64,000 nucleotides of DNA from contig NZ_JAAKGT010000009.1 in assembly GCF_011043625.1 (NCBI RefSeq), positions 124,001 to 188,000 of the forward strand, given 5' to 3'. Shown here piece after piece: positions 1 to 64,000 of the stretch. A program made the translations under genes and the position numbers. The stretch's first letter is position 1; every line of letters begins with the position of its first letter. The stretch is from Caulobacter sp. 602-2. Its GTDB lineage: Bacteria > Pseudomonadota > Alphaproteobacteria > Caulobacterales > Caulobacteraceae. The notes below the pieces were generated by a model. That model was not told the origin of the DNA. It saw nothing but the letters and a program-made list of their open reading frames with translations, and did not search any database.

Positions 1-76
1 GAAGACGTCGAGCATGGCCGTTCCTGTAAGCGCGGACGAGATAAAGCACAGCCTGGCCGCCCTGGTCGTCGGCTAG
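1..76 (+). CDS. C-terminal end of an unrecognised protein (partial)
   Basis: An open frame enters from the left edge and ends at TAG 74-76, giving 24 residues that finish HSLAALVVG. Nothing else lies on this strand before the nfeD gene on the other strand. The fragment is too short to assign a family; its reality rests only on the open frame and ordinary codon use. Confidence 0.35.
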   Translation, partial: KTSSMAVPVSADEIKHSLAALVVG

Positions 77-184
77 GCGACTTTGCGGCCATGCGACGCC
101 CCCGCTTCGCGAAGAAGCTTCAGCACACGCAGCCCTCGTAACGCGCGAAACGGCGAAAGGCGCCGCCGGCCCGCGGACGAACCG

Positions 185-649
185 TCAGCGGACCGTGAGC
201 ACCGCGCCGTGCACCCCGATCACCGAGACCCGCGTCCCGGTTTCCGGGGGCGCCTGGCCTTCGGTTTCACCCTCGGTCTGGGCGGCCCACTCCTTGCCGT
301 CGACGAAGACCCGGCCGCGGCCGTTCTCGAAGGCGGCGACCACCTCGGCCGGGCGACCGAGCAGGCGCAGGGTGGGGTCGTTGAGGTCGGGATCTGGCCC
401 GGCCAGGGCCGGCCGCAGGAAGCGGCGGGCGAAATAGGTGCTGGCGATGGTCAGCACGGCGAAGAGGGCGATCTCCACCGGCAGGCCCGTCGGCAGCAGC
501 AGGGCCACGACCCCCACCGCCGCCGCCGAAGCGGCGGGCCACAGGAGCCAGCCGGTTCCGGTGCCCACCTCGATCGCCAGGAACACGGCCGCGGCCGACA
601 GCCACAGCCAGAAGGGGTGGGCGACGTAGAAGTCGATCAGGCCGGTCAT
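185..649 (-). CDS. NfeD family membrane protein
   Basis: A 154-residue protein whose first ~80 residues hold three to four hydrophobic segments, followed by a short soluble C-terminal domain (about 95-150) with the Gly/Val pattern of the NfeD OB-fold. NfeD proteins pair with SPFH proteins of the stomatin/prohibitin type in membrane microdomains. Here it starts 4 bases after the stop of the SPFH gene and must be cotranscribed with it, which supports both calls. It is the short NfeD form without the N-terminal ClpP-like protease domain. Confidence 0.85.
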   Translation of the reverse strand: MTGLIDFYVAHPFWLWLSAAAVFLAIEVGTGTGWLLWPAASAAAVGVVALLLPTGLPVEIALFAVLTIASTYFARRFLRPALAGPDPDLNDPTLRLLGRPAEVVAAFENGRGRVFVDGKEWAAQTEGETEGQAPPETGTRVSVIGVHGAVLTVR

Positions 650-653
650 GGCC

Positions 654-1625
654 TCAGCCTCCCTTGCGCGGCGCGCTGGTCGGCACGGCCGCGGTGCGCA
701 CGGGCGGGGTGGCGTCCGGTCCGCCCAGCGAGCGGATCAGTTCGCCGACCCCGGCCACCGTGCCGGTGATGCCGGCGAAGTCGGCCGGCACGATCACGGT
801 CTTGGCGTTGGGCGAGCGGGCGAGATCCCCGAACGCCTCGACGTATTTCTGGGCCACGAAGTAGTTGATGGCGTTGACGTCGCCGCGGGCGATGGCCTCC
901 GACACGAAGGCGGTGGCCTTGGCCTCGGCCTCGGCTTCCCGCTCGCGGGCCTCGGCGTCGCGATAGGCGGCCTCGCGGCGGCCCTCGGCCTGCAGGATGG
1001 CCGACTGCTTGGCGCCCTCGGCGCGGGCGATCTGGGCCTGCTTCTCGCCCTCGGCCTCGGTGATGACGGCGCGGCGCTCGCGCTCGGCCTTCATCTGCCG
1101 GGCCATGGCGTTGGTGATGTCGGCCGGCGGGGTCAGGTCCTTGATCTCGATGCGGGCGACCTTGACGCCCCACGGGCCGGTGGCGTCGTCGATCGTCGCC
1201 AGCAGGCGCGAGTTGATGTGGTCGCGCTGGGAGAGCACCTCGTCCAGCTCCATCGAGCCGACCACGGTGCGCAGGTTGGTCTGGGCCAGCTGGGTGATGG
1301 CGTAGATCAGGTTGTCGACGCGATAGGCCGCGGCCGAGGCGTCCATCACCTGGATGAAGACGATGGCGTCGACGGTCACCGACACGTTGTCCTTGGTGAT
1401 GACCTCCTGCTTGGGGACGTCGAGCACCTGCTCCATCATGTTCACCCGCCGGCCGATGGTCTCGACGAAGGGGGTCAGGATGCTGATGCCGGGCTTGAGC
1501 GTGCGGGTGTAGCGCCCGAAGCGCTCGACGGTGAACTCGCGGCCCTGGGGCACGATCTTGATGACGTTGACGACCAGCAGGATCGCCAGCACGAGCAGGA
1601 CCAGGGGAACCAGATAAGCCGCCAA
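654..1625 (-). CDS. SPFH/Band 7 (stomatin/QmcA-like) membrane protein
   Basis: A 323-residue protein with an N-terminal membrane anchor (about 4-22) followed by a Band 7 domain beginning at the [16 protein letters not shown] segment and a Glu/Ala-rich coiled coil (about 180-240). Members oligomerise on the inner membrane and are partnered by NfeD. The start is TTG at 1623-1625, chosen because a near-perfect GGAGG lies five bases upstream and the next in-frame starts would remove the anchor. First gene of a two-gene operon with nfeD. Confidence 0.9.
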
Positions 1626-1690
1626 GAACGCCTCCCGAGAGGGCCGGCCCGGCGGCCTCGCCGCCAGTCGCCCGCGCCCATAGGAAGAAT

Positions 1691-2137
1691 TTAGCGCGCG
1701 GCTCGCCCGTCCGCCACGGAATCCGGCGAAGCTTGCGCGGGGTCGTTGATCACCACCGTCTGCGACAGCTTGGAGGCGAGGGCGCGGCCGCGCTGGGCGG
1801 CCTGGCGCTCGGCCCGGCGGCTCTCGGGGCTGCAGCCCTCGGGATGGCCGGCCTGGCTGGCCGCGAAGCCGCCGTTGAAGCGGTCGCGCAGCTTGTCGGT
1901 GAAGGTCGTGTCGGCCGCCTCGACGTCGATCAGGCGCATCATCCGCGCGCGCCAGAACTGGTCGCCCGCGCCTTCGCAGGCCTGGCGCAGGGCGTGGCTC
2001 TGGCCCAGCGCCCAGGCCAGGTCGAGCAGGCGCTGACGATCGGCGGGCTCGCGCTCCTGGGCGTGGGCCGGCATGGCCAAGGGAGCGGTCAGCAGCAGGG
2101 CCGCCAGGGCCGGGACGAATGAGCGCGCGCGGAGCAT
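1691..2137 (-). CDS. TIGR02301 family secreted protein
   Basis: A 148-residue protein with a signal peptide (MLRARSF start, cleavage near AHAQ) and a conserved body reading [15 protein letters not shown] and [13 protein letters not shown], the signature of the alphaproteobacterial TIGR02301 family of unknown function. A longer frame reaches 2212, but the extra 25 residues are Arg-rich and would bury the signal peptide, so the start at 2137 is preferred. It is transcribed away from the GANTC/DnaA-box region at 2205-2295. Confidence 0.8.
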
Positions 2138-2204
2138 GGGGCCATTATCGCCGCAAGGGCGTCGCCTGTCATCGCCGCGCCCGCGCCGGGCGAGCTTGGC
2201 CGTT

Positions 2205-2295
2205 TCATCCACAGCCGCGCTTGCCCTTTTGGAGTCGAAACTTCGACTCTTCAGGGCCTTGCTATCAACAAGGATCGGCGTCAGGCTGTGGATAA
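2205..2295. promoter_or_regulatory. Divergent intergenic region: GANTC palindrome between two DnaA-box-like sites
   Basis: Between the divergent genes starting at 2137 and 2349 lie TCATCCACA at 2205-2213 (one mismatch to the TTATCCACA DnaA box), an 18-base inverted repeat at 2232-2249 (GAGTCGAA, AC, TTCGACTC) that contains two GANTC sites, and an exact reverse-complement DnaA box TGTGGATAA at 2287-2295. In Caulobacter, GANTC is the CcrM methylation site and DnaA also acts as a transcription factor. I infer a cell-cycle-responsive promoter; the motifs are seen, the role is not proven. Confidence 0.5.
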
Positions 2296-2348
2296 GTCAG
2301 GGGCGGCGAGAAACGACCACTCCGACAGCGCAGAAGGGAGGACGTGTC

Positions 2349-2558
2349 ATGGCCGAAGTGCACTACGGCGTCGTCCAGGTGGGCGACCGGTGGACCATCA
2401 TCGGTGACCAGCTCCGGTTCGGGGCCTACCGCAACCGCCACGAAGCCGAACGCGCCGCAGCCCGGCTGGCCGAGCAGGCGACGGGCCTTGGCCTGCCGGT
2501 GCGCATGCACCTGCAGGACGAAACCGGACAGCTGCACAGGCCCACCCTGCTGAGCTGA
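2349..2558 (+). CDS. Small conserved-looking cytosolic protein, function unknown
   Basis: A 69-residue protein starting with ATG 2349 behind a strong GAAGGGAGGA ribosome site. The sequence (WTIIGDQLRFGAYRNRHEAERAAARLAEQA) reads as a compact beta-beta-alpha unit like DUF2188-type small proteins, with aromatic strand residues and an Arg/Ala-rich helix. No signal peptide. A longer frame from 2073 would run through the promoter palindrome and is rejected. I do not recognise the family with certainty. Confidence 0.65.
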   Translation: MAEVHYGVVQVGDRWTIIGDQLRFGAYRNRHEAERAAARLAEQATGLGLPVRMHLQDETGQLHRPTLLS

Positions 2559-2628
2559 AGGCTTCACGCAACGAAAGGCGGCCTCCGCGCGCTTTAACGG
2601 TGAGCAAGCGCCGCCGTTGGATGCCGCC

Positions 2629-3390
2629 ATGGCCGACTCCGCAGAACTGACCGACCGAGACGCCCGCGCCGAGCGGGTCACCCAGGCCTATGCCGGCAAT
2701 CGCCTGCTGCTGGCCCTGCCCGACGAGGCGCGCGCCGCGCTGAAGACGGGCCTGTCCCTCACCGCCCTGGCGCGGGGCCAGGTGCTGTTCGACGTCGGCG
2801 AGGACGTGCGCAACACCTACCTGCCGTGCCGGCCGACCATGGTCGCCCTCCTGGTGGTCACCGCCGAGGGGCGCGAGGTCGAGGCCGCCACCGTCGGCTG
2901 GGAAGGCGCGCTGGGCGGCATCGTCAGCGGCGGGCTGAAACCCGCCTACGGCCGCGCGGTGGTGCAGGTGCCCGGGCCGGCCTTCGTGGTGCCGACCGCG
3001 CGGCTGGACGAGATGCGCCAGCGCTTTCCGGCCATGGGCGACCTCTTCACCCGCTACGCCGACGCCATGATCGCCCAGATGATGCAGTCGGTGGCCTGCA
3101 ACGCGCTGCACACGATAGAGCAGCGCTGCTGCCGCTGGCTGCTGGCGGCCCACGACCGCTCGGGCGAGAACGTCGTGCGCCTGACCCAGGAGGCCCTGGC
3201 CGACATGATGGGCGTGCAGCGCACCACCGTCACCGCCGCGGCCAAGGTGCTGCAGGTCGACGGGATCATCCAGACCCGCCGCGGCCGGGTCGAGATCCTC
3301 GACCGCCGCAAGCTCGAACGCCGCGCCTGCGAATGCTACGGCCAGGTCGAGGCGCATTTCGGCCGGCTGCTGCCCGAGATCAAGGAGTAG
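2629..3390 (+). CDS. Crp/Fnr family transcriptional regulator
   Basis: A 253-residue regulator with an N-terminal cyclic-nucleotide-binding-like beta barrel (about 30-140), a dimer helix rich in Met/Cys (MIAQMMQSVACNALHTIEQRCC) and a C-terminal winged helix at about 185-230 (LTQEALADMMGVQRTTVTAAAKVL). The cNMP pocket Arg/Ser signature of true CRP is not evident and there is no N-terminal FNR cysteine cluster, so the ligand is unknown. ATG 2629 is chosen; a TTG at 2617 is in frame. Stands alone as a monocistronic gene. Confidence 0.88.
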   Translation: MADSAELTDRDARAERVTQAYAGNRLLLALPDEARAALKTGLSLTALARGQVLFDVGEDVRNTYLPCRPTMVALLVVTAEGREVEAATVGWEGALGGIVSGGLKPAYGRAVVQVPGPAFVVPTARLDEMRQRFPAMGDLFTRYADAMIAQMMQSVACNALHTIEQRCCRWLLAAHDRSGENVVRLTQEALADMMGVQRTTVTAAAKVLQVDGIIQTRRGRVEILDRRKLERRACECYGQVEAHFGRLLPEIKE

Positions 3391-3440
3391 GGGCGGCTCG
3401 CCCGAGGCTGCGAGCCTTACACTTCAAGGTCCCTGTCATC

Positions 3441-3552
3441 GTCATCCCGGCCGCAGCGAAGCGGAGAGCCGGGACCCAGGGGCCGACGCACCGCCGGTAG
3501 CCCCTGGGTCCCGGGTCTGCGGCCCGCTGCGCGGACCTTCGCCCGGGATGAC
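3441..3552. repeat. Family A palindromic repeat, copy 1
   Basis: About 112 bases bounded by terminal inverted repeats GTCATCCCGG (3441-3450) and CCGGGATGAC (3543-3552), with a second nested pair GGGACCCAGGGG (3471-3482) and CCCCTGGGTCCC (3501-3512). The whole can fold as a long cruciform. It lies between the Crp/Fnr and AraC genes and is related to copies at 19514 and 34436. It has no coding capacity and resembles REP/MITE-type elements. Confidence 0.85.
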
Positions 3553-3666
3553 GACCTTGTTGATGCGAGCATGGCTGATTCAAGCTGGCGGCCGCTCCTC
3601 CCGCGATTGCGCCGACCGGCGTTACGCGACACTCTCCGCGCCGTTTTCATTCGGGCGCGGGGGGAC

Positions 3667-4803
3667 ATGGCCGACACTGTGGTGCTGATCCTGGCCTCGG
3701 CGGCGGCCGGCGTGGGGCTGTTCGCCGCCGCGCAGCTGGGCGTGCGCCGCGACTGGCGCACGGCGCCCTCGACGGCCCTGGCGGTGTTCCTGCTGCTCAG
3801 CGCGCTGTCGGGCCTGGACCTGATGCTCGACCGCGCCGGCGCCTACGCCGCCGCGCCCTGGGCGACGGGGATCCTGTGGACCACGTCGCTGGGCCTGGGT
3901 CCGTCGATCCTGGCCTATGTGCTGGCCATGACCGGTGATCCGGAGCGGGGCTGGACCCTGAAGCGCATCGCGCGCATCGGCTGGCCGGCGGGGCTGGCCA
4001 TGCTGCTGGTCCTGCCGTTCTTCCTGCTGCCGGTCTCGACCCGGCTGGCGGTCTATACCGGCCAGGGCGCGCAGGCCGATCCGCTGGCCGGACCGCTGCA
4101 GCTGGCCTTCGTGGCGCTGTTCCTGGCCGTGACCCTGGGCTATCTGGCCGCCGCCTTCGCGGTGCTGGGCCGCCACGTGCGGCGGGTGCGCGACCTCTTT
4201 TCCAACCTCGAGGATCGCACGCTCAGCTGGCTGCGGGCGCTGCTGCTGGTGATGCTGGCCGCCTGGCTTTGGGGCGCGGTGAAGTCGGCCCTGGCCGCCG
4301 GCGCGGCGCACGAGGGCTGGCTGGACGCGTCGGCCGCCGCCGTCGAACTGGCCTGGATCGTCGCCATCGGCCTCTTTGGCCTGTCGCAGAAGCCGATCTA
4401 CACGCCCCAGACCGAGACGCCGCAGGTGCTGCCCGCGGCCGGCAAGTACGCCCGCTCGGCCCTGGCCGAACCTCGCCAGGTCGAGATCGCCGCCCGCCTG
4501 GAGCAGGCCATGCGCGCCCAGGGCCTATATCGCGATCCGCTGCTGTCGCTCAGCGGCCTGGCGGGGCGCATCGGCGTCACGCCCAACCATCTGTCGCAGG
4601 TGCTCAACGAGCACCTGGGCCAGAGCTTCTTCGACTACGTCAACCGCTGGCGGGTCGAGGAGGCGGTGGCGCGCATCGGCGCCTCCGACGAGCCGATCCT
4701 GGCCATCGCCTACGAGGTCGGCTTCAACTCGCGCTCGACCTTCAACGCCGCGGTGAAGAAGCACGCCGGCCGGCCGCCCAGCGCCTTCCGCCCGGCCGCC
4801 TGA
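3667..4803 (+). CDS. AraC family regulator with N-terminal membrane domain
   Basis: A 378-residue protein: residues 1-240 hold about six to seven hydrophobic segments, and residues 298-375 form an AraC-type double helix-turn-helix (LAGRIGVTPNHLSQVLNEHL, then AIAYEVGFNSRSTFNAAVKK). This is the membrane-tethered AraC architecture, which may sense a membrane or periplasmic signal. ATG 3667 follows a G-rich ribosome site; the longer frame from 3571 adds an Arg-rich stretch and begins beside the repeat element, so it is not used. The downstream MipA gene is a plausible target. Confidence 0.88.
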   Translation: MADTVVLILASAAAGVGLFAAAQLGVRRDWRTAPSTALAVFLLLSALSGLDLMLDRAGAYAAAPWATGILWTTSLGLGPSILAYVLAMTGDPERGWTLKRIARIGWPAGLAMLLVLPFFLLPVSTRLAVYTGQGAQADPLAGPLQLAFVALFLAVTLGYLAAAFAVLGRHVRRVRDLFSNLEDRTLSWLRALLLVMLAAWLWGAVKSALAAGAAHEGWLDASAAAVELAWIVAIGLFGLSQKPIYTPQTETPQVLPAAGKYARSALAEPRQVEIAARLEQAMRAQGLYRDPLLSLSGLAGRIGVTPNHLSQVLNEHLGQSFFDYVNRWRVEEAVARIGASDEPILAIAYEVGFNSRSTFNAAVKKHAGRPPSAFRPAA

Positions 4804-4947
4804 CCGCGCCAGCCGAACGTCGCCCGCCATGTCCTGACCGGCAGGATCGGACGCCTTTGCGCTCCGGGCCTGCCCGTTCGGACGACGCCCAGCGCCGCGC
4901 CGGCCAGGGTCGTGACCGTCCTCCCCCCGTTTCGAGAGAGAACCGTC

Positions 4948-5742
4948 ATGATCGATCGCCTGTCCGGCGCCGCCCTGCTCGCCGCCTGCCTGCTGGTCGC
5001 GCTCGCGCCGCCCGCCCGCGCCCAGTCCGAGGAGGCCGAGCCCGAGCGGCTGTTCCTGCTGGGGGCCGGGGCCTACGCCGCGGCCAACCCCTATGAGAGC
5101 GCCAAGGAAAAGACCGGGACCGGCGTGCTGCCGCTGTTCTTCTACCAGGACCGGCGTTTCACCGCCGACCTGAGCGGCCTTGCGGTCAAGGTCCTGGCCG
5201 GCGACCGCCTCACCCTGGAGGGGCGCATCGCGCCGCGCTTCCAGCTGGTCGACCCCAAGGAGACCCGCGACTTCGCCTTCCTGGAGCGCGACCTCGGCGT
5301 CGACGTCGGCGGCCGGGCCAGCACGGGCTTGGGCCCCGCGACGCTCAGCCTCGAATACCTGGCCGACGTGTCGGGCGAGACCAAGGGCCAGGAGGTCAAT
5401 CTGGACCTGACGCTGGAAGCCGCGCCCACCGATCGGCTGACCCTGCAGGCGGCCGCCGGCCTGTCGTGGAAGGACGAGAAGCTGGCCACCTGGCTCTATG
5501 GCCTGAAGACCGGCGAGGTCGGGCCGGGGCGGGCCTATGAGTTCGGCCGCACGCGCGGCGCGCCGTCTGGCGGGGTGGTCGTGCCGTCGCTGGGCGCCCA
5601 GGCCCGCTACCGGATCGGCGAGCGGGCCTATGTCATCGCCGCCGCCGAGATCGAGCTGTTCGACGACGACATCACCAGAAGCCCCCTGGTCGCCAAGAAA
5701 AGCGCCGCCGCCGGCTTCGTCGGCCTGGTGCGCAGGTTCTAG
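4948..5742 (+). CDS. MipA/OmpV family outer-membrane protein
   Basis: A 264-residue protein with a signal peptide (cleavage near ARAQ) and alternating amphipathic strands typical of MipA/OmpV beta barrels, including the GTGVLPLFFYQDRRFTADL segment and a C-terminal aromatic residue (VRRF). MipA proteins are outer-membrane barrels, in E. coli a scaffold for MltA and PBP1B. The start at ATG 4948 places the signal peptide at the N terminus. The next gene starts 2 bases after its stop. Confidence 0.85.
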   Translation: MIDRLSGAALLAACLLVALAPPARAQSEEAEPERLFLLGAGAYAAANPYESAKEKTGTGVLPLFFYQDRRFTADLSGLAVKVLAGDRLTLEGRIAPRFQLVDPKETRDFAFLERDLGVDVGGRASTGLGPATLSLEYLADVSGETKGQEVNLDLTLEAAPTDRLTLQAAAGLSWKDEKLATWLYGLKTGEVGPGRAYEFGRTRGAPSGGVVVPSLGAQARYRIGERAYVIAAAEIELFDDDITRSPLVAKKSAAAGFVGLVRRF

Positions 5743-5744
5743 GC

Positions 5745-6548
5745 GTGAGCGAGGTGCATGCGACGCTGATCTCGCCCGGCGTGCCGGCGCGGCTGGTCGC
5801 CATCGGCCGGACGGCGGCGATCCTGCTGATCTGGCTGGCGGCCACCGCGCCGATGGCGGTGCTGGCCTGGGTGGTCGCGCCCAGGCTGATGGCCCCCGGC
5901 GATCCGCTGCCGGGCCTCGTCTTCTGGCGCATGGTGGTGCTGGGCATGGCCTGGCAGCTGGTGCTGTCGGTGGTGGTGCTGAAGCTGGAAGGGATCCGCC
6001 TGCGCTGGTCGCAGCTGCGCCGGCGCCTGTGGCTGACGCCGCCGGTCTGGCGCTCCAGCGGGCGGGCCTTCATCGGCGCCTTCCTGCTGGTCCCGCTGTT
6101 CGTGGCCCTGGGCTTCCTCGGCGACGAGGCCGCCACCCTGCTGTTCCAGGCCACGCCCCTGGGCGAGCGGCTGGCGCAGCTGGCGCCGTCCTTCGCGATG
6201 ATCGAACGCCTGATCGCGCCCGAGGCCCGCGGGCGTTGGGACATCCTGGGCCTGGCTCTGGTCTCCAGCCTGTTCAACTACGGCCTGGGCGAGGCGCTGC
6301 TGTTCCACGGCGTGCTGCTGCCGCGCATGGAGCGGGCCTGGGGGCGCTGGGCGTGGCTGGGAAACGGCCTGCTGTTCTGCGCCTATCACGTGCACAAGTT
6401 CTGGCTGATGCCGGGGCTGGTGATCAGCTGCCTCTGCTACGCCCTGCCGGCCCAGGCCTTCCGCTCCAACTGGCTGGCGGTGGTCATCCACGGGGTGGAG
6501 GGGCTGGTGCTGGTCGCCGCCGTGCTGGTGGTGATCCTGCAGTCGTGA
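5745..6548 (+). CDS. CPBP-like intramembrane protein
   Basis: A 267-residue protein with about eight hydrophobic segments. The GEALLFHGVLL segment (Glu183) and CAYHVHKFW (His215) match the Glu and His motifs of CPBP/Abi intramembrane peptidases, but the usual tandem Glu is reduced to one and the following Arg is His, so catalytic activity is uncertain. GTG start at 5745, 2 bases after the mipA stop, indicates translational coupling. Confidence 0.65.
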   Translation: MSEVHATLISPGVPARLVAIGRTAAILLIWLAATAPMAVLAWVVAPRLMAPGDPLPGLVFWRMVVLGMAWQLVLSVVVLKLEGIRLRWSQLRRRLWLTPPVWRSSGRAFIGAFLLVPLFVALGFLGDEAATLLFQATPLGERLAQLAPSFAMIERLIAPEARGRWDILGLALVSSLFNYGLGEALLFHGVLLPRMERAWGRWAWLGNGLLFCAYHVHKFWLMPGLVISCLCYALPAQAFRSNWLAVVIHGVEGLVLVAAVLVVILQS

Positions 6549-6713
6549 GGTTGCGGCGATCGCCGTTCTGCGGCATCAAGCCCGGATGTTCATGCCTGAG
6601 CTTGTCTGAACGGCTGCCGCACGCCTCGCGCGCGCGGCTCGCAGCCCGAACCTTCCCGCCGCTTGACGCGGCGCGTTCGGGCTTGGCCGAACTCCAGACT
6701 GGCTTTTTTCCAA

Positions 6714-6974
6714 ATGAACATCTCGAGAGACGAGCAGCGCGTGCTGCACGTCCTGGCCCAGGGCGGCTGCGTGCGCGCCCATCGCGACGAGGGCCGTCGC
6801 ATCACTCGCGTCGAATGCGTCACCCGTGACGGGCTGGTGCTCGCCAGCTGCAACCTGGCGATCTTCGGCAAGCTGAAGCGCAAGCGCCTGATCGAGTCCC
6901 GCGCGTCGGGGCCCTATCGCATCTCCCGCCGCGGCCGCGAGGCCGTGCGTCCGCAGCTGGACAACAGGGGGTAG
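6714..6974 (+). CDS. yjhX: YjhX family protein (toxin-like, no partner adjacent)
   Basis: An 86-residue protein beginning MNISRDEQRVLHVLAQGG and ending VRPQLDNRG, with the middle CNLAIFGKLKRKRLIES. These match the UPF0386/YjhX family closely in length and motif order. E. coli YjhX is the toxin partner of the acetyltransferase-like YjhQ; no such gene is present on either side here. The upstream in-frame extension to 6663 is not needed. A perfect stem-loop follows at 6981-7008. Confidence 0.9.
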   Translation: MNISRDEQRVLHVLAQGGCVRAHRDEGRRITRVECVTRDGLVLASCNLAIFGKLKRKRLIESRASGPYRISRRGREAVRPQLDNRG

Positions 6975-6980
6975 GGAGTG

Positions 6981-7008
6981 TGGACCGGACGCGAACGCGT
7001 CCGGTCCA
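6981..7008. terminator. Perfect stem-loop between convergent genes
   Basis: A 13-base perfect stem (TGGACCGGACGCG, then two A, then CGCGTCCGGTCCA) begins 7 bases after the yjhX stop and ends directly at the stop codon of the convergent lipoprotein gene. Its position suits a bidirectional transcription end. There is no clear T-tract on either strand, so it is not a canonical intrinsic terminator. Confidence 0.6.
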
Positions 7009-7536
7009 TCACGGCTTTGCCGGAGCTTCCGGCACCGGCGCGGTCGAGGGATCGGCCGGCGCGCCGGCGGCGAACAGGTGGGTCTCCGAAGCGCCGCCCT
7101 TCACCTTGGCGGCGTCCTCGCAGAACTGCGTCTTGTCGTCGGCGTGCGAGCCGATCATCGCCCCGCTGGCCATGCCCAGGAACATGATCACCGCGTCGCG
7201 CTGGTGGGCCTTTTCGGCGTCGGTCTGCTCGGGCGGGCCCAGGGTCATGACGGCGTCGACCGCGCGGCCCATCTTCAGCGGATCGACCGACAGATCCGGG
7301 CACAGCGACGAGGCGGCCATGAAGTAGCCCATGTTGAGGATGCGGCCCTGCTGCTCGACCGTGAAGGTCGGCGACATCAGGTCGGCCAGCAGGGCGCCGG
7401 TCTCCTGGCGGGCGGCGTCCTTGCCGACGGGCGCCGGCGCGGTGGCGGCCTCCTTGCCGGCCTCGGGCTTGGGCGTGCAGCCGGCGGCCAAGGCGGCGGC
7501 GACGAGGGCGAACGTCAGTACGCGGAGGGTCTGCAT
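7009..7536 (-). CDS. Lipoprotein, function unknown
   Basis: A 175-residue protein with a lipoprotein signal (LAAGC, lipidated Cys20), an Ala/Pro-rich linker, and a helical body with conserved-looking Met/Cys residues (ILNMGYFMAASSLCPD) ending in a Pro/Ala tail. I do not recognise a family. It lies in the same orientation as the two small envelope genes upstream (7555-8756), so all three may form one transcript concerned with the cell envelope. Confidence 0.75.
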   Translation of the reverse strand: MQTLRVLTFALVAAALAAGCTPKPEAGKEAATAPAPVGKDAARQETGALLADLMSPTFTVEQQGRILNMGYFMAASSLCPDLSVDPLKMGRAVDAVMTLGPPEQTDAEKAHQRDAVIMFLGMASGAMIGSHADDKTQFCEDAAKVKGGASETHLFAAGAPADPSTAPVPEAPAKP

Positions 7537-7554
7537 GATCTCGTCCTCCGGGCC

Positions 7555-8085
7555 TTAGTAGCGGTAGCCGAATTCGCGCGACGTCCACGACGGCGAATAG
7601 CCGCGTCCGCGCTCGTAGCAGGCTCGCTGCGTGGGGTAGCAGTCGACGCCCCGGGCGGGCGAGTAGGGCGGATCGCGATGGCGGTCGTCGTCGTCGCGAT
7701 AGCGGTCGTCCTCGTGCTTCTTCTTCGACGAGGCGGCCGCGGCGGCCAGGATGCCGATGGCCAGCGCCCCGGCGACGATGGCGCCGGTGTTGTCCTTCTT
7801 GCCGCCCTTGCCCGCATTGCACTCTGAGGTCGGCCGCCGATCGATGGCGTCGTAGCGGCCGTCGTCGACGAACAGGTTGATGCATTCCCGGTTGCCTGGA
7901 TGCCACCAGTACTGCACGCCGCCGTCGGCGTGATCGAGCTGGTAGCCGCGCGAGCGCAGGCTGTTTTCGCCCTGGCCGGCCCGGGCGCCGATCAGGTCGC
8001 GGGGCTGGGCCGCGGCGGCCAGCGAGGTCGCCAGCACACCGAAGCCCGCGACGGCCGCCACGGCGACCCTCGTGATCCTGTTCAT
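7555..8085 (-). CDS. Secreted or membrane protein of unknown function
   Basis: A 176-residue protein with signal peptide (cleavage near AAAAQP), a periplasmic domain with WWHPGNRECINLFVDDGRYD, one central hydrophobic segment (IVAGALAIGILAAAAA) followed by a charged Lys/Asp/Arg stretch, and a Tyr-rich C terminus with two Cys. The central Gly/Ala membrane segment resembles glycine-zipper proteins of the envelope. ATG 8085 is chosen since the longer frame to 8832 is a shadow of the neighbouring gene. Confidence 0.75.
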   Translation of the reverse strand: MNRITRVAVAAVAGFGVLATSLAAAAQPRDLIGARAGQGENSLRSRGYQLDHADGGVQYWWHPGNRECINLFVDDGRYDAIDRRPTSECNAGKGGKKDNTGAIVAGALAIGILAAAAASSKKKHEDDRYRDDDDRHRDPPYSPARGVDCYPTQRACYERGRGYSPSWTSREFGYRY

Positions 8086-8108
8086 CGAGGTCTCCTGGCC
8101 GGGGACGA

Positions 8109-8756
8109 TCAGTAGAAGGCGCCGTAGATCACGTCGACGACGCGGCCGGTGCGCCACTCGACCAGCAACAGGTCGGGTCCGTACCGCACCCAGTGATAGC
8201 CGTAGGGCGGGCCGCCCAGGCCCAGGCGCCAGTAGTCGTCGAAGATGTAGCCCGACGACAGGAACAGGCCCGGCAGGATCCCGCCGATCGCCCAGCGGCG
8301 ATAGCGCTGGCCGGGGGGATAGCGCCAGCGGCCGCCCTGGATCGGCCGGAAGCCGGGCGGGCGGCCCGCGCCGGGACGATGCGGACCCATCGGCGGGGTG
8401 GGACGCGGGCGACCCGGCGGACGGTGGCCCGACGGCGGGCGCGTGGCGGGGGGACGCGTGGTTGGCGGACGCGACGGCGAGCCGCCGCCGGGATGCCCGG
8501 GGCCGTGTCCCTGGCCCGGACCGCCGGAGCCGTGGCCGGGTCCCTGCCCGGAGCCCTGTCCCGGGGGACGGCCGCCGCCCGAGCCGGGACCCGAGCCCTG
8601 TCCGGGGCGTCCGGGACCCTGGCCGCCGGAGCCGCCCTGTCCGGGACCTTGTCCAGGACCCTGGCCGCCGGGGCCATGGTTGCCGTGGCCCTGGGCGTGC
8701 GCCAGGCCGGGCAGGACGGCCAGCAGGCCGAAGGAGAGAAGCTTGCGGCGGTCCAT
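8109..8756 (-). CDS. RcnB-like periplasmic protein with Gly/Pro/Gln repeat region
   Basis: A 215-residue protein: signal peptide (to about residue 21), then about 110 residues of low-complexity GPGQGPG-type repeats with scattered His and Arg, then a C-terminal domain (RRWAIGGILPGLFLSSGYIFDDYWRL and the WVRYGPDLLLVEWRTGRVVDVI type ending) that matches the RcnB family. E. coli RcnB is a periplasmic factor in nickel and cobalt homeostasis. The low-complexity insert far exceeds the usual length of this linker. Confidence 0.8.
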   Translation of the reverse strand: MDRRKLLSFGLLAVLPGLAHAQGHGNHGPGGQGPGQGPGQGGSGGQGPGRPGQGSGPGSGGGRPPGQGSGQGPGHGSGGPGQGHGPGHPGGGSPSRPPTTRPPATRPPSGHRPPGRPRPTPPMGPHRPGAGRPPGFRPIQGGRWRYPPGQRYRRWAIGGILPGLFLSSGYIFDDYWRLGLGGPPYGYHWVRYGPDLLLVEWRTGRVVDVIYGAFY

Positions 8757-8904
8757 TGGCGGCTCCTGGGGAACGGGAGGAAGGACGTATCGCGCCGGGC
8801 GATGCCGGTGAGGGTCGCCAGGAAAGACCCAATCTGGCCCAGCTTCAACCCATGGCTTCAGTGTCCTCGCACGTTTTTGCGCGAAACGATCAAGGCCGCG
8901 CGGC

Positions 8905-9921
8905 TCAGCCCGCCGGGCGAACCTGCTCGGCCGTCACCCGGTTGGCCGGGGCCTGGCCCGCCTCGATCTCCGACAGGCTGGCCAGCGTGGTCTGCGCGAT
9001 CGCCGACAGCGCCTCCTCGGTGAGAAAGGCCTGGTGGCCGGTGATCAGCACGTTGGGAAAGGTCAGCAGGCGCTGGAAGACGTCGTCCTGGACGATCTCG
9101 TTCGACAGGTCCTCGAAGAACAGGTCCGCCTCCTGCTCGTAGACGTCCAGCGCCACCCCGCCGATCTTGCGGCTCTTCAGGCCCTCGATCAGGGCGGCGG
9201 TGTCGATCAGCGCGCCGCGGCTGGTGTTGACGATGGTCAGGCCGTCGCGGGCGGCGGCGATGGCGGCCGCGTCGATCAGGTAGCGGGTGTCGGGCGTCAG
9301 CGGGCAGTGCAGGGTGACGACGTCGGCCTGCCGCAGCAGGGTCTCGCGGTCGACATACTCCACCCCGATGGCGACCAGTTCGGGATCCTGGGCCACGTCG
9401 CTGGCCAGCACCCGGCAGTTGAAGCCCAGTCTCAGGCTCCGGGCCACCAGGGCCCCGATCCGGCCCGTGCCGACCACCCCCATGGTGCGGCCCGACAGGT
9501 TGCGGCCCATCAGCCCGTCGAGGGCGAAGTTGTTCTCGCGCACCCGGCCCCAGGCGCGGGCGATGTTGCGGTCCAGCGCCAGCAGCAGGCCGACGGTGAA
9601 CTCGGCCACCGCCTCGGGCGAATAGGCCGGCACCCGCACCACGGTGATCGACAGCCGCTCGGCCTCGGCCAGGTCGACATTGTTGTAGCCGGCGCAGCGC
9701 AGGGCGATCGCCCGCGTGCCGCCCGCCGCCAGGATCCGCAGCGCCGCCGCGTCCAGCCGGTCGTTGACGAACACGCAGACCGCGAGATAGCCGGCCGCCA
9801 GGGCGGCGGTGGTCGCGTCCAGCCGGGCCTCGAAATAGTCGATGACGTGGTCGCCGCCGGCATTGGCCCGATCCAGGAAGCGACGGTCGTAGGCCTTGGT
9901 CGAAAACACGGCGACGCGCAC
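8905..9921 (-). CDS. D-lactate dehydrogenase-like 2-hydroxyacid dehydrogenase
   Basis: A 338-residue NAD-dependent D-isomer 2-hydroxyacid dehydrogenase. The Rossmann motif GTGRIG is at 151-156; NTSRGALID carries the catalytic-region Arg, and ITGHQAFLTEEAL carries the active-site His. Strong overall likeness to fermentative D-lactate dehydrogenase (LdhA), which reduces pyruvate to D-lactate in the cytosol. It starts with GTG at 9921. Divergent from the secreted protein gene at 10034. Confidence 0.88.
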   Translation of the reverse strand: MRVAVFSTKAYDRRFLDRANAGGDHVIDYFEARLDATTAALAAGYLAVCVFVNDRLDAAALRILAAGGTRAIALRCAGYNNVDLAEAERLSITVVRVPAYSPEAVAEFTVGLLLALDRNIARAWGRVRENNFALDGLMGRNLSGRTMGVVGTGRIGALVARSLRLGFNCRVLASDVAQDPELVAIGVEYVDRETLLRQADVVTLHCPLTPDTRYLIDAAAIAAARDGLTIVNTSRGALIDTAALIEGLKSRKIGGVALDVYEQEADLFFEDLSNEIVQDDVFQRLLTFPNVLITGHQAFLTEEALSAIAQTTLASLSEIEAGQAPANRVTAEQVRPAG

Positions 9922-10033
9922 GGGGAAGCTCCAGACTGCGATACGCGACGACTATCGATGGTTCGTGCGATTGCGCCTAGCCCGGGGCTCAACCTATCCT
10001 CGCTTCGAGGCCCGCCCGGCTCAGGAGATCGAC

Positions 10034-10429
10034 ATGCTCGCCCGCACGCTCGCCACGCTCTGCCTGCTCGCCGCGGTTCCGGCCATGGCCCAGGACGCCG
10101 CCCGCACCGAGACGGTGCATTTCGCCAAGGGAACCTCGTCCAAGACGATCAAGGGCTCGATCAAGGGCTATGCGTCCGTGAACTACAAGGTCGGGGTCGC
10201 CGCCGGCCAGACCCTGAAGGTCGACCTCAAGACCAGCAACGCCTCCAGCAACTTCAACATCACCGCCCCGGGCGCCGATGCGGCGATGTTCGTCGGTTCG
10301 ACCTCGGGAAGCAGCGCGACGGTGAAGATCCCGTCCAGCGGCGACTACACCGTGCAGGTCTACCTGATGCGCAATGCCGCGCGCCGCAACGAGACCGCCA
10401 GCTACACCCTGACCATCGCCGCCAAATGA
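10034..10429 (+). CDS. Small secreted beta-rich protein
   Basis: A 131-residue protein with signal peptide (cleavage near AMAQ) and a beta-strand-rich mature part (IKGYASVNYKVGVAAGQTLKV, then SSGDYTVQVYLMRNAARR). The pattern is that of pre-peptidase C-terminal (PPC)-like or lysozyme-inhibitor-like periplasmic domains. ATG 10034 follows CAGGAGATC. Its stop overlaps the start of the L,D-transpeptidase (ATGA), so the two are translationally coupled and probably act together in the periplasm. Confidence 0.75.
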   Translation: MLARTLATLCLLAAVPAMAQDAARTETVHFAKGTSSKTIKGSIKGYASVNYKVGVAAGQTLKVDLKTSNASSNFNITAPGADAAMFVGSTSGSSATVKIPSSGDYTVQVYLMRNAARRNETASYTLTIAAK

Positions 10430-11430
10430 TCCCTTCGCGTCGCGCTTTTTCCCTCGTCCTGGTCGCCGGGATGATCGCGCCCGGCACGGCCCTGGCCCAG
10501 GGCGCCAAGGCCAGCTCGGCGGTCGAGCTGGCCCGCACGGGCGAGACGCTCAAGCCCGGCCAGTGGGTGTGGGCCCCGCAGATCGCGCCCAAGGGACCGG
10601 TCGTGGTGCATGTCGACCTGTCGCGGCAGCTGGCCACGGTCTATCGCAACGGCGTGCGCATCGCCGTCTCTACGGTGTCGAGCGGCAAGGAAGGCCACGA
10701 GACGCCGACGGGGGTGTTCACGATCCTGCAGAAGGACGCCAACCACCGGTCCAGTCTCTACAACAGCGCTCCCATGCCCTTTCAGCAGCGGCTGACCTGG
10801 GACGGGGTGGCGCTGCACGCCGGCGGCCTGCCGGGCTATCCGGAAAGCCACGGCTGCGTGCACCTGCCGATGGGCTTCGCCAAGCTGCTGTTCGGCATCA
10901 CGCCGATGGGCGGCACGGTGATCGTGGTCGGCAAGGCCGGCGAGCCGCCCGCCGCCATGCCGCAGGCGGCCGGGGTGCTGGGCATGCCGATGAACGCCGG
11001 CTTCGAAGAGGGGGCCGAACCGCCGCCCTACGGCGAGGACTGGCGTTGGGCGCCGGAAGCCTCGCCGGCCGGCCCCGTCACCATCATCGCCTCGCGCAGC
11101 GACCACCGGGCCGTGGTGCTGCGCAACGGCGTCGAGATCGGCCGCGCCGGGGTCGTCTTCCCCGACGAGGACTTCCAGACCCACGTGCTGGTCTGCACGG
11201 GCGTCGAGGACGGCGTGCCGCGCTGGGCCTATGTCGGCGCGCCCGGCCACGAGGACGAGGCCGACCGGCCGCTCGACCAGGGCCTGATGGCCAAGACCCG
11301 GATGCCCGACGGCTTCCGCGCGGCGGTGCGCAAGGTGATCGTTCCCGGCACGACGATCCTGGTCACCCAGTCGCCGTTGGCGCCGGACACCACGGGCAAG
11401 CATCTGACGGTGCTGTCGTCGGGGCGGTAG
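10426..11430 (+). CDS. L,D-transpeptidase (YkuD) with a degenerate second copy
   Basis: A 334-residue exported protein. The YkuD domain covers about 55-170 with His131 and the catalytic motif S141-H-G-C144 (SHGCVHLP; the usual final Arg is His). L,D-transpeptidases make 3-3 peptidoglycan crosslinks or attach proteins to peptidoglycan. Residues about 215-325 begin with GPVTIIASRSDHRAVVLRNG, which parallels the start of the first domain, but lack the HGC motif, so this looks like a decayed duplicate. Coupled to the preceding gene by a 4-base overlap. Confidence 0.87.
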   Translation: MIPSRRAFSLVLVAGMIAPGTALAQGAKASSAVELARTGETLKPGQWVWAPQIAPKGPVVVHVDLSRQLATVYRNGVRIAVSTVSSGKEGHETPTGVFTILQKDANHRSSLYNSAPMPFQQRLTWDGVALHAGGLPGYPESHGCVHLPMGFAKLLFGITPMGGTVIVVGKAGEPPAAMPQAAGVLGMPMNAGFEEGAEPPPYGEDWRWAPEASPAGPVTIIASRSDHRAVVLRNGVEIGRAGVVFPDEDFQTHVLVCTGVEDGVPRWAYVGAPGHEDEADRPLDQGLMAKTRMPDGFRAAVRKVIVPGTTILVTQSPLAPDTTGKHLTVLSSGR

Positions 11431-11456
11431 AGCTCAAAAGCTGAAGGGGAGCCCCC

Positions 11457-12422
11457 TCAGGCCACCAGCGCCGCGCTGCGGCGGATGGCGGTTTCGGCCT
11501 CGGCCACCAGGGCCGCGACGATTTCGCCGGCCGGCAGCACCTGGCGGATCCCACCGGCGCTCTGGCCCATGGCCAGGCATGAGCGGTCTGGGTCCAGGCC
11601 TTCGGTCTGGCCGCCGATGCCGCCCAGCACCCCGGCCTGGACGCTGGCCATGGCCTGCAGCGGGAAGGGCTGGATTTCGCCGGTCCGCGTCTCCCAGTCG
11701 TCGACATAGGGGTTGGCGCGCACCCGCATCGGTTTGCCCGAGTAGCAGCGGGTGCGCACGGTGTCCTCGTCGCGGGCGTCCAGCACGGCCTGGCGATAGA
11801 CCTCGCCGGCGTGGGCCTCGTGGCTGGCGATAAAGCGCGTGCCCATCCACACGCCCTGGGCGCCCAGCGCCAGGGCGGCGGCCAGGCCTCGTCCGTCGTG
11901 CAGGCCGCCGGCCGCGATCACCGGGATGTCGACGGCCTCGACCGCCTGGGCGACCAACGGCAGGGTGCCGACCAGGCCCGTATGGCCGCCGCCCTCGCCA
12001 CCCTGGCAGATCACCGCGTCGCAGCCGGCGTCGCGCGCCTTCTGCGCATGGCGCACCGTGCCGCAGACCACCATCACCTTCAGCCCGGCCGCGTGCAGCC
12101 GGGCGATGATCGGCATGGGCACGCCCAGCCCGGCGACGAAGGCGCTGGCGCCCTCCTCGATGATCACCTCGACGCTGGCGGTCAGGGCGTCGGGCGTGGC
12201 GGCCAGCAGGTCGACGCCGAACGGCCTGTCGGTCAGGGCGCGCACCTGGCGCATCTGCCGGCGGATGAAGTCCGGCGAGGTCCCGGCCATGCCCAGCACG
12301 CCATAGCCGCCCGCGGCCGAAACCGCCGCGGCCAAGGGCGCGTAGGACACCCCGCCCATGCCGGCCAGCAGGATCGGATGGTCGACGTGCAGCAGGTCGC
12401 ACAGCGGCGTTCGCAGGGCCAT
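11457..12422 (-). CDS. Nitronate monooxygenase (2-nitropropane dioxygenase family)
   Basis: A 321-residue FMN-dependent TIM-barrel enzyme. Diagnostic segments are HPILLAGMGGVSYAPLAAAVSAAGG at the N terminus (in parts), CQGGEGGGHTG in the phosphate-binding loop, and IPVIAAGGLHDGRGLAAALALGAQGVWMGTRF. The GGEGGGHTG loop is typical of NMO/DUF561-like enzymes that oxidise alkyl nitronates. Monocistronic, convergent with the L,D-transpeptidase gene. Confidence 0.88.
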   Translation of the reverse strand: MALRTPLCDLLHVDHPILLAGMGGVSYAPLAAAVSAAGGYGVLGMAGTSPDFIRRQMRQVRALTDRPFGVDLLAATPDALTASVEVIIEEGASAFVAGLGVPMPIIARLHAAGLKVMVVCGTVRHAQKARDAGCDAVICQGGEGGGHTGLVGTLPLVAQAVEAVDIPVIAAGGLHDGRGLAAALALGAQGVWMGTRFIASHEAHAGEVYRQAVLDARDEDTVRTRCYSGKPMRVRANPYVDDWETRTGEIQPFPLQAMASVQAGVLGGIGGQTEGLDPDRSCLAMGQSAGGIRQVLPAGEIVAALVAEAETAIRRSAALVA

Positions 12423-12615
12423 GGCGGTCTCCCTCTCTTGTCGTTTGCGGCGGCCCTCGGACGGAGCCCTTCCGGCGAGTGTGCGCCTCGTCGGGACGGC
12501 GGCAATCCTTCCGCGAGGGCATGCGCAGAGGTCGGGTGTGATTGTTCACTCACTTTTTCGTGGCGCGCGAGGCCTGGGCATGCTCTCCTCCCAGGGTTGG
12601 ACCTGGGAGGCCGGC

Positions 12616-13665
12616 ATGGGCTTGAGGATCGGACTTGCCGCGGCGCTGGCCCTCCTGGCGGTCGACGGCGCATGGGCGGGTGAGGCGGCCGTCGGCGACC
12701 TGATCGGCCTGACGCCGGTCGAGGTCCGCGCCAGGCTGACCGGCGCTCCGGCCCGGACGCCGCCGCCGCGTGGCTTCGAGGTCGCCGGCGACGGCGGGGC
12801 GGACGTCTATTTCACCCTCGACGACCTGGTCGCCGATCCCGGGGCGCTGCGCCGGCAGGCGGCCTGGCGCACCTATGGCGCCGAGGCGCCAGACCCCGAG
12901 GCGCCGGTCTGCCGCTCGCGCCTGGCCTCCGAGCCCAGGGACCTGGCGATCGGCGATCCGGTGCTGGCGTTCCGCGACGGGCGGCTGGCGGCGGTGCTGC
13001 GGCCGGTGCGCGATCGCGCCAGGGCGCCCGCCCCGCCGATGGCCGAGCGCAAGGCCTATGAGCGCTGGGTCCGGCAGCGGCGGGCCGGGCCGTTCCTGGC
13101 CGGCTTCGGTCAACTGCCGCTGGAGGACGGCGCGGGCTTTCTGGCGCGCTGGGAAGCGGCCCGTCTGCAGACGTCCGAGCGGCTGTCGGTCGACTGCGCG
13201 CCGCCGCCGCCGCGGCCGGCGATCGCACGCCCGGCCCGCCGCCGGCCCCTGGACGAGAGCGACATGCAGGGCCTGGCCCTGCTGCCGTTCGCCGTGAAGC
13301 TGCCGGCCATGAACCGCGATCGGGCGCGGGCGCGCGATCAGGGCGCGCAGACCCTGGCCGGCCTCGCCATCGGCCAGCGCCTGCCGCAGGATCCCGAGAC
13401 CTTCGCGCGGCGGGACGGCCTGCGCTGGCACGCCTCGGCGCGGTCGGGCTATGGCGTGCTGACCATCGACCTTGGCGGCTGGAAGAGCCGCAACCTGTCG
13501 GACAAGCGCGACGCGGTCCTGGTCGGGGTGGAGAACGGAGTGGTGTCCTGGATCTCGCCGCCCGGCGGCGCGGGGCCGGACGCGGGCCTGCTGTGCGTCG
13601 ACGCAGAAGGGCTGGCCGGAACGCCGCGTCCCGGCTGCTGGGGCTGGGGGAACTACCGGCCCTAG
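12616..13665 (+). CDS. Secreted protein of unknown function
   Basis: A 349-residue protein with signal peptide (MGLRIGLAAALALLAVDGAWAG) and no membrane segments after it. Start ATG 12616 is chosen because it places the signal peptide at the N terminus; the open frame extends to 12358 over the promoter of the divergent gene. The mature part has a DLIGLTPVEVRARLTGAP opening, often seen in envelope-associated proteins, three or four Cys and an Arg/Pro-rich middle. I do not recognise a family. A family A repeat fragment starts right after the stop. Confidence 0.7.
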   Translation: MGLRIGLAAALALLAVDGAWAGEAAVGDLIGLTPVEVRARLTGAPARTPPPRGFEVAGDGGADVYFTLDDLVADPGALRRQAAWRTYGAEAPDPEAPVCRSRLASEPRDLAIGDPVLAFRDGRLAAVLRPVRDRARAPAPPMAERKAYERWVRQRRAGPFLAGFGQLPLEDGAGFLARWEAARLQTSERLSVDCAPPPPRPAIARPARRRPLDESDMQGLALLPFAVKLPAMNRDRARARDQGAQTLAGLAIGQRLPQDPETFARRDGLRWHASARSGYGVLTIDLGGWKSRNLSDKRDAVLVGVENGVVSWISPPGGAGPDAGLLCVDAEGLAGTPRPGCWGWGNYRP

Positions 13666-13667
13666 AG

Positions 13668-13733
13668 TCGCTGACGCGCTCCTCCGGCCGGGAAGACACG
13701 TTTCTTTGCACGCCAATTGAGTCCGGGCCCTAG
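13668..13733. repeat. Family A repeat, right-end fragment with extended tail (copy 4)
   Basis: Begins TCGCTGACGCGCTCCTCC 2 bases after a stop codon, passes through the right terminus CCGGGAAGAC, and continues to CCCTAG at 13733. The same ~66 bases, including the ~36-base tail beyond the terminal repeat, recur at 34519-34584 with only a few differences. The left half of the element is absent here. Confidence 0.75.
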
Positions 13734-13772
13734 GGGCGGTGGACAGTCACGCGATGCTCGTCCCCAAATCCG

Positions 13773-13801
13773 TCCTTCCCTGCGAAGGCGGGGAGGCTCG
13801 G
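13773..13801. repeat. Family B repeat, single unit
   Basis: TCCTTCCCTGCGAAGGCGGGGAGGCTCGG, quoted here only as its core CGAAGGCGGGGAGGCTCGG, is the half-unit of the family B palindromes. It matches, in the opposite orientation, the copy at 61091-61126. Confidence 0.65.
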
Positions 13802-13844
13802 TAGTAGAGGGCCAGAGCGGTCGAGCGCCGATCCGAACCAGGCT

Positions 13845-13985
13845 CTATCGCCGCTCGTCGTCGAGGATGCGTTCGGGATCCATTTCCGGGGTCCAGAAGC
13901 AGGCGGCCATGGCCGACAGCATCAGCGCGATCATCGCCAGAAGTCCGCGCGGCGGGGCCAGGCCCACGATGTCTTGCGGGGTCAT
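13845..13985 (-). CDS. Small single-span membrane protein (46 aa)
   Basis: An unlisted 46-residue frame on the minus strand: starts MTPQDIVGLAPPRG, has one hydrophobic helix (LLAMIALMLSAMAACFW) and ends MDPERILDDERR. A GAGAG/GAGGA ribosome site precedes the ATG at 13985. It fills an otherwise empty interval between the unknown secreted protein and the phosphoesterase. The hydrophobic span followed by a charged end makes it believable, though no family is known to me. Confidence 0.5.
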   Translation of the reverse strand: MTPQDIVGLAPPRGLLAMIALMLSAMAACFWTPEMDPERILDDERR

Positions 13986-14095
13986 CTCTCTCGTTTCCTC
14001 GTGAGCCGGCGCCGCGCTCTGACGTCGAGGCTACCGATCACGAGGAAAGCGTCTCACCGAAGCTTCGGTTCGACAAGTCCCTATCTTTCAAAGGG

Positions 14096-16060
14096 TTATT
14101 GTGGACTCGCCGGTCCAATTAACGTCGAGCGCGGGATGTTCGGGCCGGTCGGATCGTCCGGCGAGGATGCGGCGACGGCCTGGGCGGCCATGGCCTGCAC
14201 CTGGATGGCGTAGGCCTCCAGTTCGCCGCTGGTCTTGATCGTGGCCACGTGGGCCCGGATCGCCGCGGCCTCGGCCGGGTCGCCGCGCGCCAGGTCGATC
14301 TGGGTCTTGGCCAGGGTCTGCAGCAGGGCCTGGGCGTTGCCGCCCTCCGGCAGCGGCGCGCTGGGGTCGCGCACGGCGGCCGCGGGCGCCGGCGTGGGCG
14401 CGGCCACGGGGTTGGGCAGGATCGTTGGGCAGTCGCCGCGTGGCGGATAGACGTTGAACACGTCCAGCACCGTATTGGCGCTGGCGTCCCGCGCGGTCAT
14501 GTGCGGGAAGCCGTAGAGGCTGGCCAGCGTGGCCGGCACCGACGCGTGGTCGTAGAGGGTGTGGCTGACCGTGTTCCTGGCGATCTGGGGCGAGACCACC
14601 ACGGCCGGCACGCGCACGCCGTACTGGTCGAACAGAAAGCCGCCGGAATTGATCGACAGGTTTTCGGGGCTGCCGTCGCCCGGCTTGGGCGCCTCCCCGG
14701 GCGCGACGCTGTCGTAGAAGCCGCCGTGCTCGTCGTAGGTGATGATCAGCAGGCTGCGGTTCCACAGCGGCGAATTGCGGATGGCCTCGTAGGTCGCCTT
14801 GATCAGCGCCTCGCCATTGGTCATCGAGTCCATAGGGTGCTGCGACGAGCCGCCCTTGTAGGTGCCGAAGACGACGTCGCCGTAGTTCGGCTCGATGAAG
14901 GTGTAGGCGTAGGGGTAGGGCCCCAGGACATCGGACGCCAAGGAGGAGAAGGACTCCGTGTCGAGCTTGTAGGTGATGCCCTTCAGCGACGCGACCTGCG
15001 GCACCGCCCCGGCGACGTCGCCGGTGTGGTCGGCATAGATCCGCCAGGGCAGGCCCGCGGCGTCCATGCGGTCGAAGACCGACGCCCCGCTGGGGTAGAC
15101 GAAGCCGCTGTGGCCCACCCAGTCGCCGATCGTGAGCGGCCCTGGCGAGTCCGTCCAACCCGCCGATGAGGCGCCGTGCACGAAGAAGCGGTTGGGCCAG
15201 GTCGGACCCGGCAGCGAGGAATGCCATCGGTCGCAGATCGCGAACTCGGTCGCCAGGGCGTAGATCACCGGCAGCGCGTTCTTGGTGTCGAAACACTGCA
15301 TGATGTCGCCGATCTGGCTCGCCGTCGGCAGGTCTGGGCCGAAGGTCGGAGCCTCGCTCTTCGAGGTGGCGTAGTTGGCGGCGAAGCCGGAATTGGTGAT
15401 CGGCTGGTTGTAGGGCGTCCACGGATCGCGGGTGGTTCCCACGCCGCACAACTGCTCCAGCACGTCGGCGAACTCGTGGCCGGGATCGGTGGGCATGGCC
15501 TGCGGGGCTTGACTACCCACCGCATAGGTGTGGCTCTGGCCCGTGCCGTCGACATAGGTGTTGGTGTTCGCGCTCGTCGCGTGCTGGATGCCGGGGATGC
15601 CCGACATGGCGAAGATGTTGTCGAACGAGTGGTTTTCCAGCATCAGCACGAAGACGTTGTCGACCGTCGTGTAGGGCGCGACCTTCTGCATGGGCACGCT
15701 GACCCCGCCCGAGGGCAGGGGCACGGTGAAGGCGCCGGTGTCGACGGTTAGGGTGATGAGCTTGCCGGCGTCGGCCGACTGCAGCTGGCATTCGGTCCAC
15801 CAGCCCGACCCGGTGTTGTGGTAGACGCCGCTGTGGGTGCCGTTGACGACCACCAGCTTGACCGCCCAGTAGTCCAGCACGCTGAGCGACCCCCAGCCGG
15901 TGTTGAAGTGCACCGTCATCGGCGCGCTGGTGGCGTGTTCGAGAAGCAGGAAGGTCTGGCTCTCGGTCCCGTAGTCCGAGTTCTTGTGCCAGAGCGTGAC
16001 GATCGCCGGGTTGGCGGTGCCGTTGGTGATCTGGACCTGGGCGGTCTGCGGCGTCGACAT
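14096..16060 (-). CDS. Phospholipase C/acid phosphatase-like phosphoesterase
   Basis: A 654-residue protein of the PF04185 phosphoesterase family (bacterial phospholipase C and AcpA-type acid phosphatase). The catalytic opening ENHSFDN is at 142-148; DEHGGFYD and GVRVPAVVVSPQIA are the later metal-site segments. Residues 1-120 form an extra beta-rich N-terminal domain before the catalytic domain. There is no Sec or Tat signal at the chosen start, unusual for a family that is normally exported. The C-terminal ~70 residues are Ala-rich. Monocistronic, with an AT-rich promoter at 16120-16160. Confidence 0.85.
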   Translation of the reverse strand: MSTPQTAQVQITNGTANPAIVTLWHKNSDYGTESQTFLLLEHATSAPMTVHFNTGWGSLSVLDYWAVKLVVVNGTHSGVYHNTGSGWWTECQLQSADAGKLITLTVDTGAFTVPLPSGGVSVPMQKVAPYTTVDNVFVLMLENHSFDNIFAMSGIPGIQHATSANTNTYVDGTGQSHTYAVGSQAPQAMPTDPGHEFADVLEQLCGVGTTRDPWTPYNQPITNSGFAANYATSKSEAPTFGPDLPTASQIGDIMQCFDTKNALPVIYALATEFAICDRWHSSLPGPTWPNRFFVHGASSAGWTDSPGPLTIGDWVGHSGFVYPSGASVFDRMDAAGLPWRIYADHTGDVAGAVPQVASLKGITYKLDTESFSSLASDVLGPYPYAYTFIEPNYGDVVFGTYKGGSSQHPMDSMTNGEALIKATYEAIRNSPLWNRSLLIITYDEHGGFYDSVAPGEAPKPGDGSPENLSINSGGFLFDQYGVRVPAVVVSPQIARNTVSHTLYDHASVPATLASLYGFPHMTARDASANTVLDVFNVYPPRGDCPTILPNPVAAPTPAPAAAVRDPSAPLPEGGNAQALLQTLAKTQIDLARGDPAEAAAIRAHVATIKTSGELEAYAIQVQAMAAQAVAASSPDDPTGPNIPRSTLIGPASPQ

Positions 16061-16123
16061 TGGGGCGGCCCTCCTGTGCGCTTTGGCGCGAGGATCGGGT
16101 CGATGGAATGCGACTGCAACTTT

Positions 16124-16138
16124 AAATAGAATCTATTT
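16124..16138. promoter_or_regulatory. AT-rich inverted repeat upstream of the phosphoesterase gene
   Basis: AAATAG-AAT-CTATTT lies 64 bases upstream of the phosphoesterase start inside a ~40-base AT-rich island that stands out from the GC-rich surroundings. It could be an operator or simply the promoter region for the minus-strand gene. No regulator gene is adjacent. Confidence 0.35.
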
Positions 16139-16174
16139 TTGTGCCATATTTACTTGTGTCGGCCTGATCCGTTG

Positions 16175-16606
16175 CTATCGCCGGAACAGGTCGTAGGTCT
16201 GGGCGATCACCTGGCGGGTCAGGTCCCATTCCACGGCGGCCATGGCCTCTTCGCGGGTGAAGAAGCGGGCGTCGGCGGCGTCGTCGCCGGCGTGGGGCTC
16301 GCCGCCGGTCCATTCGGCGGCGTAGTCGAACATCACGAAGTGGCGGGTGGTCTCGCCGGTCTCGCGCGAGGTGAAGACGCCGTCGACCACGTCGATCAGG
16401 CCCAGCAGCCTGGCCTCGACGCCTGTCTCCTCGCGCAGTTCGCGCAGGGCCGCGGCCTCGGCCGTCTCGCCGAACTCGATGCGCCCGCCCGGCAGGCTCC
16501 ACTGGCCAAGACGCGGAGGCGTGCCGCGCTTGATCAGCAGCACCTCATGCCCCCGCAGGCAGATGACGCCGGCGGTGGGGGAGGGGGTCGGAGCGGGGGT
16601 AATCAT
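16175..16606 (-). CDS. NUDIX hydrolase
   Basis: A 143-residue protein with a complete Nudix box at residues 41-63 (G-X5-E-X7-REL-REETGV). NUDIX enzymes hydrolyse nucleoside diphosphates linked to other groups using Mg2+ held by the box glutamates. The N-terminal SLPGGRIEF and the [18 protein letters not shown] segment resemble ADP-ribose/nucleotide-sugar pyrophosphatases and MutT-like proteins; the substrate cannot be fixed. Its ATG overlaps the patatin stop (ATGA), so it is the last gene of the bdhA-patatin operon. Confidence 0.88.
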
Positions 16607-17664
16607 GCGAAACCAGACTTCAGATCTACCGTCGAGCGCTCGCCCACCTGGGACATGCACTCGCCGAGCCAGTCTTCCGCCGCCTTGCGCCCACGGGCCT
16701 TGAGGTCGGTCAGAAAGCTCCACTCGGTATTGAACTTGGACGCCAGCGACAGGTCGGCCAGCGGCCCGTCGGCCTTGATGGCGTGAACGAGCATGCGCCG
16801 ATAGCGCCCCCGGGCATTGTCTTTCAAGAGGCCTTCGTCGAGCAGCTTCTGCACGAAGCCGATGGCGCGAAGCTCCGAGGACAACGCCGCGTTGAAGGTG
16901 ATCTCGTTCAGGCGGTCCATGATCTCGCCCGGGCTCCTGGGCGTCTCGTCGCGGACGAAGGGGTTGAGGCTGACCAGCAGGATGTCGTCCGGCGTCTGGT
17001 CGTAGAACAGCGGCCACAGCGGCGGGTTGGCCAGGAAGCCGCCGTCCCAGTAGGGCTCGCCGTCGATCTCGACCGCCTGGAACACCTGCGGCAGGCAGGC
17101 GCTGGCCATCACGTGGCGGGCGGTCAGCTCGGTCTCGCGGAACACCTTGGCCTTGCTGGTGCGCACCGCCGTGGCGGCGATGTAGAGCTTGACCGGCGAG
17201 CGCTCGCGCAGGGCGGAAAAGTCGATCGCCTCCTCGAGGATGTCGTGCAGCGGGTTCAGGTTGAACGGGTTGAACTCGTAGGGGCTGAGCGACAGGGCCA
17301 GGGTCTCGGCCATCCGCCAGCCCGGCGTGTTCTTGATCCAGTCGGTCGCGCCCCCAAAGGCGCTGGTCCAGATGCTGGTGTCGCCGAAGACGTTGCGGCC
17401 GCCCTTGCGGTTGACCTGCTTCCAGAAGTCGTCGAGCGCAGCCCTGGCGCCGTCGCGGCCGCCGGCGATCAGGCCCGAGGTGTAGGCTACCGCGTTCATG
17501 GCCCCGGCCGAGGCGGCGGTGATGGCCTGGATCTCCAGGCCCTCCTCCTCCAGCAGGCGGTCGATGACGCCCCATTCGAAGGCGCCGTGCGCGCCGCCGC
17601 CCTGCAGCGCCAGGCTGATCGGGCGCGGGCCCTTGGGCTTCTTCCTCAGCGGCGCGATGGGCAT
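16603..17664 (-). CDS. Patatin-like phospholipase/esterase
   Basis: A 353-residue patatin domain protein. The oxyanion loop GGGAHG is at 22-27, the nucleophile elbow reads A-A-S52-A-G rather than G-X-S-X-G, and the catalytic Asp207 is in DGGF. No signal peptide, so cytosolic or granule-associated. Patatin-like proteins occur next to 3-hydroxybutyrate dehydrogenase genes in many PHB-storing alphaproteobacteria; that context and the PhaR-like site upstream suggest a role at PHB granules or their lipids. It overlaps the NUDIX start by 4 bases. Confidence 0.88.
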
Positions 17665-17710
17665 GGGGCGGCCTCTTCCCGAGAGCGATCGAAGCTCAGG
17701 ATCCCCCTGG

Positions 17711-17740
17711 TCCGAGCTTCCCCGCGAAGGCGGGGATTGA
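17711..17740. repeat. Family B repeat, single unit inside the bdhA-patatin gap
   Basis: CTTCCCCGCGAAGGCGGGGA within the 89-base gap between bdhA and the patatin gene, a self-complementary CCCCGC-GAAG-GCGGGG hairpin. A family B half-unit in an intergenic spacer of an operon; it could lower or stabilise downstream mRNA. Confidence 0.65.
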
Positions 17741-17753
17741 GCGGAGTGAAAGG

Positions 17754-18551
17754 CTACTGCGCGGTCCAGCCGCCGTCGACGGTGAACGCCGCGCCGTTGG
17801 CCGAGGCGCCCAGGTCGCTGACCAGGTAGAGCAGCTGGCCGGCCAGCTGCTCGACGGTGACGAACTGCTTGGTGGGCTGGGCGGCCAGGATCACGTCCTT
17901 CATCACCGCTTCTTCGCTGATGCCGCGGGCCTTGGCCTGGTCGGCGATTTGGGCCTCGACCAGCGGGGTCTTCACGAAGCCAGGGCAGATGGCGTTGCAG
18001 GTGATCCCCTGCTGCGCCACTTCCAGAGCGATGGTCTTGGTCAGGCCCAGGATGCCGTGCTTGGCGGCGACATAGGCCGACTTGTAGGGCGAGGCGACCA
18101 GGCCGTGGGCCGAGGCGATGTTGACGATCCGCCCGCGGCCCTGCTCCTTCATGATCGGGATCGCCGCCTTGGCGGCGTGGAACGCCGACGACAGGTTGAT
18201 GGCGATGATCAGGTCCCACTTGTCGTCGGGAAACTCGTCGACCGGGGCCACGTGCTGGACGCCGGCGTTGTTGACCAGGATGTCCAGCTCGCCGAACTCG
18301 GCTTTCGCGGCGCGCACCATGTCGGCGATCTCGACCGGCTTGGTCATGTCGGCGCCGTGATACAGCACCTCGACGCCGTGCTTTTCGGCCATCTCGGCGC
18401 GGGTGCGCTCGATGGCGTTCATCTCGCCCAGGCCGTTGAGCACGATGTTGACGCCCTGGGCGGCCATGGCGTCGGCGAGCGCGTGCCCGATGCCGCTGGT
18501 CGAGCCCGTGACGATGGCGACTTGACCCTGCAACCCGAAATCCACGGCCAT
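17754..18551 (-). CDS. bdhA: D-3-hydroxybutyrate dehydrogenase
   Basis: A 265-residue short-chain dehydrogenase with the cofactor motif G16-X3-G20-X-G22, NNAG near 94-97, and catalytic Ser147, Tyr160 and Lys164. The DFGLQGQVAIVTGSTSGIG opening and the VQHVAPVDEFP segment match 3-hydroxybutyrate dehydrogenases, which convert D-3-hydroxybutyrate to acetoacetate in PHB breakdown. ATG 18551 has CAGGAG upstream; an ATG at 18587 is in frame but sits inside the operator region. First gene of the operon with patatin and NUDIX. Confidence 0.9.
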   Translation of the reverse strand: MAVDFGLQGQVAIVTGSTSGIGHALADAMAAQGVNIVLNGLGEMNAIERTRAEMAEKHGVEVLYHGADMTKPVEIADMVRAAKAEFGELDILVNNAGVQHVAPVDEFPDDKWDLIIAINLSSAFHAAKAAIPIMKEQGRGRIVNIASAHGLVASPYKSAYVAAKHGILGLTKTIALEVAQQGITCNAICPGFVKTPLVEAQIADQAKARGISEEAVMKDVILAAQPTKQFVTVEQLAGQLLYLVSDLGASANGAAFTVDGGWTAQ

Positions 18552-18579
18552 CGGCGCGCTCCTGCTGTCCTGCCCGACT

Positions 18580-18646
18580 TGCTGCATTGCAGCATATAGC
18601 TCGCTATCGCGAAGAGCGAGCGCTTATAAATTCATCGATAGATGAA
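18580..18646 (-). promoter_or_regulatory. bdhA control region with PhaR-type site and two further inverted repeats
   Basis: TGCTGCATTGCAGCA at 18580-18594 contains CTGC-ATT-GCAG, an exact fit to the CTGC-N3-GCAG operator reported for PhaR, the PHB regulator of Rhodobacter/Paracoccus. Two more dyads follow upstream: GCTCGCT/AGCGAGC (18599-18605 and 18615-18621) and TTCATC/GATGAA (18631-18636 and 18641-18646). All three sit in a short AT-richer gap directly before bdhA. I infer PHB-responsive control. Confidence 0.55.
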
Positions 18647-18647
18647 A

Positions 18648-19415
18648 TTAGGGCTGCGGGCGAGCGAAAACCCAGTCGGCTTCCGTCGAGAGGTCGGGGC
18701 GGAAGCGATAGCCGTCGAGGTCGAAGGCCTTCAGCGCCTCGGCCTTCTCGACGCGGCCCTCGATGGCGTAGCGGGCCATGCGGCCGCGCGCCTTCTTGGC
18801 GTAGAAGCCCAGCACCTTCAGCGCCCCGGCCTTCTCTTCCTTGAAGTGGCAGGTGACGACCGGCAGCTTCAGCGCCTTGGCGTCGACGGCGCCGAAATAT
18901 TCCTGGCTGGCCAGGTTCACCAGCGTCGGGTCCTCGTGGCCGGCGGCGGCCTCGTTGAGGGTCTTGGCGATGGTCTCGCCCCAGAAGTCGTAGAGGTTGG
19001 CGCCGCGCTTGGTCTTCAGGCGGGTGCCCATCTCCAGGCGGTAGGGCTGCAGGGCGTCCAGCGGCCGCAGCACGCCGTAGAGGCCCGACAGGATGCGCAA
19101 GCTGCCTTGCGCCCACTCCAGGGCCGGACGGTCCAGCTCGCGCGCGGCCAGGCCGGCATAGACGTCGCCGTTGAAGGCGATCACGGCCTGCAGCCCGTCT
19201 TCGACCTCGGGGTCGAAATGCTGGAACCGCTCGCGGTTCAGGTCGGCCAGCTTCTCGGAGATGTGCATCAGCCGGCGCAGGTCGGCGGCCGTCAGCTTGC
19301 GGGTGACCTTGGCCAGTTCCGCGATCTGCGGCTTCAGGGCCGGGGTGGTCAGGGGCAGGACCTGATCCGGGGCGGTGAAGTCTAGCGACTTGGCGGGCGA
19401 GATGACCATCAGCAT
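18648..19415 (-). CDS. yaaA: YaaA family peroxide stress protein
   Basis: A 255-residue protein of the YaaA/DUF328 family: it begins MLMVISPAKSLDF, and contains AFNGDVYAGL, LRILSGLYGVLRPLD, YRLEMGTRL and YDFWGE, all family hallmarks. E. coli YaaA limits free iron and DNA damage during hydrogen peroxide stress and binds DNA. Full length. Monocistronic; its upstream side faces a family A repeat at 19514. Confidence 0.95.
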   Translation of the reverse strand: MLMVISPAKSLDFTAPDQVLPLTTPALKPQIAELAKVTRKLTAADLRRLMHISEKLADLNRERFQHFDPEVEDGLQAVIAFNGDVYAGLAARELDRPALEWAQGSLRILSGLYGVLRPLDALQPYRLEMGTRLKTKRGANLYDFWGETIAKTLNEAAAGHEDPTLVNLASQEYFGAVDAKALKLPVVTCHFKEEKAGALKVLGFYAKKARGRMARYAIEGRVEKAEALKAFDLDGYRFRPDLSTEADWVFARPQP

Positions 19416-19513
19416 GGGGGTGCAGATAGAGGCTTTGGTCCCGCTTCGCCAGCGGTGGGGACGGAGGAGCCGACCCTTAAGGCGCTATCGCCTGCGCTTG
19501 CCGCACCCCTTTT

Positions 19514-19626
19514 GTCATCCCGGCTGTAGCGCAGCGGAGCGCCGAGACCTCCCACGGTGGACACATTCGAAACGTGGGAGGTCCCGGCTCTACGGATCGC
19601 TGACGCGCTCCTCCGGCCGGGATGAC
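19514..19626. repeat. Family A palindromic repeat, copy 2
   Basis: 113 bases with terminal repeats GTCATCCCGG (19514-19523) and CCGGGATGAC (19617-19626). Inner arms GACCTCCCACG and CGTGGGAGGTC (near 19545 and 19572) make a second stem. The right half (GGATCGCTGACGCGCTCCTC) is shared with the copies at 13668 and 34436. It lies between yaaA and map. Confidence 0.85.
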
Positions 19627-19636
19627 AGCCCTTTGT

Positions 19637-20383
19637 TCAAGCCAGCGTCAGCACCAGCGGTCCGTTCCGCGTCGCCACCAGGGTGTGCTCGTACTGCACC
19701 GTGGCCTCGCGGCCCGGCGGGCGCAGGGTCCAGCCGTCGTCCAGCTCCTCGACCCAGTCGGCGCCGAGCGACAGGAACGGCTCGATGGTGAAGACCAGGC
19801 CCTCGGTGATCACCCGGCGGTCGCGCGGTTCGTGCCAGGTGGGGATCTCCTTGGGCGCGTCGTGCAGCGAGCGGCCGACCCCGTGGCTGGCCAGGTTGCG
19901 CACCAGGCTGTAGCCGTTCCTGTCGGCGAAGGCCTCGATCGAGCGGCCGATCTCGTTCAGCCGGCCGCCGGGTCGCACCGCACGGATGCCGGCCCACATC
20001 GCCCGCCGGCCGTCGCGGCACAGGCGCTCGATGCGCTTGGTGGTCGGCGGCACGGAGAAGCTGGCGCCGGTGTCGCCGAAGAAGCCGTCCAGTTCGGCCG
20101 AGACGTCGATGTTGATCAGGTCGCCGGCCTTGATCACCGTGTCGCCGGGGATGCCGTGGGCGCAGTCGGGACCCACCGAGATGCAGGTCGCGCCGGGGAA
20201 GTCGTAGGTCAGCTCCGGCGCCGAGCGGGCGCCCTCGGCCTCCAGCAGGGCGCGGCCGATGTCGTCCAGCTCGCGGGTGGTCATGCCCGGCTCCAGCGCA
20301 GCCCCCATGGCCGCCAGCGTGCGGGCCACCAGGGCGCCGACCGCCCGCAGCTTGTCCAGCTGGTCCTCGTTGTCGATGGTCAT
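19637..20383 (-). CDS. map: Type I methionine aminopeptidase, paired with a ParD-like gene
   Basis: A 248-residue type I MAP without the N-terminal zinc-finger extension. The substrate His76 (AHGIPGD) and all five metal ligands are present by alignment to E. coli MAP: Asp93, Asp104, His167, Glu201 and Glu232. It should therefore remove N-terminal Met from nascent proteins using two metal ions. It overlaps the stop of the ParD-like gene by 4 bases (ATGA), so it is produced from the ParD-like promoter. Whether it is the housekeeping enzyme or a second copy cannot be told from this window. Confidence 0.92.
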   Translation of the reverse strand: MTIDNEDQLDKLRAVGALVARTLAAMGAALEPGMTTRELDDIGRALLEAEGARSAPELTYDFPGATCISVGPDCAHGIPGDTVIKAGDLINIDVSAELDGFFGDTGASFSVPPTTKRIERLCRDGRRAMWAGIRAVRPGGRLNEIGRSIEAFADRNGYSLVRNLASHGVGRSLHDAPKEIPTWHEPRDRRVITEGLVFTIEPFLSLGADWVEELDDGWTLRPPGREATVQYEHTLVATRNGPLVLTLA

Positions 20384-20595
20384 GCGCTGGTGGTCGCCGC
20401 CAGGTCGGGCGCGTCGACGCCGGCCTCCTTCAGCTCGCGGGCCACCAGTTCCTGGAAGGTCAGGCCGGGATTGAGCTCGCTGAGCATGCCGATCCTGATC
20501 CAGAACGCCGCCTGACCGTTGATCGACCGGTACGAGGCCTTGCTGGCGCGGCGCAGCTGCTCATGCAGCTCGTCCTCGATGTTGACGATGCCCAT
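20380..20595 (-). CDS. ParD-like ribbon-helix-helix protein
   Basis: A 71-residue protein (MGIVNIEDELHEQLRRASKA start) with a short beta strand followed by two helices, as in ParD-like antitoxins. The usual ParE partner is absent; its stop overlaps the start of a methionine aminopeptidase gene instead. The ATG at 20595 is chosen; a longer frame to 20658 would translate the operator. RHH proteins commonly repress their own operons, and a perfect dyad sits 15 bases upstream at 20610. Confidence 0.85.
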   Translation of the reverse strand: MGIVNIEDELHEQLRRASKASYRSINGQAAFWIRIGMLSELNPGLTFQELVARELKEAGVDAPDLAATTSA

Positions 20596-20609
20596 GGCTT
20601 CGCTTTCGA

Positions 20610-20626
20610 ATATACGTTTCGTATAT
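20610..20626. promoter_or_regulatory. Perfect dyad upstream of the ParD-like/map operon
   Basis: ATATACG-TTT-CGTATAT, a 7-base perfect inverted repeat in an AT-rich patch directly before the ParD-like start. Its size and symmetry fit an RHH dimer-of-dimers operator. AT content is far above the surroundings, so it probably also contains the promoter -10 region. Confidence 0.6.
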
Positions 20627-20686
20627 GTCTTATATGGTCGAGCGACGGCCGGGGGCAAGGGCGGGTCGCGTGCGCAACTGCCAGAT

Positions 20687-20793
20687 CCGTACTTCCCCGC
20701 GAAGGCGGGGACCCAAGCAGACGTTCAGGAGGAGGCGAGGCGGCTCCAGATCGCAAGCGCCGCTTGGATCCCCGCCTTCGCGGGGATGCTCGG
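20687..20793. repeat. Family B long palindrome, copy 1
   Basis: Left arm ACTTCCCCGCGAAGGCGGGG ending ACCCAAGC (to 20718) and right arm GCTTGGATCCCCGCC to GCGGGGATGCTCGG (from 20762). Each arm is itself a hairpin, and the arms pair with each other around a ~43-base centre. Same architecture as 22305-22413 and 49929-50038. Confidence 0.8.
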
Positions 20794-20837
20794 TAATATC
20801 GGCAATAAAAGTGTCGCGAGCGCGTGCGGGTCGAGCG

Positions 20838-21986
20838 TCAGCTCGCCGGCGGGGTCTGCGCCTTGGCCGCCGCCGTCAGGCGCTTGGCGTGGGTCTGCAC
20901 CTGGCGCAGCGTGGCGCGGGTCATGGCCGCGGTGGTGTCGGTCAGCGCGTCATCGACGCCGACATAGGTGGGATAGGCCGCCAGGTGGTTGGTGACGATC
21001 AGGCCGAAATAGCCCTGCAGGCTGTCGTAGTCGACGTCGGGCGGATCGGCCGCGAAGGTCTGGTGGGCGATCGGCTGGTAGGTGTTGAAGCCGATCAGGC
21101 CGTGGGCCAGGCCGTCCAGCGACGCCAGCAGGGCGTCCATCGCCAGCTTGAAGGCGATGTCGCCGGTGTTGGTGAAGAAGCCCGTCAGCTTCACGTCGTT
21201 CCAGGCCGTGGGCACGATGTCGTGGGCGTTGACCAGGTCGGTGTTGAACGGGACCGGCCCGCCGTCGGCCGACCCCGCGGCGGGCGCTGGGAAGAAGCTG
21301 GCGTAGAGCGCGGCGAAGTCGGGGTTGCCCGGCGTGGGCCCGGCGCTGGGCAGGGTCAGCACGGTGGCGCCGGCGAAGGGGCCGCCGTTCTTGCCGATCG
21401 CGGCCATCGCCAGGCTGGGCGACAGGGCGCCGCCCAGGCTGTGGCCGGTGAAGATCACCGTCCCGCCGGGATTGGCCTTGGTCCAGCCGGTGACGAAGGC
21501 CGCGATCCCGCCGGACGCCGGATCGCTCAGGGCCAGCAGGGCGGCGATCCCGGTCGCCGTGGCGTGCGAAATCTTGGGCGAGGCCGCGCCGTCGAAGCCG
21601 CCATTGCCGTAGGGCCAGTCCACCTGGCGGACGATCGAGAAGTCCTCGGCCAGCCAGTCGTAGGCGTCGTCCTCGTTGGTGCCGGCCATGGCCACCACCA
21701 GGCAGGGCGCGCCGGCCACCGTGGCGCTGGCCGCGTACAGCATGTTGTCGGCGTAGTAGAGCGCGGTCGGGTCGGATCCCTCGTGGCTGGACGCGACCGG
21801 CCCCCAGGCGATCGACCAGTCGGCGATCCTGCCGGCGTTGTCGGCCAGGAAGGCCTGGACCGCCTGGCGCACGTGGGCTTCCAGGTTGGCCAGGGTGTCG
21901 ACCTTGTCCGAAGCGGCGTTCGACAGCCAGGACAGGCAGAAGGCCTGCTGCTGCAGGGTCAGGGCGGTCGCGGAGGTCTGCGGCAT
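20838..21986 (-). CDS. Class 3 lipase family protein
   Basis: A 382-residue alpha/beta hydrolase of the lipase class 3 type. The nucleophile elbow is G-H-S183-L-G-G in VIFTGHSLGGALSP; AMAGTNEDDAYDW precedes it as the usual oxyanion strand, and NAHDIVPTAWNDV carries the catalytic Asp region. No signal peptide, so probably cytosolic or exported by a non-Sec route. Monocistronic, flanked by repeat elements on the upstream and downstream sides. Confidence 0.85.
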   Translation of the reverse strand: MPQTSATALTLQQQAFCLSWLSNAASDKVDTLANLEAHVRQAVQAFLADNAGRIADWSIAWGPVASSHEGSDPTALYYADNMLYAASATVAGAPCLVVAMAGTNEDDAYDWLAEDFSIVRQVDWPYGNGGFDGAASPKISHATATGIAALLALSDPASGGIAAFVTGWTKANPGGTVIFTGHSLGGALSPSLAMAAIGKNGGPFAGATVLTLPSAGPTPGNPDFAALYASFFPAPAAGSADGGPVPFNTDLVNAHDIVPTAWNDVKLTGFFTNTGDIAFKLAMDALLASLDGLAHGLIGFNTYQPIAHQTFAADPPDVDYDSLQGYFGLIVTNHLAAYPTYVGVDDALTDTTAAMTRATLRQVQTHAKRLTAAAKAQTPPAS

Positions 21987-22106
21987 GGTCGCCTCGCATG
22001 GCTGGGCGTGGACGTCGCGGAGAGGCTAGCACGTCTTCAACTTGCGGATGTGATCGCCCGCACATCGGCCGCGGCTCCGCAGTGACCTGCGCGACGGCGC
22101 GGCGCT

Positions 22107-22271
22107 GTGAGCGCGGCCGCCCTCGACCCGGTGATCCACGCCCCCGACCGCCTGCAGATCTGCTGCATGCTGGCCGGCGTCGACACCATCGATTTCGCGA
22201 CTCTGCGCAAGGCGCTGAACGGTCACCTGGCGGCGCTGAAGGCGATGATTGCGGGCGTGCAGGAGGGATAA
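22107..22271 (+). pseudogene. Winged-helix regulator gene with its DNA-binding core deleted
   Basis: GTG 22107 opens a 54-residue frame: LDPVIHAPDRLQIC and DFATLRKALN are the N-terminal helices of the MarR/ArsR-like winged-helix family annotated as winged helix DNA-binding protein, and HLAALKAMIAGVQEG is its C-terminal helix. From memory of the family, the intervening ~40 residues (recognition helix and wing) are missing, fused in frame at ALNGHLAAL. The result cannot be an ordinary winged helix. It may be a decayed gene or a minimal dimerisation peptide. Confidence 0.65.
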
Positions 22272-22304
22272 GGTGTTGTCACGCGACAGGCGCTTCCCAA
22301 AGCC

Positions 22305-22413
22305 CCGTTCTTCCCCGCGAAGGCGGGGACCCAAGCGGCGCCTGCGGGCCGTCCGCGGCCCCGCCAGCCCTTGAAAGGCGGCTTGGCCCCCGCCTTCGCG
22401 GGGGAGATCGGTG
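22305..22413. repeat. Family B long palindrome, copy 2
   Basis: Left arm GTTCTTCCCCGCGAAGGCGG followed by GGACCCAAGC, right arm GCTTGGCCCCCGCC and GCGGGGGAGATCGGTG. Near-identical in the left arm to 49929, and the preceding GACAGGCG segment is shared too. Lies between the deleted winged-helix gene and the secreted-protein gene at 22498. Confidence 0.8.
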
Positions 22414-22497
22414 AACATGGCCAGGTCGGCTGAATCTCCTGAGGTGTATTGCCAAGCTTTGCAGGTTTGGGTTTTGCTGGGCGAACGGAGTTTTCCC

Positions 22498-23004
22498 ATG
22501 CGCCCGGCCCTCGCTCTCGTCTTCGCCTTCGTCCTGGGTCTCGCGCCAGGAGCGGCCTTCGCCGGCTGGGAAGCCACCGAATGGGGCATGACGCCCGAGC
22601 AGGCGCAGGCCGCCATGCCCGAGCTGAAGGCCCTGCGGTTCGGCGACACGCTGGATGTTGGCCGGGCCCTGAGCAGCGGGCCCCACGCGGTGAACGGCCT
22701 GAAGGGGAGGGCCAAGCTTTATTACGGACCCGGGGGCCTGGAGCAGGTCTCGGTCGACGCGGTCAAGAGCGGGAAGGGCGCGAGCGTCTGCCCCAAGCTG
22801 GTCCAGGCCATGCTCGACCGATATGGCCAGCCCCTTATGGCCTTGGACGACGTGATCTTCCGCGTGGTGATCTGGCATGACGAGCCCCGCCAGACGCGGG
22901 TGCGGATGCTGGTCGGTCTCGGCGGCGAACTCTGCAGCCTGCACTACGAGCGCCTTGCGACCTTCCGCGAACGCGACCTCCAGCGGGTGAGCGCCAGGCC
23001 GTGA
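22498..23004 (+). CDS. Periplasmic protein of unknown function
   Basis: A 168-residue protein with signal peptide (cleavage near AFAG). The opening GWEATEWGMTPEQAQAAMP resembles the GxTwGMsxeqv pattern seen in small secreted proteins of diverse bacteria that sense or buffer solutes, but no family is certain. Two Cys (VCPKL and LCSLHY) could form a disulfide. ATG 22498 follows CGGAG; the longer frame from 22411 would include repeat DNA. Confidence 0.75.
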   Translation: MRPALALVFAFVLGLAPGAAFAGWEATEWGMTPEQAQAAMPELKALRFGDTLDVGRALSSGPHAVNGLKGRAKLYYGPGGLEQVSVDAVKSGKGASVCPKLVQAMLDRYGQPLMALDDVIFRVVIWHDEPRQTRVRMLVGLGGELCSLHYERLATFRERDLQRVSARP

Positions 23005-23050
23005 GGCGAACCGCTCTTTCCTTTCGCGCGACGCTCGCTAGGAAGGCGGG

Positions 23051-23362
23051 ATGAACGAGACCCTCGCCCTCGCAGCCGCCCTGGCCTGGCCGCTGCCGAT
23101 GATCGTGGCCCTCTATTTCGTGGCCCGCACCAGGGCCCTGAAGCTGCGGCTGATCTGGGCCGTGCTGTGCTTCGTGGGCGTCGGCGCCTTCTGGATGCAG
23201 CCGTCCACCGGCCAGTGGGGCTTCGTGCCCTTCGCGGTCAACATCCTGGGCCCGGGCCAGGCCGGCGGCTTCCTGAAGTCGACCTTCCCGGCCGGCGCGG
23301 TGCTGTCGCTGATCGCCGTCTACTTCGCCCGCCGCAAGGCCAAGGCGGCGAGTGAAGCCTGA
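23051..23362 (+). CDS. Small membrane protein, three to four spans
   Basis: A 103-residue protein behind GGAAGGCGGG with hydrophobic segments at about 7-25, 34-50, 57-70 and 80-95 and a basic C terminus (ARRKAKAASEA). No recognised family. Its last 11 bases overlap the GTG start of the SMI1-like gene, so the two are coupled and possibly also with the secreted protein 47 bases upstream. Confidence 0.7.
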   Translation: MNETLALAAALAWPLPMIVALYFVARTRALKLRLIWAVLCFVGVGAFWMQPSTGQWGFVPFAVNILGPGQAGGFLKSTFPAGAVLSLIAVYFARRKAKAASEA

Positions 23363-24047
23363 ACGCATGGGGTGGGCGAAAAGGCCTCTGGCGGTCGAAG
23401 ACGTCGAGGCCCGCCTGTCGCGCCTTCCGCCCTGCCTGGCGGCCGTCGCCGGCGCCGCAAAGGCTGCTGCGCAAGGCGGCGCCTGGGAGGACGAGGGCGG
23501 CGCTCTGCTGGCCGGGCATCAACTGGACCGGGGATCGGAGGCCTATGACGTGCTGCTCTATCCCGGGCTGTCGGCGTCGGCTATCGAGGCCTATCAGAGC
23601 CTGCACGAAATAGCGTTCCCGCCCGCATTGGCCGAACTGTTGCGCCACCTGAACGGCGCCGAACTGTTCCAACTGAACATCTATGGCGCGCCCCTGTCGA
23701 TGATCCAGGATCCGCCCCTGCTGACGAGGTCGAGCCGTGCGCCGCTCGATGTCGGGAGCGGCGCCCATTGGCGATACGGCTATGAGGAGGCGGATCCTGA
23801 AGCCGTGCTCTTCGCTTCGCGCAACGTCAGCTACACGGGTCAGGTCGGCTATTTCATGCTGCCAGATGGCCAGGTGATCGGTCGCGGCAAAGGAGATGCG
23901 CCCACCCGGAGCGGCCCCTGGGCCGATGTCTCGGCATGGCTGACCGCGGTCCTGGCCGAGCCGCCCTATCGCCCGCCGCCGCTGCCGATCCGGCGCTCGC
24001 CGTGGATGCGCCTGCGTGCGTGGTTCGGCCGCCTGGCGCAGGTCTAG
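23352..24047 (+). CDS. SMI1/KNR4 (SUKH)-like protein
   Basis: A 231-residue soluble protein. EIAFPPALAELLRHLNGAELF is the characteristic SUKH helix with the PxxLxxLLxxxNG pattern, followed by a beta-rich segment with an ASRN-type turn and a FMLPDGQVIG strand. SUKH domains are immunity proteins for polymorphic toxins in many bacteria, but no toxin gene is adjacent here. GTG 23352 overlaps the upstream gene; ATG 23367 is an alternative. Its stop shares CTAG with the convergent oxidase gene. Confidence 0.65.
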   Translation: MKPERMGWAKRPLAVEDVEARLSRLPPCLAAVAGAAKAAAQGGAWEDEGGALLAGHQLDRGSEAYDVLLYPGLSASAIEAYQSLHEIAFPPALAELLRHLNGAELFQLNIYGAPLSMIQDPPLLTRSSRAPLDVGSGAHWRYGYEEADPEAVLFASRNVSYTGQVGYFMLPDGQVIGRGKGDAPTRSGPWADVSAWLTAVLAEPPYRPPPLPIRRSPWMRLRAWFGRLAQV

Positions 24048-25453
24048 AACAGCACCCGCGGGTTCATGATCCGCTGGGGGTCCAGCGCGGCGCGGATGGC
24101 GCGCAGGGCGGCCACTTCCACCGGATCCTTGTAGGCCAGGGCCTCGGCCGACTTCATCGCGCCCAGGCCGTGCTCGGCGCTGATCGAGCCGTGGAAGCCC
24201 GCGGCGATGTCGTGGACGATGTGGGCGCCGGCCTCGCGGGCTGCGTCATGGGCGTCGTCGTCGCCACCCTGGGGCTTGAGCACATCGTAGTGGACGTTGC
24301 CGTCGCCCACGTGGCCGAAGGCGACGATGCGGGTTCCGGGGAAGGCTCTGGCGATGGCCGCGTCGGCCTGGCCGATGAAGTCGGGGATCTTGGAGACCGG
24401 CACCGACACGTCGTGCTTCCACACCGCGCCCTCCGGCTTCTGGCCGGCCGAATGGCCTTCGCGGATGTGCCAGAAGGCCTTCATCTGGGTCTGCGTCTGG
24501 GCCACGGCGGCGTCGGCGATCAGGCCGCTTTCCAGGGCGCCGGCCAGCAGGCGTTCCAGCGCCGCCTCGGCCGCGCCGGGCTCGCCGCTGGCGATCTCGA
24601 TCAGCACGTACCAGGGGTGCTCCGTAGGCAGAGGATCGCGCAGGCCCGGCACGTTCCTGACCGTCAGGGCGAAGCCAAGCCGGCCCATCAGCTCGAAGGC
24701 CTCGACCGCGCCGCCGGTCTCGTCCTTGGCGCGGGCGAGCAGCTGGATGGCGTCGGCGGGCGAGGACAGCCCCACGATCGCCACGGCCCGCGAGGCCAGC
24801 GGCGCGTGCAGCTTCAGGGCCGCGGCGGTGACGATCCCCAGCGTGCCCTCGGCCCCGATCAAGAGCTGCTTGAGGTCATAGCCGGTGTTGTCCTTGCGCA
24901 GGCGTTTCAGGCCGTTCCAGATCTCGCCATTGGGCAGCACCGCCTCGATCCCCAGCACCTGCTCGCGCATCATGCCGTAGCGCAGAACGGCCGTGCCGCC
25001 GGCGTTGGTCGAGATCAGGCCGCCGATGGTGCACGAGCCTTCCGAGGCCACGCCCACGGTGAAGCGGCGGCCGACGGCGGCGGCCTGCTGGTGGGCCTCA
25101 TGGAGGGTGACGCCCGCCTCCAGCACCATCACGTCGTCCAGGGCGTCGACGTCGCGCACGGCGCGCAGCTTCTCGGTCGACAGCAGGATCTCGCCCTGCG
25201 GGATCTGGCCGGCCACCAGGCCGGTGTTGCCGCCCTGCGGGGTGATCGCTACGCCCTCGGCCGCGCAGATCCCCACGACGGCGGCGACCTCGGCGGTGGT
25301 GCGCGGGGTGACCAGCAGCGGCGTCTCGCCCTTCCAGCGCCCGCGCCATTCGACCAGCTTGGGCGCCAGACGCTCAGGATCCTGGCTCCATCCGCCCTCG
25401 CCCAGCACGGACTTCAGGCGCGAGACGACATCGGCGGGAACGGGCTTGGTCAT
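24044..25453 (-). CDS. FAD-binding oxidoreductase (GlcD/D-2-hydroxyacid dehydrogenase type)
   Basis: A 469-residue flavoprotein of the vanillyl-alcohol-oxidase fold. The PP loop ITPQGGNTGLVAGQIP, the CTIGGLISTNAGGTAVLRYGMMREQVLGIEAVLPNG FAD-binding block (in parts) and GDGNVHYDV and ISAEHGLGAMK near the C terminus are typical of D-lactate and D-2-hydroxyglutarate dehydrogenases. It should oxidise a D-2-hydroxyacid and pass electrons to a quinone or ETF. Substrate uncertain. Interlocks with the SUKH-like gene through a shared CTAG. Confidence 0.9.
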   Translation of the reverse strand: MTKPVPADVVSRLKSVLGEGGWSQDPERLAPKLVEWRGRWKGETPLLVTPRTTAEVAAVVGICAAEGVAITPQGGNTGLVAGQIPQGEILLSTEKLRAVRDVDALDDVMVLEAGVTLHEAHQQAAAVGRRFTVGVASEGSCTIGGLISTNAGGTAVLRYGMMREQVLGIEAVLPNGEIWNGLKRLRKDNTGYDLKQLLIGAEGTLGIVTAAALKLHAPLASRAVAIVGLSSPADAIQLLARAKDETGGAVEAFELMGRLGFALTVRNVPGLRDPLPTEHPWYVLIEIASGEPGAAEAALERLLAGALESGLIADAAVAQTQTQMKAFWHIREGHSAGQKPEGAVWKHDVSVPVSKIPDFIGQADAAIARAFPGTRIVAFGHVGDGNVHYDVLKPQGGDDDAHDAAREAGAHIVHDIAAGFHGSISAEHGLGAMKSAEALAYKDPVEVAALRAIRAALDPQRIMNPRVLF

Positions 25454-25533
25454 GGCCGCCAGGATAGGGCGGAACGGGGAGGGGGTGAAGGCTGCGCAGC
25501 CTTCAGTCGTCGTCAGTTTTGATGTATGTTAGA

Positions 25534-25548
25534 CAAAATGGAATTTTG
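25534..25548. promoter_or_regulatory. Dyad upstream of the RHH/PIN toxin-antitoxin operon
   Basis: CAAAAT-GGA-ATTTTG, a perfect 6-base inverted repeat in an AT-rich patch, 14 bases before the most upstream plausible antitoxin start. TA antitoxins usually bind such dyads over their own promoter; a TATGTT box lies just before it. Confidence 0.55.
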
Positions 25549-25561
25549 TTGGACGATCGGC

Positions 25562-25876
25562 ATGGCTAGGCGCGCACGTGGAATGATGGAAGCTTCCAGC
25601 GCCGCCGCGCCCGTTCCGCCGCGATCGTCGAGCGGCCGGTTCGTCGCCGTGATGAACAGCGCTCAGCGCTCCGGGCTCATGACCGAAAAGGATGGTCGCA
25701 TTGGCGGTCGTCTCAGCGCCGCGCTGATCGAGCAGGCCAAGGCCAATACCGGCATCGTCAGCGACACCGAACTTCTGGAGTTTGCCCTGGCCAGCCTGGC
25801 GCTTGAAGATCGGTTCGCCGAGGCCTTCGAGGCGGTCGGCGGCACGGTGGATCCGGACCTCAAGCTGGGGTTCTGA
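25562..25876 (+). CDS. Antitoxin of a VapBC-like pair (ribbon-helix-helix type)
   Basis: A 104-residue protein whose C-terminal half, starting at DGRIGGRLSAALIEQAKANTG, has the strand-helix-helix pattern of RHH antitoxins and ends VDPDLKLGF. The start is uncertain: ATG 25562 gives 104 residues, ATG 25652 74 and ATG 25679 65. The longest is kept because the segment SSSGRFVAVMNSAQ looks structured. The toxin gene starts 1 base after its stop, and an operator-like dyad lies upstream. Confidence 0.7.
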   Translation: MARRARGMMEASSAAAPVPPRSSSGRFVAVMNSAQRSGLMTEKDGRIGGRLSAALIEQAKANTGIVSDTELLEFALASLALEDRFAEAFEAVGGTVDPDLKLGF

Positions 25877-25877
25877 C

Positions 25878-26444
25878 TTGGCGGGGTTCGATTTCGACGC
25901 CGCCCGACGCTGGGCGCGCTTCGATCCGGGGCGAACCTTGGCGCGCCGCGGCGACGCACAACTGCCGTTCGCCGATGACGGCGACCTTGCAGGTTCGTCC
26001 CTGCTGCTCGACACCTGCGTCTATATTGACCGGATGCAGGGGCGCTCACCGCCAGTCGTCAGCGGCCTGGTTGCGACCCGTCAGGTCAACCACTCGACCG
26101 TCGCGCTTCAGGAATTGATGCACGCCGTTGGGGCGCTGCGACCCGGCGATCCACGGAGCGTCGCCGCGATCAGCGCCATCGAGCGCCAGATCAAGGCCAT
26201 GCCCGACCATCGCCTGTTCGAGCCCGACGTGGAGGTGCTGGGCCGTGCCGCATTGCTGGCGGGGATGATCTGCCGCCTGCAGGGCTACGGCGCCGACGCC
26301 CGCCTCAAGGCGCTGCAGGACAGCGTGCTGTTCCTACAGGCGTTGAAGCTGGGCCTGACCGTGCTGACGGCCAATGTTCGGGAGTTCGATATCCTGCTGC
26401 AGCTGGTTCCGACGGGCCGGGTGCTGTTCTATCGGAAGGTCTAG
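25878..26444 (+). CDS. PIN-domain toxin (VapC-like) with N-terminal extension
   Basis: A 188-residue protein starting with TTG 25878, 1 base after the antitoxin stop and behind CTGGGG. The PIN domain begins at LLLDTCVYIDRM (first Asp), then STVALQELMHAV (Glu), and QDSVLFLQALKLGLTVLTAN with the third acid and the TANVREFD ending. PIN toxins cut tRNA or rRNA. It is longer than usual VapC (~130 residues) owing to ~45 extra N-terminal residues. Its stop shares CTAG with convergent pheA. Confidence 0.72.
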   Translation: MAGFDFDAARRWARFDPGRTLARRGDAQLPFADDGDLAGSSLLLDTCVYIDRMQGRSPPVVSGLVATRQVNHSTVALQELMHAVGALRPGDPRSVAAISAIERQIKAMPDHRLFEPDVEVLGRAALLAGMICRLQGYGADARLKALQDSVLFLQALKLGLTVLTANVREFDILLQLVPTGRVLFYRKV

Positions 26445-27289
26445 CCCCGGTCGCGGAACGGGTCGGCCGGATAGACGCCCAGGATCTCGAAGCGCTCGGA
26501 GAAGAACTTCAGCTCGTCGAAGGCCAGCGCCAGGCTGCGGTCTTCGGGGCGGCCGTCGACTTCGGCGTAGAAGAAGGTGGCCGTGAAGGCGCCGTTCTCC
26601 ATGTAGCTTTCCAGCTTGGTCATGTTGACGCCGTTGGTGGCGAAGCCGCCCAGCGCCTTGTAGAGCGCGGCCGGCAGGTTGCGCACCCGGAAGACGAAGC
26701 TGGTCACGCAGCGGTGGGTGAACGACGGGGCCGGCGGGGCCGGGTCGGCGGTCATCACCAGGAAGCGGGTGGTGTTGTGGCGCTCGTCCTCGATGTCGCG
26801 CGCCAGGATGTCGAGATCGTAGATCTCGGCGGCCAGGGCGGGCGCGACGGCGGCGCGGGTCGGGTCGGGCTTGGCCGCCAGGGCCTTGGCCGCGCCGGCG
26901 GTGTCGCCCGCGCCCTCGGTGGCGAGGCCCAGGCGCTTCAAGCTATGCCGGCACTGCGACAGCGCGATCGGCATCGAGACGGCGGTCTTCACGCTGTCGA
27001 GACCGACGCCCTTGTTGGCCATCAGCTGGAAGCGGATCGGCTTGAAGCGCTCGCCGATGATCTTGAGGCCCGAAGCCGGCAGCAGGTGGTGCACGTCGGC
27101 GACGCGGCCGGCGATCGAGTTCTCGATCGGGATCATGCCCAGCTGGGCCGCGCCGGTCTTGATGGCCTCGAACGCCTCCTCGAAGGTGGCGCAGGGCAGG
27201 ACCTCGTAGTCGGGGAAGTAGGTGCGGCACGCCTCGTGGCTGTTGGCGCCGAGTTCGCCCTGGAAGGCGATGGTCTTGAGGGTGCTCAT
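26441..27289 (-). CDS. pheA: Prephenate dehydratase
   Basis: A 282-residue monofunctional prephenate dehydratase: an N-terminal PDT domain (GELGANSHEACRTYFPDYEVLPC in parts, IPIENSIAGRVADVHHLL with the conserved Asn-Ser) and a C-terminal ACT domain (SFVFRVRNLPAALYKALGGFA, then NMTKLESYME) for phenylalanine feedback. The ESRP-like site of the ACT domain reads LESYME. It makes phenylpyruvate for phenylalanine synthesis. The ATG follows kdsB by 8 bases, so kdsB-pheA is one operon. Confidence 0.95.
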   Translation of the reverse strand: MSTLKTIAFQGELGANSHEACRTYFPDYEVLPCATFEEAFEAIKTGAAQLGMIPIENSIAGRVADVHHLLPASGLKIIGERFKPIRFQLMANKGVGLDSVKTAVSMPIALSQCRHSLKRLGLATEGAGDTAGAAKALAAKPDPTRAAVAPALAAEIYDLDILARDIEDERHNTTRFLVMTADPAPPAPSFTHRCVTSFVFRVRNLPAALYKALGGFATNGVNMTKLESYMENGAFTATFFYAEVDGRPEDRSLALAFDELKFFSERFEILGVYPADPFRDRG

Positions 27290-27297
27290 CTAGCTCT

Positions 27298-28032
27298 TCA
27301 GTTCTTTTCGGCGTGGTCGCGGGCGGCCTGCAGGTCGGACGGATTGTCGACGGAGATCGGGGCCTCGTCCGCCACCGCCGCGCGGATGGTCAGGCCCAGT
27401 TCCATGGCCCGCAGCTGCTCCAGCTTCTCGCGCTGCTCCAGCGGCGAAGGGGCGGCGGCGTTGAAGGCTTCCAGCGCGGCGCGGCGATAGCCGTAGATGC
27501 CGATGTGGCGCCAGACGGGCGCGTCGCCATAGAGGGTCGAGCGGGTGAAGTAGAGGGCGCGGCCGCTTTGGCCCCCGGCGTCCATGGCCAGCACGGCCTT
27601 GACCACGTCGGGGTTGGCGCGGTCGGCGCTGGACGCCTCCGGCGCGACCACGGTGGCGATGTCGGCGTCGGCGTGGTCGGCCAGCTGGCTGGCGCAGGCC
27701 GACAGCACGGCCGGGTCGACGAACGGCATGTCGCCCTGCAGGTTGATGATCACGTCGTGCGCGCCGTCCGGATCCAGTACGGCCAGCGCCGCCAGGATGC
27801 GGTCCGAGCCCGAGGGCAGGGCCGGGTCGGTGAGCACGGCGCGGCCGCCGGCGGCTTCCACCGCCGCGACGATTTCGGGATCGCCGGCCGCCACGGCCAC
27901 CGGGCCGATGCCGGCGGCCTGCGCCTGGCGCAGCACGCGCACGATCATCGGCAGGCCGCCGATATCGGCCAGCGGCTTGTTGGGCAGGCGGGTGGCCGCC
28001 ATGCGGGCGGGGATGAGGACGATCGGGTTCAT
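27298..28032 (-). CDS. kdsB: 3-deoxy-manno-octulosonate cytidylyltransferase
   Basis: A 244-residue CMP-Kdo synthetase. The nucleotide motif IPARMAATRLPNKPLADI is at the N terminus, followed by NLQGDMPFVDP and a metal-binding Asp, and HIGIYGYRR near residue 180. It activates Kdo with CTP for LPS inner-core assembly in the cytosol. Upstream of pheA in the same operon, and divergent from the cytochrome c gene; this three-gene arrangement recurs in alphaproteobacteria. Confidence 0.95.
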   Translation of the reverse strand: MNPIVLIPARMAATRLPNKPLADIGGLPMIVRVLRQAQAAGIGPVAVAAGDPEIVAAVEAAGGRAVLTDPALPSGSDRILAALAVLDPDGAHDVIINLQGDMPFVDPAVLSACASQLADHADADIATVVAPEASSADRANPDVVKAVLAMDAGGQSGRALYFTRSTLYGDAPVWRHIGIYGYRRAALEAFNAAAPSPLEQREKLEQLRAMELGLTIRAAVADEAPISVDNPSDLQAARDHAEKN

Positions 28033-28201
28033 GGTGTCACGTCTGGAAGGCGAAACGCGGTTCGCCCGGGTTGCGCACGGGGCGGTAGCGTGTCAGAGAC
28101 CGGAGCGCAACACGCGCGTGGGGAGACCATGGGGGGACCCGCGCTCATAAATCGGCTCCGTCCACGCAAGACGGGTCTATAAAGAGGCTGACAAGGCTGA
28201 G

Positions 28202-28885
28202 ATGAGCGACCTTACGTTCAACAAGATTTTCGGCGGCGCGCTTCTGACCGGTCTGGTCATCTTCGGTCTGCGCGAGGCGTCCGACATCGTCTTCAAGAAG
28301 CACGAAGTCGAAAAGCCCGGCTACGCGATCGCCGTCCAGGAAGACACCGGCGGCGAAGGCGCCGCGGCCGCCGAGGTTCCGCCCGACTGGGGTTCGGTGC
28401 TGCTGCTGCCGGCCAACATCGAGGCCGGCAAGGCCGTCTCGGCCAAGTGCGCTTCGTGCCACACCTTCACCTCGGGCGGCCCCAACGGCACCGGTCCCAA
28501 CCTTTTCGGCACCCTGGGCAAGAAGCCGGGCACGCACCCGGGCTTCGGCTATTCGGGCTCGATGACCGACTTCGGCGGCAAGAACCCGGTGTGGGACTAC
28601 GACCACGTCGACCAGTTCCTGAAGGCCCCGGGCAAGTACATCTCGGGCACCAAGATGACCTTCGCGGGCCTGAAGAAGCAGGAGGACCGCATCGCCATCA
28701 TCGCCTACCTGCACAGCCTGGGCTCGACCCTGCCGGTGCCGGCTCCCAAGCCCGCGGCCGCTCCGGCCGCCGACGCGGCTGCGGCTCCGGCCGCTGAAGG
28801 CGCGGCCCCGGCCGAAGGCGCCGCCCCGGCTCCGGCCGTCGGCGCTGCTCCGGCTGCTGCTGCTCCGGCCCCGGCCACGCACTAG
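28202..28885 (+). CDS. Membrane-anchored c-type cytochrome (CycM-like) with long Ala/Pro tail
   Basis: A 227-residue protein with an uncleaved N-terminal anchor (about 10-22), a class I cytochrome c domain with haem motif C83-A-S-C86-H87 and axial Met152 (GTKMTFAG), and a C-terminal tail of ~50 residues (177-227) made almost only of Ala, Pro, Glu and Gly. CycM-type cytochromes carry electrons from the bc1 complex to cytochrome oxidase at the periplasmic membrane face. The tail is unusual. A strong terminator follows. Confidence 0.9.
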   Translation: MSDLTFNKIFGGALLTGLVIFGLREASDIVFKKHEVEKPGYAIAVQEDTGGEGAAAAEVPPDWGSVLLLPANIEAGKAVSAKCASCHTFTSGGPNGTGPNLFGTLGKKPGTHPGFGYSGSMTDFGGKNPVWDYDHVDQFLKAPGKYISGTKMTFAGLKKQEDRIAIIAYLHSLGSTLPVPAPKPAAAPAADAAAAPAAEGAAPAEGAAPAPAVGAAPAAAAPAPATH

Positions 28886-28909
28886 GCCAGGCCGAACGAT
28901 CGAAACGAG

Positions 28910-28946
28910 AAGGCCGCGGGGCTTGCGCTCCGCGGCCTTTTCTTTG
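28910..28946 (+). terminator. Intrinsic terminator after the cytochrome c gene
   Basis: Ten-base stem AAGGCCGCGG and CCGCGGCCTT with a ten-base loop, followed by TTTTCTTT, 25 bases after the stop. Confidence 0.88.
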
Positions 28947-28995
28947 TCCCGACGCGCGATAGGCTCGCCCGCGAAGTTCCCGGGGGATCCGCGCC

Positions 28996-29910
28996 ATGCG
29001 TCGTCGTCAGGTCCTGCTTTCCGCCGCCTGCGTCCCCCTGCTCGGCGCCTCGCCGGGCGGGCTCGCCCAGGCCCGCCAGCAGGCGCCCGACCCCGATGTC
29101 GACACCTCCGTCGCCAAGCCGGCCTACCCCCAGGGCAAGGGGCCGCGCCTGGCCATCGACGGCGGGCACAACAACTTCCACACCGTGGACGGCCGCTTCG
29201 CCCCGTTCGCTGCTGTGGCCCGGGCCGACGGCTACCGGGTCTCGGGCCTGACCGGCCCGCTGTCGGCGCAGAGCCTGGCCGGGGTCGACCTGCTGGTCGT
29301 GGCCAATCCGCTGGCCGCCGTGAACGTCGGCGACTGGAGCCTGCCCAACCCCGGCGCCTACACCCCCGAAGAAGCCGCCGCCGTTAAGGCCTGGGTCGAG
29401 GCCGGCGGCGCCCTGCTGCTGATCGCCGACCACATGCCGTTCCCCGGCGGGGCCCAGCCCCTGGCCAAGGCCTTCGGCTTCGATTTCGACAACGGCTTCG
29501 CCCAGAGGACCGGCGGCGGGCCCGAGTTCTTCCAGCGCGCCGACGGCTCGCTGCTGGACCATCCGATCACGCGCGGGATCGACCGGGTGCAGAGCTTCAC
29601 CGGCTCGTCGTTCCGCGCCCCGCCGCAGGCCCAGCCGCTGCTGGTGCTGCGCGGCGGCTGGAGCGTGGCCATGCCGCAGAAGGCCTGGGTGTTCGACGAC
29701 AAGACCCCCCGTCACGACGGCGAGGGCCTGCTGCGCGGCGCGGCCCTGTCGGCAGGCAAGGGCCGGGTCGTGGCCATGGGCGAGGCGGCGATGTTCACCG
29801 CCCAGCTCGCCGGGCCGCAGGGCCGCAAGATGGGCTTCAACGCCCCGACGGCCTCGCGGAACAAGGCGTTCCTGCTGAACGTGCTGCGGTGGTTATCGGG
29901 AAAGGTCTGA
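28996..29910 (+). CDS. Exported DUF4350/GATase-like protein
   Basis: A 304-residue protein with an RR-containing signal (MRRRQVLLSAACVPLL; Tat-like or lipoprotein not certain). The mature part has an alternating alpha/beta pattern: LAIDGGHNNFHTVDGRF, GVDLLVVANPLA, EAAAVKAWVEAGGALLLIADHMPF, GRVVAMGEAAMFT. This is the glutamine-amidotransferase-like fold seen in DUF4350 and related secreted proteins; no catalytic Cys is obvious. Monocistronic, with a family C repeat after it. Confidence 0.72.
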   Translation: MRRRQVLLSAACVPLLGASPGGLAQARQQAPDPDVDTSVAKPAYPQGKGPRLAIDGGHNNFHTVDGRFAPFAAVARADGYRVSGLTGPLSAQSLAGVDLLVVANPLAAVNVGDWSLPNPGAYTPEEAAAVKAWVEAGGALLLIADHMPFPGGAQPLAKAFGFDFDNGFAQRTGGGPEFFQRADGSLLDHPITRGIDRVQSFTGSSFRAPPQAQPLLVLRGGWSVAMPQKAWVFDDKTPRHDGEGLLRGAALSAGKGRVVAMGEAAMFTAQLAGPQGRKMGFNAPTASRNKAFLLNVLRWLSGKV

Positions 29911-29925
29911 ACAAGGAACCTCCCC

Positions 29926-30055
29926 CTATGGGGGAGGCGATCGCGTTAGCGATCGGTTGGGGGGGAGTAATCACGAAGCCAGCCCACTCAGTGGAAGCTG
30001 AAAACGGCCCCCCTCCGTCGCCTTCGGCGACACCTCCCCCAGAGGGGGAGGTTCT
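29926..30055. repeat. Family C palindromic repeat, complete copy
   Basis: Left end GAACCTCCCCCTATGGGGGAGG then GCGATCGCGTTAGCGATCG, right end GTCGCCTTCGGCGAC then CCTCCCCCAGAGGGGGAGGTTC, abbreviated here to under 20 bases each in its core units CCTCCCCC/GGGGGAGG. Nested hairpins at both ends, ~130 bases overall, between two convergent genes. A shorter relative is at 34332. Confidence 0.8.
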
Positions 30056-30062
30056 ATCGATC

Positions 30063-30833
30063 TCACCCCGCCTTGCTGAAGTCGGGCGCGCGGCGCTCGG
30101 CGAAGGCCATGAAGGCTTCGCGGGCCTCGGCGGTCTGCAGGCGCTCGGCGAACAGGGCGCCTTCCTTGTCCATCAGGGCGGCGATGGCCTCGGCGTCGCG
30201 CATCAGGCCCTTGGTGACGGTCAGGGCGCCCAGCGGACGCTTGGCCAACTGGTCGGCGGCGGCGCGGGCCTTGGCGCGCAGCTCGTCGGCCGGGACCACG
30301 GCGTTGGCCAGGCCCCAGGCGGCGGCCGTCGTTCCGTCCACCGCCTCGCCCAGGGCGAACATGGCGTAGGCGCGGGCGTGGCCGATGCGGGCCGGCAGCA
30401 GCCAGCTCGACGCGGCCTCGGGGGCCAGAGCCAGGTTGACGAACGGCACGGTCAGGCGCGCGTCGGGGGCGACGAACACCAGGTCGCAGTGCAGCAGCAT
30501 GGTCGTGCCCACGCCGACGGCTTGGCCGTGGACGGCGGCGACCAGCGGGCGTGTGGCGTTGGCCAGGGCCTTGAGGAACCGCCACACGTGGCGCTCCTCG
30601 GTGAAGGCGCCGGTGGCCTGCGCCACGAAGTCGCCGAGGTCGTTGCCGGCGCTGAAGCTGTCGCCGTCGGCCTGGAACACCACCACCCGGATCTCGGGAT
30701 TGGTCTCGGCCCCTTCCAGGGCGTCGGCCAGGGCGCCGTACATGGCGTTGCTGAGCGCGTTCTTCTTTTCGGGACGCGACAGGGTGATGGTCAGCACGCC
30801 GGCCTCGAGGCTGGTCTTCACGTGCTCGGTCAT
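30063..30833 (-). CDS. Enoyl-CoA hydratase/isomerase family protein
   Basis: A 256-residue crotonase-fold protein. SRPEKKNALSNAMYGAL is the N-terminal signature, SAGNDLGDF the oxyanion/active-site loop, and AVHGQAVGVGTTMLLHCDL the second oxyanion segment; the position of the second catalytic Glu (LALAPEAASS) holds Glu. It should hydrate or isomerise an acyl-CoA; the exact substrate is unknown. It overlaps marR by 4 bases (ATGA), so the regulator upstream probably controls it. Confidence 0.88.
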   Translation of the reverse strand: MTEHVKTSLEAGVLTITLSRPEKKNALSNAMYGALADALEGAETNPEIRVVVFQADGDSFSAGNDLGDFVAQATGAFTEERHVWRFLKALANATRPLVAAVHGQAVGVGTTMLLHCDLVFVAPDARLTVPFVNLALAPEAASSWLLPARIGHARAYAMFALGEAVDGTTAAAWGLANAVVPADELRAKARAAADQLAKRPLGALTVTKGLMRDAEAIAALMDKEGALFAERLQTAEAREAFMAFAERRAPDFSKAG

Positions 30834-31291
30834 TGGGGAGCGTCTCCTTTGGGGAACTTGGTCTGCAGGCTCGAAAGCCAGCGGGCGACCACGGCGATCT
30901 CGTCGTCCGTGAAGCCCTCGGTGAGGTGGGCGTTGAGGTGCGCGAGGCCCGCCTTGGCCTCCTCGCGCGCCGCGCGGCCGTGGTCGGTCAGGTGCAGGCG
31001 CAGGGCCCGGCCGTCCTTGGGATCGGGCCGGCGTTCGACCAGGCCCGCGCGGGTCATGCGGTCGACGAGGCCGGTCATGGCCGAGGGGGCCAGGTCCAGG
31101 GCCTCGGCCGCCTCGCCGATCAGCGCCCCGTCGGCGGCGCCCAGATAGAACAGCACCCCCGATTGCGCCGAGGTCAGGCCGTTTCCTTCGGTCGCCAGCT
31201 TGGCCTCGATCCAGCGCTGCACGCGCCGGTGGCCGGCGGCGAGCAGGAAGACGAAGCGTTTGTCCGGTGCGGGCGAGGGCGGCGTCGACAT
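30830..31291 (-). CDS. MarR family transcriptional regulator
   Basis: A 153-residue MarR protein: dimer helices at both ends and a winged helix at about 60-105 (GEAAEALDLAPSAMTGLVDRMTRAGLVERRPDPKDGRAL), with the D-x-R-wing. MarR regulators respond to small phenolic or CoA ligands. It is the first gene of an operon with enoyl-CoA hydratase, with an imperfect dyad 10 bases before its start, so autoregulation is likely. Confidence 0.88.
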   Translation of the reverse strand: MSTPPSPAPDKRFVFLLAAGHRRVQRWIEAKLATEGNGLTSAQSGVLFYLGAADGALIGEAAEALDLAPSAMTGLVDRMTRAGLVERRPDPKDGRALRLHLTDHGRAAREEAKAGLAHLNAHLTEGFTDDEIAVVARWLSSLQTKFPKGDAPQ

Positions 31292-31300
31292 GCGCCGACT

Positions 31301-31322
31301 ATATGCTTCGCGTGCGAAATAT
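31301..31322. promoter_or_regulatory. Imperfect dyad upstream of marR
   Basis: ATAT-GC-TTCGC-GT-GCGAA-ATAT: 5-base perfect inner arms and 4-base outer arms with a two-base asymmetry, 10 bases from the marR start in the divergent gap. Size and symmetry suit a MarR operator. Confidence 0.5.
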
Positions 31323-31411
31323 CAAACGGATGTTTCGGTGATCGACGCAGACCATCGCCGGGCGCTCAACTTCCGCTTTCGGCCGCCGCCGGCTCATGGA
31401 AGGGTGCGCCC

Positions 31412-31687
31412 ATGAAAACCGCACTTCTCTGCCTCGCCGCGCTCGGCGTCCTGGCCTCCTCGGCCTGCACCGACAGCCGTCGCGCCCGCAACGACGCCAC
31501 CTGGAGCGACCTGCCGGCGGATGTCACCTGCTGGAGCTACGGGACCGAGGTCTTCAAGGGGCGGTCGACGGGCAAGGTCTCGTACGGCGACACCGGCCGC
31601 ATCTCGTTCGTCGACGCGGCCAACGGCCGCTACACCACGATCGATGGCGATTGCCGCGTCGTCTACCTGCCCAAGAAGGCGGCCTGA
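31412..31687 (+). CDS. Small secreted/lipoprotein-like protein
   Basis: A 91-residue protein with a signal peptide ending LASSACTDS; the Cys could be lipidated, though the lipobox is weak. The mature part is short and beta-rich (SYGDTGRISFVDAANGRYTTIDGDCRVVYLP) with two further Cys (VTCWSYG and GDCRV), which may form a disulfide. No known family. ATG 31412 is chosen because it gives the signal peptide; it ends 6 bases before the convergent MBL gene. Confidence 0.7.
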   Translation: MKTALLCLAALGVLASSACTDSRRARNDATWSDLPADVTCWSYGTEVFKGRSTGKVSYGDTGRISFVDAANGRYTTIDGDCRVVYLPKKAA

Positions 31688-31693
31688 TCCAGG

Positions 31694-32773
31694 CTAGCCG
31701 GCCCGATACCAGGCCACGCCCGTCTCATCGACCTCGCGCACGGCCTGGCCGCGGGCGATCAGGCAGTTGAGGTGGGCCAGGGCCTCGCCGGTGGCCATGC
31801 CCAGAAGGTCCGGGCCGATCGGCCGGGCGAACAGCGCCCCGAACGTGTCGACCGCCCGGCGCGGCTCCGCAAGCTTGCCCAGCAGGCGCGACAGGCCCCG
31901 CTCGTGGCCGGCGATCAGCTGGTCGATGCGGGCGTGCAGGCCGCGGAACGGCGCGTTGTGGGCCGGCAGCACCAGCACCTCGTCGGGCACGGCCGCCTTG
32001 ACCTTGGCCAGCGAGGTCAGCCAGTCGGCCAGCGGGTCGGCGTCGGGCTCGGTGGGAAACACCGAGACGTTGGACGATATCCTGGGCAGCACCTGGTCGC
32101 CCGAGATCAGCAGGCCCAGCGACGGGCTCCACAGGCAGGCGTGGTCGGGCGAGTGGCCCTGGCCGGTCACCACCGTCCAGTCGTGCTGGCCGATGCGGAA
32201 GGTCTCGCCGTCGCTCATCCGCCGATAGCTGTCGGGCAGGGCGTGGATGGCTCGGCCAAAGCCGCCGAAGCGGGTCTTGTAGTTGTCGACGGCGTCGTCG
32301 TCCCAGCCGGCCGCGTGGAAGAACCGCACGCCGTCCTCGGGGGCTTCGCGGCCGGTGTCGGCCACCAGCATCCGGCACTGGAAGTACTCCAGCCGGGTCA
32401 TCCACAGGCGGCAGTCGAACCGCCGGGTCAGCCAGCCGGCCAGGCCCACATGGTCGGGATGCAGGTGGGTGACGATGACGCGGGTGACGGGGCGGCCGGC
32501 CAGCGCGCCGGCGAAGGCGGCCTTCCAGGCGGCGCTGGTGTCCTTGGTGGCCATGCCGGTGTCGACGATCGCCCAGCCCTCGCCGTCCTCCAGCGCCCAG
32601 ACATTGATGAAGCCCAGCGACCCGCCCAGCGGCTGGCGCAGCCACAGGACGCCCGGCGCGACCTCGACCGCCTGGCCCGAGCCGGGCTCGGGCTCGACCT
32701 CGAACGGATAGACCAGGCGCGGCCGGCGCGGCGCCTCGTTGTCGCCCCCGGCATCCTCGAACCCGTCGCTCAT
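31694..32773 (-). CDS. MBL-fold metallo-hydrolase
   Basis: A 359-residue metallo-beta-lactamase-fold protein with the H103-X-H105-X-D107-H108 metal motif, GQGHSPDHACLW with the third-ligand His, GDQVLPRISS with the bridging Asp, and LPAHNAPF with the last His. This set of motifs fits the MBL hydrolases related to lactonases, glyoxalase II and thioesterases; a C-terminal helical part follows. No signal peptide. Substrate unknown. Confidence 0.87.
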   Translation of the reverse strand: MSDGFEDAGGDNEAPRRPRLVYPFEVEPEPGSGQAVEVAPGVLWLRQPLGGSLGFINVWALEDGEGWAIVDTGMATKDTSAAWKAAFAGALAGRPVTRVIVTHLHPDHVGLAGWLTRRFDCRLWMTRLEYFQCRMLVADTGREAPEDGVRFFHAAGWDDDAVDNYKTRFGGFGRAIHALPDSYRRMSDGETFRIGQHDWTVVTGQGHSPDHACLWSPSLGLLISGDQVLPRISSNVSVFPTEPDADPLADWLTSLAKVKAAVPDEVLVLPAHNAPFRGLHARIDQLIAGHERGLSRLLGKLAEPRRAVDTFGALFARPIGPDLLGMATGEALAHLNCLIARGQAVREVDETGVAWYRAG

Positions 32774-32936
32774 CGCCGTTCAACTCCCCGCGCCGCGCGT
32801 CCTGGCCGTCTCGCCAGCCCATTTTTCATGGTCAAGCCGCGCCATGATTGCGCCCCCGTCGGACGACATCTTGACCCTCGATGCAAGGGGGGGCTTAAGT
32901 CCGCCCCGAGGAATCCACCCCCAGGAGACTACAGAC

Positions 32937-34271
32937 ATGAGGCCATTCGCGATCGGCCTGACGGCCGCCCTCGCGGTCGCCGCGCTCGTTCCGGCCGCCG
33001 CCTTTGCGGCGCCGAAGGATGCCAAGCCCGCCGCCGCCGCCGTCGACGCCAAGTCGCGTGAAGCCGGTATGAAGGAAGCTCCGCCCCTGGTCGCCCAGGC
33101 CGGCGTGGCCTGCCAGGTGTCGGACGCCCGCCTGATCGGCGCCGACAAGAAGTCGGCCACCTCCTACTACGAAGTGGCCTGCCAAGAGGGCATGGGCTAC
33201 GCGCTGGTGTCCAAGAAGGACACCGCTCCGCAGGCCTTCTCGTGCGTCGAAACCGGCCAGCCCGGCGCTGACGGCAAGGAATCGGGCCTGAAGTGCCTGC
33301 TGCCGGCCAACGCCGACGCCAAGCAGGGCCTCAAGCCGTACCTGGCCAAGGCCGGCGCGACCTGCGACCTGCAGAACGCCCGCGCCATCGGCACCGGCAA
33401 CAACAACTCGTTCTTCGAAGTCTCCTGCGCCGGCGGCACGGGCTACATCGTCCAGATCCCGGTGCCGATGAAGCTCGAGGGCACGGTGGCCAACAGCTGC
33501 CTGCTGTACGAGGAAGGCGGCAACATCTCGTGCAAGCTGACCGATCGCGCCACCCAGCTGCAGATCGTCGACACCCTGGCGGCCGCCGCCAAGAACAACT
33601 GCGCGGTCAAGGACAAGCGCTACATCCTGACCACCAAGACCGACAACTACTTCGAAGTCGCCTGCCAGGATGGCAAGGGCTACGTGCTGCAGCAGGCCGT
33701 GGCCGGCGGTTCGCTGGTTCGCGCCATCGACTGCGCCAACGCTCCGGGCGGCGCCGAGTGCACCCTGACCGACAGCCGCGCGGCCAAGACCGAGCAGGCC
33801 GGCCTCTACACCAGCCTGGCCAAGAAGGCCGGCTACGACTGCAAGGTCGAGTCCTACGGCCTGTTCCCGTCGCAAGACCCCAAGAAGGAAATCGTCGAGC
33901 TGAAGTGCTCGAACACCCCGCGGGGCGGCATCGGCGTCTTCTCGGTGGCCGACAACCGCGTCTATGACTGCGTCACCGGCGAACTGAACGGCTTCCGCTG
34001 CAGCTACACCAAGCCGGACGTCGAGTTCACCCGCCTGTGGGACGACCTCAAGAGCTACAACAAGGCCGGTTGCCAGGTCTCGGGCGCGCGCATCATCGGC
34101 CGCACCGACACCAGCGGCTTCGTCGAAGTGGCCTGCGCCGACGGCCTGCCGGGCTGGGTGCTGTCCTACCCGCTGAACCAGGCTTCGCCCAAGCCGAACG
34201 AGCTCCTGTCCTGCCTGCAGGCCAAGGGCGTCGGCGGCGGCTGCAAGCTGCCGACCAACATCAAGAAGTAA
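32937..34271 (+). CDS. Secreted protein of five tandem four-cysteine repeats
   Basis: A 444-residue protein with signal peptide (cleavage near AFAAPK) and, from about residue 57, five repeats of ~80 residues. Each carries four Cys in the order C...C...C...C with a conserved strand of the FEVACQDGKGYVL type after the first Cys pair and a SC...C pair at the end. I count twenty Cys in all. Such spacing predicts two disulfides per repeat in the periplasm or outside. No named family comes to mind. It has its own promoter region and a strong terminator. Confidence 0.82.
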   Translation: MRPFAIGLTAALAVAALVPAAAFAAPKDAKPAAAAVDAKSREAGMKEAPPLVAQAGVACQVSDARLIGADKKSATSYYEVACQEGMGYALVSKKDTAPQAFSCVETGQPGADGKESGLKCLLPANADAKQGLKPYLAKAGATCDLQNARAIGTGNNNSFFEVSCAGGTGYIVQIPVPMKLEGTVANSCLLYEEGGNISCKLTDRATQLQIVDTLAAAAKNNCAVKDKRYILTTKTDNYFEVACQDGKGYVLQQAVAGGSLVRAIDCANAPGGAECTLTDSRAAKTEQAGLYTSLAKKAGYDCKVESYGLFPSQDPKKEIVELKCSNTPRGGIGVFSVADNRVYDCVTGELNGFRCSYTKPDVEFTRLWDDLKSYNKAGCQVSGARIIGRTDTSGFVEVACADGLPGWVLSYPLNQASPKPNELLSCLQAKGVGGGCKLPTNIKK

Positions 34272-34295
34272 GAGTTCCTCGGAGCTCTGACGAAG

Positions 34296-34328
34296 AACCC
34301 CGCCGGTGCGAACCGGCGGGGTTTTTTT
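34296..34328 (+). terminator. Intrinsic terminator after the cysteine-repeat gene
   Basis: Twelve-base perfect stem AACCCCGCCGGT/ACCGGCGGGGTT with loop GCGA, followed by TTTTT, 25 bases after the stop. The strongest terminator in the window, consistent with a highly expressed gene. Confidence 0.93.
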
Positions 34329-34331
34329 AAT

Positions 34332-34375
34332 CCTCCCCCCGAAGGGGGAGGTGGCCCGGAGGGCCGGAGGGGACA
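34332..34375. repeat. Family C repeat, partial copy
   Basis: CCTCCCCCCGAAGGGGGAGG hairpin followed by TGGCCCGGAGGGCCGGAGGG. Lies directly after the terminator. It corresponds to one end of the 29926-30055 element. The 308-base gap 34272-34580 is filled by this, the terminator and the family A copy below. Confidence 0.75.
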
Positions 34376-34435
34376 GGGTCGGTACTCAATTGGCCGAAGG
34401 CAATGAGTTATCTGTTTCAATAGCTTATAGTAGTT

Positions 34436-34584
34436 GTCATCCCGGCCGCAGCGCAGCGGAGCGCCGGGATCTCCCACAGTTCAGAACCTGCCGACGTGGG
34501 AGATCCCGGCTCTACGGATCGCTGACGCGCTCCTCCGGCCGGGAAGACACGTTTCCTTGCACGCCAACTGAGTCCAGACCCTAG
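34436..34584. repeat. Family A palindromic repeat, copy 3, with 36-base tail
   Basis: Terminal repeats GTCATCCCGG (34436-34445) and CCGGGAAGAC (34539-34548; one change from copies 1 and 2), inner arms GATCTCCCAC and GTGGGAGATC, then a tail to CCCTAG at 34584. The tail is almost the same as 13698-13733, and its CTA is the stop codon of the ThDP-enzyme gene. Confidence 0.85.
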
Positions 34585-36122
34585 GCCAGCGCCGCCTCGA
34601 TCAGTCGCGGGCCCTTGGCCGCCATGGCCTGGGCGAAGGCCTCGTCGAAGGCCTCGGCGGTGTCGACCCGCTGGGCCGGCACGCCCATGCCTTCGGATAC
34701 CGCCACCCAGTCGATGCGCGGATCGCCAAGGTCCAGCAGCCGGCTCGCCGCGGGGCCGGGATTACCCGCGCCGGTGCGGCCAAGCTCGATGCCCAGGATG
34801 CGATAGACGTGGTTGGCGAAGACCACGACCACGACGTCCAGCTGCTCGCGGGCGATCGTCCAAAGGCCCTGCACCGTGTACATGCCCGCCCCGTCGCCGG
34901 TCAGGGCCAGCACCTTGGCCTCGGGCCGCGCCACGGCCGCGCCGACGGCCAGCGGGATGCCCTGACCGATCGCGCCGCCGGTCAGCGACAGCCAGTCGTG
35001 GGCCCGGGCGGCGCGGGTCTGGGTGAAGATCGGCAGGCCGGCGGTCACCGCGTCGTCGGAGATCACCGTCTGGGCCGGCATGTGCCGGGCGATGCTGGCG
35101 CCGATGGCCCAGGCGTCCAGCTTGCCGGCCGGGGCCGGCGGCGGGGCGTAGGTCTCGACGTGGCCGGCGGCGGGCGCTTCCAGCGCGTCGGCCAGGGCGT
35201 TCAGCGCCGCGGCCGCGTCGACCTGGCGGCCGCACAGCGTCTCCAGTCCGCAGTGCTCGGGCACGAGCACGCTGGGCCGGTCGGGATAGGCGAAGAAGGC
35301 CACCGGCCGCTCGGTGGCGACCAGCACCATCAGGTCGGCCCCGTCGAGGTCCTTCAGGGCCATCTCGCCGAAATAGGGCAGCTTGTCGGGACGGAAGCGC
35401 CCCTCGCCGCGCGCCTGGCGGGCGGTGAAGGTGTCGGTCAGCACGCGGATCCCCAGGGCGGCCAGGCGGCCGGCGGCGGCGAGCCCGTCCTCGCGGCAGG
35501 CGCCCGACCCTAGCAGCAGCACCGGCGCCCTGGCCGCCTTCACCGCGTGGGCGACGGCCGCCACGGTCTCGGCGTCGGGGGCCGAGGGAGCGGGAACCTC
35601 GGCCACGCCGCCGTGCACGGTCGCCTCGTTCCAGGCCGCGTCGGCCGGCAGGATCAGACAGGCGTTTCCGCCCGGCGTTCCATAGGCGGCGGTGATCGCC
35701 TCGGCGGTCAGCGGGCCGACGCTGTCGGCGCACTCGGCCGACTTCACCCACAGCGAGTTGGGCGCGGCCAGGGCGGCGATGTCGCTGTTGAGCGGCGCGT
35801 CGAAGCCACGGTGATAGGTGGCGTGGTCGCCCACGACGTTGACGATCGGGGTGAAGGCCCGGCGGGCGTTGTGCAGGTTGGCCGCGCCGTTGGCGTAGCC
35901 AGGACCCAGGTGCAGCAGCGTGCAGGCCGGCTTGCCCGCGATCCGCCCGTAGCCGTCGGCGGCGCCGGTCGCCACGCCCTCGAACAGGCACAGGATCGAG
36001 CGCATGCGCGGCTCGCGGTCCAGGGCCGAGACGAACTGCATCTCGCTGGTGCCCGGGTTGGCGAAGCAGGCGGTCACGCCGTTGTCGGCCAGGGTGGTGA
36101 TCAGGGCGTCGGCGCCGTTCAT
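34581..36122 (-). CDS. Thiamine-diphosphate-dependent enzyme (acetolactate synthase/benzoylformate decarboxylase type)
   Basis: A 513-residue ThDP enzyme with the catalytic Glu48 in FEGVATGAADGYGR, a middle domain, and a C-terminal ThDP-binding motif LTGDGAGMYTVQGLW to FANHVY. Length and motif order fit the decarboxylase/acetolactate-synthase-like family often annotated as acetolactate synthase large subunit; no regulatory small-subunit gene is adjacent, which argues against a biosynthetic role. Substrate unknown. The stop codon lies within repeat-associated sequence. Confidence 0.85.
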   Translation of the reverse strand: MNGADALITTLADNGVTACFANPGTSEMQFVSALDREPRMRSILCLFEGVATGAADGYGRIAGKPACTLLHLGPGYANGAANLHNARRAFTPIVNVVGDHATYHRGFDAPLNSDIAALAAPNSLWVKSAECADSVGPLTAEAITAAYGTPGGNACLILPADAAWNEATVHGGVAEVPAPSAPDAETVAAVAHAVKAARAPVLLLGSGACREDGLAAAGRLAALGIRVLTDTFTARQARGEGRFRPDKLPYFGEMALKDLDGADLMVLVATERPVAFFAYPDRPSVLVPEHCGLETLCGRQVDAAAALNALADALEAPAAGHVETYAPPPAPAGKLDAWAIGASIARHMPAQTVISDDAVTAGLPIFTQTRAARAHDWLSLTGGAIGQGIPLAVGAAVARPEAKVLALTGDGAGMYTVQGLWTIAREQLDVVVVVFANHVYRILGIELGRTGAGNPGPAASRLLDLGDPRIDWVAVSEGMGVPAQRVDTAEAFDEAFAQAMAAKGPRLIEAALA

Positions 36123-36245
36123 GGTCTTCTCCGTACCAGTCGTCTCCCGCTCCCTGTCTCCGACATTTCGGCATGGGCGCGCAACACGATTGCGCCCGCG
36201 GGGGCGATCGTCGCAGTCTGGACGGAAAACGGGGGGAAAGTTTCC

Positions 36246-36890
36246 ATGCGGACGATGGGCGCGGCCGCGCGCTGGGCGCTGATCGCCTCGGTGGTCGCCG
36301 GGGCGAGCTATGTCGTCACCTGGCGGCTGGACCTGCCGCCGGCGCTGGAGGCCGGCTGGAAGGGCGCGGGCGTCGGCTTGCTGGCCCTGCATGCGCTGCT
36401 GCGGGCGCGAGGCTTCGACGGCTGGCTGCTGACGGCGGCGATGGCCCTGGGCGCCCTGGGCGACGTGCTGCTGGACGTGGCGGGCCTGACGGTCGGGGCG
36501 GTGGCCTTCCTGGCCGGCCACGGGGTAGCGGCCTGGCTTTACCTTCGCTACCGGATCCCCGGAAAGGCCCTGCCGGTGCTGCTGATCCCGGCCGTGGCGG
36601 CGCTGTCCTACGGACTGCCGGCCGAGCGCGCCGGCGCCGGGGGGATCGCCCTCTACGCCACGGGCCTGGCGACCATGGCGGCGGCCGCCCTGCTCAGCGA
36701 CTTTCCTTGGCGGACGGTCAAGCTGGGGGCGCTGCTGTTCGTGGTCTCCGACCTTCTGATCTTCGCGCGCCTGGGGCCGCTGCCGGACGGACTGCTGACC
36801 GGCCTGGGCGTCTGGGGGTTCTACTATCTGGGCCAGCTGCTGATCTGCGTCGGCGTGGCCGGGGCTCTGGACGAGCCTAGAACCGCATGA
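36246..36890 (+). CDS. YhhN/TMEM86 family membrane protein (lysoplasmalogenase-like)
   Basis: A 214-residue protein with about eight hydrophobic helices. AMALGALGDVLLDV (with the conserved Asp pair), FLAGHGVAAWLYL and FVVSDLLIFARL are YhhN family signatures. Relatives hydrolyse the vinyl-ether bond of lysoplasmalogens; the bacterial substrate is often unclear. ATG 36246 follows GGGGAAAG. Its end overlaps the convergent ligase gene by 14 bases. Confidence 0.85.
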   Translation: MRTMGAAARWALIASVVAGASYVVTWRLDLPPALEAGWKGAGVGLLALHALLRARGFDGWLLTAAMALGALGDVLLDVAGLTVGAVAFLAGHGVAAWLYLRYRIPGKALPVLLIPAVAALSYGLPAERAGAGGIALYATGLATMAAAALLSDFPWRTVKLGALLFVVSDLLIFARLGPLPDGLLTGLGVWGFYYLGQLLICVGVAGALDEPRTA

Positions 36891-38661
36891 CCGCGTCGTC
36901 GGGCTCGGCGGCGAACAGGCGCTCGATCTCGCCGGGACGGCGCTCGCGGGCCAGGGCCTGGTTGATGTAGCCCTTGTCGGTCAGCTCGCCGCTGGCCGCG
37001 TCGGGGGCGCCGGGCAGGATCAGGGCGCGGGCGATCCTGCCGGTCCCGCCCTTGCCGGCCGCGTTGAACGCCTCGAGGCCCGCGCGCACCGCCGCCCGGG
37101 CCGCGGCCTCGCCGCCCAGCGCCTCGCAGGTGCGCGGCTCCAGGAACAGCATCAGGCCCACGCCCTCGCGGCCCTCGCCGCAGACCACGGCGTCGGACGC
37201 CGCCCCGCCGATGGCCGAGATCGCCGCCACCCGCAGGGCGCCGGCGGCCACGAAGGCCCCGCTGGCCAGCTTGAAGTTCTCCACCAGGCGTCCGTCGAAG
37301 ACGAGGCCGGCGGTCGGGTCGTCCGGATCGGCCAGCCGCGCCGCGTCGCCCAGGCGGTAGAAGCCGTCCTCGTCGAAGGCCTGGCGGGTCGCTTCGGGCT
37401 GGTCCAGATAGCCGGGCGAGACCTGCGGGCCCTCGACCCGGATCTCCAGCTTCTCGCCGGCCGGGACCAGCTTCACGGCCGTGCCGGGCGTGGGCAGGCC
37501 GACCATGCCCGAGCGGGCGTTCAGCCAGTGGATGTTGCAGGCGGTCGGGCCGGTCTCGGTGGCGCCGTAGCCGGCCGCGAAGGTGATGCGTTCGCCGGTG
37601 ACGGCCAGGGCCAGCGCCTGCACGCGGTCGAGGATCGACTGGGCCATCGAGGCCCCGCCGTACTGCAGCACCCGCACCCGCGAAAAGAAGGTCCGCGCCA
37701 GCGCCGGGTCGCGCTCCAGCTCGCCGACCAGCAGGCCCCAGCCGGCCGGCACCATGTTGTGATAGGTCGGCGAAACCTCGCGCAGGTTGCGCAGCGTTTC
37801 GGAAAAGCGCCCCGGCACGGGCTGGCCGGCGTCGATATAGAGCGTGCCGCCCCGGTGCAGCACCATGTGCAGGATGGCGTTGGCGCCCAGGCTGTGGCTC
37901 CAGGGCGCGGAGTTGACCAGCACCGGCGGATCGGGGTCGGCGTAGCAGGCCTCGATCTGGGCGGCGTTCAGCGCGATGTTGGCGTGGGTGCAGATCACCG
38001 CCTTGGGCCGTCCGGTCGAGCCGGAGGTCAGCAGCAGCTTGGCCACGTCGTCCCCCTCGGCCACGTCGGGCGCGGGCGGGCTGGCCAGCAGGGCCTCGAA
38101 AAGCTGGTCGCCGGGACGCGGATTGCGGCTGGCGATCACCGGCAGGCCGTCCAGGCAGTCGTGATCCAGGGCTCCGGCGAAGGCGGCCGCGTCGTCGACA
38201 TAGACCGCCGCGGGCTTCAGTCGTTCCACCGCGTGGGCCAGGCGCGAGAGATCCGCGCCCGAAAGGCCGTACTGCGGCGACACCGGCGCGGCCGGCGCTC
38301 CCAGGCGCATGGCGGCGTAGGCGATCAGGGCGTGGTCGACGCCGTTGCGGGCCAGGATCAGCAGCGGCTTGCCGCGCGACAGGCCCAGGGTCGCAAGGCC
38401 GCCGGCCAGGGCCGCCACGCGGCTTTCGGCCTGCCCATAGGTGATCGTGCGCCAGCCGTCCTGGCCCTCGATCCGTTCGGCCAGCCAGACGCGGTCGGGG
38501 GCCTGGCCGGCCCAGCGGGCCAGGGGGGCTGTGACCGTCCGCACGGCCTTCGAATAGGGCATGGGGTTGCGCAGGATCAGCGCATCGCCGCGACGTTCGA
38601 CCTCCAGGGCGCGCGGGGCGTAGCGGGCGTCACGGAAAGGGGCGTCGTCGAGGGATTCCAT
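36877..38661 (-). CDS. Acyl-CoA synthetase, feruloyl-CoA synthetase type
   Basis: A 594-residue adenylate-forming enzyme. The P-loop-like LLLTSGSTGRPKAVICTHANI, the AAGYGATETGPTA acyl-binding motif, and YRLGDAARLAD are present, and the C-terminal Lys region includes LVENFKLASGAFVAAG. The GYGATETGP and LVENFKL segments are closest to feruloyl-CoA synthetase-like proteins, which activate hydroxycinnamates with ATP and CoA. No vanillin-pathway genes are adjacent, so the substrate is inferred only from sequence. ATG 38661 is preferred to a longer frame. Confidence 0.83.
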   Translation of the reverse strand: MESLDDAPFRDARYAPRALEVERRGDALILRNPMPYSKAVRTVTAPLARWAGQAPDRVWLAERIEGQDGWRTITYGQAESRVAALAGGLATLGLSRGKPLLILARNGVDHALIAYAAMRLGAPAAPVSPQYGLSGADLSRLAHAVERLKPAAVYVDDAAAFAGALDHDCLDGLPVIASRNPRPGDQLFEALLASPPAPDVAEGDDVAKLLLTSGSTGRPKAVICTHANIALNAAQIEACYADPDPPVLVNSAPWSHSLGANAILHMVLHRGGTLYIDAGQPVPGRFSETLRNLREVSPTYHNMVPAGWGLLVGELERDPALARTFFSRVRVLQYGGASMAQSILDRVQALALAVTGERITFAAGYGATETGPTACNIHWLNARSGMVGLPTPGTAVKLVPAGEKLEIRVEGPQVSPGYLDQPEATRQAFDEDGFYRLGDAARLADPDDPTAGLVFDGRLVENFKLASGAFVAAGALRVAAISAIGGAASDAVVCGEGREGVGLMLFLEPRTCEALGGEAAARAAVRAGLEAFNAAGKGGTGRIARALILPGAPDAASGELTDKGYINQALARERRPGEIERLFAAEPDDAVMRF

Positions 38662-38692
38662 CGCCCAGTTATGTCCCGCCGCAAACGCCCGT

Positions 38693-39922
38693 TCAATCCT
38701 GGCCGAGCATCGTTCGCCGACGTTCCAGCCACAGCCGCTCGGCCGGGGCGGGGTCCAGCGCCAGGGCGCGGTCGTAGGCGGCACGGGCCTCGGCGGGTCG
38801 CGACAGGCGGGCCAGCAGGTCGGCGCGCACGGCGTGGAACGGGCCGAAGGCGTCCAGGCGCGCGGCGTCCAGGGCGTCCAGCTCGGCCATCGCGGCGGGC
38901 GGGCCGGCGACCTCGGCCAGGGCCACGGCGCGGTTGAGGCGCACCACGGCGTCGTCGCGCCAGGCCAGCAGGGCGTCGTAAAGCGCCAGCACCGCGCCCC
39001 AGCGCGGCGGTTCGGCCAGGCTCCTGCGATGGCTCCACACCGCGTGGATCGCCGCCTGCAGCTGACGGGGGCCGGGCCGGTCGAGATCGGCGGCCCGGCG
39101 CAGATAGGCTTCCGCCTCGTCGATCATCGGCCGCCGCCAGAGGGCCGGGTCCTGCTGCGAGAGGGGCGTCATGGCCCCGGTCTCGTCCAGCCGGGCCGGC
39201 CGCCGGGCTTCGGCGTAGCGGACCAGCGCCGCCAGGGCCAGGCACTCGGCCTCGCCCGGCGCCAGCTCGGCCAGCGCCGCCGTCAGGTCGAGGATTTCGC
39301 GGGCGTAACCTGCGTGGGCCCCGGCGCCGGCGGCGTCCTCGTGGGCCTTGGCGTAGGCGACCTCCAGCGTCGAGAGCACCGCCGAAAACCGCTCGGGCCA
39401 GGCGTCCGGGCCCGGGACCTCGAAGGCCACGCCCGCCTGGGCGATCTTCTTCTTGGCGCGGGTCAGGCGCTGGAACATCGCCGCCTCGCCGACCAGGAAG
39501 GCGCGGGCGATCTCCTGCACCGACAGTCCGCAGACCAGGCGCAGGGTGAGCGCGGCCCGCGATTCCGGGGCCACGGCCGGATGGCAGCAGACGAAGATCA
39601 GCCGCAGGCGCTCGTCGGGGATCAGCCGGTCGTCCGAGGCCATGGCGTCCTCCACCGTCGGCTCCGGCTCCGGCGCGTCGGGCGCCAGCCGCGAGCGCAC
39701 GGCCCGCCTGCGCAGGGCGTCGAGCGCGCAGCGGCGGGTGGCGGCGTAGAGCCAGGCGGTCGGCTGGCGCGGGACGCCGTCGCGCGGCCACGTCGCCGCC
39801 GCGCGGGCGCAGGCCTCGGCGAAGCTGTCCTCGGCCAGGTCGAGGTCGCGAAACCCGGCGGCGAGTGCGGCGATGATCCTGCCGCCGGCCTCGCGCGCCG
39901 CCAGGTCGAGCTCGGCGCTCAC
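38693..39922 (-). CDS. ECF sigma factor, ECF42-like, with C-terminal TPR-like extension
   Basis: A 409-residue protein with sigma regions 2 (about 20-85, ATWLYAATRRCALDALRRR) and 4 (about 115-165, LTLRLVCGLSVQEIARAFLVGEAAMFQRLTRAK), then ~230 extra residues of helical repeats rich in Ala, Leu and Arg. That layout, and the neighbouring YCII genes, match the ECF42 group, whose extension regulates the sigma factor in place of an anti-sigma factor. GTG start at 39922 overlaps the YCII stop (GTGA). Confidence 0.87.
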   Translation of the reverse strand: MSAELDLAAREAGGRIIAALAAGFRDLDLAEDSFAEACARAAATWPRDGVPRQPTAWLYAATRRCALDALRRRAVRSRLAPDAPEPEPTVEDAMASDDRLIPDERLRLIFVCCHPAVAPESRAALTLRLVCGLSVQEIARAFLVGEAAMFQRLTRAKKKIAQAGVAFEVPGPDAWPERFSAVLSTLEVAYAKAHEDAAGAGAHAGYAREILDLTAALAELAPGEAECLALAALVRYAEARRPARLDETGAMTPLSQQDPALWRRPMIDEAEAYLRRAADLDRPGPRQLQAAIHAVWSHRRSLAEPPRWGAVLALYDALLAWRDDAVVRLNRAVALAEVAGPPAAMAELDALDAARLDAFGPFHAVRADLLARLSRPAEARAAYDRALALDPAPAERLWLERRRTMLGQD

Positions 39923-40233
39923 GCCGCCTGGGCCAGCGGCCGCACCTCGACCGCGCCCTCGCCGAGAGGCAGGCGGCGGGCCCAGGCCAGGGCCGCGTCC
40001 AGGTCGCCGGCCTCGATCAGGTAGAGGCCGGCCAGCGGCTGGTCAGTCTCGGCCTTGGGGCCGTCGTGCAGCGGGGCGTCCCGCCGCAGGGTGGTGGCCG
40101 TGTCCGGGCTCTTCAGCAGCGCCTGTCCCCGCAGGACCCCCGCCGCCGCCAGGGCGGCGGCGAAGGTCCGGCGGACCGGCGCCAGCGAGGCGGCGGCCGC
40201 CTCGTCCTCGTAGATCAGCAGGGCGTAGCGCAC
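39919..40233 (-). CDS. YCII family protein 2 (variant DGPF motif)
   Basis: A 104-residue YCII protein: MRYALLIYEDE at the start, DGP in DAPLHDGPKAETDQPLAGLYLIEA where the family usually has DGPF (here DGPK), and the ALAWARRLP helix. YCII proteins are small dimeric ferredoxin-like domains of unclear enzymatic role, often next to ECF42 sigma factors. GTG start at 40231-40233. It starts 3 bases after the stop of the first YCII gene and overlaps the sigma gene by 4. Confidence 0.85.
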   Translation of the reverse strand: MRYALLIYEDEAAAASLAPVRRTFAAALAAAGVLRGQALLKSPDTATTLRRDAPLHDGPKAETDQPLAGLYLIEAGDLDAALAWARRLPLGEGAVEVRPLAQAA

Positions 40234-40236
40234 GGC

Positions 40237-40584
40237 CTAGCCGCAGTTGTCGCCGGTGGGCCGGATCTCGATCTTGCCGCCGGGCGACAGCGGGATCTTG
40301 CGCGCCCAGTCCACCGCCGCGGCGTGGTCGGCCACGTCGACCAGGTAGAAGCCGCCCAGCTGCTCGTGGGTCTCGGCGAACGGGCCGTCGTGCACGACGC
40401 CGTCCTGGGTCAGGGTCGAGGCCGCGCCGGTGGGGGCCAGCTCCGACCCGCTCCAGTCGAGCCCCGCCGCCTGCAGTTCGTCGGTGAACCGCATGTGCCC
40501 GGCGATGACGTCGGCCAGCAGCTTCTGGCCGGCCTCGCCGGCGTAGTGGGCCTCGGTCTCGTAGATCAGCAGCATGTACTTCAT
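40237..40584 (-). CDS. YCII family protein 1 (DGPF protein)
   Basis: A 115-residue YCII protein with MKYMLLIYETEAHY at the start and the full DGPF motif in VVHDGPFAETHEQLGGFYLVDV; the end is EIRPTGDNCG. First gene of the YCII-YCII-sigma operon, starting ATG 40584, ~49 bases after the predicted -10 element. The active-site-like His and Asp of the DGPF loop are present. Confidence 0.9.
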   Translation of the reverse strand: MKYMLLIYETEAHYAGEAGQKLLADVIAGHMRFTDELQAAGLDWSGSELAPTGAASTLTQDGVVHDGPFAETHEQLGGFYLVDVADHAAAVDWARKIPLSPGGKIEIRPTGDNCG

Positions 40585-40632
40585 GGCGGGTCTCCGTCCG
40601 GCAAACGCCCTGTGCGCCGCCTTCGTGGGAGA

Positions 40633-40659
40633 GACGCGCCGGACACGCGCCATTCGACA
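40633..40659 (-). promoter_or_regulatory. Probable ECF42 promoter for the YCII-sigma operon
   Basis: On the minus strand TGTCGA (40659-40654) is followed, after 17 bases, by CGTC (40636-40633). ECF42 target promoters have been described with TGTCGA at -35 and a CG(A/T)C-type -10, so this fits well and would give autoregulation of the operon. Positions seen in sequence; function inferred. Confidence 0.6.
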
Positions 40660-40766
40660 GCGCCAGCGAAAAAAGTCGAGCCCGCGCGCGCGATGTCGCC
40701 ATGTTTACCTGAGGCTTCAATGCGGATAGCTTTTCGCGCAGAGATTGTGCCTTGGGGGAGGCGATC

Positions 40767-42311
40767 ATGATCCGGCTAGCGGTATTCTGCGACGGCACCT
40801 GGAACGGGCTCCAGATGCAGAACCTGACCAACGTGGCGCGGCTGGCCCGCTCGATCGTGCGCGATCCGCCGGGCCAGAACGGCAAGCCCGGCGTGCCGCA
40901 GGTGGTCTATTACGACGAGGGCGTGGGCACCGCGACCGGCGTCAGCCGCACCAGCGACCGGCTGGAGGCCATCCTCGGCGGCGCCTTCGGGGCGGGCCTC
41001 GACCGCAAGATCGAGCAGGCCTACCGCTTCATCGTCCTGAACTACAAGGAGCCGGAAGACGAGATCTTCATCTTCGGCTTCAGCCGCGGCGCCTATACCG
41101 CCCGCAGCCTGTGCGGCCTGATCCGCAAGTGCGGCATCCTGCGGCCCGAGCACCTGCAGCGCGTGCCCGAGGCCATGCAGCTCTATCGCAACCGCAAGAT
41201 CCACCCCGCCGGCCCCGAGTGCCAGGAGTTCCGCGACCGCTATTCGCGGCGCGAGGTGGTGGGCAGCGAGGACCTGCGCCGCAAGGTCGGCGAGACGACC
41301 GCGCCCCGCATGGCGGCCAGCGCGACCGGCGGCGACGAGTGCCTGCTGACCAACGAGGTGCGCCGCAACCGCGCCGTCGGCATCCGCTATCTGGGCCTGT
41401 GGGACACGGTGGGATCGCTGGGCGTGCCCGACCGCTTCGTGCTGCTGTCGGCCTTCAACAAGCGCTTCCGCTTCCACGACACCGAGGCCTCAAAGCTCAT
41501 CGAGAGCCTGCGCCACGCCATCGCCGCCGACGAGGACCGCCGCACCTTCAGCGCCGCGCCGTTCTCCAACATCCGCGACCTGAACATCACCGCCACCGAC
41601 GAGCTCAACGCCGATATCAAGCTGAAGAACGCGCGGGCCGCCAAGGCCGGACGCGCGCTCCAGCCCCTGGCCCAGGTGGTCGACCGCAGGGGTCCCGGCT
41701 ACATCCCCTATGACCAGCGGCGCTATCAGCAGAAGTGGTTCCCGGGCGACCACGGCGCCGTCGGCGGCGGCAATTTCGAGCCGGGCCTGTCCAGCGCCGC
41801 CCTGCTGTGGGTCGCGCAGGGCGCGCAGGCGGCGGGCCTGGTCTTCGACGACCGCCCCGACGGCGAGCTGGCCCAGGCCGGCGACCTGGCCAATCCGCTG
41901 GTCGACTGGCGCATCGGGCGTCGGCCCGGATCGCTGCGGCCGGCCTGGAAGACCGATCTTCTGGGGATGATCGGCGGCTATCGCTCGCGGGCCGTGTCGA
42001 TCGGCCGCGACGAGGTGCATCCGGGCGCGCGCCTGCGCTGGATGCGCATGGCCCACTACCGGCCCAAGGTGTTCTCGCCGTTCACCGGCGAGACCAGGCT
42101 TGGCCTGCACCGCTATGTCGAGCTGGTGACCGGACCGCCGTTCCGGCTGCTGTTCGTGCTGGCGCTGATCGCCGGCGCCCTGCTGCTGGTCTGGCTGCTG
42201 GGCGTGGTCGCCCACGAGCTCCTGCGCCTGCTGCCGTTCGGGATCGGCGCGCCGGCGGCCGACGCCCTGGCGGGCGCCGGCGCCTGGGTGCGCGGCCTGT
42301 TCGGAGGCTAG
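40767..42311 (+). CDS. DUF2235 hydrolase (Tle1-like) with C-terminal membrane segment
   Basis: A 514-residue protein of the DUF2235 alpha/beta-hydrolase family. AVFCDGTWN is the N-terminal signature, GFSRGAYTAR holds the G-X-S-X-G nucleophile, and WFPGDHGAVGG has the catalytic His/Asp region. Some members are T6SS phospholipase effectors (Tle1), but no T6SS genes are in the window. A hydrophobic stretch at about 455-480 (LLFVLALIAGALLLVWLLG) suggests membrane attachment. ATG 40767 follows GGGGGAGG. Stop shares CTAG with the convergent dihydroorotase. Confidence 0.85.
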   Translation: MIRLAVFCDGTWNGLQMQNLTNVARLARSIVRDPPGQNGKPGVPQVVYYDEGVGTATGVSRTSDRLEAILGGAFGAGLDRKIEQAYRFIVLNYKEPEDEIFIFGFSRGAYTARSLCGLIRKCGILRPEHLQRVPEAMQLYRNRKIHPAGPECQEFRDRYSRREVVGSEDLRRKVGETTAPRMAASATGGDECLLTNEVRRNRAVGIRYLGLWDTVGSLGVPDRFVLLSAFNKRFRFHDTEASKLIESLRHAIAADEDRRTFSAAPFSNIRDLNITATDELNADIKLKNARAAKAGRALQPLAQVVDRRGPGYIPYDQRRYQQKWFPGDHGAVGGGNFEPGLSSAALLWVAQGAQAAGLVFDDRPDGELAQAGDLANPLVDWRIGRRPGSLRPAWKTDLLGMIGGYRSRAVSIGRDEVHPGARLRWMRMAHYRPKVFSPFTGETRLGLHRYVELVTGPPFRLLFVLALIAGALLLVWLLGVVAHELLRLLPFGIGAPAADALAGAGAWVRGLFGG

Positions 42312-43642
42312 CGGGCCAGGGTCTCGAGGAAGCGCACCGGCTCGCCGCGGCCCTCGGCGACGATCTCGTCGTCGCGCATGACCACGATGCCGCGCACGAT
42401 GGTGGCCACCGGCCAGGCCTTGGCCTCGAAGCCGTCGAACGGGGTCCAGCCGGCGCGGTTGGCCATCTGCTCGTGGGTGATGACCTTGCGGGCCTTCATG
42501 TCGACGATGGTGAAATCGGCGTCGAAGCCTTCGGCCAGGCGGCCCTTGTCGGCCAGGCCGAACACGCGGTTGACGCCGTGGCTGGTAAGGTCGACGAAGC
42601 GCTCGAGGGAAAGCTTGCCGTCCACCACATGCGTCAGCATCACCGGCACCAGGGTCTGCACGCCCGGCATGCCCGAGGGCGAGGCCGGGTAGGGGCGGGC
42701 CTTCTCCTCGCGGGTGTGGGGGGCGTGGTCGGAGCCCAGCACGTCGGCGATGCCGGCCTCGATGCCGCGCCAGACGCCGGCCACGTGATAGGCGTCGCGG
42801 ATCGGCGGGTTCATCTGGGCGAAGCCCTTCAGGCGCTCATAGGCCTCGGGCGCGACCAGGGTCAGGTGCTGGGGCGTGACCTCGACGGAGGCGACGTCCT
42901 TGTTCAGCGCCAGGAAGTCGATCTCTTCCTTGGTGGTGACGTGCAGCACGTGGATGCGCTTGCCCAGGTTCTTGGCGATGCGCACCAGGCGGTGGGTCGA
43001 CTGCAGGGCGGCCTGGGCGTCGCGCACCTCGGGGTGGCTGGTCCAGTCGCCGGGACGGGCGAGCGAGCGGCGCTCGGCCAGGCGGTATTCGTCTTCCGAG
43101 TGGAAGGCCGCCCGGCGGTTGACGTGCCGCAGCACGTTCTCGACGCCTTCGTCGTCCTGCACCAGCAGCGAGCCCGTCGAAGCGCCCATGAACACCTTGA
43201 TGCCGCAGCAGCCCGGCAGGCGCTCCAGCTCGCCCAGGAAGTTGGCGTTCTCGTGGGTGCCGCCGACATAGAAGGCGTGGTCGGTGTGCATCCGGTTCTT
43301 GGCGCGCGACAGCTTGTCGGCCAGGGCGTCCGGATCGGTGGTGGTCGGCTCGGTGTTGGGCATCTCGAACACGGCCACGACGCCGCCGAGCGCCGCGCCG
43401 CGGCTGCCGCTTTCCAGGTCTTCCTTCCACTCCAGGCCCGGCTCGCGGAAGTGCACCTGGCTGTCGATCACGCCCGGCAGCACGGTCAGGCCCGCGGCGT
43501 CGAACACCTCGCCGGCCGAGGCTTGGGAGAGGTCGCCGATGGCGACGATCTTGCCGTCCCGCACGCCGATGTCGGTGATCCCACGCCCGGCGTGGTTCAC
43601 CACCTCGCCCCCGCGGACGATCAGGTCGAAGGTCTGGGACAT
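42308..43642 (-). CDS. Dihydroorotase-like amidohydrolase with a substituted metal-site His
   Basis: A 444-residue cyclic amidohydrolase close to class I dihydroorotase: LPGVIDSQVHFREPG, carbamylated-Lys position K149 (GIKVFMGAS), His181, His234 and Asp305 in SDHAPHT. The first His of the H-X-H metal motif is Gln (D60-S-Q62-V-H64). Dihydroorotase closes carbamoyl-aspartate in pyrimidine synthesis; a weakened metal site makes the role less certain. No pyrB or other pyr genes nearby. Could also be a hydantoinase/allantoinase relative. Confidence 0.85.
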   Translation of the reverse strand: MSQTFDLIVRGGEVVNHAGRGITDIGVRDGKIVAIGDLSQASAGEVFDAAGLTVLPGVIDSQVHFREPGLEWKEDLESGSRGAALGGVVAVFEMPNTEPTTTDPDALADKLSRAKNRMHTDHAFYVGGTHENANFLGELERLPGCCGIKVFMGASTGSLLVQDDEGVENVLRHVNRRAAFHSEDEYRLAERRSLARPGDWTSHPEVRDAQAALQSTHRLVRIAKNLGKRIHVLHVTTKEEIDFLALNKDVASVEVTPQHLTLVAPEAYERLKGFAQMNPPIRDAYHVAGVWRGIEAGIADVLGSDHAPHTREEKARPYPASPSGMPGVQTLVPVMLTHVVDGKLSLERFVDLTSHGVNRVFGLADKGRLAEGFDADFTIVDMKARKVITHEQMANRAGWTPFDGFEAKAWPVATIVRGIVVMRDDEIVAEGRGEPVRFLETLAR

Positions 43643-43748
43643 GGGGCGTGCTCCTGCGGTGGTTTGGGGCGGTCTAGGTCCGCTGGGGGGCGGTGGCAAT
43701 GGGTGATTTTCTGCTGACGGCTTCGAGCGTGCGGTCTAGCTTCGCGCG

Positions 43749-44243
43749 ATGACCAGTTCGGAAGAGACCGTCGTCGTCCGCAGGCCGGCCTGGGTCCAGC
43801 TGGCGCTGGCGGCGGCGATCATCGCCGTGCTGGCGGCCTTTGCGGCCTGGTCGATCGGCAGTGGCTTCGACACCCAGGGCAGCCTCACCAAGGAGCGCCG
43901 GCTCCTGATGTGGTACGCGACGGTCTTCGTGCTGAGCCCGGTCGCCGCGATCGGGATCATCATCGCCAGCATCAGGCTTATCCGGCGCGGCGGCGCCTTG
44001 ATGACCGTGAGGGCGGGTCGGGTGCAGCTGTTCGACGGCCAGCCGGACTTCGCCCTCGATGACGTCCGGCGGATCGTGCTGGGCAATGGCTATCTGGTCT
44101 TCGAGCTTCACGACGAAGGCGCGCGCACGCTGCATGTCGGCTTCGTCGAAGCGGCCGCGTCCAAGATCAAGGCCTTGCGGCCGGACCTCGAGGTCTTCGA
44201 CCCCGGCGATCCCGACGGCGCCATCCGCCGCGCGGCCGGCTGA
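43749..44243 (+). CDS. Two-span membrane protein, function unknown
   Basis: A 164-residue protein with two hydrophobic helices (about 15-37 and 55-80) and a soluble C-terminal domain (about 85-155, beta-rich, with LDDVRRIVLGNGYLVFELHDEG). Such small PH-like cytosolic domains after two spans occur in many bacterial proteins of unknown role. ATG 43749. It is followed by the convergent periplasmic protein gene. Confidence 0.7.
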   Translation: MTSSEETVVVRRPAWVQLALAAAIIAVLAAFAAWSIGSGFDTQGSLTKERRLLMWYATVFVLSPVAAIGIIIASIRLIRRGGALMTVRAGRVQLFDGQPDFALDDVRRIVLGNGYLVFELHDEGARTLHVGFVEAAASKIKALRPDLEVFDPGDPDGAIRRAAG

Positions 44244-44258
44244 GGCCGGATCGCCCGC

Positions 44259-44819
44259 TCAGGGCTGCTTTGCCCCGTCCAGATCGAACGACACCCGGAA
44301 CAGGCGGCCGGGGCGGGAAAGCTCGTAGCTGAAGGCCTGGTCGGTCAGGCCCAGCGACCAGACGTTGGTGTTCGACACCGCGCGGTCCAGTCGGGTGAAC
44401 AGGGCCTGCGACTCCGCGTCGACCGGGAAGCGCTGCAACTGGGCCGTTCCGGCCTCGACCGTGTCGCCGCCGTAGCGGGAAAGCTGGTCCTCGACGCCGT
44501 CGGCATGGCGGTGGTCGTGCTTGAGGCGCAGGCGGCCGTCGTCGAGGCGGGTGACGATCCAGGTGCGCGAGCGGTCCTCGCCGACGCTGAACGGGATGCG
44601 TATCTCGCGGGCGTCGCACCGGGCCACGGTCATGACCAGCGCGGACTTGCGGAACGGCTCGTCGGCGGCGTCGCCGGCGACGACCTGGCCGGTCAGGGTC
44701 TTGCCGCACAGGGCGGTCAGGCGGGCGAAGAACTGGTCGCCCGGCGTCTGGTCGGCGGCGGTCGCCGAGGTGGCCGCCGAAAGGCCAAGCAGCGCGAGGA
44801 GGGTGACAACGGCCTTCAC
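44259..44819 (-). CDS. Periplasmic protein of unknown function
   Basis: A 186-residue protein with signal peptide (GTG start, cleavage near ATAADQ). The mature part has two Cys (TALCGKT and ARCDAR) and conserved-looking SVGEDRSRTWIVTRLDDGRLRLKHDHRHADG, typical of small proteins found in several Gram-negative genera. It starts 3 bases after the stop of the GT9 gene, so they are one operon. Confidence 0.78.
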   Translation of the reverse strand: MKAVVTLLALLGLSAATSATAADQTPGDQFFARLTALCGKTLTGQVVAGDAADEPFRKSALVMTVARCDAREIRIPFSVGEDRSRTWIVTRLDDGRLRLKHDHRHADGVEDQLSRYGGDTVEAGTAQLQRFPVDAESQALFTRLDRAVSNTNVWSLGLTDQAFSYELSRPGRLFRVSFDLDGAKQP

Positions 44820-44822
44820 GGG

Positions 44823-46004
44823 TCAGGCCTGTGGGCTGGCTTCGCCGTCCGGACGCTTGCGGCGGCGGGGCGAGACCTTGAGCTTGGGTTCGGCTTCCGG
44901 ACCGGGCGGCGAGGCGGGCGGGTCGAGCGGCAGCTCCGGCGCGCCGGCGGTGGCCTGGGGCGCTTCTGCTTGCGCCTCGGCCGGCGTTTCGGGCGGCATC
45001 TCGGGGGACGGCGCGGCCGCGGCGCGGGCCTCGTCCAGCAGTTCGATCGCCGCCCTGACCACCTTGGCCACCGGCAGGTCGCTCATGTGGCGGATGGCCT
45101 GCGACAGGTCCGGATCGACGGCCTTGAACTGGTCGAAGTCGCGCGGGCCGCGCACCGCGCGGGTCAGCGGGCCCCAGGGGCCGTAGCGGCGCTCGTCCGA
45201 CGGGCCGAACAGGCCGACGGTGGGCGTGCCGGCGGCGGCGGCGATGTGCATCAGGCCGCTGTCGTTGCCGATGAACAGGTCGGCGCGCTTCAGGCAGGCA
45301 TAGGCGGTCAGCAGGTCGACCTTGCCGGTCAGGTCGATGCATCGGCCCCGGGCCGAGGCCATGCGCAGCTCCTCGACCATGCGGCCGTCCTCGGGACCGC
45401 CCAGGATCAGCAGGCGCCCGCCCTCCAGCTTGCCGCCGGGGCCCAGCAGCTGGGCGGCGGTCTGGGTGAAGCGCTCGATCGGCCAGACCTTGCCGATCCA
45501 GTTGGCGGCCGGGCCCATGGCCAGGATCGGACCGGCCGGCTCGCCGCCCCGCGGGGCCAGCATCTGGTCGGCCAGGGCCTGGACTTCCGGCGTGATGTAG
45601 AGATGCGGGGCCGGCGGCTCGCCGTCGATCTTCAGCACGCGGGCGGTCTCGACCACCTTGTGGGCGATCTCGCCGGGGATCTTCTTCCAGATCGCCCGCT
45701 TCTCGCGGCGCAGGAAGAGGGCGGTGGCGCTGCCCCGCAGGTCGACCACCAGGCCCCACTTCTTGTGGCGCACCTGGTTCCACAGCTTGAACCAGTGGCC
45801 CTTGCCCTTGCCCTTCTCCATCACGATCACCCGGTCCAGGCCAGGCACGTGGGCGAACAGCGGCGCGGCCAGCGGGCCGGCGACGATGGTGAAGCGGGCG
45901 TTGGGGATCTGGTCGGACAGCAGCTTGATCAGGCCGGACGACAGCACGGCGTCGCCGATCCGCGTGGCGGTGATGAAGAGAATCGGGAAGGCCCGCTGTG
46001 TCAT
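44823..46004 (-). CDS. Glycosyltransferase family 9 (heptosyltransferase-like)
   Basis: A 393-residue GT9 protein: ILFITATRIGDAVLSSGLIKLL is the N-terminal motif (in parts), IGKVWPIERFTQTAAQLL and NDSGLMHIAAAAGTPTVGLFGPS (the sugar-nucleotide motif) in the C-terminal Rossmann domain. GT9 enzymes add heptose or related sugars to the LPS core in the cytosol. An unusual ~70-residue Pro/Glu/Ala-rich tail ends with a basic RRRKRPDG cluster. Upstream gene of a two-gene operon. Confidence 0.9.
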   Translation of the reverse strand: MTQRAFPILFITATRIGDAVLSSGLIKLLSDQIPNARFTIVAGPLAAPLFAHVPGLDRVIVMEKGKGKGHWFKLWNQVRHKKWGLVVDLRGSATALFLRREKRAIWKKIPGEIAHKVVETARVLKIDGEPPAPHLYITPEVQALADQMLAPRGGEPAGPILAMGPAANWIGKVWPIERFTQTAAQLLGPGGKLEGGRLLILGGPEDGRMVEELRMASARGRCIDLTGKVDLLTAYACLKRADLFIGNDSGLMHIAAAAGTPTVGLFGPSDERRYGPWGPLTRAVRGPRDFDQFKAVDPDLSQAIRHMSDLPVAKVVRAAIELLDEARAAAAPSPEMPPETPAEAQAEAPQATAGAPELPLDPPASPPGPEAEPKLKVSPRRRKRPDGEASPQA

Positions 46005-46113
46005 CGGTCCATGTATAGGGTGAACCGGCTGTCAACGCATCCCGTTATCCCGCTTAAGCTTTCCAGAGCTTCAGGACTGGCGCCGGCGTCGCCTCGGCGC
46101 CACATGTGCGACC

Positions 46114-46941
46114 ATGACCAGCCAGCGTATCGCCCGCCTCTCGTCCCGCGCCGTGATCGGCGTCTCCGGTCCCGACTGGCGGAGCTTCCTGCAGGGCCTG
46201 CTGACCCAGGACGTCGAGACCCTGGCGCCGGGCGAGCTGCGCTTTTCGGGCCTGCTGACGCCGCAGGGGCGACTGCTCTACGACCTGTTCGCAGCCGGCC
46301 TGCCGGACGGCGCGCTGCTGGACGTCGCCGCCGAGCATCGCGACACCATCGTGGCGCGTCTTTCCATGTACCGCCTGCGGGCCAAGGTGGAGATCGGCCC
46401 GCTCGACCTGGTGGTCGCCGCCGTGTTCGATCCCTCCGGCGCGACGGTGACCGGCGAGGGGCTGTACGCCGATCCGCGCCTGGCGGCCCTGGGCGCGCGG
46501 GTCTACGGCCCGGTCGACGAGCCCGACGCCGACGAGGCGGCCTTCGAGGCCCATCGCCTGGCCCTGGGCGTGCCCGGCCCCGCCGACTGGCTGAGCGACA
46601 GGAACTATCCGATCGAGGCCGATTTCGACCTGCTGGCCGGCATCGACTTCAAGAAGGGCTGCTTCGTCGGCCAGGAAACCACCAGCCGCATGAAGCGGCG
46701 CGGCACGATCAAGAACCGCATGCTGCCGATCGTCTTCGACGGCCCGGCCCCGGCCTTCGGCGCCGAGGTGCTGGCCGGGACCTTGCGCGCCGGCGAGGTG
46801 CTCAGCGGGACCGACGGTCGGGCCATGGCCCTGCTGCGCCTCGACCGCATCGAAGGCGCCGAGCTGACCGTCGACGGCCGGCCGGTGCGGGTGGATCGCC
46901 CCGAGTGGGTTCCGCCCACGCCGACGGCGGCCTCAGTCTAG
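46114..46941 (+). CDS. ygfZ: Folate-binding protein YgfZ
   Basis: A 275-residue GcvT-like protein with the diagnostic K181-G-C183-F-V-G-Q-E188 motif (KGCFVGQETTSRMKRRG), preceded by DWLSDRNYPIEADF. YgfZ binds tetrahydrofolate and supports repair or maturation of Fe-S clusters and tRNA modification. The cytosolic protein is full length. Last 9 bases overlap the convergent membrane-protein gene. Confidence 0.95.
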   Translation: MTSQRIARLSSRAVIGVSGPDWRSFLQGLLTQDVETLAPGELRFSGLLTPQGRLLYDLFAAGLPDGALLDVAAEHRDTIVARLSMYRLRAKVEIGPLDLVVAAVFDPSGATVTGEGLYADPRLAALGARVYGPVDEPDADEAAFEAHRLALGVPGPADWLSDRNYPIEADFDLLAGIDFKKGCFVGQETTSRMKRRGTIKNRMLPIVFDGPAPAFGAEVLAGTLRAGEVLSGTDGRAMALLRLDRIEGAELTVDGRPVRVDRPEWVPPTPTAASV

Positions 46942-48654
46942 CCAGGGCAGGTCGGGCAGCCGGTTGGCGAAGCCGCCGCGCAGGCAGGCCGACGGCGGCG
47001 AGGCCGCGTCGACCTCGGCGAGCGCGGTCTGGACCCTGCTGGGCGCGGGGCGCGCCCGGCCCTTGCCGTCGCGGCCTTCGCTGGTCGGCGCGGCGAGAGC
47101 CCGCGCCAGGTCGGGCCGGTCCATCCGCATCAGCGCCAGGACGAGCGCCTCGGTCGCATCCGAATCCATGTTGGCGCGGCCGCTGCGGGCGACCCGGTCG
47201 GCGACGTCGCGAGCTTTTCGGCCGGCCCGGCAAAGGCCCAGCGCTGCGTCGATGCGGACCTCCCGCGAGCGATCGGCCTCGAGCATGCCGATCAGCACGG
47301 GAACCGCCGGTTCTCCCAGGTCGCCGAGCCGGATCACCAGCCCTCTCGATGTTCTCAGCGTCTCGTCGGCCCCGACCATCTCCGCGAGGCCCGGACCGAT
47401 CCTGTCGAACGTCTCCGGCGGCAGGGCGGCCGCGACCTCGCCATAGACCCGCATGCTGGCGGTGCGGTCAGGGTCGGCGAGGTCGCGCTCGATGGCGGCC
47501 AGCAGGGCGCCGGCCTCGCCATCCAGCTTGTCGGCGTTGCTGGCCACGATCCAGCTGTCGAAGATTTCGCCCCGGGCCAGCGCCTGTCCGGCCAGCAAAC
47601 TGCGAAACCGCGCCAGCGCCGTGTCGACGACCTTGCCGCCGTAGGCGCGGGCCTCGGCCACGGCCGGTTCGGAGCCGGCCGCCAGGGCCTGGGTCTGGGC
47701 CTCGTCCAGCACCAGCGAGGCGTCGAGGGGATTCCTGCCCTTCACGAGTTGCGAAATCCGTGGCTTCAGCCCGAGCGCGGCGGCGATCATCGCGGCCTCG
47801 TCCTCGTCGCGGCCGCCCACCGCCAGCGGCAGGCGGATCCACTCGGCCTTGCAGTCGAGTCTGTTCCAGGTCAGGCAGGCGACGAACGGCAGCGGAAGGG
47901 GCAGGGCCACGCCGTGACGGCCATGGACCAGCGTCACCGCCGCGCCGTCCGGCGCCGTCAGGGTCAGGCGCGTGCGGGGCGTGTCCTTGGGGAACTGGGG
48001 GTCGCGCTTGACCAGGACGGCGGGGCGCTCGGGATCGCCCGGAAGGCTGAGCATGCAGGCGTTGGCGAGATCGGGCAGCTCGAAGCCGACCGTCGAGACG
48101 CTCATCCGGAAATCCGGCGAGCGGGGAATGGTGTCGCAGACCGCGGGCGGCAGGATGCGCAGGGAAACCGGAACGCCGTCGCCGCGCAGACCTCGCGCGT
48201 CGGTGTAGGCGGTCGGGATCGCGTGACCGTAGAGCACGCCCTGGGCCAGTCTTCCCGGCGCGACCAGGTCCATGCGGGCCGGATCGAAGGCCAGCCGCTG
48301 GGCCGCGTTCTCGCGGTGCAGGCGGGCGTCGAGCAGGCGATACTGCACGTAGCTGATGGCGCTGTAGGCCAGGCTGCCGCCATAGACCGCGATGGGAACC
48401 GCCAGCAGCCAGCGCGGCGCTGCGCCTCGGCGAACGTCCAGCACCATGGTCACGAGCGCGACGTTGAGCAGCGCGGCGATCCAGAGCGGCGAGAGCAGGA
48501 ACACCAGCAGCAGGTTCAGCACCGGGATCAGCTGCAGCAGGAACGCCGGCCCCATCAGCGTCACGATCAGCGGCCAGACCGGCCTGGCCGGACGAATGTC
48601 CGGCCTCTGCGCCGGCTTGCGCGTCCCAAACAGCCTCTCGATCCACGTGCTCAT
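46933..48654 (-). CDS. Large membrane protein with HEAT-like C-terminal part
   Basis: A 573-residue protein with three N-terminal hydrophobic helices (about 25-105), a long periplasmic or cytosolic middle with four Cys, and a C-terminal segment (about 440-520) of short helical repeats of the GLCRAGRKARDVADRV type, compatible with HEAT repeats. I do not recognise a family. ATG 48654 gives the N terminus MSTWIERLFGTRKPAQ; an alternative is six codons upstream. Confidence 0.65.
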   Translation of the reverse strand: MSTWIERLFGTRKPAQRPDIRPARPVWPLIVTLMGPAFLLQLIPVLNLLLVFLLSPLWIAALLNVALVTMVLDVRRGAAPRWLLAVPIAVYGGSLAYSAISYVQYRLLDARLHRENAAQRLAFDPARMDLVAPGRLAQGVLYGHAIPTAYTDARGLRGDGVPVSLRILPPAVCDTIPRSPDFRMSVSTVGFELPDLANACMLSLPGDPERPAVLVKRDPQFPKDTPRTRLTLTAPDGAAVTLVHGRHGVALPLPLPFVACLTWNRLDCKAEWIRLPLAVGGRDEDEAAMIAAALGLKPRISQLVKGRNPLDASLVLDEAQTQALAAGSEPAVAEARAYGGKVVDTALARFRSLLAGQALARGEIFDSWIVASNADKLDGEAGALLAAIERDLADPDRTASMRVYGEVAAALPPETFDRIGPGLAEMVGADETLRTSRGLVIRLGDLGEPAVPVLIGMLEADRSREVRIDAALGLCRAGRKARDVADRVARSGRANMDSDATEALVLALMRMDRPDLARALAAPTSEGRDGKGRARPAPSRVQTALAEVDAASPPSACLRGGFANRLPDLPWLD

Positions 48655-48712
48655 TGGCGCCCCCGCAATCACAGAGGCGCTCTACCGGGAATTGATTACC
48701 GATCGGTGGTCA

Positions 48713-48738
48713 CGCCCGGCCCCCATGGGGGCCGGGCG
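48713..48738. terminator. 26-base perfect palindrome between two genes
   Basis: CGCCCGGCCCCC-ATGGGGGCCGGGCG folds to an extremely stable stem between the stop of the 48748 gene and the start of the 48654 gene, in a place where the upstream transcript should end. No T-tract, so it may be a partial terminator or an mRNA-stabilising element. Confidence 0.5.
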
Positions 48739-48747
48739 CGATACGTC

Positions 48748-49170
48748 CTAGCGGCAGCGGCCGTAGCGGTCGGGCGAGGCGCCGGGACCGCCGCGCCAGC
48801 CGGGCGGGTTCTCCCAGTTGGTGCCGGGGCCGCCGCGCGGGCCGGGCGGGTTGTCGTCGCGGTCGAGCCAGCAGCGGCGGGCCTGGTTCCACCAGCCGTA
48901 GTTGGGGTGCCAGTAGCCGAAGCGCGGATTGTAGTAATAGCCGCGGCGGTAGTCGAAGCGCACCTTCTGGCCCTGCCAGCGATAGTAGCGGCGATCGGGC
49001 GAGGCGCCGGGGCCGCCGCGCCAGCCGGGCGGGTTCTCCCAGTTGGTGCCCGGGCCGCCGCGCGGACCGGGCGGATTGTTGTCGCGGTCGCGGTGCTGGG
49101 CCAGGACGGGGGTGGCGGTCATGGTCGCGGTCGCCAGGGCGAGCACGGCGAGAGTTCGGAAAGCTCGCAT
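48748..49170 (-). CDS. Small secreted protein with a duplicated 29-residue Gly/Pro/Trp motif
   Basis: A 140-residue protein with signal peptide (cleavage near LAQHRD). NPPGPRGGPGTNWENPPGWR and the following GGPGASPDR occur twice, at about 32-60 and 107-135, almost identical, separated by an aromatic stretch (YYYNPRFGYWHPNYGWW). The two DNA copies are also very similar, so the duplication is recent or kept by conversion. No family known. A very stable palindrome follows. Confidence 0.78.
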   Translation of the reverse strand: MRAFRTLAVLALATATMTATPVLAQHRDRDNNPPGPRGGPGTNWENPPGWRGGPGASPDRRYYRWQGQKVRFDYRRGYYYNPRFGYWHPNYGWWNQARRCWLDRDDNPPGPRGGPGTNWENPPGWRGGPGASPDRYGRCR

Positions 49171-49299
49171 CTGCGGCGTCTCCTTGTCGTTGGCGTCCCT
49201 CTGACCAGCCAAACGCGCGAGATCGGCGTTTCCGTCGTTGGTGCATGAATGTTCCGCAAAAGTTCTGGTTTTCGCCGTGCGGTCTGCTAGCGTCGCCGG

Positions 49300-49893
49300 A
49301 TGACAGAGATCCATCGCTGCACCTGGCGGGGCATGAACGGCGACCCGCTGTACGAGGCCTATCACGACACCGAGTGGGGCGTGCCCGAGTGGGACAGCCG
49401 CGCCCTGTGGGAAAAGCTGGTGCTCGACGGTTTCCAGGCCGGGCTGTCGTGGATCACCATCCTGAGGAAGCGCGAGGCCTTCCGCGCCGCCTTCGCCGAT
49501 TTCGACCCCGAGGCGGTGGCCCGCTTCGGCGAGGCCGACCGCGCGCGCCTGATGGCCGACGCCGGCATCATCCGCTCCAACGCCAAGATCGACGCGGCCA
49601 TCGCCGGCGCGCGGATCTATCTCGACATGCGCGAGCGCGGCGAGGACTTCTCGGCGTTCCTGTGGAACATCGTCGGCGACGCCCCGATCCAGAACGCCTT
49701 CACCGGCATGGGCGACGTCCCGGCCCAGACGCCGCTGGCGGTCGACATGGCCAAGGCCCTGAAGGCCAGGGGCTACAAGTTCTGCGGTCCGGTGATCGTC
49801 TACGCCTTCATGCAGGCGGTCGGCATGGTCAACGACCACTTCGTCACCTGCTTCCGCCACGACGAGTGCAAGGCCCTGGGGCATCGCCACTAG
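49300..49893 (+). CDS. tag: DNA-3-methyladenine glycosylase I
   Basis: A 197-residue Tag protein: Cys7 and His22 (RCTWRG, YHDTEWGVP) with the C-terminal CFRHDEC form the zinc site, and LVLDGFQAGLSWITILRKR carries the Trp/Gln active-site segment. It removes 3-methyladenine from alkylated DNA. Full length. Monocistronic, divergent from the small secreted protein and followed by a family B repeat. Confidence 0.95.
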   Translation: MTEIHRCTWRGMNGDPLYEAYHDTEWGVPEWDSRALWEKLVLDGFQAGLSWITILRKREAFRAAFADFDPEAVARFGEADRARLMADAGIIRSNAKIDAAIAGARIYLDMRERGEDFSAFLWNIVGDAPIQNAFTGMGDVPAQTPLAVDMAKALKARGYKFCGPVIVYAFMQAVGMVNDHFVTCFRHDECKALGHRH

Positions 49894-49928
49894 GCGGCGA
49901 CATTCGCCCGACAGGCGTCCCCCACACC

Positions 49929-50038
49929 CCGTTCTTCCCCGCGAAGGCGGGGACCCAAGCGGCGTCCGTGGGTCGTCCACGGCCCCGCTCGCCCGCGAAG
50001 GCGGCTTGGGCCCCGGCCTTCGCGGGGGAGTACGGTGG
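49929..50038. repeat. Family B long palindrome, copy 3
   Basis: Left arm GTTCTTCCCCGCGAAGGCGG then GGACCCAAGC, right arm GCTTGGGCCCCGGCC and GCGGGGGAGTACGGTGG, ~110 bases. Close to the 22305 copy in both arms. Lies in the intergenic space after tag. Confidence 0.8.
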
Positions 50039-50159
50039 GCAAGGGCTGGATTGGCTGAGCGCCGGCTCGCTCCAGGCGGCGCGCTCGGCGTCGAGCCTGG
50101 GCGGGCTCAACCGTTCCGTGCTAGAGCCTGGGGCGTAGCGTTCGGGGGCGTGTCGCGGC

Positions 50160-53100
50160 ATGGAATGGGTTTTCATCGTCGGCCTGACGGTGTGGGTCGC
50201 GCTGCAGCATCAGTCGCTCGACATCGTGCGGCGGCGGCTGGACCAGACCCTGGCCGAGCTGGAGCGCCTGAAGGCGGCCCTGGAGCGGCGCGAGCCGCCT
50301 GAGGCGCCCGAGACCGTGTCGGTTTCCCGGAGCGTGATTTCCGAGGAGCCGCTTCCTCCGGAGCCTGCCGTTCGCGAGCCTGCCGCGCCGACGCCGCCCT
50401 CGCCCTGGACGGTCGAGCCGGCCGCGTCCGAGCCTCATCCCGAACCCATGACCATCCCCGCGCCCGCGCCGCGGGTCGCCCGGCCGATGATCACCCGCGA
50501 GGCCGCCTCGACCTGGCTGGCCGAGAACGGCCTAGCCTGGATCGGCGGCGGGGGGCTGGCGCTGGGCGGCCTGCTGCTGGTGGCCTACGCCGCCCAGAAG
50601 GGGATCTTCACCCCGCCGCTGCGCATCGCCGCGGCGGTGGCGCTGGGCGCCCTGATGGTGCTGGCCAGCGAATGGATCCTGCGCCGCAAGGCCGAGACGA
50701 GCCGCCACCTGCTGGCCGCCGCCATCGCGGCCGGGGCCGGGGCGGTCACGCTGTACGGCGCGGTCTGCGCCGCCCACGGCCTTTATCACCTGATCACGTT
50801 CTGGCTGGCGGCGGTGCTGGCGGCGGCGGTGTCGCTGGGGCTTCTGGCGCTGTCGCTGCGCCATGGCGAGCCGCTGGCCCTGGTGGCCATGGTCGGCGCG
50901 GCCGCCACCCCGATCGTCACCGACATCTCGTCCTGGTCACCCGTGGTCTTCGAGGCCTACGCCATCCTGGTCGCCGCTACCGGCTTCGTGCTGGCGGCGA
51001 GCCGCCGGTGGGGCTGGACCAGCCTGGCCACGGCCGTCGGCGCGCTGCTGCTGAGCCTGCCGCCGCTGGCCGACCGGCAGTACGCGGCCGGCGCGGTCCT
51101 GGTCGCCCTGGCCGCCGCCGGGCCGCTGGCCGCGCTCTGGCGGCGCCGGCGGACGGGCGAGACGCAGGCCCAGGTGCTGCGCCTGCGCCAGAGCGCCATG
51201 GCCGCCCTGTTCCTGGCCAGCCTGGGCGCGATGGCGGTGTGGTTCTGGTCGCCCAGCCAGGCCTCGGCCGCCGCCGGGGTGCTGAGCGGCGTCCTGCTGG
51301 GCCTGACCGCGCTGGCGATCGCGACGCGCCAGGCTCCGCCGGCCCTGTTCGCCGCCCCGGCCGGGGTCACGGTGTTTGCGATCCTCTGCTGCCTGCTGTT
51401 CGAGGGCGACAAGGCCGGGGTGGCCGTCACGCCGCCCTGGCTCCACCTGCTGCTGGCCTTCATTCCGCTGACGGCCCTGCCCGCGGCGCAGCGGCTGCAC
51501 GCGGGCCAGCGCCCGCAACTGCTGGCGATCGCCGGCGTCGCCGCCGCGCTCGCCGCCAGCCTGGCCTGGCCGCTGCTGGGCGAGGCCGGCTTCGACCACG
51601 CCTGGACGCCGGCGGCCCTGCTGGGCGCGGGCATGTTCGGCCTGGCCGTGCTGATCGCCCGCCGCAGCGAGGCGCCGGCCGGCGATCCCGGCCTGGCGAT
51701 CTGGCTGGCCGCCGCCGCCGAGATGGTCTTCCTGGCGATCCACGGCGCGACCCAGCCCAGGTTCGAGCCCGCCGCCTTCGCCTTGGCGGCCCTGGCCCTG
51801 GCGATCGCCGCCCGGCGCCTGCCCTGGCACGGCCTGGCCCAGGCCAGCGTGGTCGGCGGCCTGCTGGCCCTGGTGGTGATGCTGCGCCCGGCCTTCATCG
51901 GGCCGGCGCTGGAAGGCCGCCTGCCCCTGCCGATCCTGGCGGCGGTGTGCGGGGCGGCGACCCTGACAGCCTTCGCCGCCGCCTGGCTGCTGAAGGCCGC
52001 CGGTCGCCGCAACGAGGCCGAGGCCCAAGGCGCCAGCGTCCTGATGATCCTGCTGCTGGGCCTGTTCATCGGCGTGCACCTGGTCGTGGTCGGCAAGCCG
52101 GGCCACGCCTCGGCGCCGCTGCTGGAATCTTCGCTGCGCACCCTGATCCTGCTGACCGCCGGCCTGGTGCTGGTGCTGCGCCAGCGGCCGGACGACGGCC
52201 CGCTGGCCCGCTGGCGCACGCTGCTGGTGGTCGGCGCGGGCCTGGCCCATGGCCTGCTGCTGCAGGGCCTGGTCGCCAACCCCTGGTGGGGCATGGGCGA
52301 GGTTCCGGCCGGACCGCCGCTGTTCAACACCCTGCTCTTGTCCTACCTGGCGCCGGCCGTGCTGCTGGCGGTCGCGGCCTGGCGACGGCCGGTCGACGCC
52401 GCCGGGCGCGGCTGGGTGGTCGGCTCGGCGGTGTTCGGCCTGCTGTGGGCAGTGCTGGCCCTGCGCCACGGGATCCATGGCCGGGCGATGGCCGAGGCCG
52501 GGATCGGCCGGGGCGAGCTGGCCGGCTACACGGTGCTGCTGCTCCTGGCCGCCCGAGGCTTCTTCGACCCGCGCCTGACCGCGCGGCCGGCCGCCAGCTG
52601 GCTGGCCCGCGCCGCCCCGACCGTGGGCTGGATCGCCCTGGTGCTGGCGGTCCTGGTGTTCGGCTTCCTGGCCAATCCCTGGTGGGGACCCGACCAGGCG
52701 CGGCTGCCGCCCATCGGCGCGGCGCTGCTGGCCCTGGCCCATGTCGCGGGCGCGGCCCTGCTGCTGGAGCTTGGCCGCCGCGACGGCCGCCTGGCGATCG
52801 CCGCCCGGGCCAGCGCCGTCGGCGTGCTGTTCGTGCTGGTCAGCCTGGTGGTCCGCTGCGGTTTCCACGGCCCGGCCATGGGCGCCTCGATGTCCGCGGG
52901 CGGGCTCGAGACCTGGACCTTCTCGGCCGTCTGGGCGGCTTTCGGCCTGGTGGTGCTGAGCCTGGGCTCGACCCGCCGGGACGCGGTGCTGCGCTGGGCC
53001 GGCCTTGCGGTGCTGCTGCTGACGGCGGGCAAGGTGCTGCTGGTCGACCTGGCCCGGCTGGAGGGCGTGGTCCGCGCCGCCTCGTTCCTGGCCGTCGGCG

Positions 53101-53186
53101 CCCTGCTGCTGGGCGGGGCGGTGCTGGTGCGCCGCCTCAACGCCCGGACGCGGGCGGAGCCGCCGACCCCGACGGACGCTGGCTGA
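50160..53186 (+). CDS. DUF2339 family large membrane protein
   Basis: A 1008-residue protein. An N-terminal helix (1-18), a Pro/Glu-rich coiled-coil region (20-115) and then about 25 hydrophobic helices filling residues 115-990, ending in a short charged tail. WLAENGLAWIGGGGLALGGLLLV (in parts) is the DUF2339 opening, and repeated NPWWG motifs recur in the membrane part. Function unknown. Ala+Leu make up a large share, and the long internal membrane bundle suggests an ancient duplication. ATG 50160. Confidence 0.87.
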   Translation: MEWVFIVGLTVWVALQHQSLDIVRRRLDQTLAELERLKAALERREPPEAPETVSVSRSVISEEPLPPEPAVREPAAPTPPSPWTVEPAASEPHPEPMTIPAPAPRVARPMITREAASTWLAENGLAWIGGGGLALGGLLLVAYAAQKGIFTPPLRIAAAVALGALMVLASEWILRRKAETSRHLLAAAIAAGAGAVTLYGAVCAAHGLYHLITFWLAAVLAAAVSLGLLALSLRHGEPLALVAMVGAAATPIVTDISSWSPVVFEAYAILVAATGFVLAASRRWGWTSLATAVGALLLSLPPLADRQYAAGAVLVALAAAGPLAALWRRRRTGETQAQVLRLRQSAMAALFLASLGAMAVWFWSPSQASAAAGVLSGVLLGLTALAIATRQAPPALFAAPAGVTVFAILCCLLFEGDKAGVAVTPPWLHLLLAFIPLTALPAAQRLHAGQRPQLLAIAGVAAALAASLAWPLLGEAGFDHAWTPAALLGAGMFGLAVLIARRSEAPAGDPGLAIWLAAAAEMVFLAIHGATQPRFEPAAFALAALALAIAARRLPWHGLAQASVVGGLLALVVMLRPAFIGPALEGRLPLPILAAVCGAATLTAFAAAWLLKAAGRRNEAEAQGASVLMILLLGLFIGVHLVVVGKPGHASAPLLESSLRTLILLTAGLVLVLRQRPDDGPLARWRTLLVVGAGLAHGLLLQGLVANPWWGMGEVPAGPPLFNTLLLSYLAPAVLLAVAAWRRPVDAAGRGWVVGSAVFGLLWAVLALRHGIHGRAMAEAGIGRGELAGYTVLLLLAARGFFDPRLTARPAASWLARAAPTVGWIALVLAVLVFGFLANPWWGPDQARLPPIGAALLALAHVAGAALLLELGRRDGRLAIAARASAVGVLFVLVSLVVRCGFHGPAMGASMSAGGLETWTFSAVWAAFGLVVLSLGSTRRDAVLRWAGLAVLLLTAGKVLLVDLARLEGVVRAASFLAVGALLLGGAVLVRRLNARTRAEPPTPTDAG

Positions 53187-53187
53187 C

Positions 53188-53209
53188 CCCGGAAGGCTCA
53201 GCTTCCGGG
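53188..53209. terminator. Stem-loop between convergent genes
   Basis: CCCGGAAG-GCTCAG-CTTCCGGG, eight-base perfect stem in the 11-base gap and the stop of the serine hydrolase gene. No T-tract; possible bidirectional transcription end. Confidence 0.5.
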
Positions 53210-54628
53210 CGTCGGCGCCTCCAGGCGCTTGAGCCGGTTGACCGCGTTGGTGTTGCCCGGGTCCAGCGCCAGCGAGCGGCGGTAGTGGGCGATGGCGGCG
53301 GCCTTGTCGCCATTGGCGGCGTAGGCCTCGGCCAGGCTGTCCTGGGCGTTGCCGCTCTTGGGGAACAGGTCGGCGGTCAGCGACAGCACCGCCAGGGCCT
53401 TGGCGTTGTCGCCGAAGGCCAGCAGGCGATAGCCCCAGTCGTTCAGTTCGTGCTCCGACGGCTTGAAGGCCGGGTCCTTGCGCTGGGCGGCGATGACGCC
53501 GGCGAAGGCGGCTTTCGGCTGGTCGGACAGCGCCGCGCGCAGGGCCGCCACGCCGGTCAGCCGCATGCCGGGAACATAGGCCCGGGCGATCTCGTCGATG
53601 ACGTCCTCGGGCGTGCCGCCGGCCAGGTTGCTGAGGATCGCCACCCCCACGCCGTCGTCGGGATAGAGATAGACGGCGTTGCGGCTGCCGCCGGTCATGC
53701 CGACCACCAGGCGGTCGGGCCGCTCAAGCACCAGCCAGCCCAGCCCCCACTGGCCCAGCTGGCCGTCGGTATAGGGAACCTGGGTCCACATGGTCTTGCG
53801 GGCGCCCGCGTCCAGCAGGCGTCCGTCCATCAGGGCGATCATCCAGCGGCCCATGTCATCGCCGGTGCTGTCGAGGCCGGCGGCGGCGCGGGCCAGGGGC
53901 GAGAACACCTCCTGGCGAGGCGCGGGCTGGTCGGGGGTCTCGCGGCGATAGCCGTAGGAGGTCGCCCGCGAAGGCCCAGGATCGCGGCTGTCGCCGTAGC
54001 GCGAGCTCGTCATGCCGGCGATGGCGAACTGCTCGCCGCCCAGCGGCGTGCTGACCGGCAGGCCGTGCAGGCGGTCGATAGCCATCTGCACCAGGGCGTA
54101 GTTGGTCTGGCAGTAGTGGAAGCGCTGGCCGGGCGGAAACAGCACCGGCGCGGCCAGGGCCTCCTTCCAGGCCGTGGCCTCGTCGACGGCGCCGTCCTTC
54201 TGGCGCGGCACGAAGTCGGGCAGGCCCGAGGTGTGGCTGAGCAGACGGCGCACCTGGATGTCGCGCCAGGTTTCCGGCAGGCCCTCCACATAGGCGCCGA
54301 TCGGCTTGTCGAGGTCCAGCCGCCCGGCCTGCACCTCGCGCATGGCCGCCACGCCGGTGAAGGCCTTGGTGATCGAGTTGATGGGGAAGGTGGTCGTCGG
54401 CGTGGCCGGGATCTTGCCGGCCAGGTCGGCCAGGCCGTAGGCGCGCGAGAACACGATCGCCCCGTCCTTGACCACCACCACCTGCGCGCCCGGCACGCGG
54501 CGATCGGCCATGAACCGCCGCACGATGGCCTCGGTGCGATCGGCCGGGGTCGCGCCCCAGGCCAAGGTGGAAAAGGCGGCGAGCGCCGGACACGCCAGTC
54601 CGGCCGCCAGCAAGGCGCGACGGTTCAT
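53198..54628 (-). CDS. Class C beta-lactamase-fold serine hydrolase with TPR tail
   Basis: A 476-residue protein with a signal peptide (MNRRALLAAGLACPALAAFS), the S85-I-T-K88 nucleophile motif, LLSHTSGLPDF, and Y172-C-Q at the place of the Y-X-N motif (Asn replaced by Gln). C-terminal ~110 residues form TPR repeats (GNAQDSLAEAYAANGDKAAAIAHYRRSL). This is the CubicO/esterase family; D-alanyl or ester substrates are possible. TPR fusion suggests a partner protein. Confidence 0.85.
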   Translation of the reverse strand: MNRRALLAAGLACPALAAFSTLAWGATPADRTEAIVRRFMADRRVPGAQVVVVKDGAIVFSRAYGLADLAGKIPATPTTTFPINSITKAFTGVAAMREVQAGRLDLDKPIGAYVEGLPETWRDIQVRRLLSHTSGLPDFVPRQKDGAVDEATAWKEALAAPVLFPPGQRFHYCQTNYALVQMAIDRLHGLPVSTPLGGEQFAIAGMTSSRYGDSRDPGPSRATSYGYRRETPDQPAPRQEVFSPLARAAAGLDSTGDDMGRWMIALMDGRLLDAGARKTMWTQVPYTDGQLGQWGLGWLVLERPDRLVVGMTGGSRNAVYLYPDDGVGVAILSNLAGGTPEDVIDEIARAYVPGMRLTGVAALRAALSDQPKAAFAGVIAAQRKDPAFKPSEHELNDWGYRLLAFGDNAKALAVLSLTADLFPKSGNAQDSLAEAYAANGDKAAAIAHYRRSLALDPGNTNAVNRLKRLEAPTPGS

Positions 54629-54754
54629 GATGATCAGTACCCCTGGAGCCGTCCCCGCCCCGGGCGCAAGGGACCAGCCCGGGGCGGGGCGGGCCAGTTA
54701 ATCTTCGGTCATGCGCCGGTTTCCTTCGCCCGCGAACCCGCCTAGACAGGCCCC

Positions 54755-55381
54755 ATGCCGACCGGACCCGACATGATGCTGGAAGCCGCCTGCGGACCGG
54801 GACCGGTCTGCGGCGTCGACGAGGCCGGTCGCGGGCCCTGGGCCGGGCCCGTCAGCGCCGCCGCCGTGATCCTGGATCCGGCGCGGGTGCCCAAGGGCCT
54901 CAACGACTCCAAGAAGCTCTCGGCCAAGGCCCGCGCGGCCCTGGAGGAAGAGATCAAGGCCATGGCCGTGGCCTGGTGCGTGGGCATGGCCAGCGTCGAG
55001 GAGATCGAGGAGCTCAACATCCTGCACGCCGCGGGCCTGGCCATGCGCCGGGCGGTCGAGGGGTTGGCGGTGACGCCGAGCTTCGCCCTGGTCGACGGCA
55101 ACTACCGCTTCGTGCTGCCGTGCGAGGTCAAGACCGTGGTCAAGGGCGACGCCCTGTCGTGCTCGATCGCGGCGGCCTCGATCCTGGCCAAGGAAGCCCG
55201 CGACCGCATCATGGTCGAGGCCGACGCCCTCTATCCCGGCTATGGCTTCGCCGGCCACAAGGGCTATCACGCGCCGATCCACGTGGCGGGGCTGAAGAAG
55301 CTGGGGCCCTCGCCGATCCACCGCCTGAGCTGGGCGCCGGTCAAGCTGGCGCTGCAGGAAGGCGCGGCGGAAGAGGCCTGA
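54755..55381 (+). CDS. rnhB: Ribonuclease HII
   Basis: A 208-residue RNase HII: D22-E23-A-G-R-G is the catalytic signature, then [16 protein letters not shown] and [22 protein letters not shown] with the later Asp. It removes ribonucleotides from DNA in the cytosol. Full length. ATG 54755; the segment before the DEAGRG motif is short and usual. Confidence 0.95.
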
Positions 55382-55385
55382 GGCC

Positions 55386-56186
55386 TCAGTCCGCGGGCTT
55401 CATGCCGGCGATCAGCCAGTCCCACTGGAACGGGATCTGCACGTGGGCGCCCGCCGTGGGGGAGCCTTCCCTGGTCTGCGGCGCCGCCCGCATGCGCGAC
55501 ACGGCTTCGGCGGCGGCCGCCTTGGCCTTGGGGTCATCGACGCCGCGATAGTCGCAGGTCGTCAGGCGTCCGTCCTTGGCGATATCGCAGTCGGCGAGGG
55601 TCAGGCCGTCCGTGCGTCCGGCGCGGTCGAGAATGGCCACGGCGTCTGGGCCGGCCGGACGCTCGGCCCAGACCACCATGCCGACGCTGCAACGAGCCTC
55701 GCCGCAGCGCGCGACCGGGCCCTCGGGGGTCTCGCCGTCCTTCAGCCGCGTCAGCACGATCGTACCGTCGCCGAAGCCCTTCAGCACGCCGCGCCTCATG
55801 CTCTGGCCCGGGGGCGCCTGGAAGACGATCGGGATGGTCGCCCGCGCGTCGGGCTCGGCATAGCGGGCCGGGACGGGCGTCTGCATCTGGAAGCCCTGGC
55901 TGAGCAGCATGGCGGCCTGGTCGAAGCCGTATCCGTCCGGGGTGGACGAGGCGACGACGCACTCGGCCAACAGCCCGTCGGTCGTGACCTTGCAGCTCAG
56001 CGTCGCCTTGCCGCCGACACCCTCGCGCATGGCCCGGTCGGGATAGGCGGCGGCCATGTCGCCGCCGGACGGAGTCTTGGCCCACCGGCCCGACAGGTCC
56101 TTGGCCGGCGCCGTCGGCTGCGCCGCCGCGCCGCTCGCACATGCCAGAGCCATCACGGCCAGCGCCGTGGCGATCCGCTGGATCAT
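55386..56186 (-). CDS. Periplasmic protein with two TonB-C-like domains
   Basis: A 266-residue protein with signal peptide (cleavage near GAAAQP). Residues 55-125 (GGKATLSCKVTTDGLLAECVV and FDQAAMLLSQGFQMQTP) have the TonB C-terminal-domain pattern, and residues 190-255 (GLTLADCDIAKDGRLTTCDYRG, then QIPFQW) look like a second, more distant copy, each with a Cys pair. No membrane anchor or Pro-rich TonB stalk, so it is not a classical TonB. Confidence 0.7.
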   Translation of the reverse strand: MIQRIATALAVMALACASGAAAQPTAPAKDLSGRWAKTPSGGDMAAAYPDRAMREGVGGKATLSCKVTTDGLLAECVVASSTPDGYGFDQAAMLLSQGFQMQTPVPARYAEPDARATIPIVFQAPPGQSMRRGVLKGFGDGTIVLTRLKDGETPEGPVARCGEARCSVGMVVWAERPAGPDAVAILDRAGRTDGLTLADCDIAKDGRLTTCDYRGVDDPKAKAAAAEAVSRMRAAPQTREGSPTAGAHVQIPFQWDWLIAGMKPAD

Positions 56187-56299
56187 CCGAATTCCCCCTC
56201 GATACCAGCGCCCGCCCTAGCAGCCGGATGTCCAATGGACAATCGAAGGGCGAGCCAGGACCGGAAAGATCGCGCCGGCGGATCGGAAACGCATCGGCG

Positions 56300-57244
56300 T
56301 CAGGCGGGCTCGGCTTCCCACGCCGCCAGCGCGCCCAGCGGACGCAGGCGGGCGAACAATCGCTTGATGTTGGCGTGGTTGGCCTCGCCCATGGCGAGCA
56401 GGCGCGGCAGGGCCTGTGGCGGGGCGGTGGCGACCCAGCCGTCGTCGCGGCGCAGGCAGAAGCCCTGGCCTTCCAGGCCGTTGAGGTGGCGGCGCACGGT
56501 CTCGGGCGGCACGCGCAGCGAGCGCGCCAGGGCCGCCGTCCGCGTCGCGCGGCCGATGCGGGCCGGATCGGCCGCCCAGTCCGGCAGGGCCTCGCCCGGC
56601 AGCGCCTCGATGTTGCTCACCACCAGTTCCAGCAGCACCCGGCTGGCGATCAGGGCCCCGGTCAGCAGGATCAGGTCGTGGCAGGTCCGCAGGACGTACT
56701 CCGACAGCGCCCAGTTCACCGCCCGCAGCGGCGGCTCCTGTACGGGCGCGGGCGGCGCGGCTAGGTCGTCGGGCAGGGCGCCGATGGCCTTCAGGTCGTG
56801 GTGGAGGCGGCGCGCGCGCTGGTAGCGGCCCAGCATCTGATCGCGATAGGCCTCGGTGGTCACTGCGCCGTTGGGCACGACCACGCCTTGCGGGCCGACC
56901 ACGCACAGGCCCTGGCGGGCCAGCCGCAGCACCCGCCGGCGGACGGTCTCGAACGGCAGCACCAGCGACTGGGCGATGGCGTTGACGCTGACCGGCCGGC
57001 GCAGCTCGTCCGGCGCCGACTGGTCAGCCCCGCCATAGACGGCCAGCAGGGCCGGATCGCGCATCACCGTGGCCATGTTGGCGTCGAGGGCGGCGGTCAG
57101 AATCCAGGCGTCGAGCAGGTCGTGCTCGCCGCGGGTGATCTCGATGGTGTCGCGCACATAGGCCAGCGAGGCGCGGACTTCCTCGGCGAGGCGGCGCGCC
57201 GGCGCGGGTGCGGTGGGAGTGGATGTCGCCGGCTGGTCAAGCAT
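56300..57244 (-). CDS. Protein with tandem winged-helix domains
   Basis: A 314-residue protein with two similar helix-turn-helix units: VSVNAIAQSLVLPFETVRRRVLRLARQGLCVV (about 93-125, in parts) and TRTAALARSLRVPPETVRRHLNGLEGQGFCL (about 234-265, in parts). The shared SLxxPxETVRR core shows an internal duplication. The regions between are helical and hydrophobic-rich (LILLTGALIASRVLLELVV). A transcription factor that binds as one chain with two DNA readers is likely; no named family. Confidence 0.72.
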   Translation of the reverse strand: MLDQPATSTPTAPAPARRLAEEVRASLAYVRDTIEITRGEHDLLDAWILTAALDANMATVMRDPALLAVYGGADQSAPDELRRPVSVNAIAQSLVLPFETVRRRVLRLARQGLCVVGPQGVVVPNGAVTTEAYRDQMLGRYQRARRLHHDLKAIGALPDDLAAPPAPVQEPPLRAVNWALSEYVLRTCHDLILLTGALIASRVLLELVVSNIEALPGEALPDWAADPARIGRATRTAALARSLRVPPETVRRHLNGLEGQGFCLRRDDGWVATAPPQALPRLLAMGEANHANIKRLFARLRPLGALAAWEAEPA

Positions 57245-57431
57245 CGGTGGAACAGAGCAAGCGTCCGGATCGGGCGCAAGGGCGACCGTCGCTCAGAATG
57301 AGTAGCGAGACGAGTATTTTTATCCCGTGACCCCCGCTTACAGTCCGCGCCGTCCGATTGCGGGCGTTCTCGGGGGAGGGCGACGCCGCGACCGTGAGTG
57401 ATCCGGCTGGGGGGCCGGAAGGCGAACGGGG

Positions 57432-57467
57432 GGAGCGGGAAGCGTGCGGGGGCGCGCCTCCCGCTCC
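57432..57467. terminator. Stem-loop downstream of the small membrane protein gene
   Basis: Nine-base perfect stem GGAGCGGGA/TCCCGCTCC with an 18-base GC-rich loop, placed just after the end of the TonB-receptor operon. The rest of the 245-base gap 57245-57489 shows nothing else recognisable. No T-tract. Confidence 0.45.
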
Positions 57468-57489
57468 TGGGACCGCTCCGGAAAATCGA

Positions 57490-57672
57490 TCAGCGCCGCC
57501 GCGCCGCCAGCGCCCAGACGGTCACCACGACCGAGGCGCCCAGCGCCGCCGCGCCGATCCAGTCCCACGCGCCGTCGTCGAGCAGGGCGGCCACCAGGCC
57601 GAACAGGCTGAGCGCGGCCACCACCACCGGGATGCGGAACACCTGCCAGAGGGAAAGGTGCGGGCGGCTCAT
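57490..57672 (-). CDS. Small two-span membrane protein (60 aa)
   Basis: A 60-residue protein MSRPHLSLWQVFRIP with two hydrophobic helices (about 12-30 and 35-55) and a basic end (LAARRR). Its ATG overlaps the stop of the PepSY gene (ATGA), so it is the third gene of the siderophore receptor operon. Small hydrophobic proteins of this kind are common partners of PepSY proteins in iron-uptake operons, function unproven. Confidence 0.7.
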   Translation of the reverse strand: MSRPHLSLWQVFRIPVVVAALSLFGLVAALLDDGAWDWIGAAALGASVVVTVWALAARRR

Positions 57673-58751
57673 CGCGCGCTCCGGTGCTTGACCAGCCACA
57701 GATAGACGCCAGAGCCCAGGATCACGATGGTGGCGATGTCGAGCAGCGCCCACAGGATCTTCAGCGGCAGGCCGCCATAGTCGCCGAAGTGCAGCGGCTG
57801 CGACAGCGACAGGGTCTTCACGTACCAGGGCGTGGGGGCCACGGCCGACAGCTGGCCGGTGCGGGCGTCGATCAGGGCCGGAGTGGTCAGGTGCGCGGTC
57901 AGCGGCGTGTCGCCGTGGAAGAACACCGCATAGTGGTGGTCGGTCGAATAGCTGCTGCCCGGGAAGGCCACGAACTGCAGCTGCTTGCCCGGCAGGGCCA
58001 GCTTGGCGCGCTCGACCGCGGCGGCCAGCGAGCTGCGCGCGTTCGACGGCGCGGGCTTGTCGTAGGCCTGGGTCAGCTCCTTCAGCGCCGTGTTCTTCCA
58101 GTAGCCGATGATCGGCGTGGCCAGGGTGTTGACCACCCCGGTGACGCCCACGACCAGCACCCAGGCCAGGGTCACCGCGCCCAGCAGGTTGTGATAGTCG
58201 AGCCAGCGGGTGCGGGCGGCCTTGCGGGCCCGCACCGTGCCGAACGGCAGCTTGCGCATGAACGGGGCGTAGAGGACGACGCCCGAGACCAGCGCGATCA
58301 CCAGCAGCAGCCCCATGGCGCCTAGGAACAGCATGCCCGCCAGGCCCAGGAACATGTCGGTGTGCAGCTGGAGCAGGAACTCCATCACCGGATGACCCGC
58401 CACCGAGGGGGCGGGATCGCCGCTGGTCTGGTCGATCGGCTGGAAGCTGTAGCCCGCCTGGCCGGGCTTGACGGTGGTGACGTTCACCACCGGCCGCTCG
58501 ACGTCGAAGCTCATGAAGGCGGCCACCTCGCCCGGCTTGCGGGCGAGCGCCGTCTCCAGCACCTGGTCGAGGCTCAGCTTGGGGCCGTCCGGATGGGCCG
58601 GCGCCCAGGCCTGGTGCATCGCGACCTCCTCGATCTCGTGGGTGAACACGAGCGGCAGGCCGGTGACGCACAGCATCAGCAGGAACAGGGTCGAGACCAG
58701 GCTCGACCACTTGTGGACCCACGACCAGGCGCGGAGCGTCGACGGCTTCAT
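57669..58751 (-). CDS. PepSY-associated membrane protein (siderophore utilisation)
   Basis: A 360-residue protein with about four hydrophobic helices: the first at about 14-34 (VHKWSSLVSTLFLLMLCVTGLPLV in parts) with the conserved HKW, further helices in the middle (about 140-165, 190-215) and near the C terminus, and PepSY-type periplasmic loops (TLSLSQPLHFGDYGGLPLKILWALLD in parts). This family, including FegB/PiuB-type proteins, is thought to reduce or release iron from siderophores. It follows the TonB receptor in the operon, 7 bases after its stop. Confidence 0.87.
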   Translation of the reverse strand: MKPSTLRAWSWVHKWSSLVSTLFLLMLCVTGLPLVFTHEIEEVAMHQAWAPAHPDGPKLSLDQVLETALARKPGEVAAFMSFDVERPVVNVTTVKPGQAGYSFQPIDQTSGDPAPSVAGHPVMEFLLQLHTDMFLGLAGMLFLGAMGLLLVIALVSGVVLYAPFMRKLPFGTVRARKAARTRWLDYHNLLGAVTLAWVLVVGVTGVVNTLATPIIGYWKNTALKELTQAYDKPAPSNARSSLAAAVERAKLALPGKQLQFVAFPGSSYSTDHHYAVFFHGDTPLTAHLTTPALIDARTGQLSAVAPTPWYVKTLSLSQPLHFGDYGGLPLKILWALLDIATIVILGSGVYLWLVKHRSAR

Positions 58752-58758
58752 CGGGGCC

Positions 58759-60924
58759 TTAGAAGTCCGTGGTGACCGACAGGCGCAGGGTGCGCGGGGC
58801 GCCCAGCGTCAGGTAGTTGGCGCCCGGATAGCCGCCGACGGCCACCCACTGGTTCTTGTCGGCCAGGTTCTCGATGCGGGCGCGCAGGGTCACCGGACGA
58901 TCGCCGGCCTCGAAGGCGTAGCGCGCGCCGATGTCGAAGCGGGTCCACGAGCCCAGCTCCACCGTGTTGGCCTCGTTGGCGGCCTGCGAGCCGGTGTAGA
59001 CCGCGCGGCCCTCCAGCGTCAGGCCGTCGAGCGCGGCGACGTCGTATTCGAGGTTCAGGTTGGCCTGGAACTCCGGCACGCCGATCGCCGACTTGCCTTC
59101 CAGCGCGGCGGTCTGGGCGCGGTTGATCTTGGTGTCCATCCAGGTGGCGCCGCCGATCAGGCGCAGGCCGGGCGTCAGTTCGCCATAGGCCGTCAGTTCG
59201 ACGCCCTTGTTCTCCTGCTCGCCGTCGGCGCTGTAGATGCGGGTGGTGGCGTTGAAGTACTCGCTGGGCTTGGTGGTGCGGAAGACGCTCAGGGCGCCGC
59301 CGAACGCGCCGCCGTCGTACTTCACGCCCGCCTCGGCCTGCTCGGCGCGGAACGGCGAGAGGATCTCGTTGCCGTTGGCCACGGTCACGCCGTTGACCAC
59401 GGTGGGCGCGATCTTCCCGGGGACCAGGGCCTCGGCGTAGTTGGCGTAGAGCGAGATCTTGTCGCTGGGCTTGTAGACCACGGCCACCGCCGGGGTGGTG
59501 GCGTCGCTGTCGTAGGCCACGCCGCCGACGCCGGTGTTGTAGTCGTAGGTGCGAGTCCAGATCTCCTGGTAGCGCACGCCGACCGTGACCAGCAGGGCCT
59601 CGTCCAGGAACGACAGGGTGTCGGCGACGGCGACGCTGCGGTTCTTGGCGCGTTCGGTGACGTTGGGGTCCGACAGCGAGCCGCCGATGAAGAAGTCGGC
59701 CGCCGGCTTGGCGACCTGCACGGGCGTGTAGAGATTGCTGGCGAAGCCGGCGAAGTTCGAGAACGCGTAGGCGTTGCGCGACTTCAGGTCGACCTGGGCG
59801 ATCGAGGCCACGACGCTGTGGCCGACCGGGCCGGTGGCGAACTTGGCGCGCAGGCCGACGTCCGCCGACAGGATGGTGTCCTTGCGGACGTTGTCGAAGC
59901 GATAGGCGCTGATCGTGCCGTCCGGCTGGGCGGTCGGGTTGGCCAGGACGTTGTCTTCCTTGCCCTTGCGGCCGCCGACGGCGGCCCAGGCGCTGACGTT
60001 GTCGCTGAGGTCGAACTCGCCGCGCGCCGCGCCGAACAGCTGGCGCTCGTCGGTATAGGTCCAGTCCTGGGCGAAGTTCTTGTCGGCCGACGGGGCCTTG
60101 GGGATGGCGCTCGCCGGGGTGACGGTCGGGCGCGGGGCGTCGATGTGGTGGTCCTGCCAGCCCAGGTCGGCCGAGAAGCGGGCGCGCTCGCCGCGACGGT
60201 CCAGGCCCAGGCCGATCACCTTGAGGTCGCGCTTCTCGCCGTCGACGGCCGTCTCGCCGCCGTGCAGGCCAAGGTTCAGGCGCGCGCCATAGGCGTCGTC
60301 CTGGCCGAAGCGTCGGGCGACGTCGGCCTTGGCGTACAGCTGCTCGCCGCCGTCCCAGCCGGCGGTGAAGCGGGTGAGCGGCGCTGCGCCCGCGCGCTTG
60401 GGCACCAGGTTGAAGGCGCCGCCGACGCCGCTGCCGCCCGGGGCCGCGCCGTTCAGGAACGAGTTGGCGCCGCGGAACACGTCCACGCGCTCGACCAGTT
60501 CGGCGGCCACGAACTGCCGGGGCAGCACGCCGTAGAGGCCGTTATAGGTCATGTCGTCGGAGTACACGGGGAAGCCGCGCACGACGTACAGTTCCTGGAA
60601 GTTGCCGAAGCCCTTGCTGACCCGCACCGTGGGGTCGTTCTGCAGCACGTCGCCGACGCTCAGCGCCTGCTGGTTGCGGATCAGCTCCTCGGTGTAGCTG
60701 GTCACCGCGAAGGGGGTGTCCATGGTGTCGAGCGCGCCCAGAAGGCCGACGCGCGCGCCCTTGGCGACCTGGCCGCCGGCATAGGCGGGCGGCAGGCGCA
60801 CCTGCGAGCCGGTGACGATCACTTCCTCGACCGCCGTCGGGGCGGCGTCCTGGGCCAGGACGGGGCTCGCGGCCAGGGGGGCGAGCAGGGCGGTGGACAG
60901 CAGCAGGGCGAGGCGGGACGACAC
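58759..60924 (-). CDS. TonB-dependent siderophore receptor
   Basis: A 721-residue outer-membrane receptor: signal peptide, a TonB box region (AVEEVIVTGSQV), the plug domain (VLQNDPTVRVSKGFGNFQELYVVRG in parts, VERVDVFRGANSFLNG) and a 22-strand barrel with C-terminal aromatic residue. The AVEEVIVTG and SVGDVLQNDP segments fit ferric-siderophore receptors such as FhuE/FpvA types. GTG 60924 is chosen because GGAG lies 8 bases upstream and the signal peptide then begins properly; longer frames add an Arg/Cys-rich stretch. Confidence 0.87.
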   Translation of the reverse strand: MSSRLALLLSTALLAPLAASPVLAQDAAPTAVEEVIVTGSQVRLPPAYAGGQVAKGARVGLLGALDTMDTPFAVTSYTEELIRNQQALSVGDVLQNDPTVRVSKGFGNFQELYVVRGFPVYSDDMTYNGLYGVLPRQFVAAELVERVDVFRGANSFLNGAAPGGSGVGGAFNLVPKRAGAAPLTRFTAGWDGGEQLYAKADVARRFGQDDAYGARLNLGLHGGETAVDGEKRDLKVIGLGLDRRGERARFSADLGWQDHHIDAPRPTVTPASAIPKAPSADKNFAQDWTYTDERQLFGAARGEFDLSDNVSAWAAVGGRKGKEDNVLANPTAQPDGTISAYRFDNVRKDTILSADVGLRAKFATGPVGHSVVASIAQVDLKSRNAYAFSNFAGFASNLYTPVQVAKPAADFFIGGSLSDPNVTERAKNRSVAVADTLSFLDEALLVTVGVRYQEIWTRTYDYNTGVGGVAYDSDATTPAVAVVYKPSDKISLYANYAEALVPGKIAPTVVNGVTVANGNEILSPFRAEQAEAGVKYDGGAFGGALSVFRTTKPSEYFNATTRIYSADGEQENKGVELTAYGELTPGLRLIGGATWMDTKINRAQTAALEGKSAIGVPEFQANLNLEYDVAALDGLTLEGRAVYTGSQAANEANTVELGSWTRFDIGARYAFEAGDRPVTLRARIENLADKNQWVAVGGYPGANYLTLGAPRTLRLSVTTDF

Positions 60925-61090
60925 GGCATTTCTCCGACAGGTGAGAATGCGTCGCGATAGAGGTAAAGCGCTGTCATGACAACAACGCGGCGCTCGACGG
61001 GCGAGTTTGTCGGTAACCCGTTGCCGCAACTCGCGTTTCGGCTGTGTCAGTGTCGGCTAGGCGACACTTTCGGGCTCCGGCCTCCTCCAG

Positions 61091-61126
61091 GCCGAGCCTC
61101 CCCGCCTTCGCGGGGAAGGACGGAGG
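61091..61126. repeat. Family B repeat, single unit, inverted
   Basis: GCCGAGCCTCCCCGCC then TTCGCGGGGAAGGACGGAGG: the inverse of the 13773 unit, within the gap between the receptor gene and the NlpC/P60 gene. Confidence 0.65.
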
Positions 61127-61150
61127 ACGGGGTGTTCAGGCTGACCCTCC

Positions 61151-61987
61151 CTAGGGCCGCCGCCACCCGGTCGGCTGGCCCACGCCGGCGGCGTCGATGC
61201 GGGCGATGGCTTCGTCCAGGGGCTCGATCGCCACGGCCATGTGGTGGGCGTTGGCGTGGACGATGGTGTCGCGGTCCAGCAGGATCGCCACGTGGCCCTT
61301 CCAGAACACTAGGTCGCCGCGCCGGCGATCGGCCTCGTCGATCGGAGCGAAGAAGCCGAACTGCATGTCGGTGTCGCGCGGGACGGCCTTGCCGGTGGCG
61401 GCCAGGGCCTGCTGCACCAGGCCCGAACAGTCCAGGCCCAGGCTCTCGCGCCCGCCCCACTGGTAGGGCGCGCCCAGGAAGCCGAGGGCGACCTTGGCCG
61501 GGTCGACGGCGGCGGGCAGGCCGATCGGCGCCAGGTGGGCCTCGATGAACCAGCCCGTGCCCGCGCCCTTGGCGAAGCGGCCCTCGCGGGCCTCCACGCT
61601 CACCAGCGCGCCGAGGGAATAGAGCCCGGCCGGCCGCGACTTGATGTCCGGCGCGTCGAACGCATAGGTCCGCAGCACCGCCACCTGATGGGTGGCGCTC
61701 TCGCCAAGAGGGCCAAGCTCGGCCTCGGCGACCCAGCCCACATAGCCGTCGCGGGCGGCCTGGCCCCAGGCGAAGCCGTCCTTCATGTCCAGCACGGCGA
61801 ACCGCTCGCCGAACAAAAGCTGGCTTTCCTGTTCGGCGTCGGGGGCGGGGGCCTTGCGCAGGGCGGCGGTCGGGACGGCGACCTGGCGGGCCTTGGGCGC
61901 GTCGTAGCGCTCGGCGGCCACCCGGCCCTCCAGCGCGATGTCGGCTAGGTCCGGGCGGGCCAGGGTCAGGCGGCGATCATCGGCCAT
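61151..61987 (-). CDS. NlpC/P60 family peptidase with SH3-like domains
   Basis: A 278-residue protein with two SH3b-type domains (about 35-155) and a C-terminal NlpC/P60 domain: catalytic Cys187 (GLDCSGLVQQAL), His232 (KGHVAILLD) and His244. It cuts peptidoglycan stem peptides, often gamma-D-Glu-diaminopimelate bonds. No signal peptide is visible at the chosen start, so its route to peptidoglycan is unclear, or it acts on recycled peptides in the cytosol, which suits its pairing with leucyl aminopeptidase. Start overlaps the pepA stop. Confidence 0.88.
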   Translation of the reverse strand: MADDRRLTLARPDLADIALEGRVAAERYDAPKARQVAVPTAALRKAPAPDAEQESQLLFGERFAVLDMKDGFAWGQAARDGYVGWVAEAELGPLGESATHQVAVLRTYAFDAPDIKSRPAGLYSLGALVSVEAREGRFAKGAGTGWFIEAHLAPIGLPAAVDPAKVALGFLGAPYQWGGRESLGLDCSGLVQQALAATGKAVPRDTDMQFGFFAPIDEADRRRGDLVFWKGHVAILLDRDTIVHANAHHMAVAIEPLDEAIARIDAAGVGQPTGWRRP

Positions 61988-63405
61988 CAGGCGAACCGGC
62001 CCTTCAGCATCGCATAGAGGCCGCGGATGGCCTGGGCCTCGCCGCCGCTGGGACGGCCCGGGGCGCCCTTGGGGTTCCAGGCGAAGATGTCCAGGTGCAC
62101 CCACGAGCCGGTGGTGGGGGCGAAGCGCTGCAGGAACAGGGCGGCCGTCACCGAACCGGCCTGGGCCCAGCCGTCGGGATCGTTCTTCAGGTCGGCGACA
62201 TCGCTTTCCAGCGCCTCGCGATAGCCGTCCCACAGCGGCATGCGCCAGACCGGGTCGGCGGCCTTGCGGGCGGACGCCTCGATCTGTCCGGCCAGGGCGT
62301 CGTCGGGGGTGTAGAAGGGGATCACCTGCGGCCCCAGGGCGACGCGGGCCGCGCCCGTCAGCGTGGCCAGATCGATGGTCAGGGCCGGCGACAGCTCGGC
62401 CGCGCGGGTCAGGGCGTCGGCCAGGATCAGGCGACCCTCGGCGTCGGTGTTGCCGACCTCGATGGAAAGACCCGCCCGGCTGTCGAGCACGTCGCCTGGG
62501 CGCATGGCGTCGCCGGCGATGGCGTTCTCGACCACCGGAACCAGCACGACCAGCCGCACCGGCAGGCGGGCGGCCATCACCATGCGGGCCAGGGCCAGGG
62601 CGTGGGCGGCGCCGCCCATGTCCTTCTTCATCAGGCGCATGCCGGCCGAGGGCTTGATGTCCAGGCCGCCGGTGTCGAACACCACGCCCTTGCCGACGAC
62701 GGCGACCACCGGATGGGCCTCGTCGCCCCACTGGATCTCCAGCATGCGCGGGGCGCGCTCGGGCACGGCGGCGCGGCCCACGGCGTGGACTGCCGGATAG
62801 TTCTGCTCGAGCAGGTCGTCGCCGACGATCGCCGAGAAGCTGGCGCCGAACTGTTCGGCGATCTCGCGGGCGATGGTCTCGATCTGGCGCGGACCCATGG
62901 CGTTGGCCGGGCTGTTGACCATGTCGCGGGCCAGGGCGCAGGCGTGGGCGATGGCCTGGATCTCGGCGATGTCGACGCCTTCGGGCGCGACAAGGCGTCG
63001 CGCTCCGTCGGCGCCGCGGGCCTTGAAGCGGTCGAAGCGATAGGTGCCGAGCGCGAAGGCCAGGGCGATCTGGGCGGGGTCCAGCCCCTCGGGCGCGGCG
63101 TGCAGGCGATAGTCGCCGGCCGGCAGTCTGGCCGGCAGGGCGCGGAAGGCCATGGCGTCGGCCTTGCCGCCCTTAAGGCGTTGTCCCAGGCCGAAAAGCA
63201 CGCGGTCCAGGGCGCCCTCGGGGGTGGGCACGACCACCGTCTGGCCGGCCTTGGCCGAGAAGTCCGACAGCTGGGCGAAGCCGCGCACGAAGCTTGGCCG
63301 GGCGTCGAGGAAGGCCGCCAGCTCGTCCTCCCACAGGGCGTGCACCGGGATCACGGGACCATCGGTCGCGCCGCGCGAGGACGAGGTGATCAGGGGTTCG
63401 GTCAT
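61987..63405 (-). CDS. Leucyl aminopeptidase (M17)
   Basis: A 472-residue M17 aminopeptidase: metal and catalytic residues in GKGVVFDTGGLDIKPS (Lys239, Asp244), KKDMGGAA (Asp262) and N319-T-D-A-E-G-R-L326, plus the catalytic Arg325 region. It removes N-terminal residues from peptides as a hexameric two-metal enzyme in the cytosol. It is the upstream gene of the pair with NlpC/P60, and the two overlap at TGATG. Confidence 0.92.
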   Translation of the reverse strand: MTEPLITSSSRGATDGPVIPVHALWEDELAAFLDARPSFVRGFAQLSDFSAKAGQTVVVPTPEGALDRVLFGLGQRLKGGKADAMAFRALPARLPAGDYRLHAAPEGLDPAQIALAFALGTYRFDRFKARGADGARRLVAPEGVDIAEIQAIAHACALARDMVNSPANAMGPRQIETIAREIAEQFGASFSAIVGDDLLEQNYPAVHAVGRAAVPERAPRMLEIQWGDEAHPVVAVVGKGVVFDTGGLDIKPSAGMRLMKKDMGGAAHALALARMVMAARLPVRLVVLVPVVENAIAGDAMRPGDVLDSRAGLSIEVGNTDAEGRLILADALTRAAELSPALTIDLATLTGAARVALGPQVIPFYTPDDALAGQIEASARKAADPVWRMPLWDGYREALESDVADLKNDPDGWAQAGSVTAALFLQRFAPTTGSWVHLDIFAWNPKGAPGRPSGGEAQAIRGLYAMLKGRFA

Positions 63406-63482
63406 GGGCCGGGGCCTTCGCGAATTTATGCTTAACGATTCCTTGAGGGGGCCGCGCGATGCTCGGCCGACCTTTCGGAGAC

Positions 63483-64000
63483 ATGCCTTCCATGTGTCGC
63501 AAGCCCGCCCTGCTCGCAACCGTCCTGACGCCCATTCTTCTGCTGAGCGTTCCGGCCCTGGCCGCCGACAAGGGCGACAAGGCGGCGGGCAAGGCCCAGG
63601 CCAGCGTCCAGGCGCCCGCCCAGCCGCCCGGTCCGCGCAAGGCCAGCGCGGCCGAGCGGGCCGAGGCGCGCCGCTTCGACCCCCTGGCCCGCGCCGCCTT
63701 CTGGAGCAACGAGTTCGAGTCCGACCCGCGCGACGCCGAGGCGGGCGTGGCCCTGTCCCAGGCCCTGCGAGGGCTGGGCCGCTATGACGACGCCGCCGCC
63801 GCTTCGAGCCGGGTGCTGGTCTCGCATCCCAGCGACGTCGAGGCCCTGCTGGAGTCGGCCCGGGTGCAGCTGGCGCGCGGCGAGGGCTTCTTCGCCATCG
63901 AGCCGGCCAAGACCGCCGCGGCCGCCGCGCCGCGCGACTGGCGCCCGCAATCCCTGCTGGGCGTGGCGCTGGAGCAGTCCAAGCGCGACGACGAGGCGCT
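63483..64000 (+). CDS. TPR-containing periplasmic protein (partial, runs off the edge)
   Basis: At least 172 residues. Signal peptide (RKPALLATVLTPILLLSVPALAAD), a charged Lys/Gln/Pro linker (about 30-55), then TPR helices (DAEAGVALSQALRGLGRYDDAAAASSRVLVSHP). The start may be ATG 63483 or 63492; ATG 63459 is also in frame. TPR proteins like this include TadD of Flp pilus systems, but the partners are outside the window. Confidence 0.75.
   Translation, partial: MPSMCRKPALLATVLTPILLLSVPALAADKGDKAAGKAQASVQAPAQPPGPRKASAAERAEARRFDPLARAAFWSNEFESDPRDAEAGVALSQALRGLGRYDDAAAASSRVLVSHPSDVEALLESARVQLARGEGFFAIEPAKTAAAAAPRDWRPQSLLGVALEQSKRDDEA

What the first reader, a model, noticed from the sequence alone, without database searches (positions are those of the whole stretch)
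32937..34271. Secreted protein made of five tandem ~80-residue repeats with four cysteines each
The mature protein divides cleanly into five repeats with the same Cys spacing and a shared strand of the (F/Y)(F/Y)EVACxDGxGYV type, 20 cysteines in total. This predicts ten disulfides in a free-standing exported protein with its own strong terminator. I know no described family with this layout. It could bind carbohydrate, a ligand or the cell surface.
Basis: partly seen in the sequence, partly recalled or inferred. Interest (0 to 1): 0.8.

Follow-up and report, generated by a model that had tools for sequence, protein, structure and literature searches.

The report
Five-module disulfide-rich protein of Caulobacteraceae
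The gene makes an exported protein built of five copies of a small, four-cysteine module that matches no family in the two family libraries searched; nearly every sampled member of one bacterial family carries a version of it, yet its job is unknown, so it is a clean and testable open question.

Summary
Window 32937-34271 (+) encodes 444 aa with a signal peptide and 20 Cys in five sets of four. Repeats 1, 2, 3, 5 are unmistakable in the single sequence; repeat 4 only by profile: a model built without it scores 50 of 50 orthologue copies above all 1000 shuffles. All 20 Cys are invariant in alignments of 36 and 50 orthologues. All 571 modules with four aligned Cys (of 585) keep a Glu three residues before Cys2. 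AlphaFold predicts helix plus four-stranded meander (one module: pLDDT 88.9); that module has no PDB or viral fold match at E<=0.001. NCBIfam has no match, Pfam only a sub-threshold one. It is a core gene of one bacterial family (294 of 299 sampled genomes, 22 of 22 genera), with relatives of 1 to 4 modules, and nearly absent from samples outside. It has its own conserved promoter-like site and terminator. Best reading: a disulfide-stapled multivalent binding scaffold of periplasm or surface, partner unknown. Main rival: multi-headed inhibitor or sensor ligand.

The parts
32871..32900 (+). candidate promoter: TTGACC (32871-32876), 18-base spacer, TTAAGT (32895-32900)
   Evidence: ATCTTGACCC invariant in 15 of 15 upstream regions aligned (the window and 14 of the 80 named loci); TTA[AT]G follows after 17 or 18 bases in 15 of 15. 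That this is the promoter is inference; the consensus scan listed none.
32923..32927 (+). ribosome-binding site AGGAG
   Evidence: read from the sequence; visible in most of the 15 rows
32937..34271 (+). coding sequence, 444 aa, five four-Cys modules
   Evidence: matches in 294 of 299 sampled genomes of the family
32937..33008 (+). signal peptide, residues about 1-24 (AFA|AP); no lipobox
   Evidence: read by eye, no predictor run; residues 1-32 have pLDDT <50 in the model
33009..33056 (+). Ala/Lys/Pro-rich linker, residues 25-40
   Evidence: sequence, variable in the alignment
33057..33308 (+). module 1, residues 41-124
33309..33551 (+). module 2, residues 125-205
33552..33782 (+). module 3, residues 206-282
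   Evidence: predicted alone (residues 203-282)
33783..34019 (+). module 4, residues 283-361, diverged copy
   Evidence: profile evidence only; Cys pattern kept; pairwise tests fail
34020..34268 (+). module 5, residues 362-444
33750..33818 (+). most conserved stretch, junction of modules 3 and 4 (residues 272-294)
   Evidence: 11 of the 12 lowest-entropy 12-residue windows, which overlap each other, fall here; the twelfth is at 397-408 in module 5
34292..34327 (+). intrinsic terminator, 16-pair hairpin whose 3' arm runs into the T tract

Best explanation
Shown by computation: a single-copy gene with its own conserved promoter-like site and terminator encodes a 444-aa protein of five homologous modules, with a signal peptide and no lipobox (by eye). 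Each module is predicted to be one helix packed with a four-stranded antiparallel meander. Cys1 to Cys3 lie at strand ends and Cys4 in the tail after the sheet. A Glu sits invariantly in strand 2, in register with a frequent Arg of strand 1 (Gly instead in module 4 of the window protein). Inferred: the Cys form two disulfides per module (I guess Cys1-Cys2 and Cys3-Cys4, because Cys3-Cys4 close a loop of varying length), made in the periplasm by a Dsb-type oxidation route. The protein then works as a rigid, protease-resistant string of binding domains, a multivalent scaffold that holds a partner of the periplasm or cell surface peculiar to this bacterial family. The module 3/4 junction, its best conserved stretch, would be the main contact. 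Which partner it holds is not known.
For: 20 of 20 Cys invariant in 36 of 36 and in 50 of 50 orthologues (overlapping sets), with exactly 20 Cys after residue 37 in 50 of 50. Glu at Cys2-3 in 571 of 571 complete modules, Arg at Cys1+6 in 396 of 571. A single module folds on its own in prediction (pLDDT 88.9, pTM 0.80); the whole has pLDDT 85.5 but pTM 0.55, confident modules with uncertain mutual placement, as expected of domains on a string. Matches per protein vary (1, 2, 3, 4, 5) while the module is kept, more typical of binding domains than of an enzyme with one active site; two ORFs of 154 and 176 aa hold one module each. Twelve two-module paralogues: 10 score best as modules 1+2, two as 1+3 with module 2 within 1-3 bits. 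No His or Ser column is invariant in the 50 orthologues; the invariant polar columns besides Cys, Glu and Arg are K72, N125, D279, Y291, Y307, D402, N441, too few and scattered to point to an active site, though this does not exclude one. Matches in 294 of 299 sampled genomes of the family, 266 of 267 good ones. Both direct neighbours in the window lie on the opposite strand. In the 59 named loci with at least 15 kb, homologues of the metallo-hydrolase, ThDP-enzyme and AMP-ligase neighbours (named by eye) are found in 44, 43 and 46 (lower bounds, as flanks are cut; one of the 44 hydrolase hits, in L141, is not adjacent).
Against: No partner, ligand or phenotype is known. The neighbours look metabolic and give no functional hint. 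No fold match supports any binding family. The conserved module 3/4 junction could be structural rather than a contact. The module order is not uniform: of twelve 3-module proteins of genus g13, the middle module scores best as module 3 in seven, 2 in three and 4 in two.
Confidence: 0.45

Rival explanations
1. A multi-headed inhibitor or periplasmic regulator: each module, like PepSY-type or Spi (I69) domains, docks on a protease or a sensor domain and holds it inactive.
For: The best Pfam hit is Inhibitor_I69 (Spi), E 8.9e-4 for the window protein, residues 64-124, seen in 7 of 50 orthologues at E<=0.1. A small exported PepSY protein of another bacterium, DbfQ, binds a histidine-kinase sensor domain, and PepSY domains are said to act in metal binding or protease inhibition (PMC12714742; abstract and passages seen). 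Weak Foldseek hits include a Bacteroides putative periplasmic protein (4poi, rank 3, E 0.26) and the siderophore reductase FoxB (7abw, rank 10, E 0.52); that these two are PepSY-related is recalled.
Against: The I69 score (20.1 bits) is below Pfam's cut-off (25), and 1 of 24 diverse modules hits it at E<=1. No PepSY hit. No fold match of the module reaches E 0.001. None of the twelve window genes compared (the target included) is by eye a protease or sensor kinase.
Confidence: 0.25
2. A glycan-binding (lectin-like) protein of the envelope or of extracellular polysaccharide.
For: Export signal, multivalent, family-restricted; tandem disulfide-rich modules are common in glycan-binding proteins (recalled). 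A kdsB-like (lipopolysaccharide) gene, named by eye, lies about 5 kb away in the window.
Against: That kdsB-like gene is near in 3 of 59 loci only, with flanks cut. Whole-model hits to fungal lectins and propellers have TM of about 0.1 and are taken as artefacts of repeated strands.
Confidence: 0.15
3. A redox buffer or metal-binding thiol protein that uses its 20 Cys chemically.
For: High Cys content; exported compartment.
Against: No CXXC: neighbouring Cys are 9 or more residues apart in the window protein and at least 6 within the 571 modules. Three of four Cys sit at strand ends in the model, as structural disulfides often do (recalled).
Confidence: 0.07

Closest known systems
Spi / MEROPS I69 inhibitor domain (Pfam PF13734)
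   Same: A stretch of module 1 (residues 64-124) resembles it, E 8.9e-4
   Different: Score below Pfam's cut-off; 1 of 24 modules matches; four invariant Cys per module; tandem array
PepSY periplasmic domains (for example DbfQ, PMC12714742; abstract and passages seen)
   Same: Small exported domain protein; weak Foldseek rank for 4poi (its PepSY kinship is recalled)
   Different: No Pfam PepSY hit in 50 orthologues or 24 modules; invariant Cys; five copies; no kinase by eye among the genes compared
Secreted cysteine-rich repeat proteins, SCREPs (PMC6262176; abstract and outline seen)
   Same: Architecture: secreted tandem Cys-rich domains; high avidity through several heads is the idea borrowed
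   Different: The cases named in the abstract are animal venom peptides; no sequence relation claimed or tested

Membership tests
Inhibitor_I69 (PF13734) | Pfam curated score reached | tested here: not met
   20.1 bits against 25
Inhibitor_I69 (PF13734) | inhibits a C10-type cysteine protease (recalled) | not testable with these tools
   none
PepSY | match to a PepSY profile | tested here: not met
   no PepSY family among the 12 Pfam families hit by 50 orthologues at E<=0.1 or the 9 hit by 24 modules at E<=1
PepSY | PepSY-like fold | tested here: inconclusive
   Foldseek of one module: no hit at E<=0.001; 4poi at E 0.26, TM 0.35; the second aligner was unavailable
any NCBIfam family | match at E<=0.01 | tested here: not met
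   0 of 50 members
relative of known structure by sequence | sequence match to a PDB chain | tested here: not met
   best E 0.8 for the protein, none for the 120-module profile, best 0.15 for the 24-module profile

The most novel reading that the evidence does not exclude
A previously uncatalogued, independently folding, disulfide-stapled domain (helix plus four-stranded meander, invariant E-x2-C) that arose in or near one bacterial family and there became a near-universal envelope protein, mostly with a fixed five-module order, and with a clade-specific and possibly important function.
Probability: 0.5. Interest if true: 0.65.

Novelty: new variant of a known kind. Interest (0 to 1): 0.48.

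Why it matters
A gene with matches in 266 of 267 good sampled genomes of a family that includes the cell-biology model Caulobacter, with invariant Cys anatomy and no family, fold match or function found here, is a gap in a well-studied envelope. It can be tested directly in a laboratory Caulobacter strain. It also offers a small, probably stable natural repeat module.

Tried and rejected
Whole-model Foldseek hits (prolyl endopeptidase-like, LGI1, propellers, nucleoporins, fungal lectins; 106 at E<=0.001, best 1.6e-6) were rejected as artefacts of repeated strands: in the 50 rows shown TM is at most 0.15 and rmsd 17-23. Two weak module hits outside the family in the phylum scan (G838 E 1.6e-4, G908 E 0.0016) were judged chance, not proven: the first lies in a 113-aa frame antisense to a 419-aa ORF, the second covers 45 codons among long ORFs of other proteins. 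One hit outside the family, G646 (E 1.8e-36 with A1), is a real module protein but occurs in 1 of 5 genomes of its own family, in a draft with 5% contamination; transfer or contamination cannot be told apart. A3 holds two modules of that very protein, so its A3 E-values are circular. Natural Cys losses were sought to infer disulfide pairing: none found; 13 of the 14 incomplete rows of 585 lack a Cys because the match was cut there, the last is the G838 chance hit. Gene neighbours were considered as a functional hint and dropped. Plasmid and phage collections: no match to the protein. A promoter scan by consensus listed none; the conserved site came from the alignment. Literature: ten searches, of which I saw listings and starts of abstracts, showed no description of this protein; I could not learn its locus tag in the model strain, so papers that list it by tag alone would be missed. 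Codon use: few codons of a 'rare' list of my own (0.04) and 11 GAA to 9 GAG, unlike most of 47 ORFs compared; this hints at strong expression but was not calibrated.

Full report
What is there. The ORF at 32937-34271 (+) encodes 444 residues: a signal peptide ending near AFA|AP with no lipobox (read by eye), an Ala/Lys/Pro linker, and five modules of 77-84 residues with four Cys each. The terminator is a 16-pair hairpin at 34292-34327. Upstream, ATCTTGACCC is invariant in 15 of 15 aligned regions (the window and 14 of the 80 named loci), followed after 17 or 18 bases by TTA[AT]G in 15 of 15, so the gene looks like a one-gene transcription unit; calling this the promoter is inference.

Is it more than chance? 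Repeats 1, 2, 3 and 5 are certain from the window alone (0 of 1000 shuffles for each of six pairs). Repeat 4 is not: shuffles reach its four pair scores 151-494 times in 1000. Profile evidence rescues it: a model of the other four modules scores all 50 orthologous module-4 copies (minimum 12.9 bits, window copy 23.0) above the best of 1000 shuffles (8.8). In an unguided alignment of 250 modules from 50 proteins all four Cys columns are filled 250 times. Of 585 module matches from all loci held at that point, 571 have all four Cys aligned; 13 miss one only because the match was cut, and one is a chance hit. These matches were found with a Cys-bearing profile, so they favour Cys-keeping modules. 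All 571 carry Glu three residues before Cys2; 396 carry Arg at Cys1+6. By strand register of the module model (strands 22-30 and 34-41) those two residues face each other; that is an inference from the secondary structure, not a measured distance.

Structure. AlphaFold with 50 orthologues gives mean pLDDT 85.5, pTM 0.55; a single module with 120 module sequences gives 88.9 and 0.80: helix, four-stranded meander, short helical turn. Foldseek with the single module finds nothing at E<=0.001 in the PDB or among viral models; with the whole model it lists 106 at that level, and the 50 shown have TM of at most 0.15. Sequence and profile searches of the PDB give nothing below E 0.15. Pfam gives a sub-threshold Spi inhibitor hit and weaker chance-level ones; NCBIfam gave two hits far below cut-off at E<=10 and none at E<=0.01 for 50 members.

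Distribution. Own genome: one copy; a second hit at E 0.07 covers only residues 7-56, and the module profile finds the same five modules only. Genomes of the family: 294 of 299 sampled, 266 of 267 good ones, 22 of 22 genera (the five misses are four drafts 61-85% complete, and G004, 99% complete in 590 contigs). Other families of the order: none of 24 with the protein; with the module profile all 41 matching genomes of 200 belong to the family. Class: 5 of 385, four of the family plus G646. Phylum: 13 of 398, eleven of the family plus two rejected. Named records, 80 kept of 103, are titled Caulobacter (including C. vibrioides DSM 9893, L091), Phenylobacterium, Caulobacteraceae or Caulobacterales bins, a few 'Proteobacteria' bins and one bin titled Brevundimonas vancanneytii.

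Architecture. Among 133 distinct ORFs with module matches in the loci held, 101 show five matches, 3 four, 13 three, 13 two and 3 one (not a random sample; L065 and L113 are cut by contig ends, one of the one-match ORFs is the G838 chance hit, weak modules may be missed). The other two one-match ORFs have 154 and 176 aa. Two-module paralogues of 228-250 aa were found in 11 of 61 genomes, all of the same genus. In five (G035, G007, G033, G021, G002) they lie 22-25 kb from the main gene; in G026 they are on the same contig but 343 kb away. Of the twelve scored, ten look like modules 1+2 and two like 1+3 with near ties; the thirteenth two-match protein, L157 of G646, scores as 2+3. Genus g13 has many 3-module proteins: of twelve scored, the first module is of type 1 in twelve, the second of type 3, 2 or 4 in seven, three and two, the third of type 3 in eleven; but two g13 genomes, G141 and G150, have ORFs with five matches. 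In one g13 genome (L199) two 3-module proteins flank a metallo-hydrolase gene that is 57% identical over 356 aa to the neighbour of the window gene, so the 3-module form sits in the orthologous place. Orthologous positions are closer than different positions: against window module 3, the module 3 of 23 other proteins is 37-75% identical, modules of other positions 19-39%. The order was thus fixed before the genera holding it diverged.

How it probably works. The repeat anatomy with invariant Cys, variable copy number, lack of an obvious catalytic set and lone expression fit a multivalent binding scaffold in the periplasm or outside. The most conserved stretch is the module 3/4 junction (11 of the 12 lowest-entropy windows, overlapping), which I take as the likeliest contact. 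This mechanism is inference; I give it 0.45. A PepSY/Spi-like inhibitor or regulator is next (0.25).

What is new. The module reaches the cut-off of no family in the two libraries searched, and the ten literature searches named under Tried and rejected showed no description; the library holds only open-licence papers. As a kind, tandem disulfide-rich secreted domains are known (SCREPs, PMC6262176, abstract and outline seen), hence 'new variant of a known kind', with the possibility that the fold itself is new left open.

Noticed in passing
L199:8458-9417 and L199:10686-11336 (longer ORF in L161): In a g13 genome two 3-module relatives flank the homologue of the metallo-hydrolase gene beside the window gene, probably a local duplication in the orthologous place.
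   Followed up: partly
L041:12875-13573; L200:9315-10004: The two-module paralogue lies beside hydrolase-like genes, near a YchF-type GTPase gene and the cytochrome bc1 genes (names read by eye).
   Followed up: partly
L205:8401-8865 and L206:9009-9539: ORFs of 154 and 176 aa in two g13 genomes hold a single module each, a small natural form to study.
   Followed up: no
L197 (G646 contig 62, 11,062 bases); protein at L157:206-1267: The one clear relative outside the family: two module matches plus a split third with a Gly-rich insert, on a contig with hopanoid-type genes (named by eye); 1 of 5 genomes of its family.
   Followed up: partly
window 31412-31687 (+): Small lipoprotein-like gene with two Cys beyond the presumed lipobox, between the MarR-type and metallo-hydrolase genes; no match at E 1e-8 among ORFs of 60 aa or more in the 59 loci compared.
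   Followed up: no
window 32937-34271: Codon use differs from most of 47 ORFs compared: few codons of my 'rare' list (0.04) and GAA about as frequent as GAG; a hint of strong expression, not calibrated.
   Followed up: no
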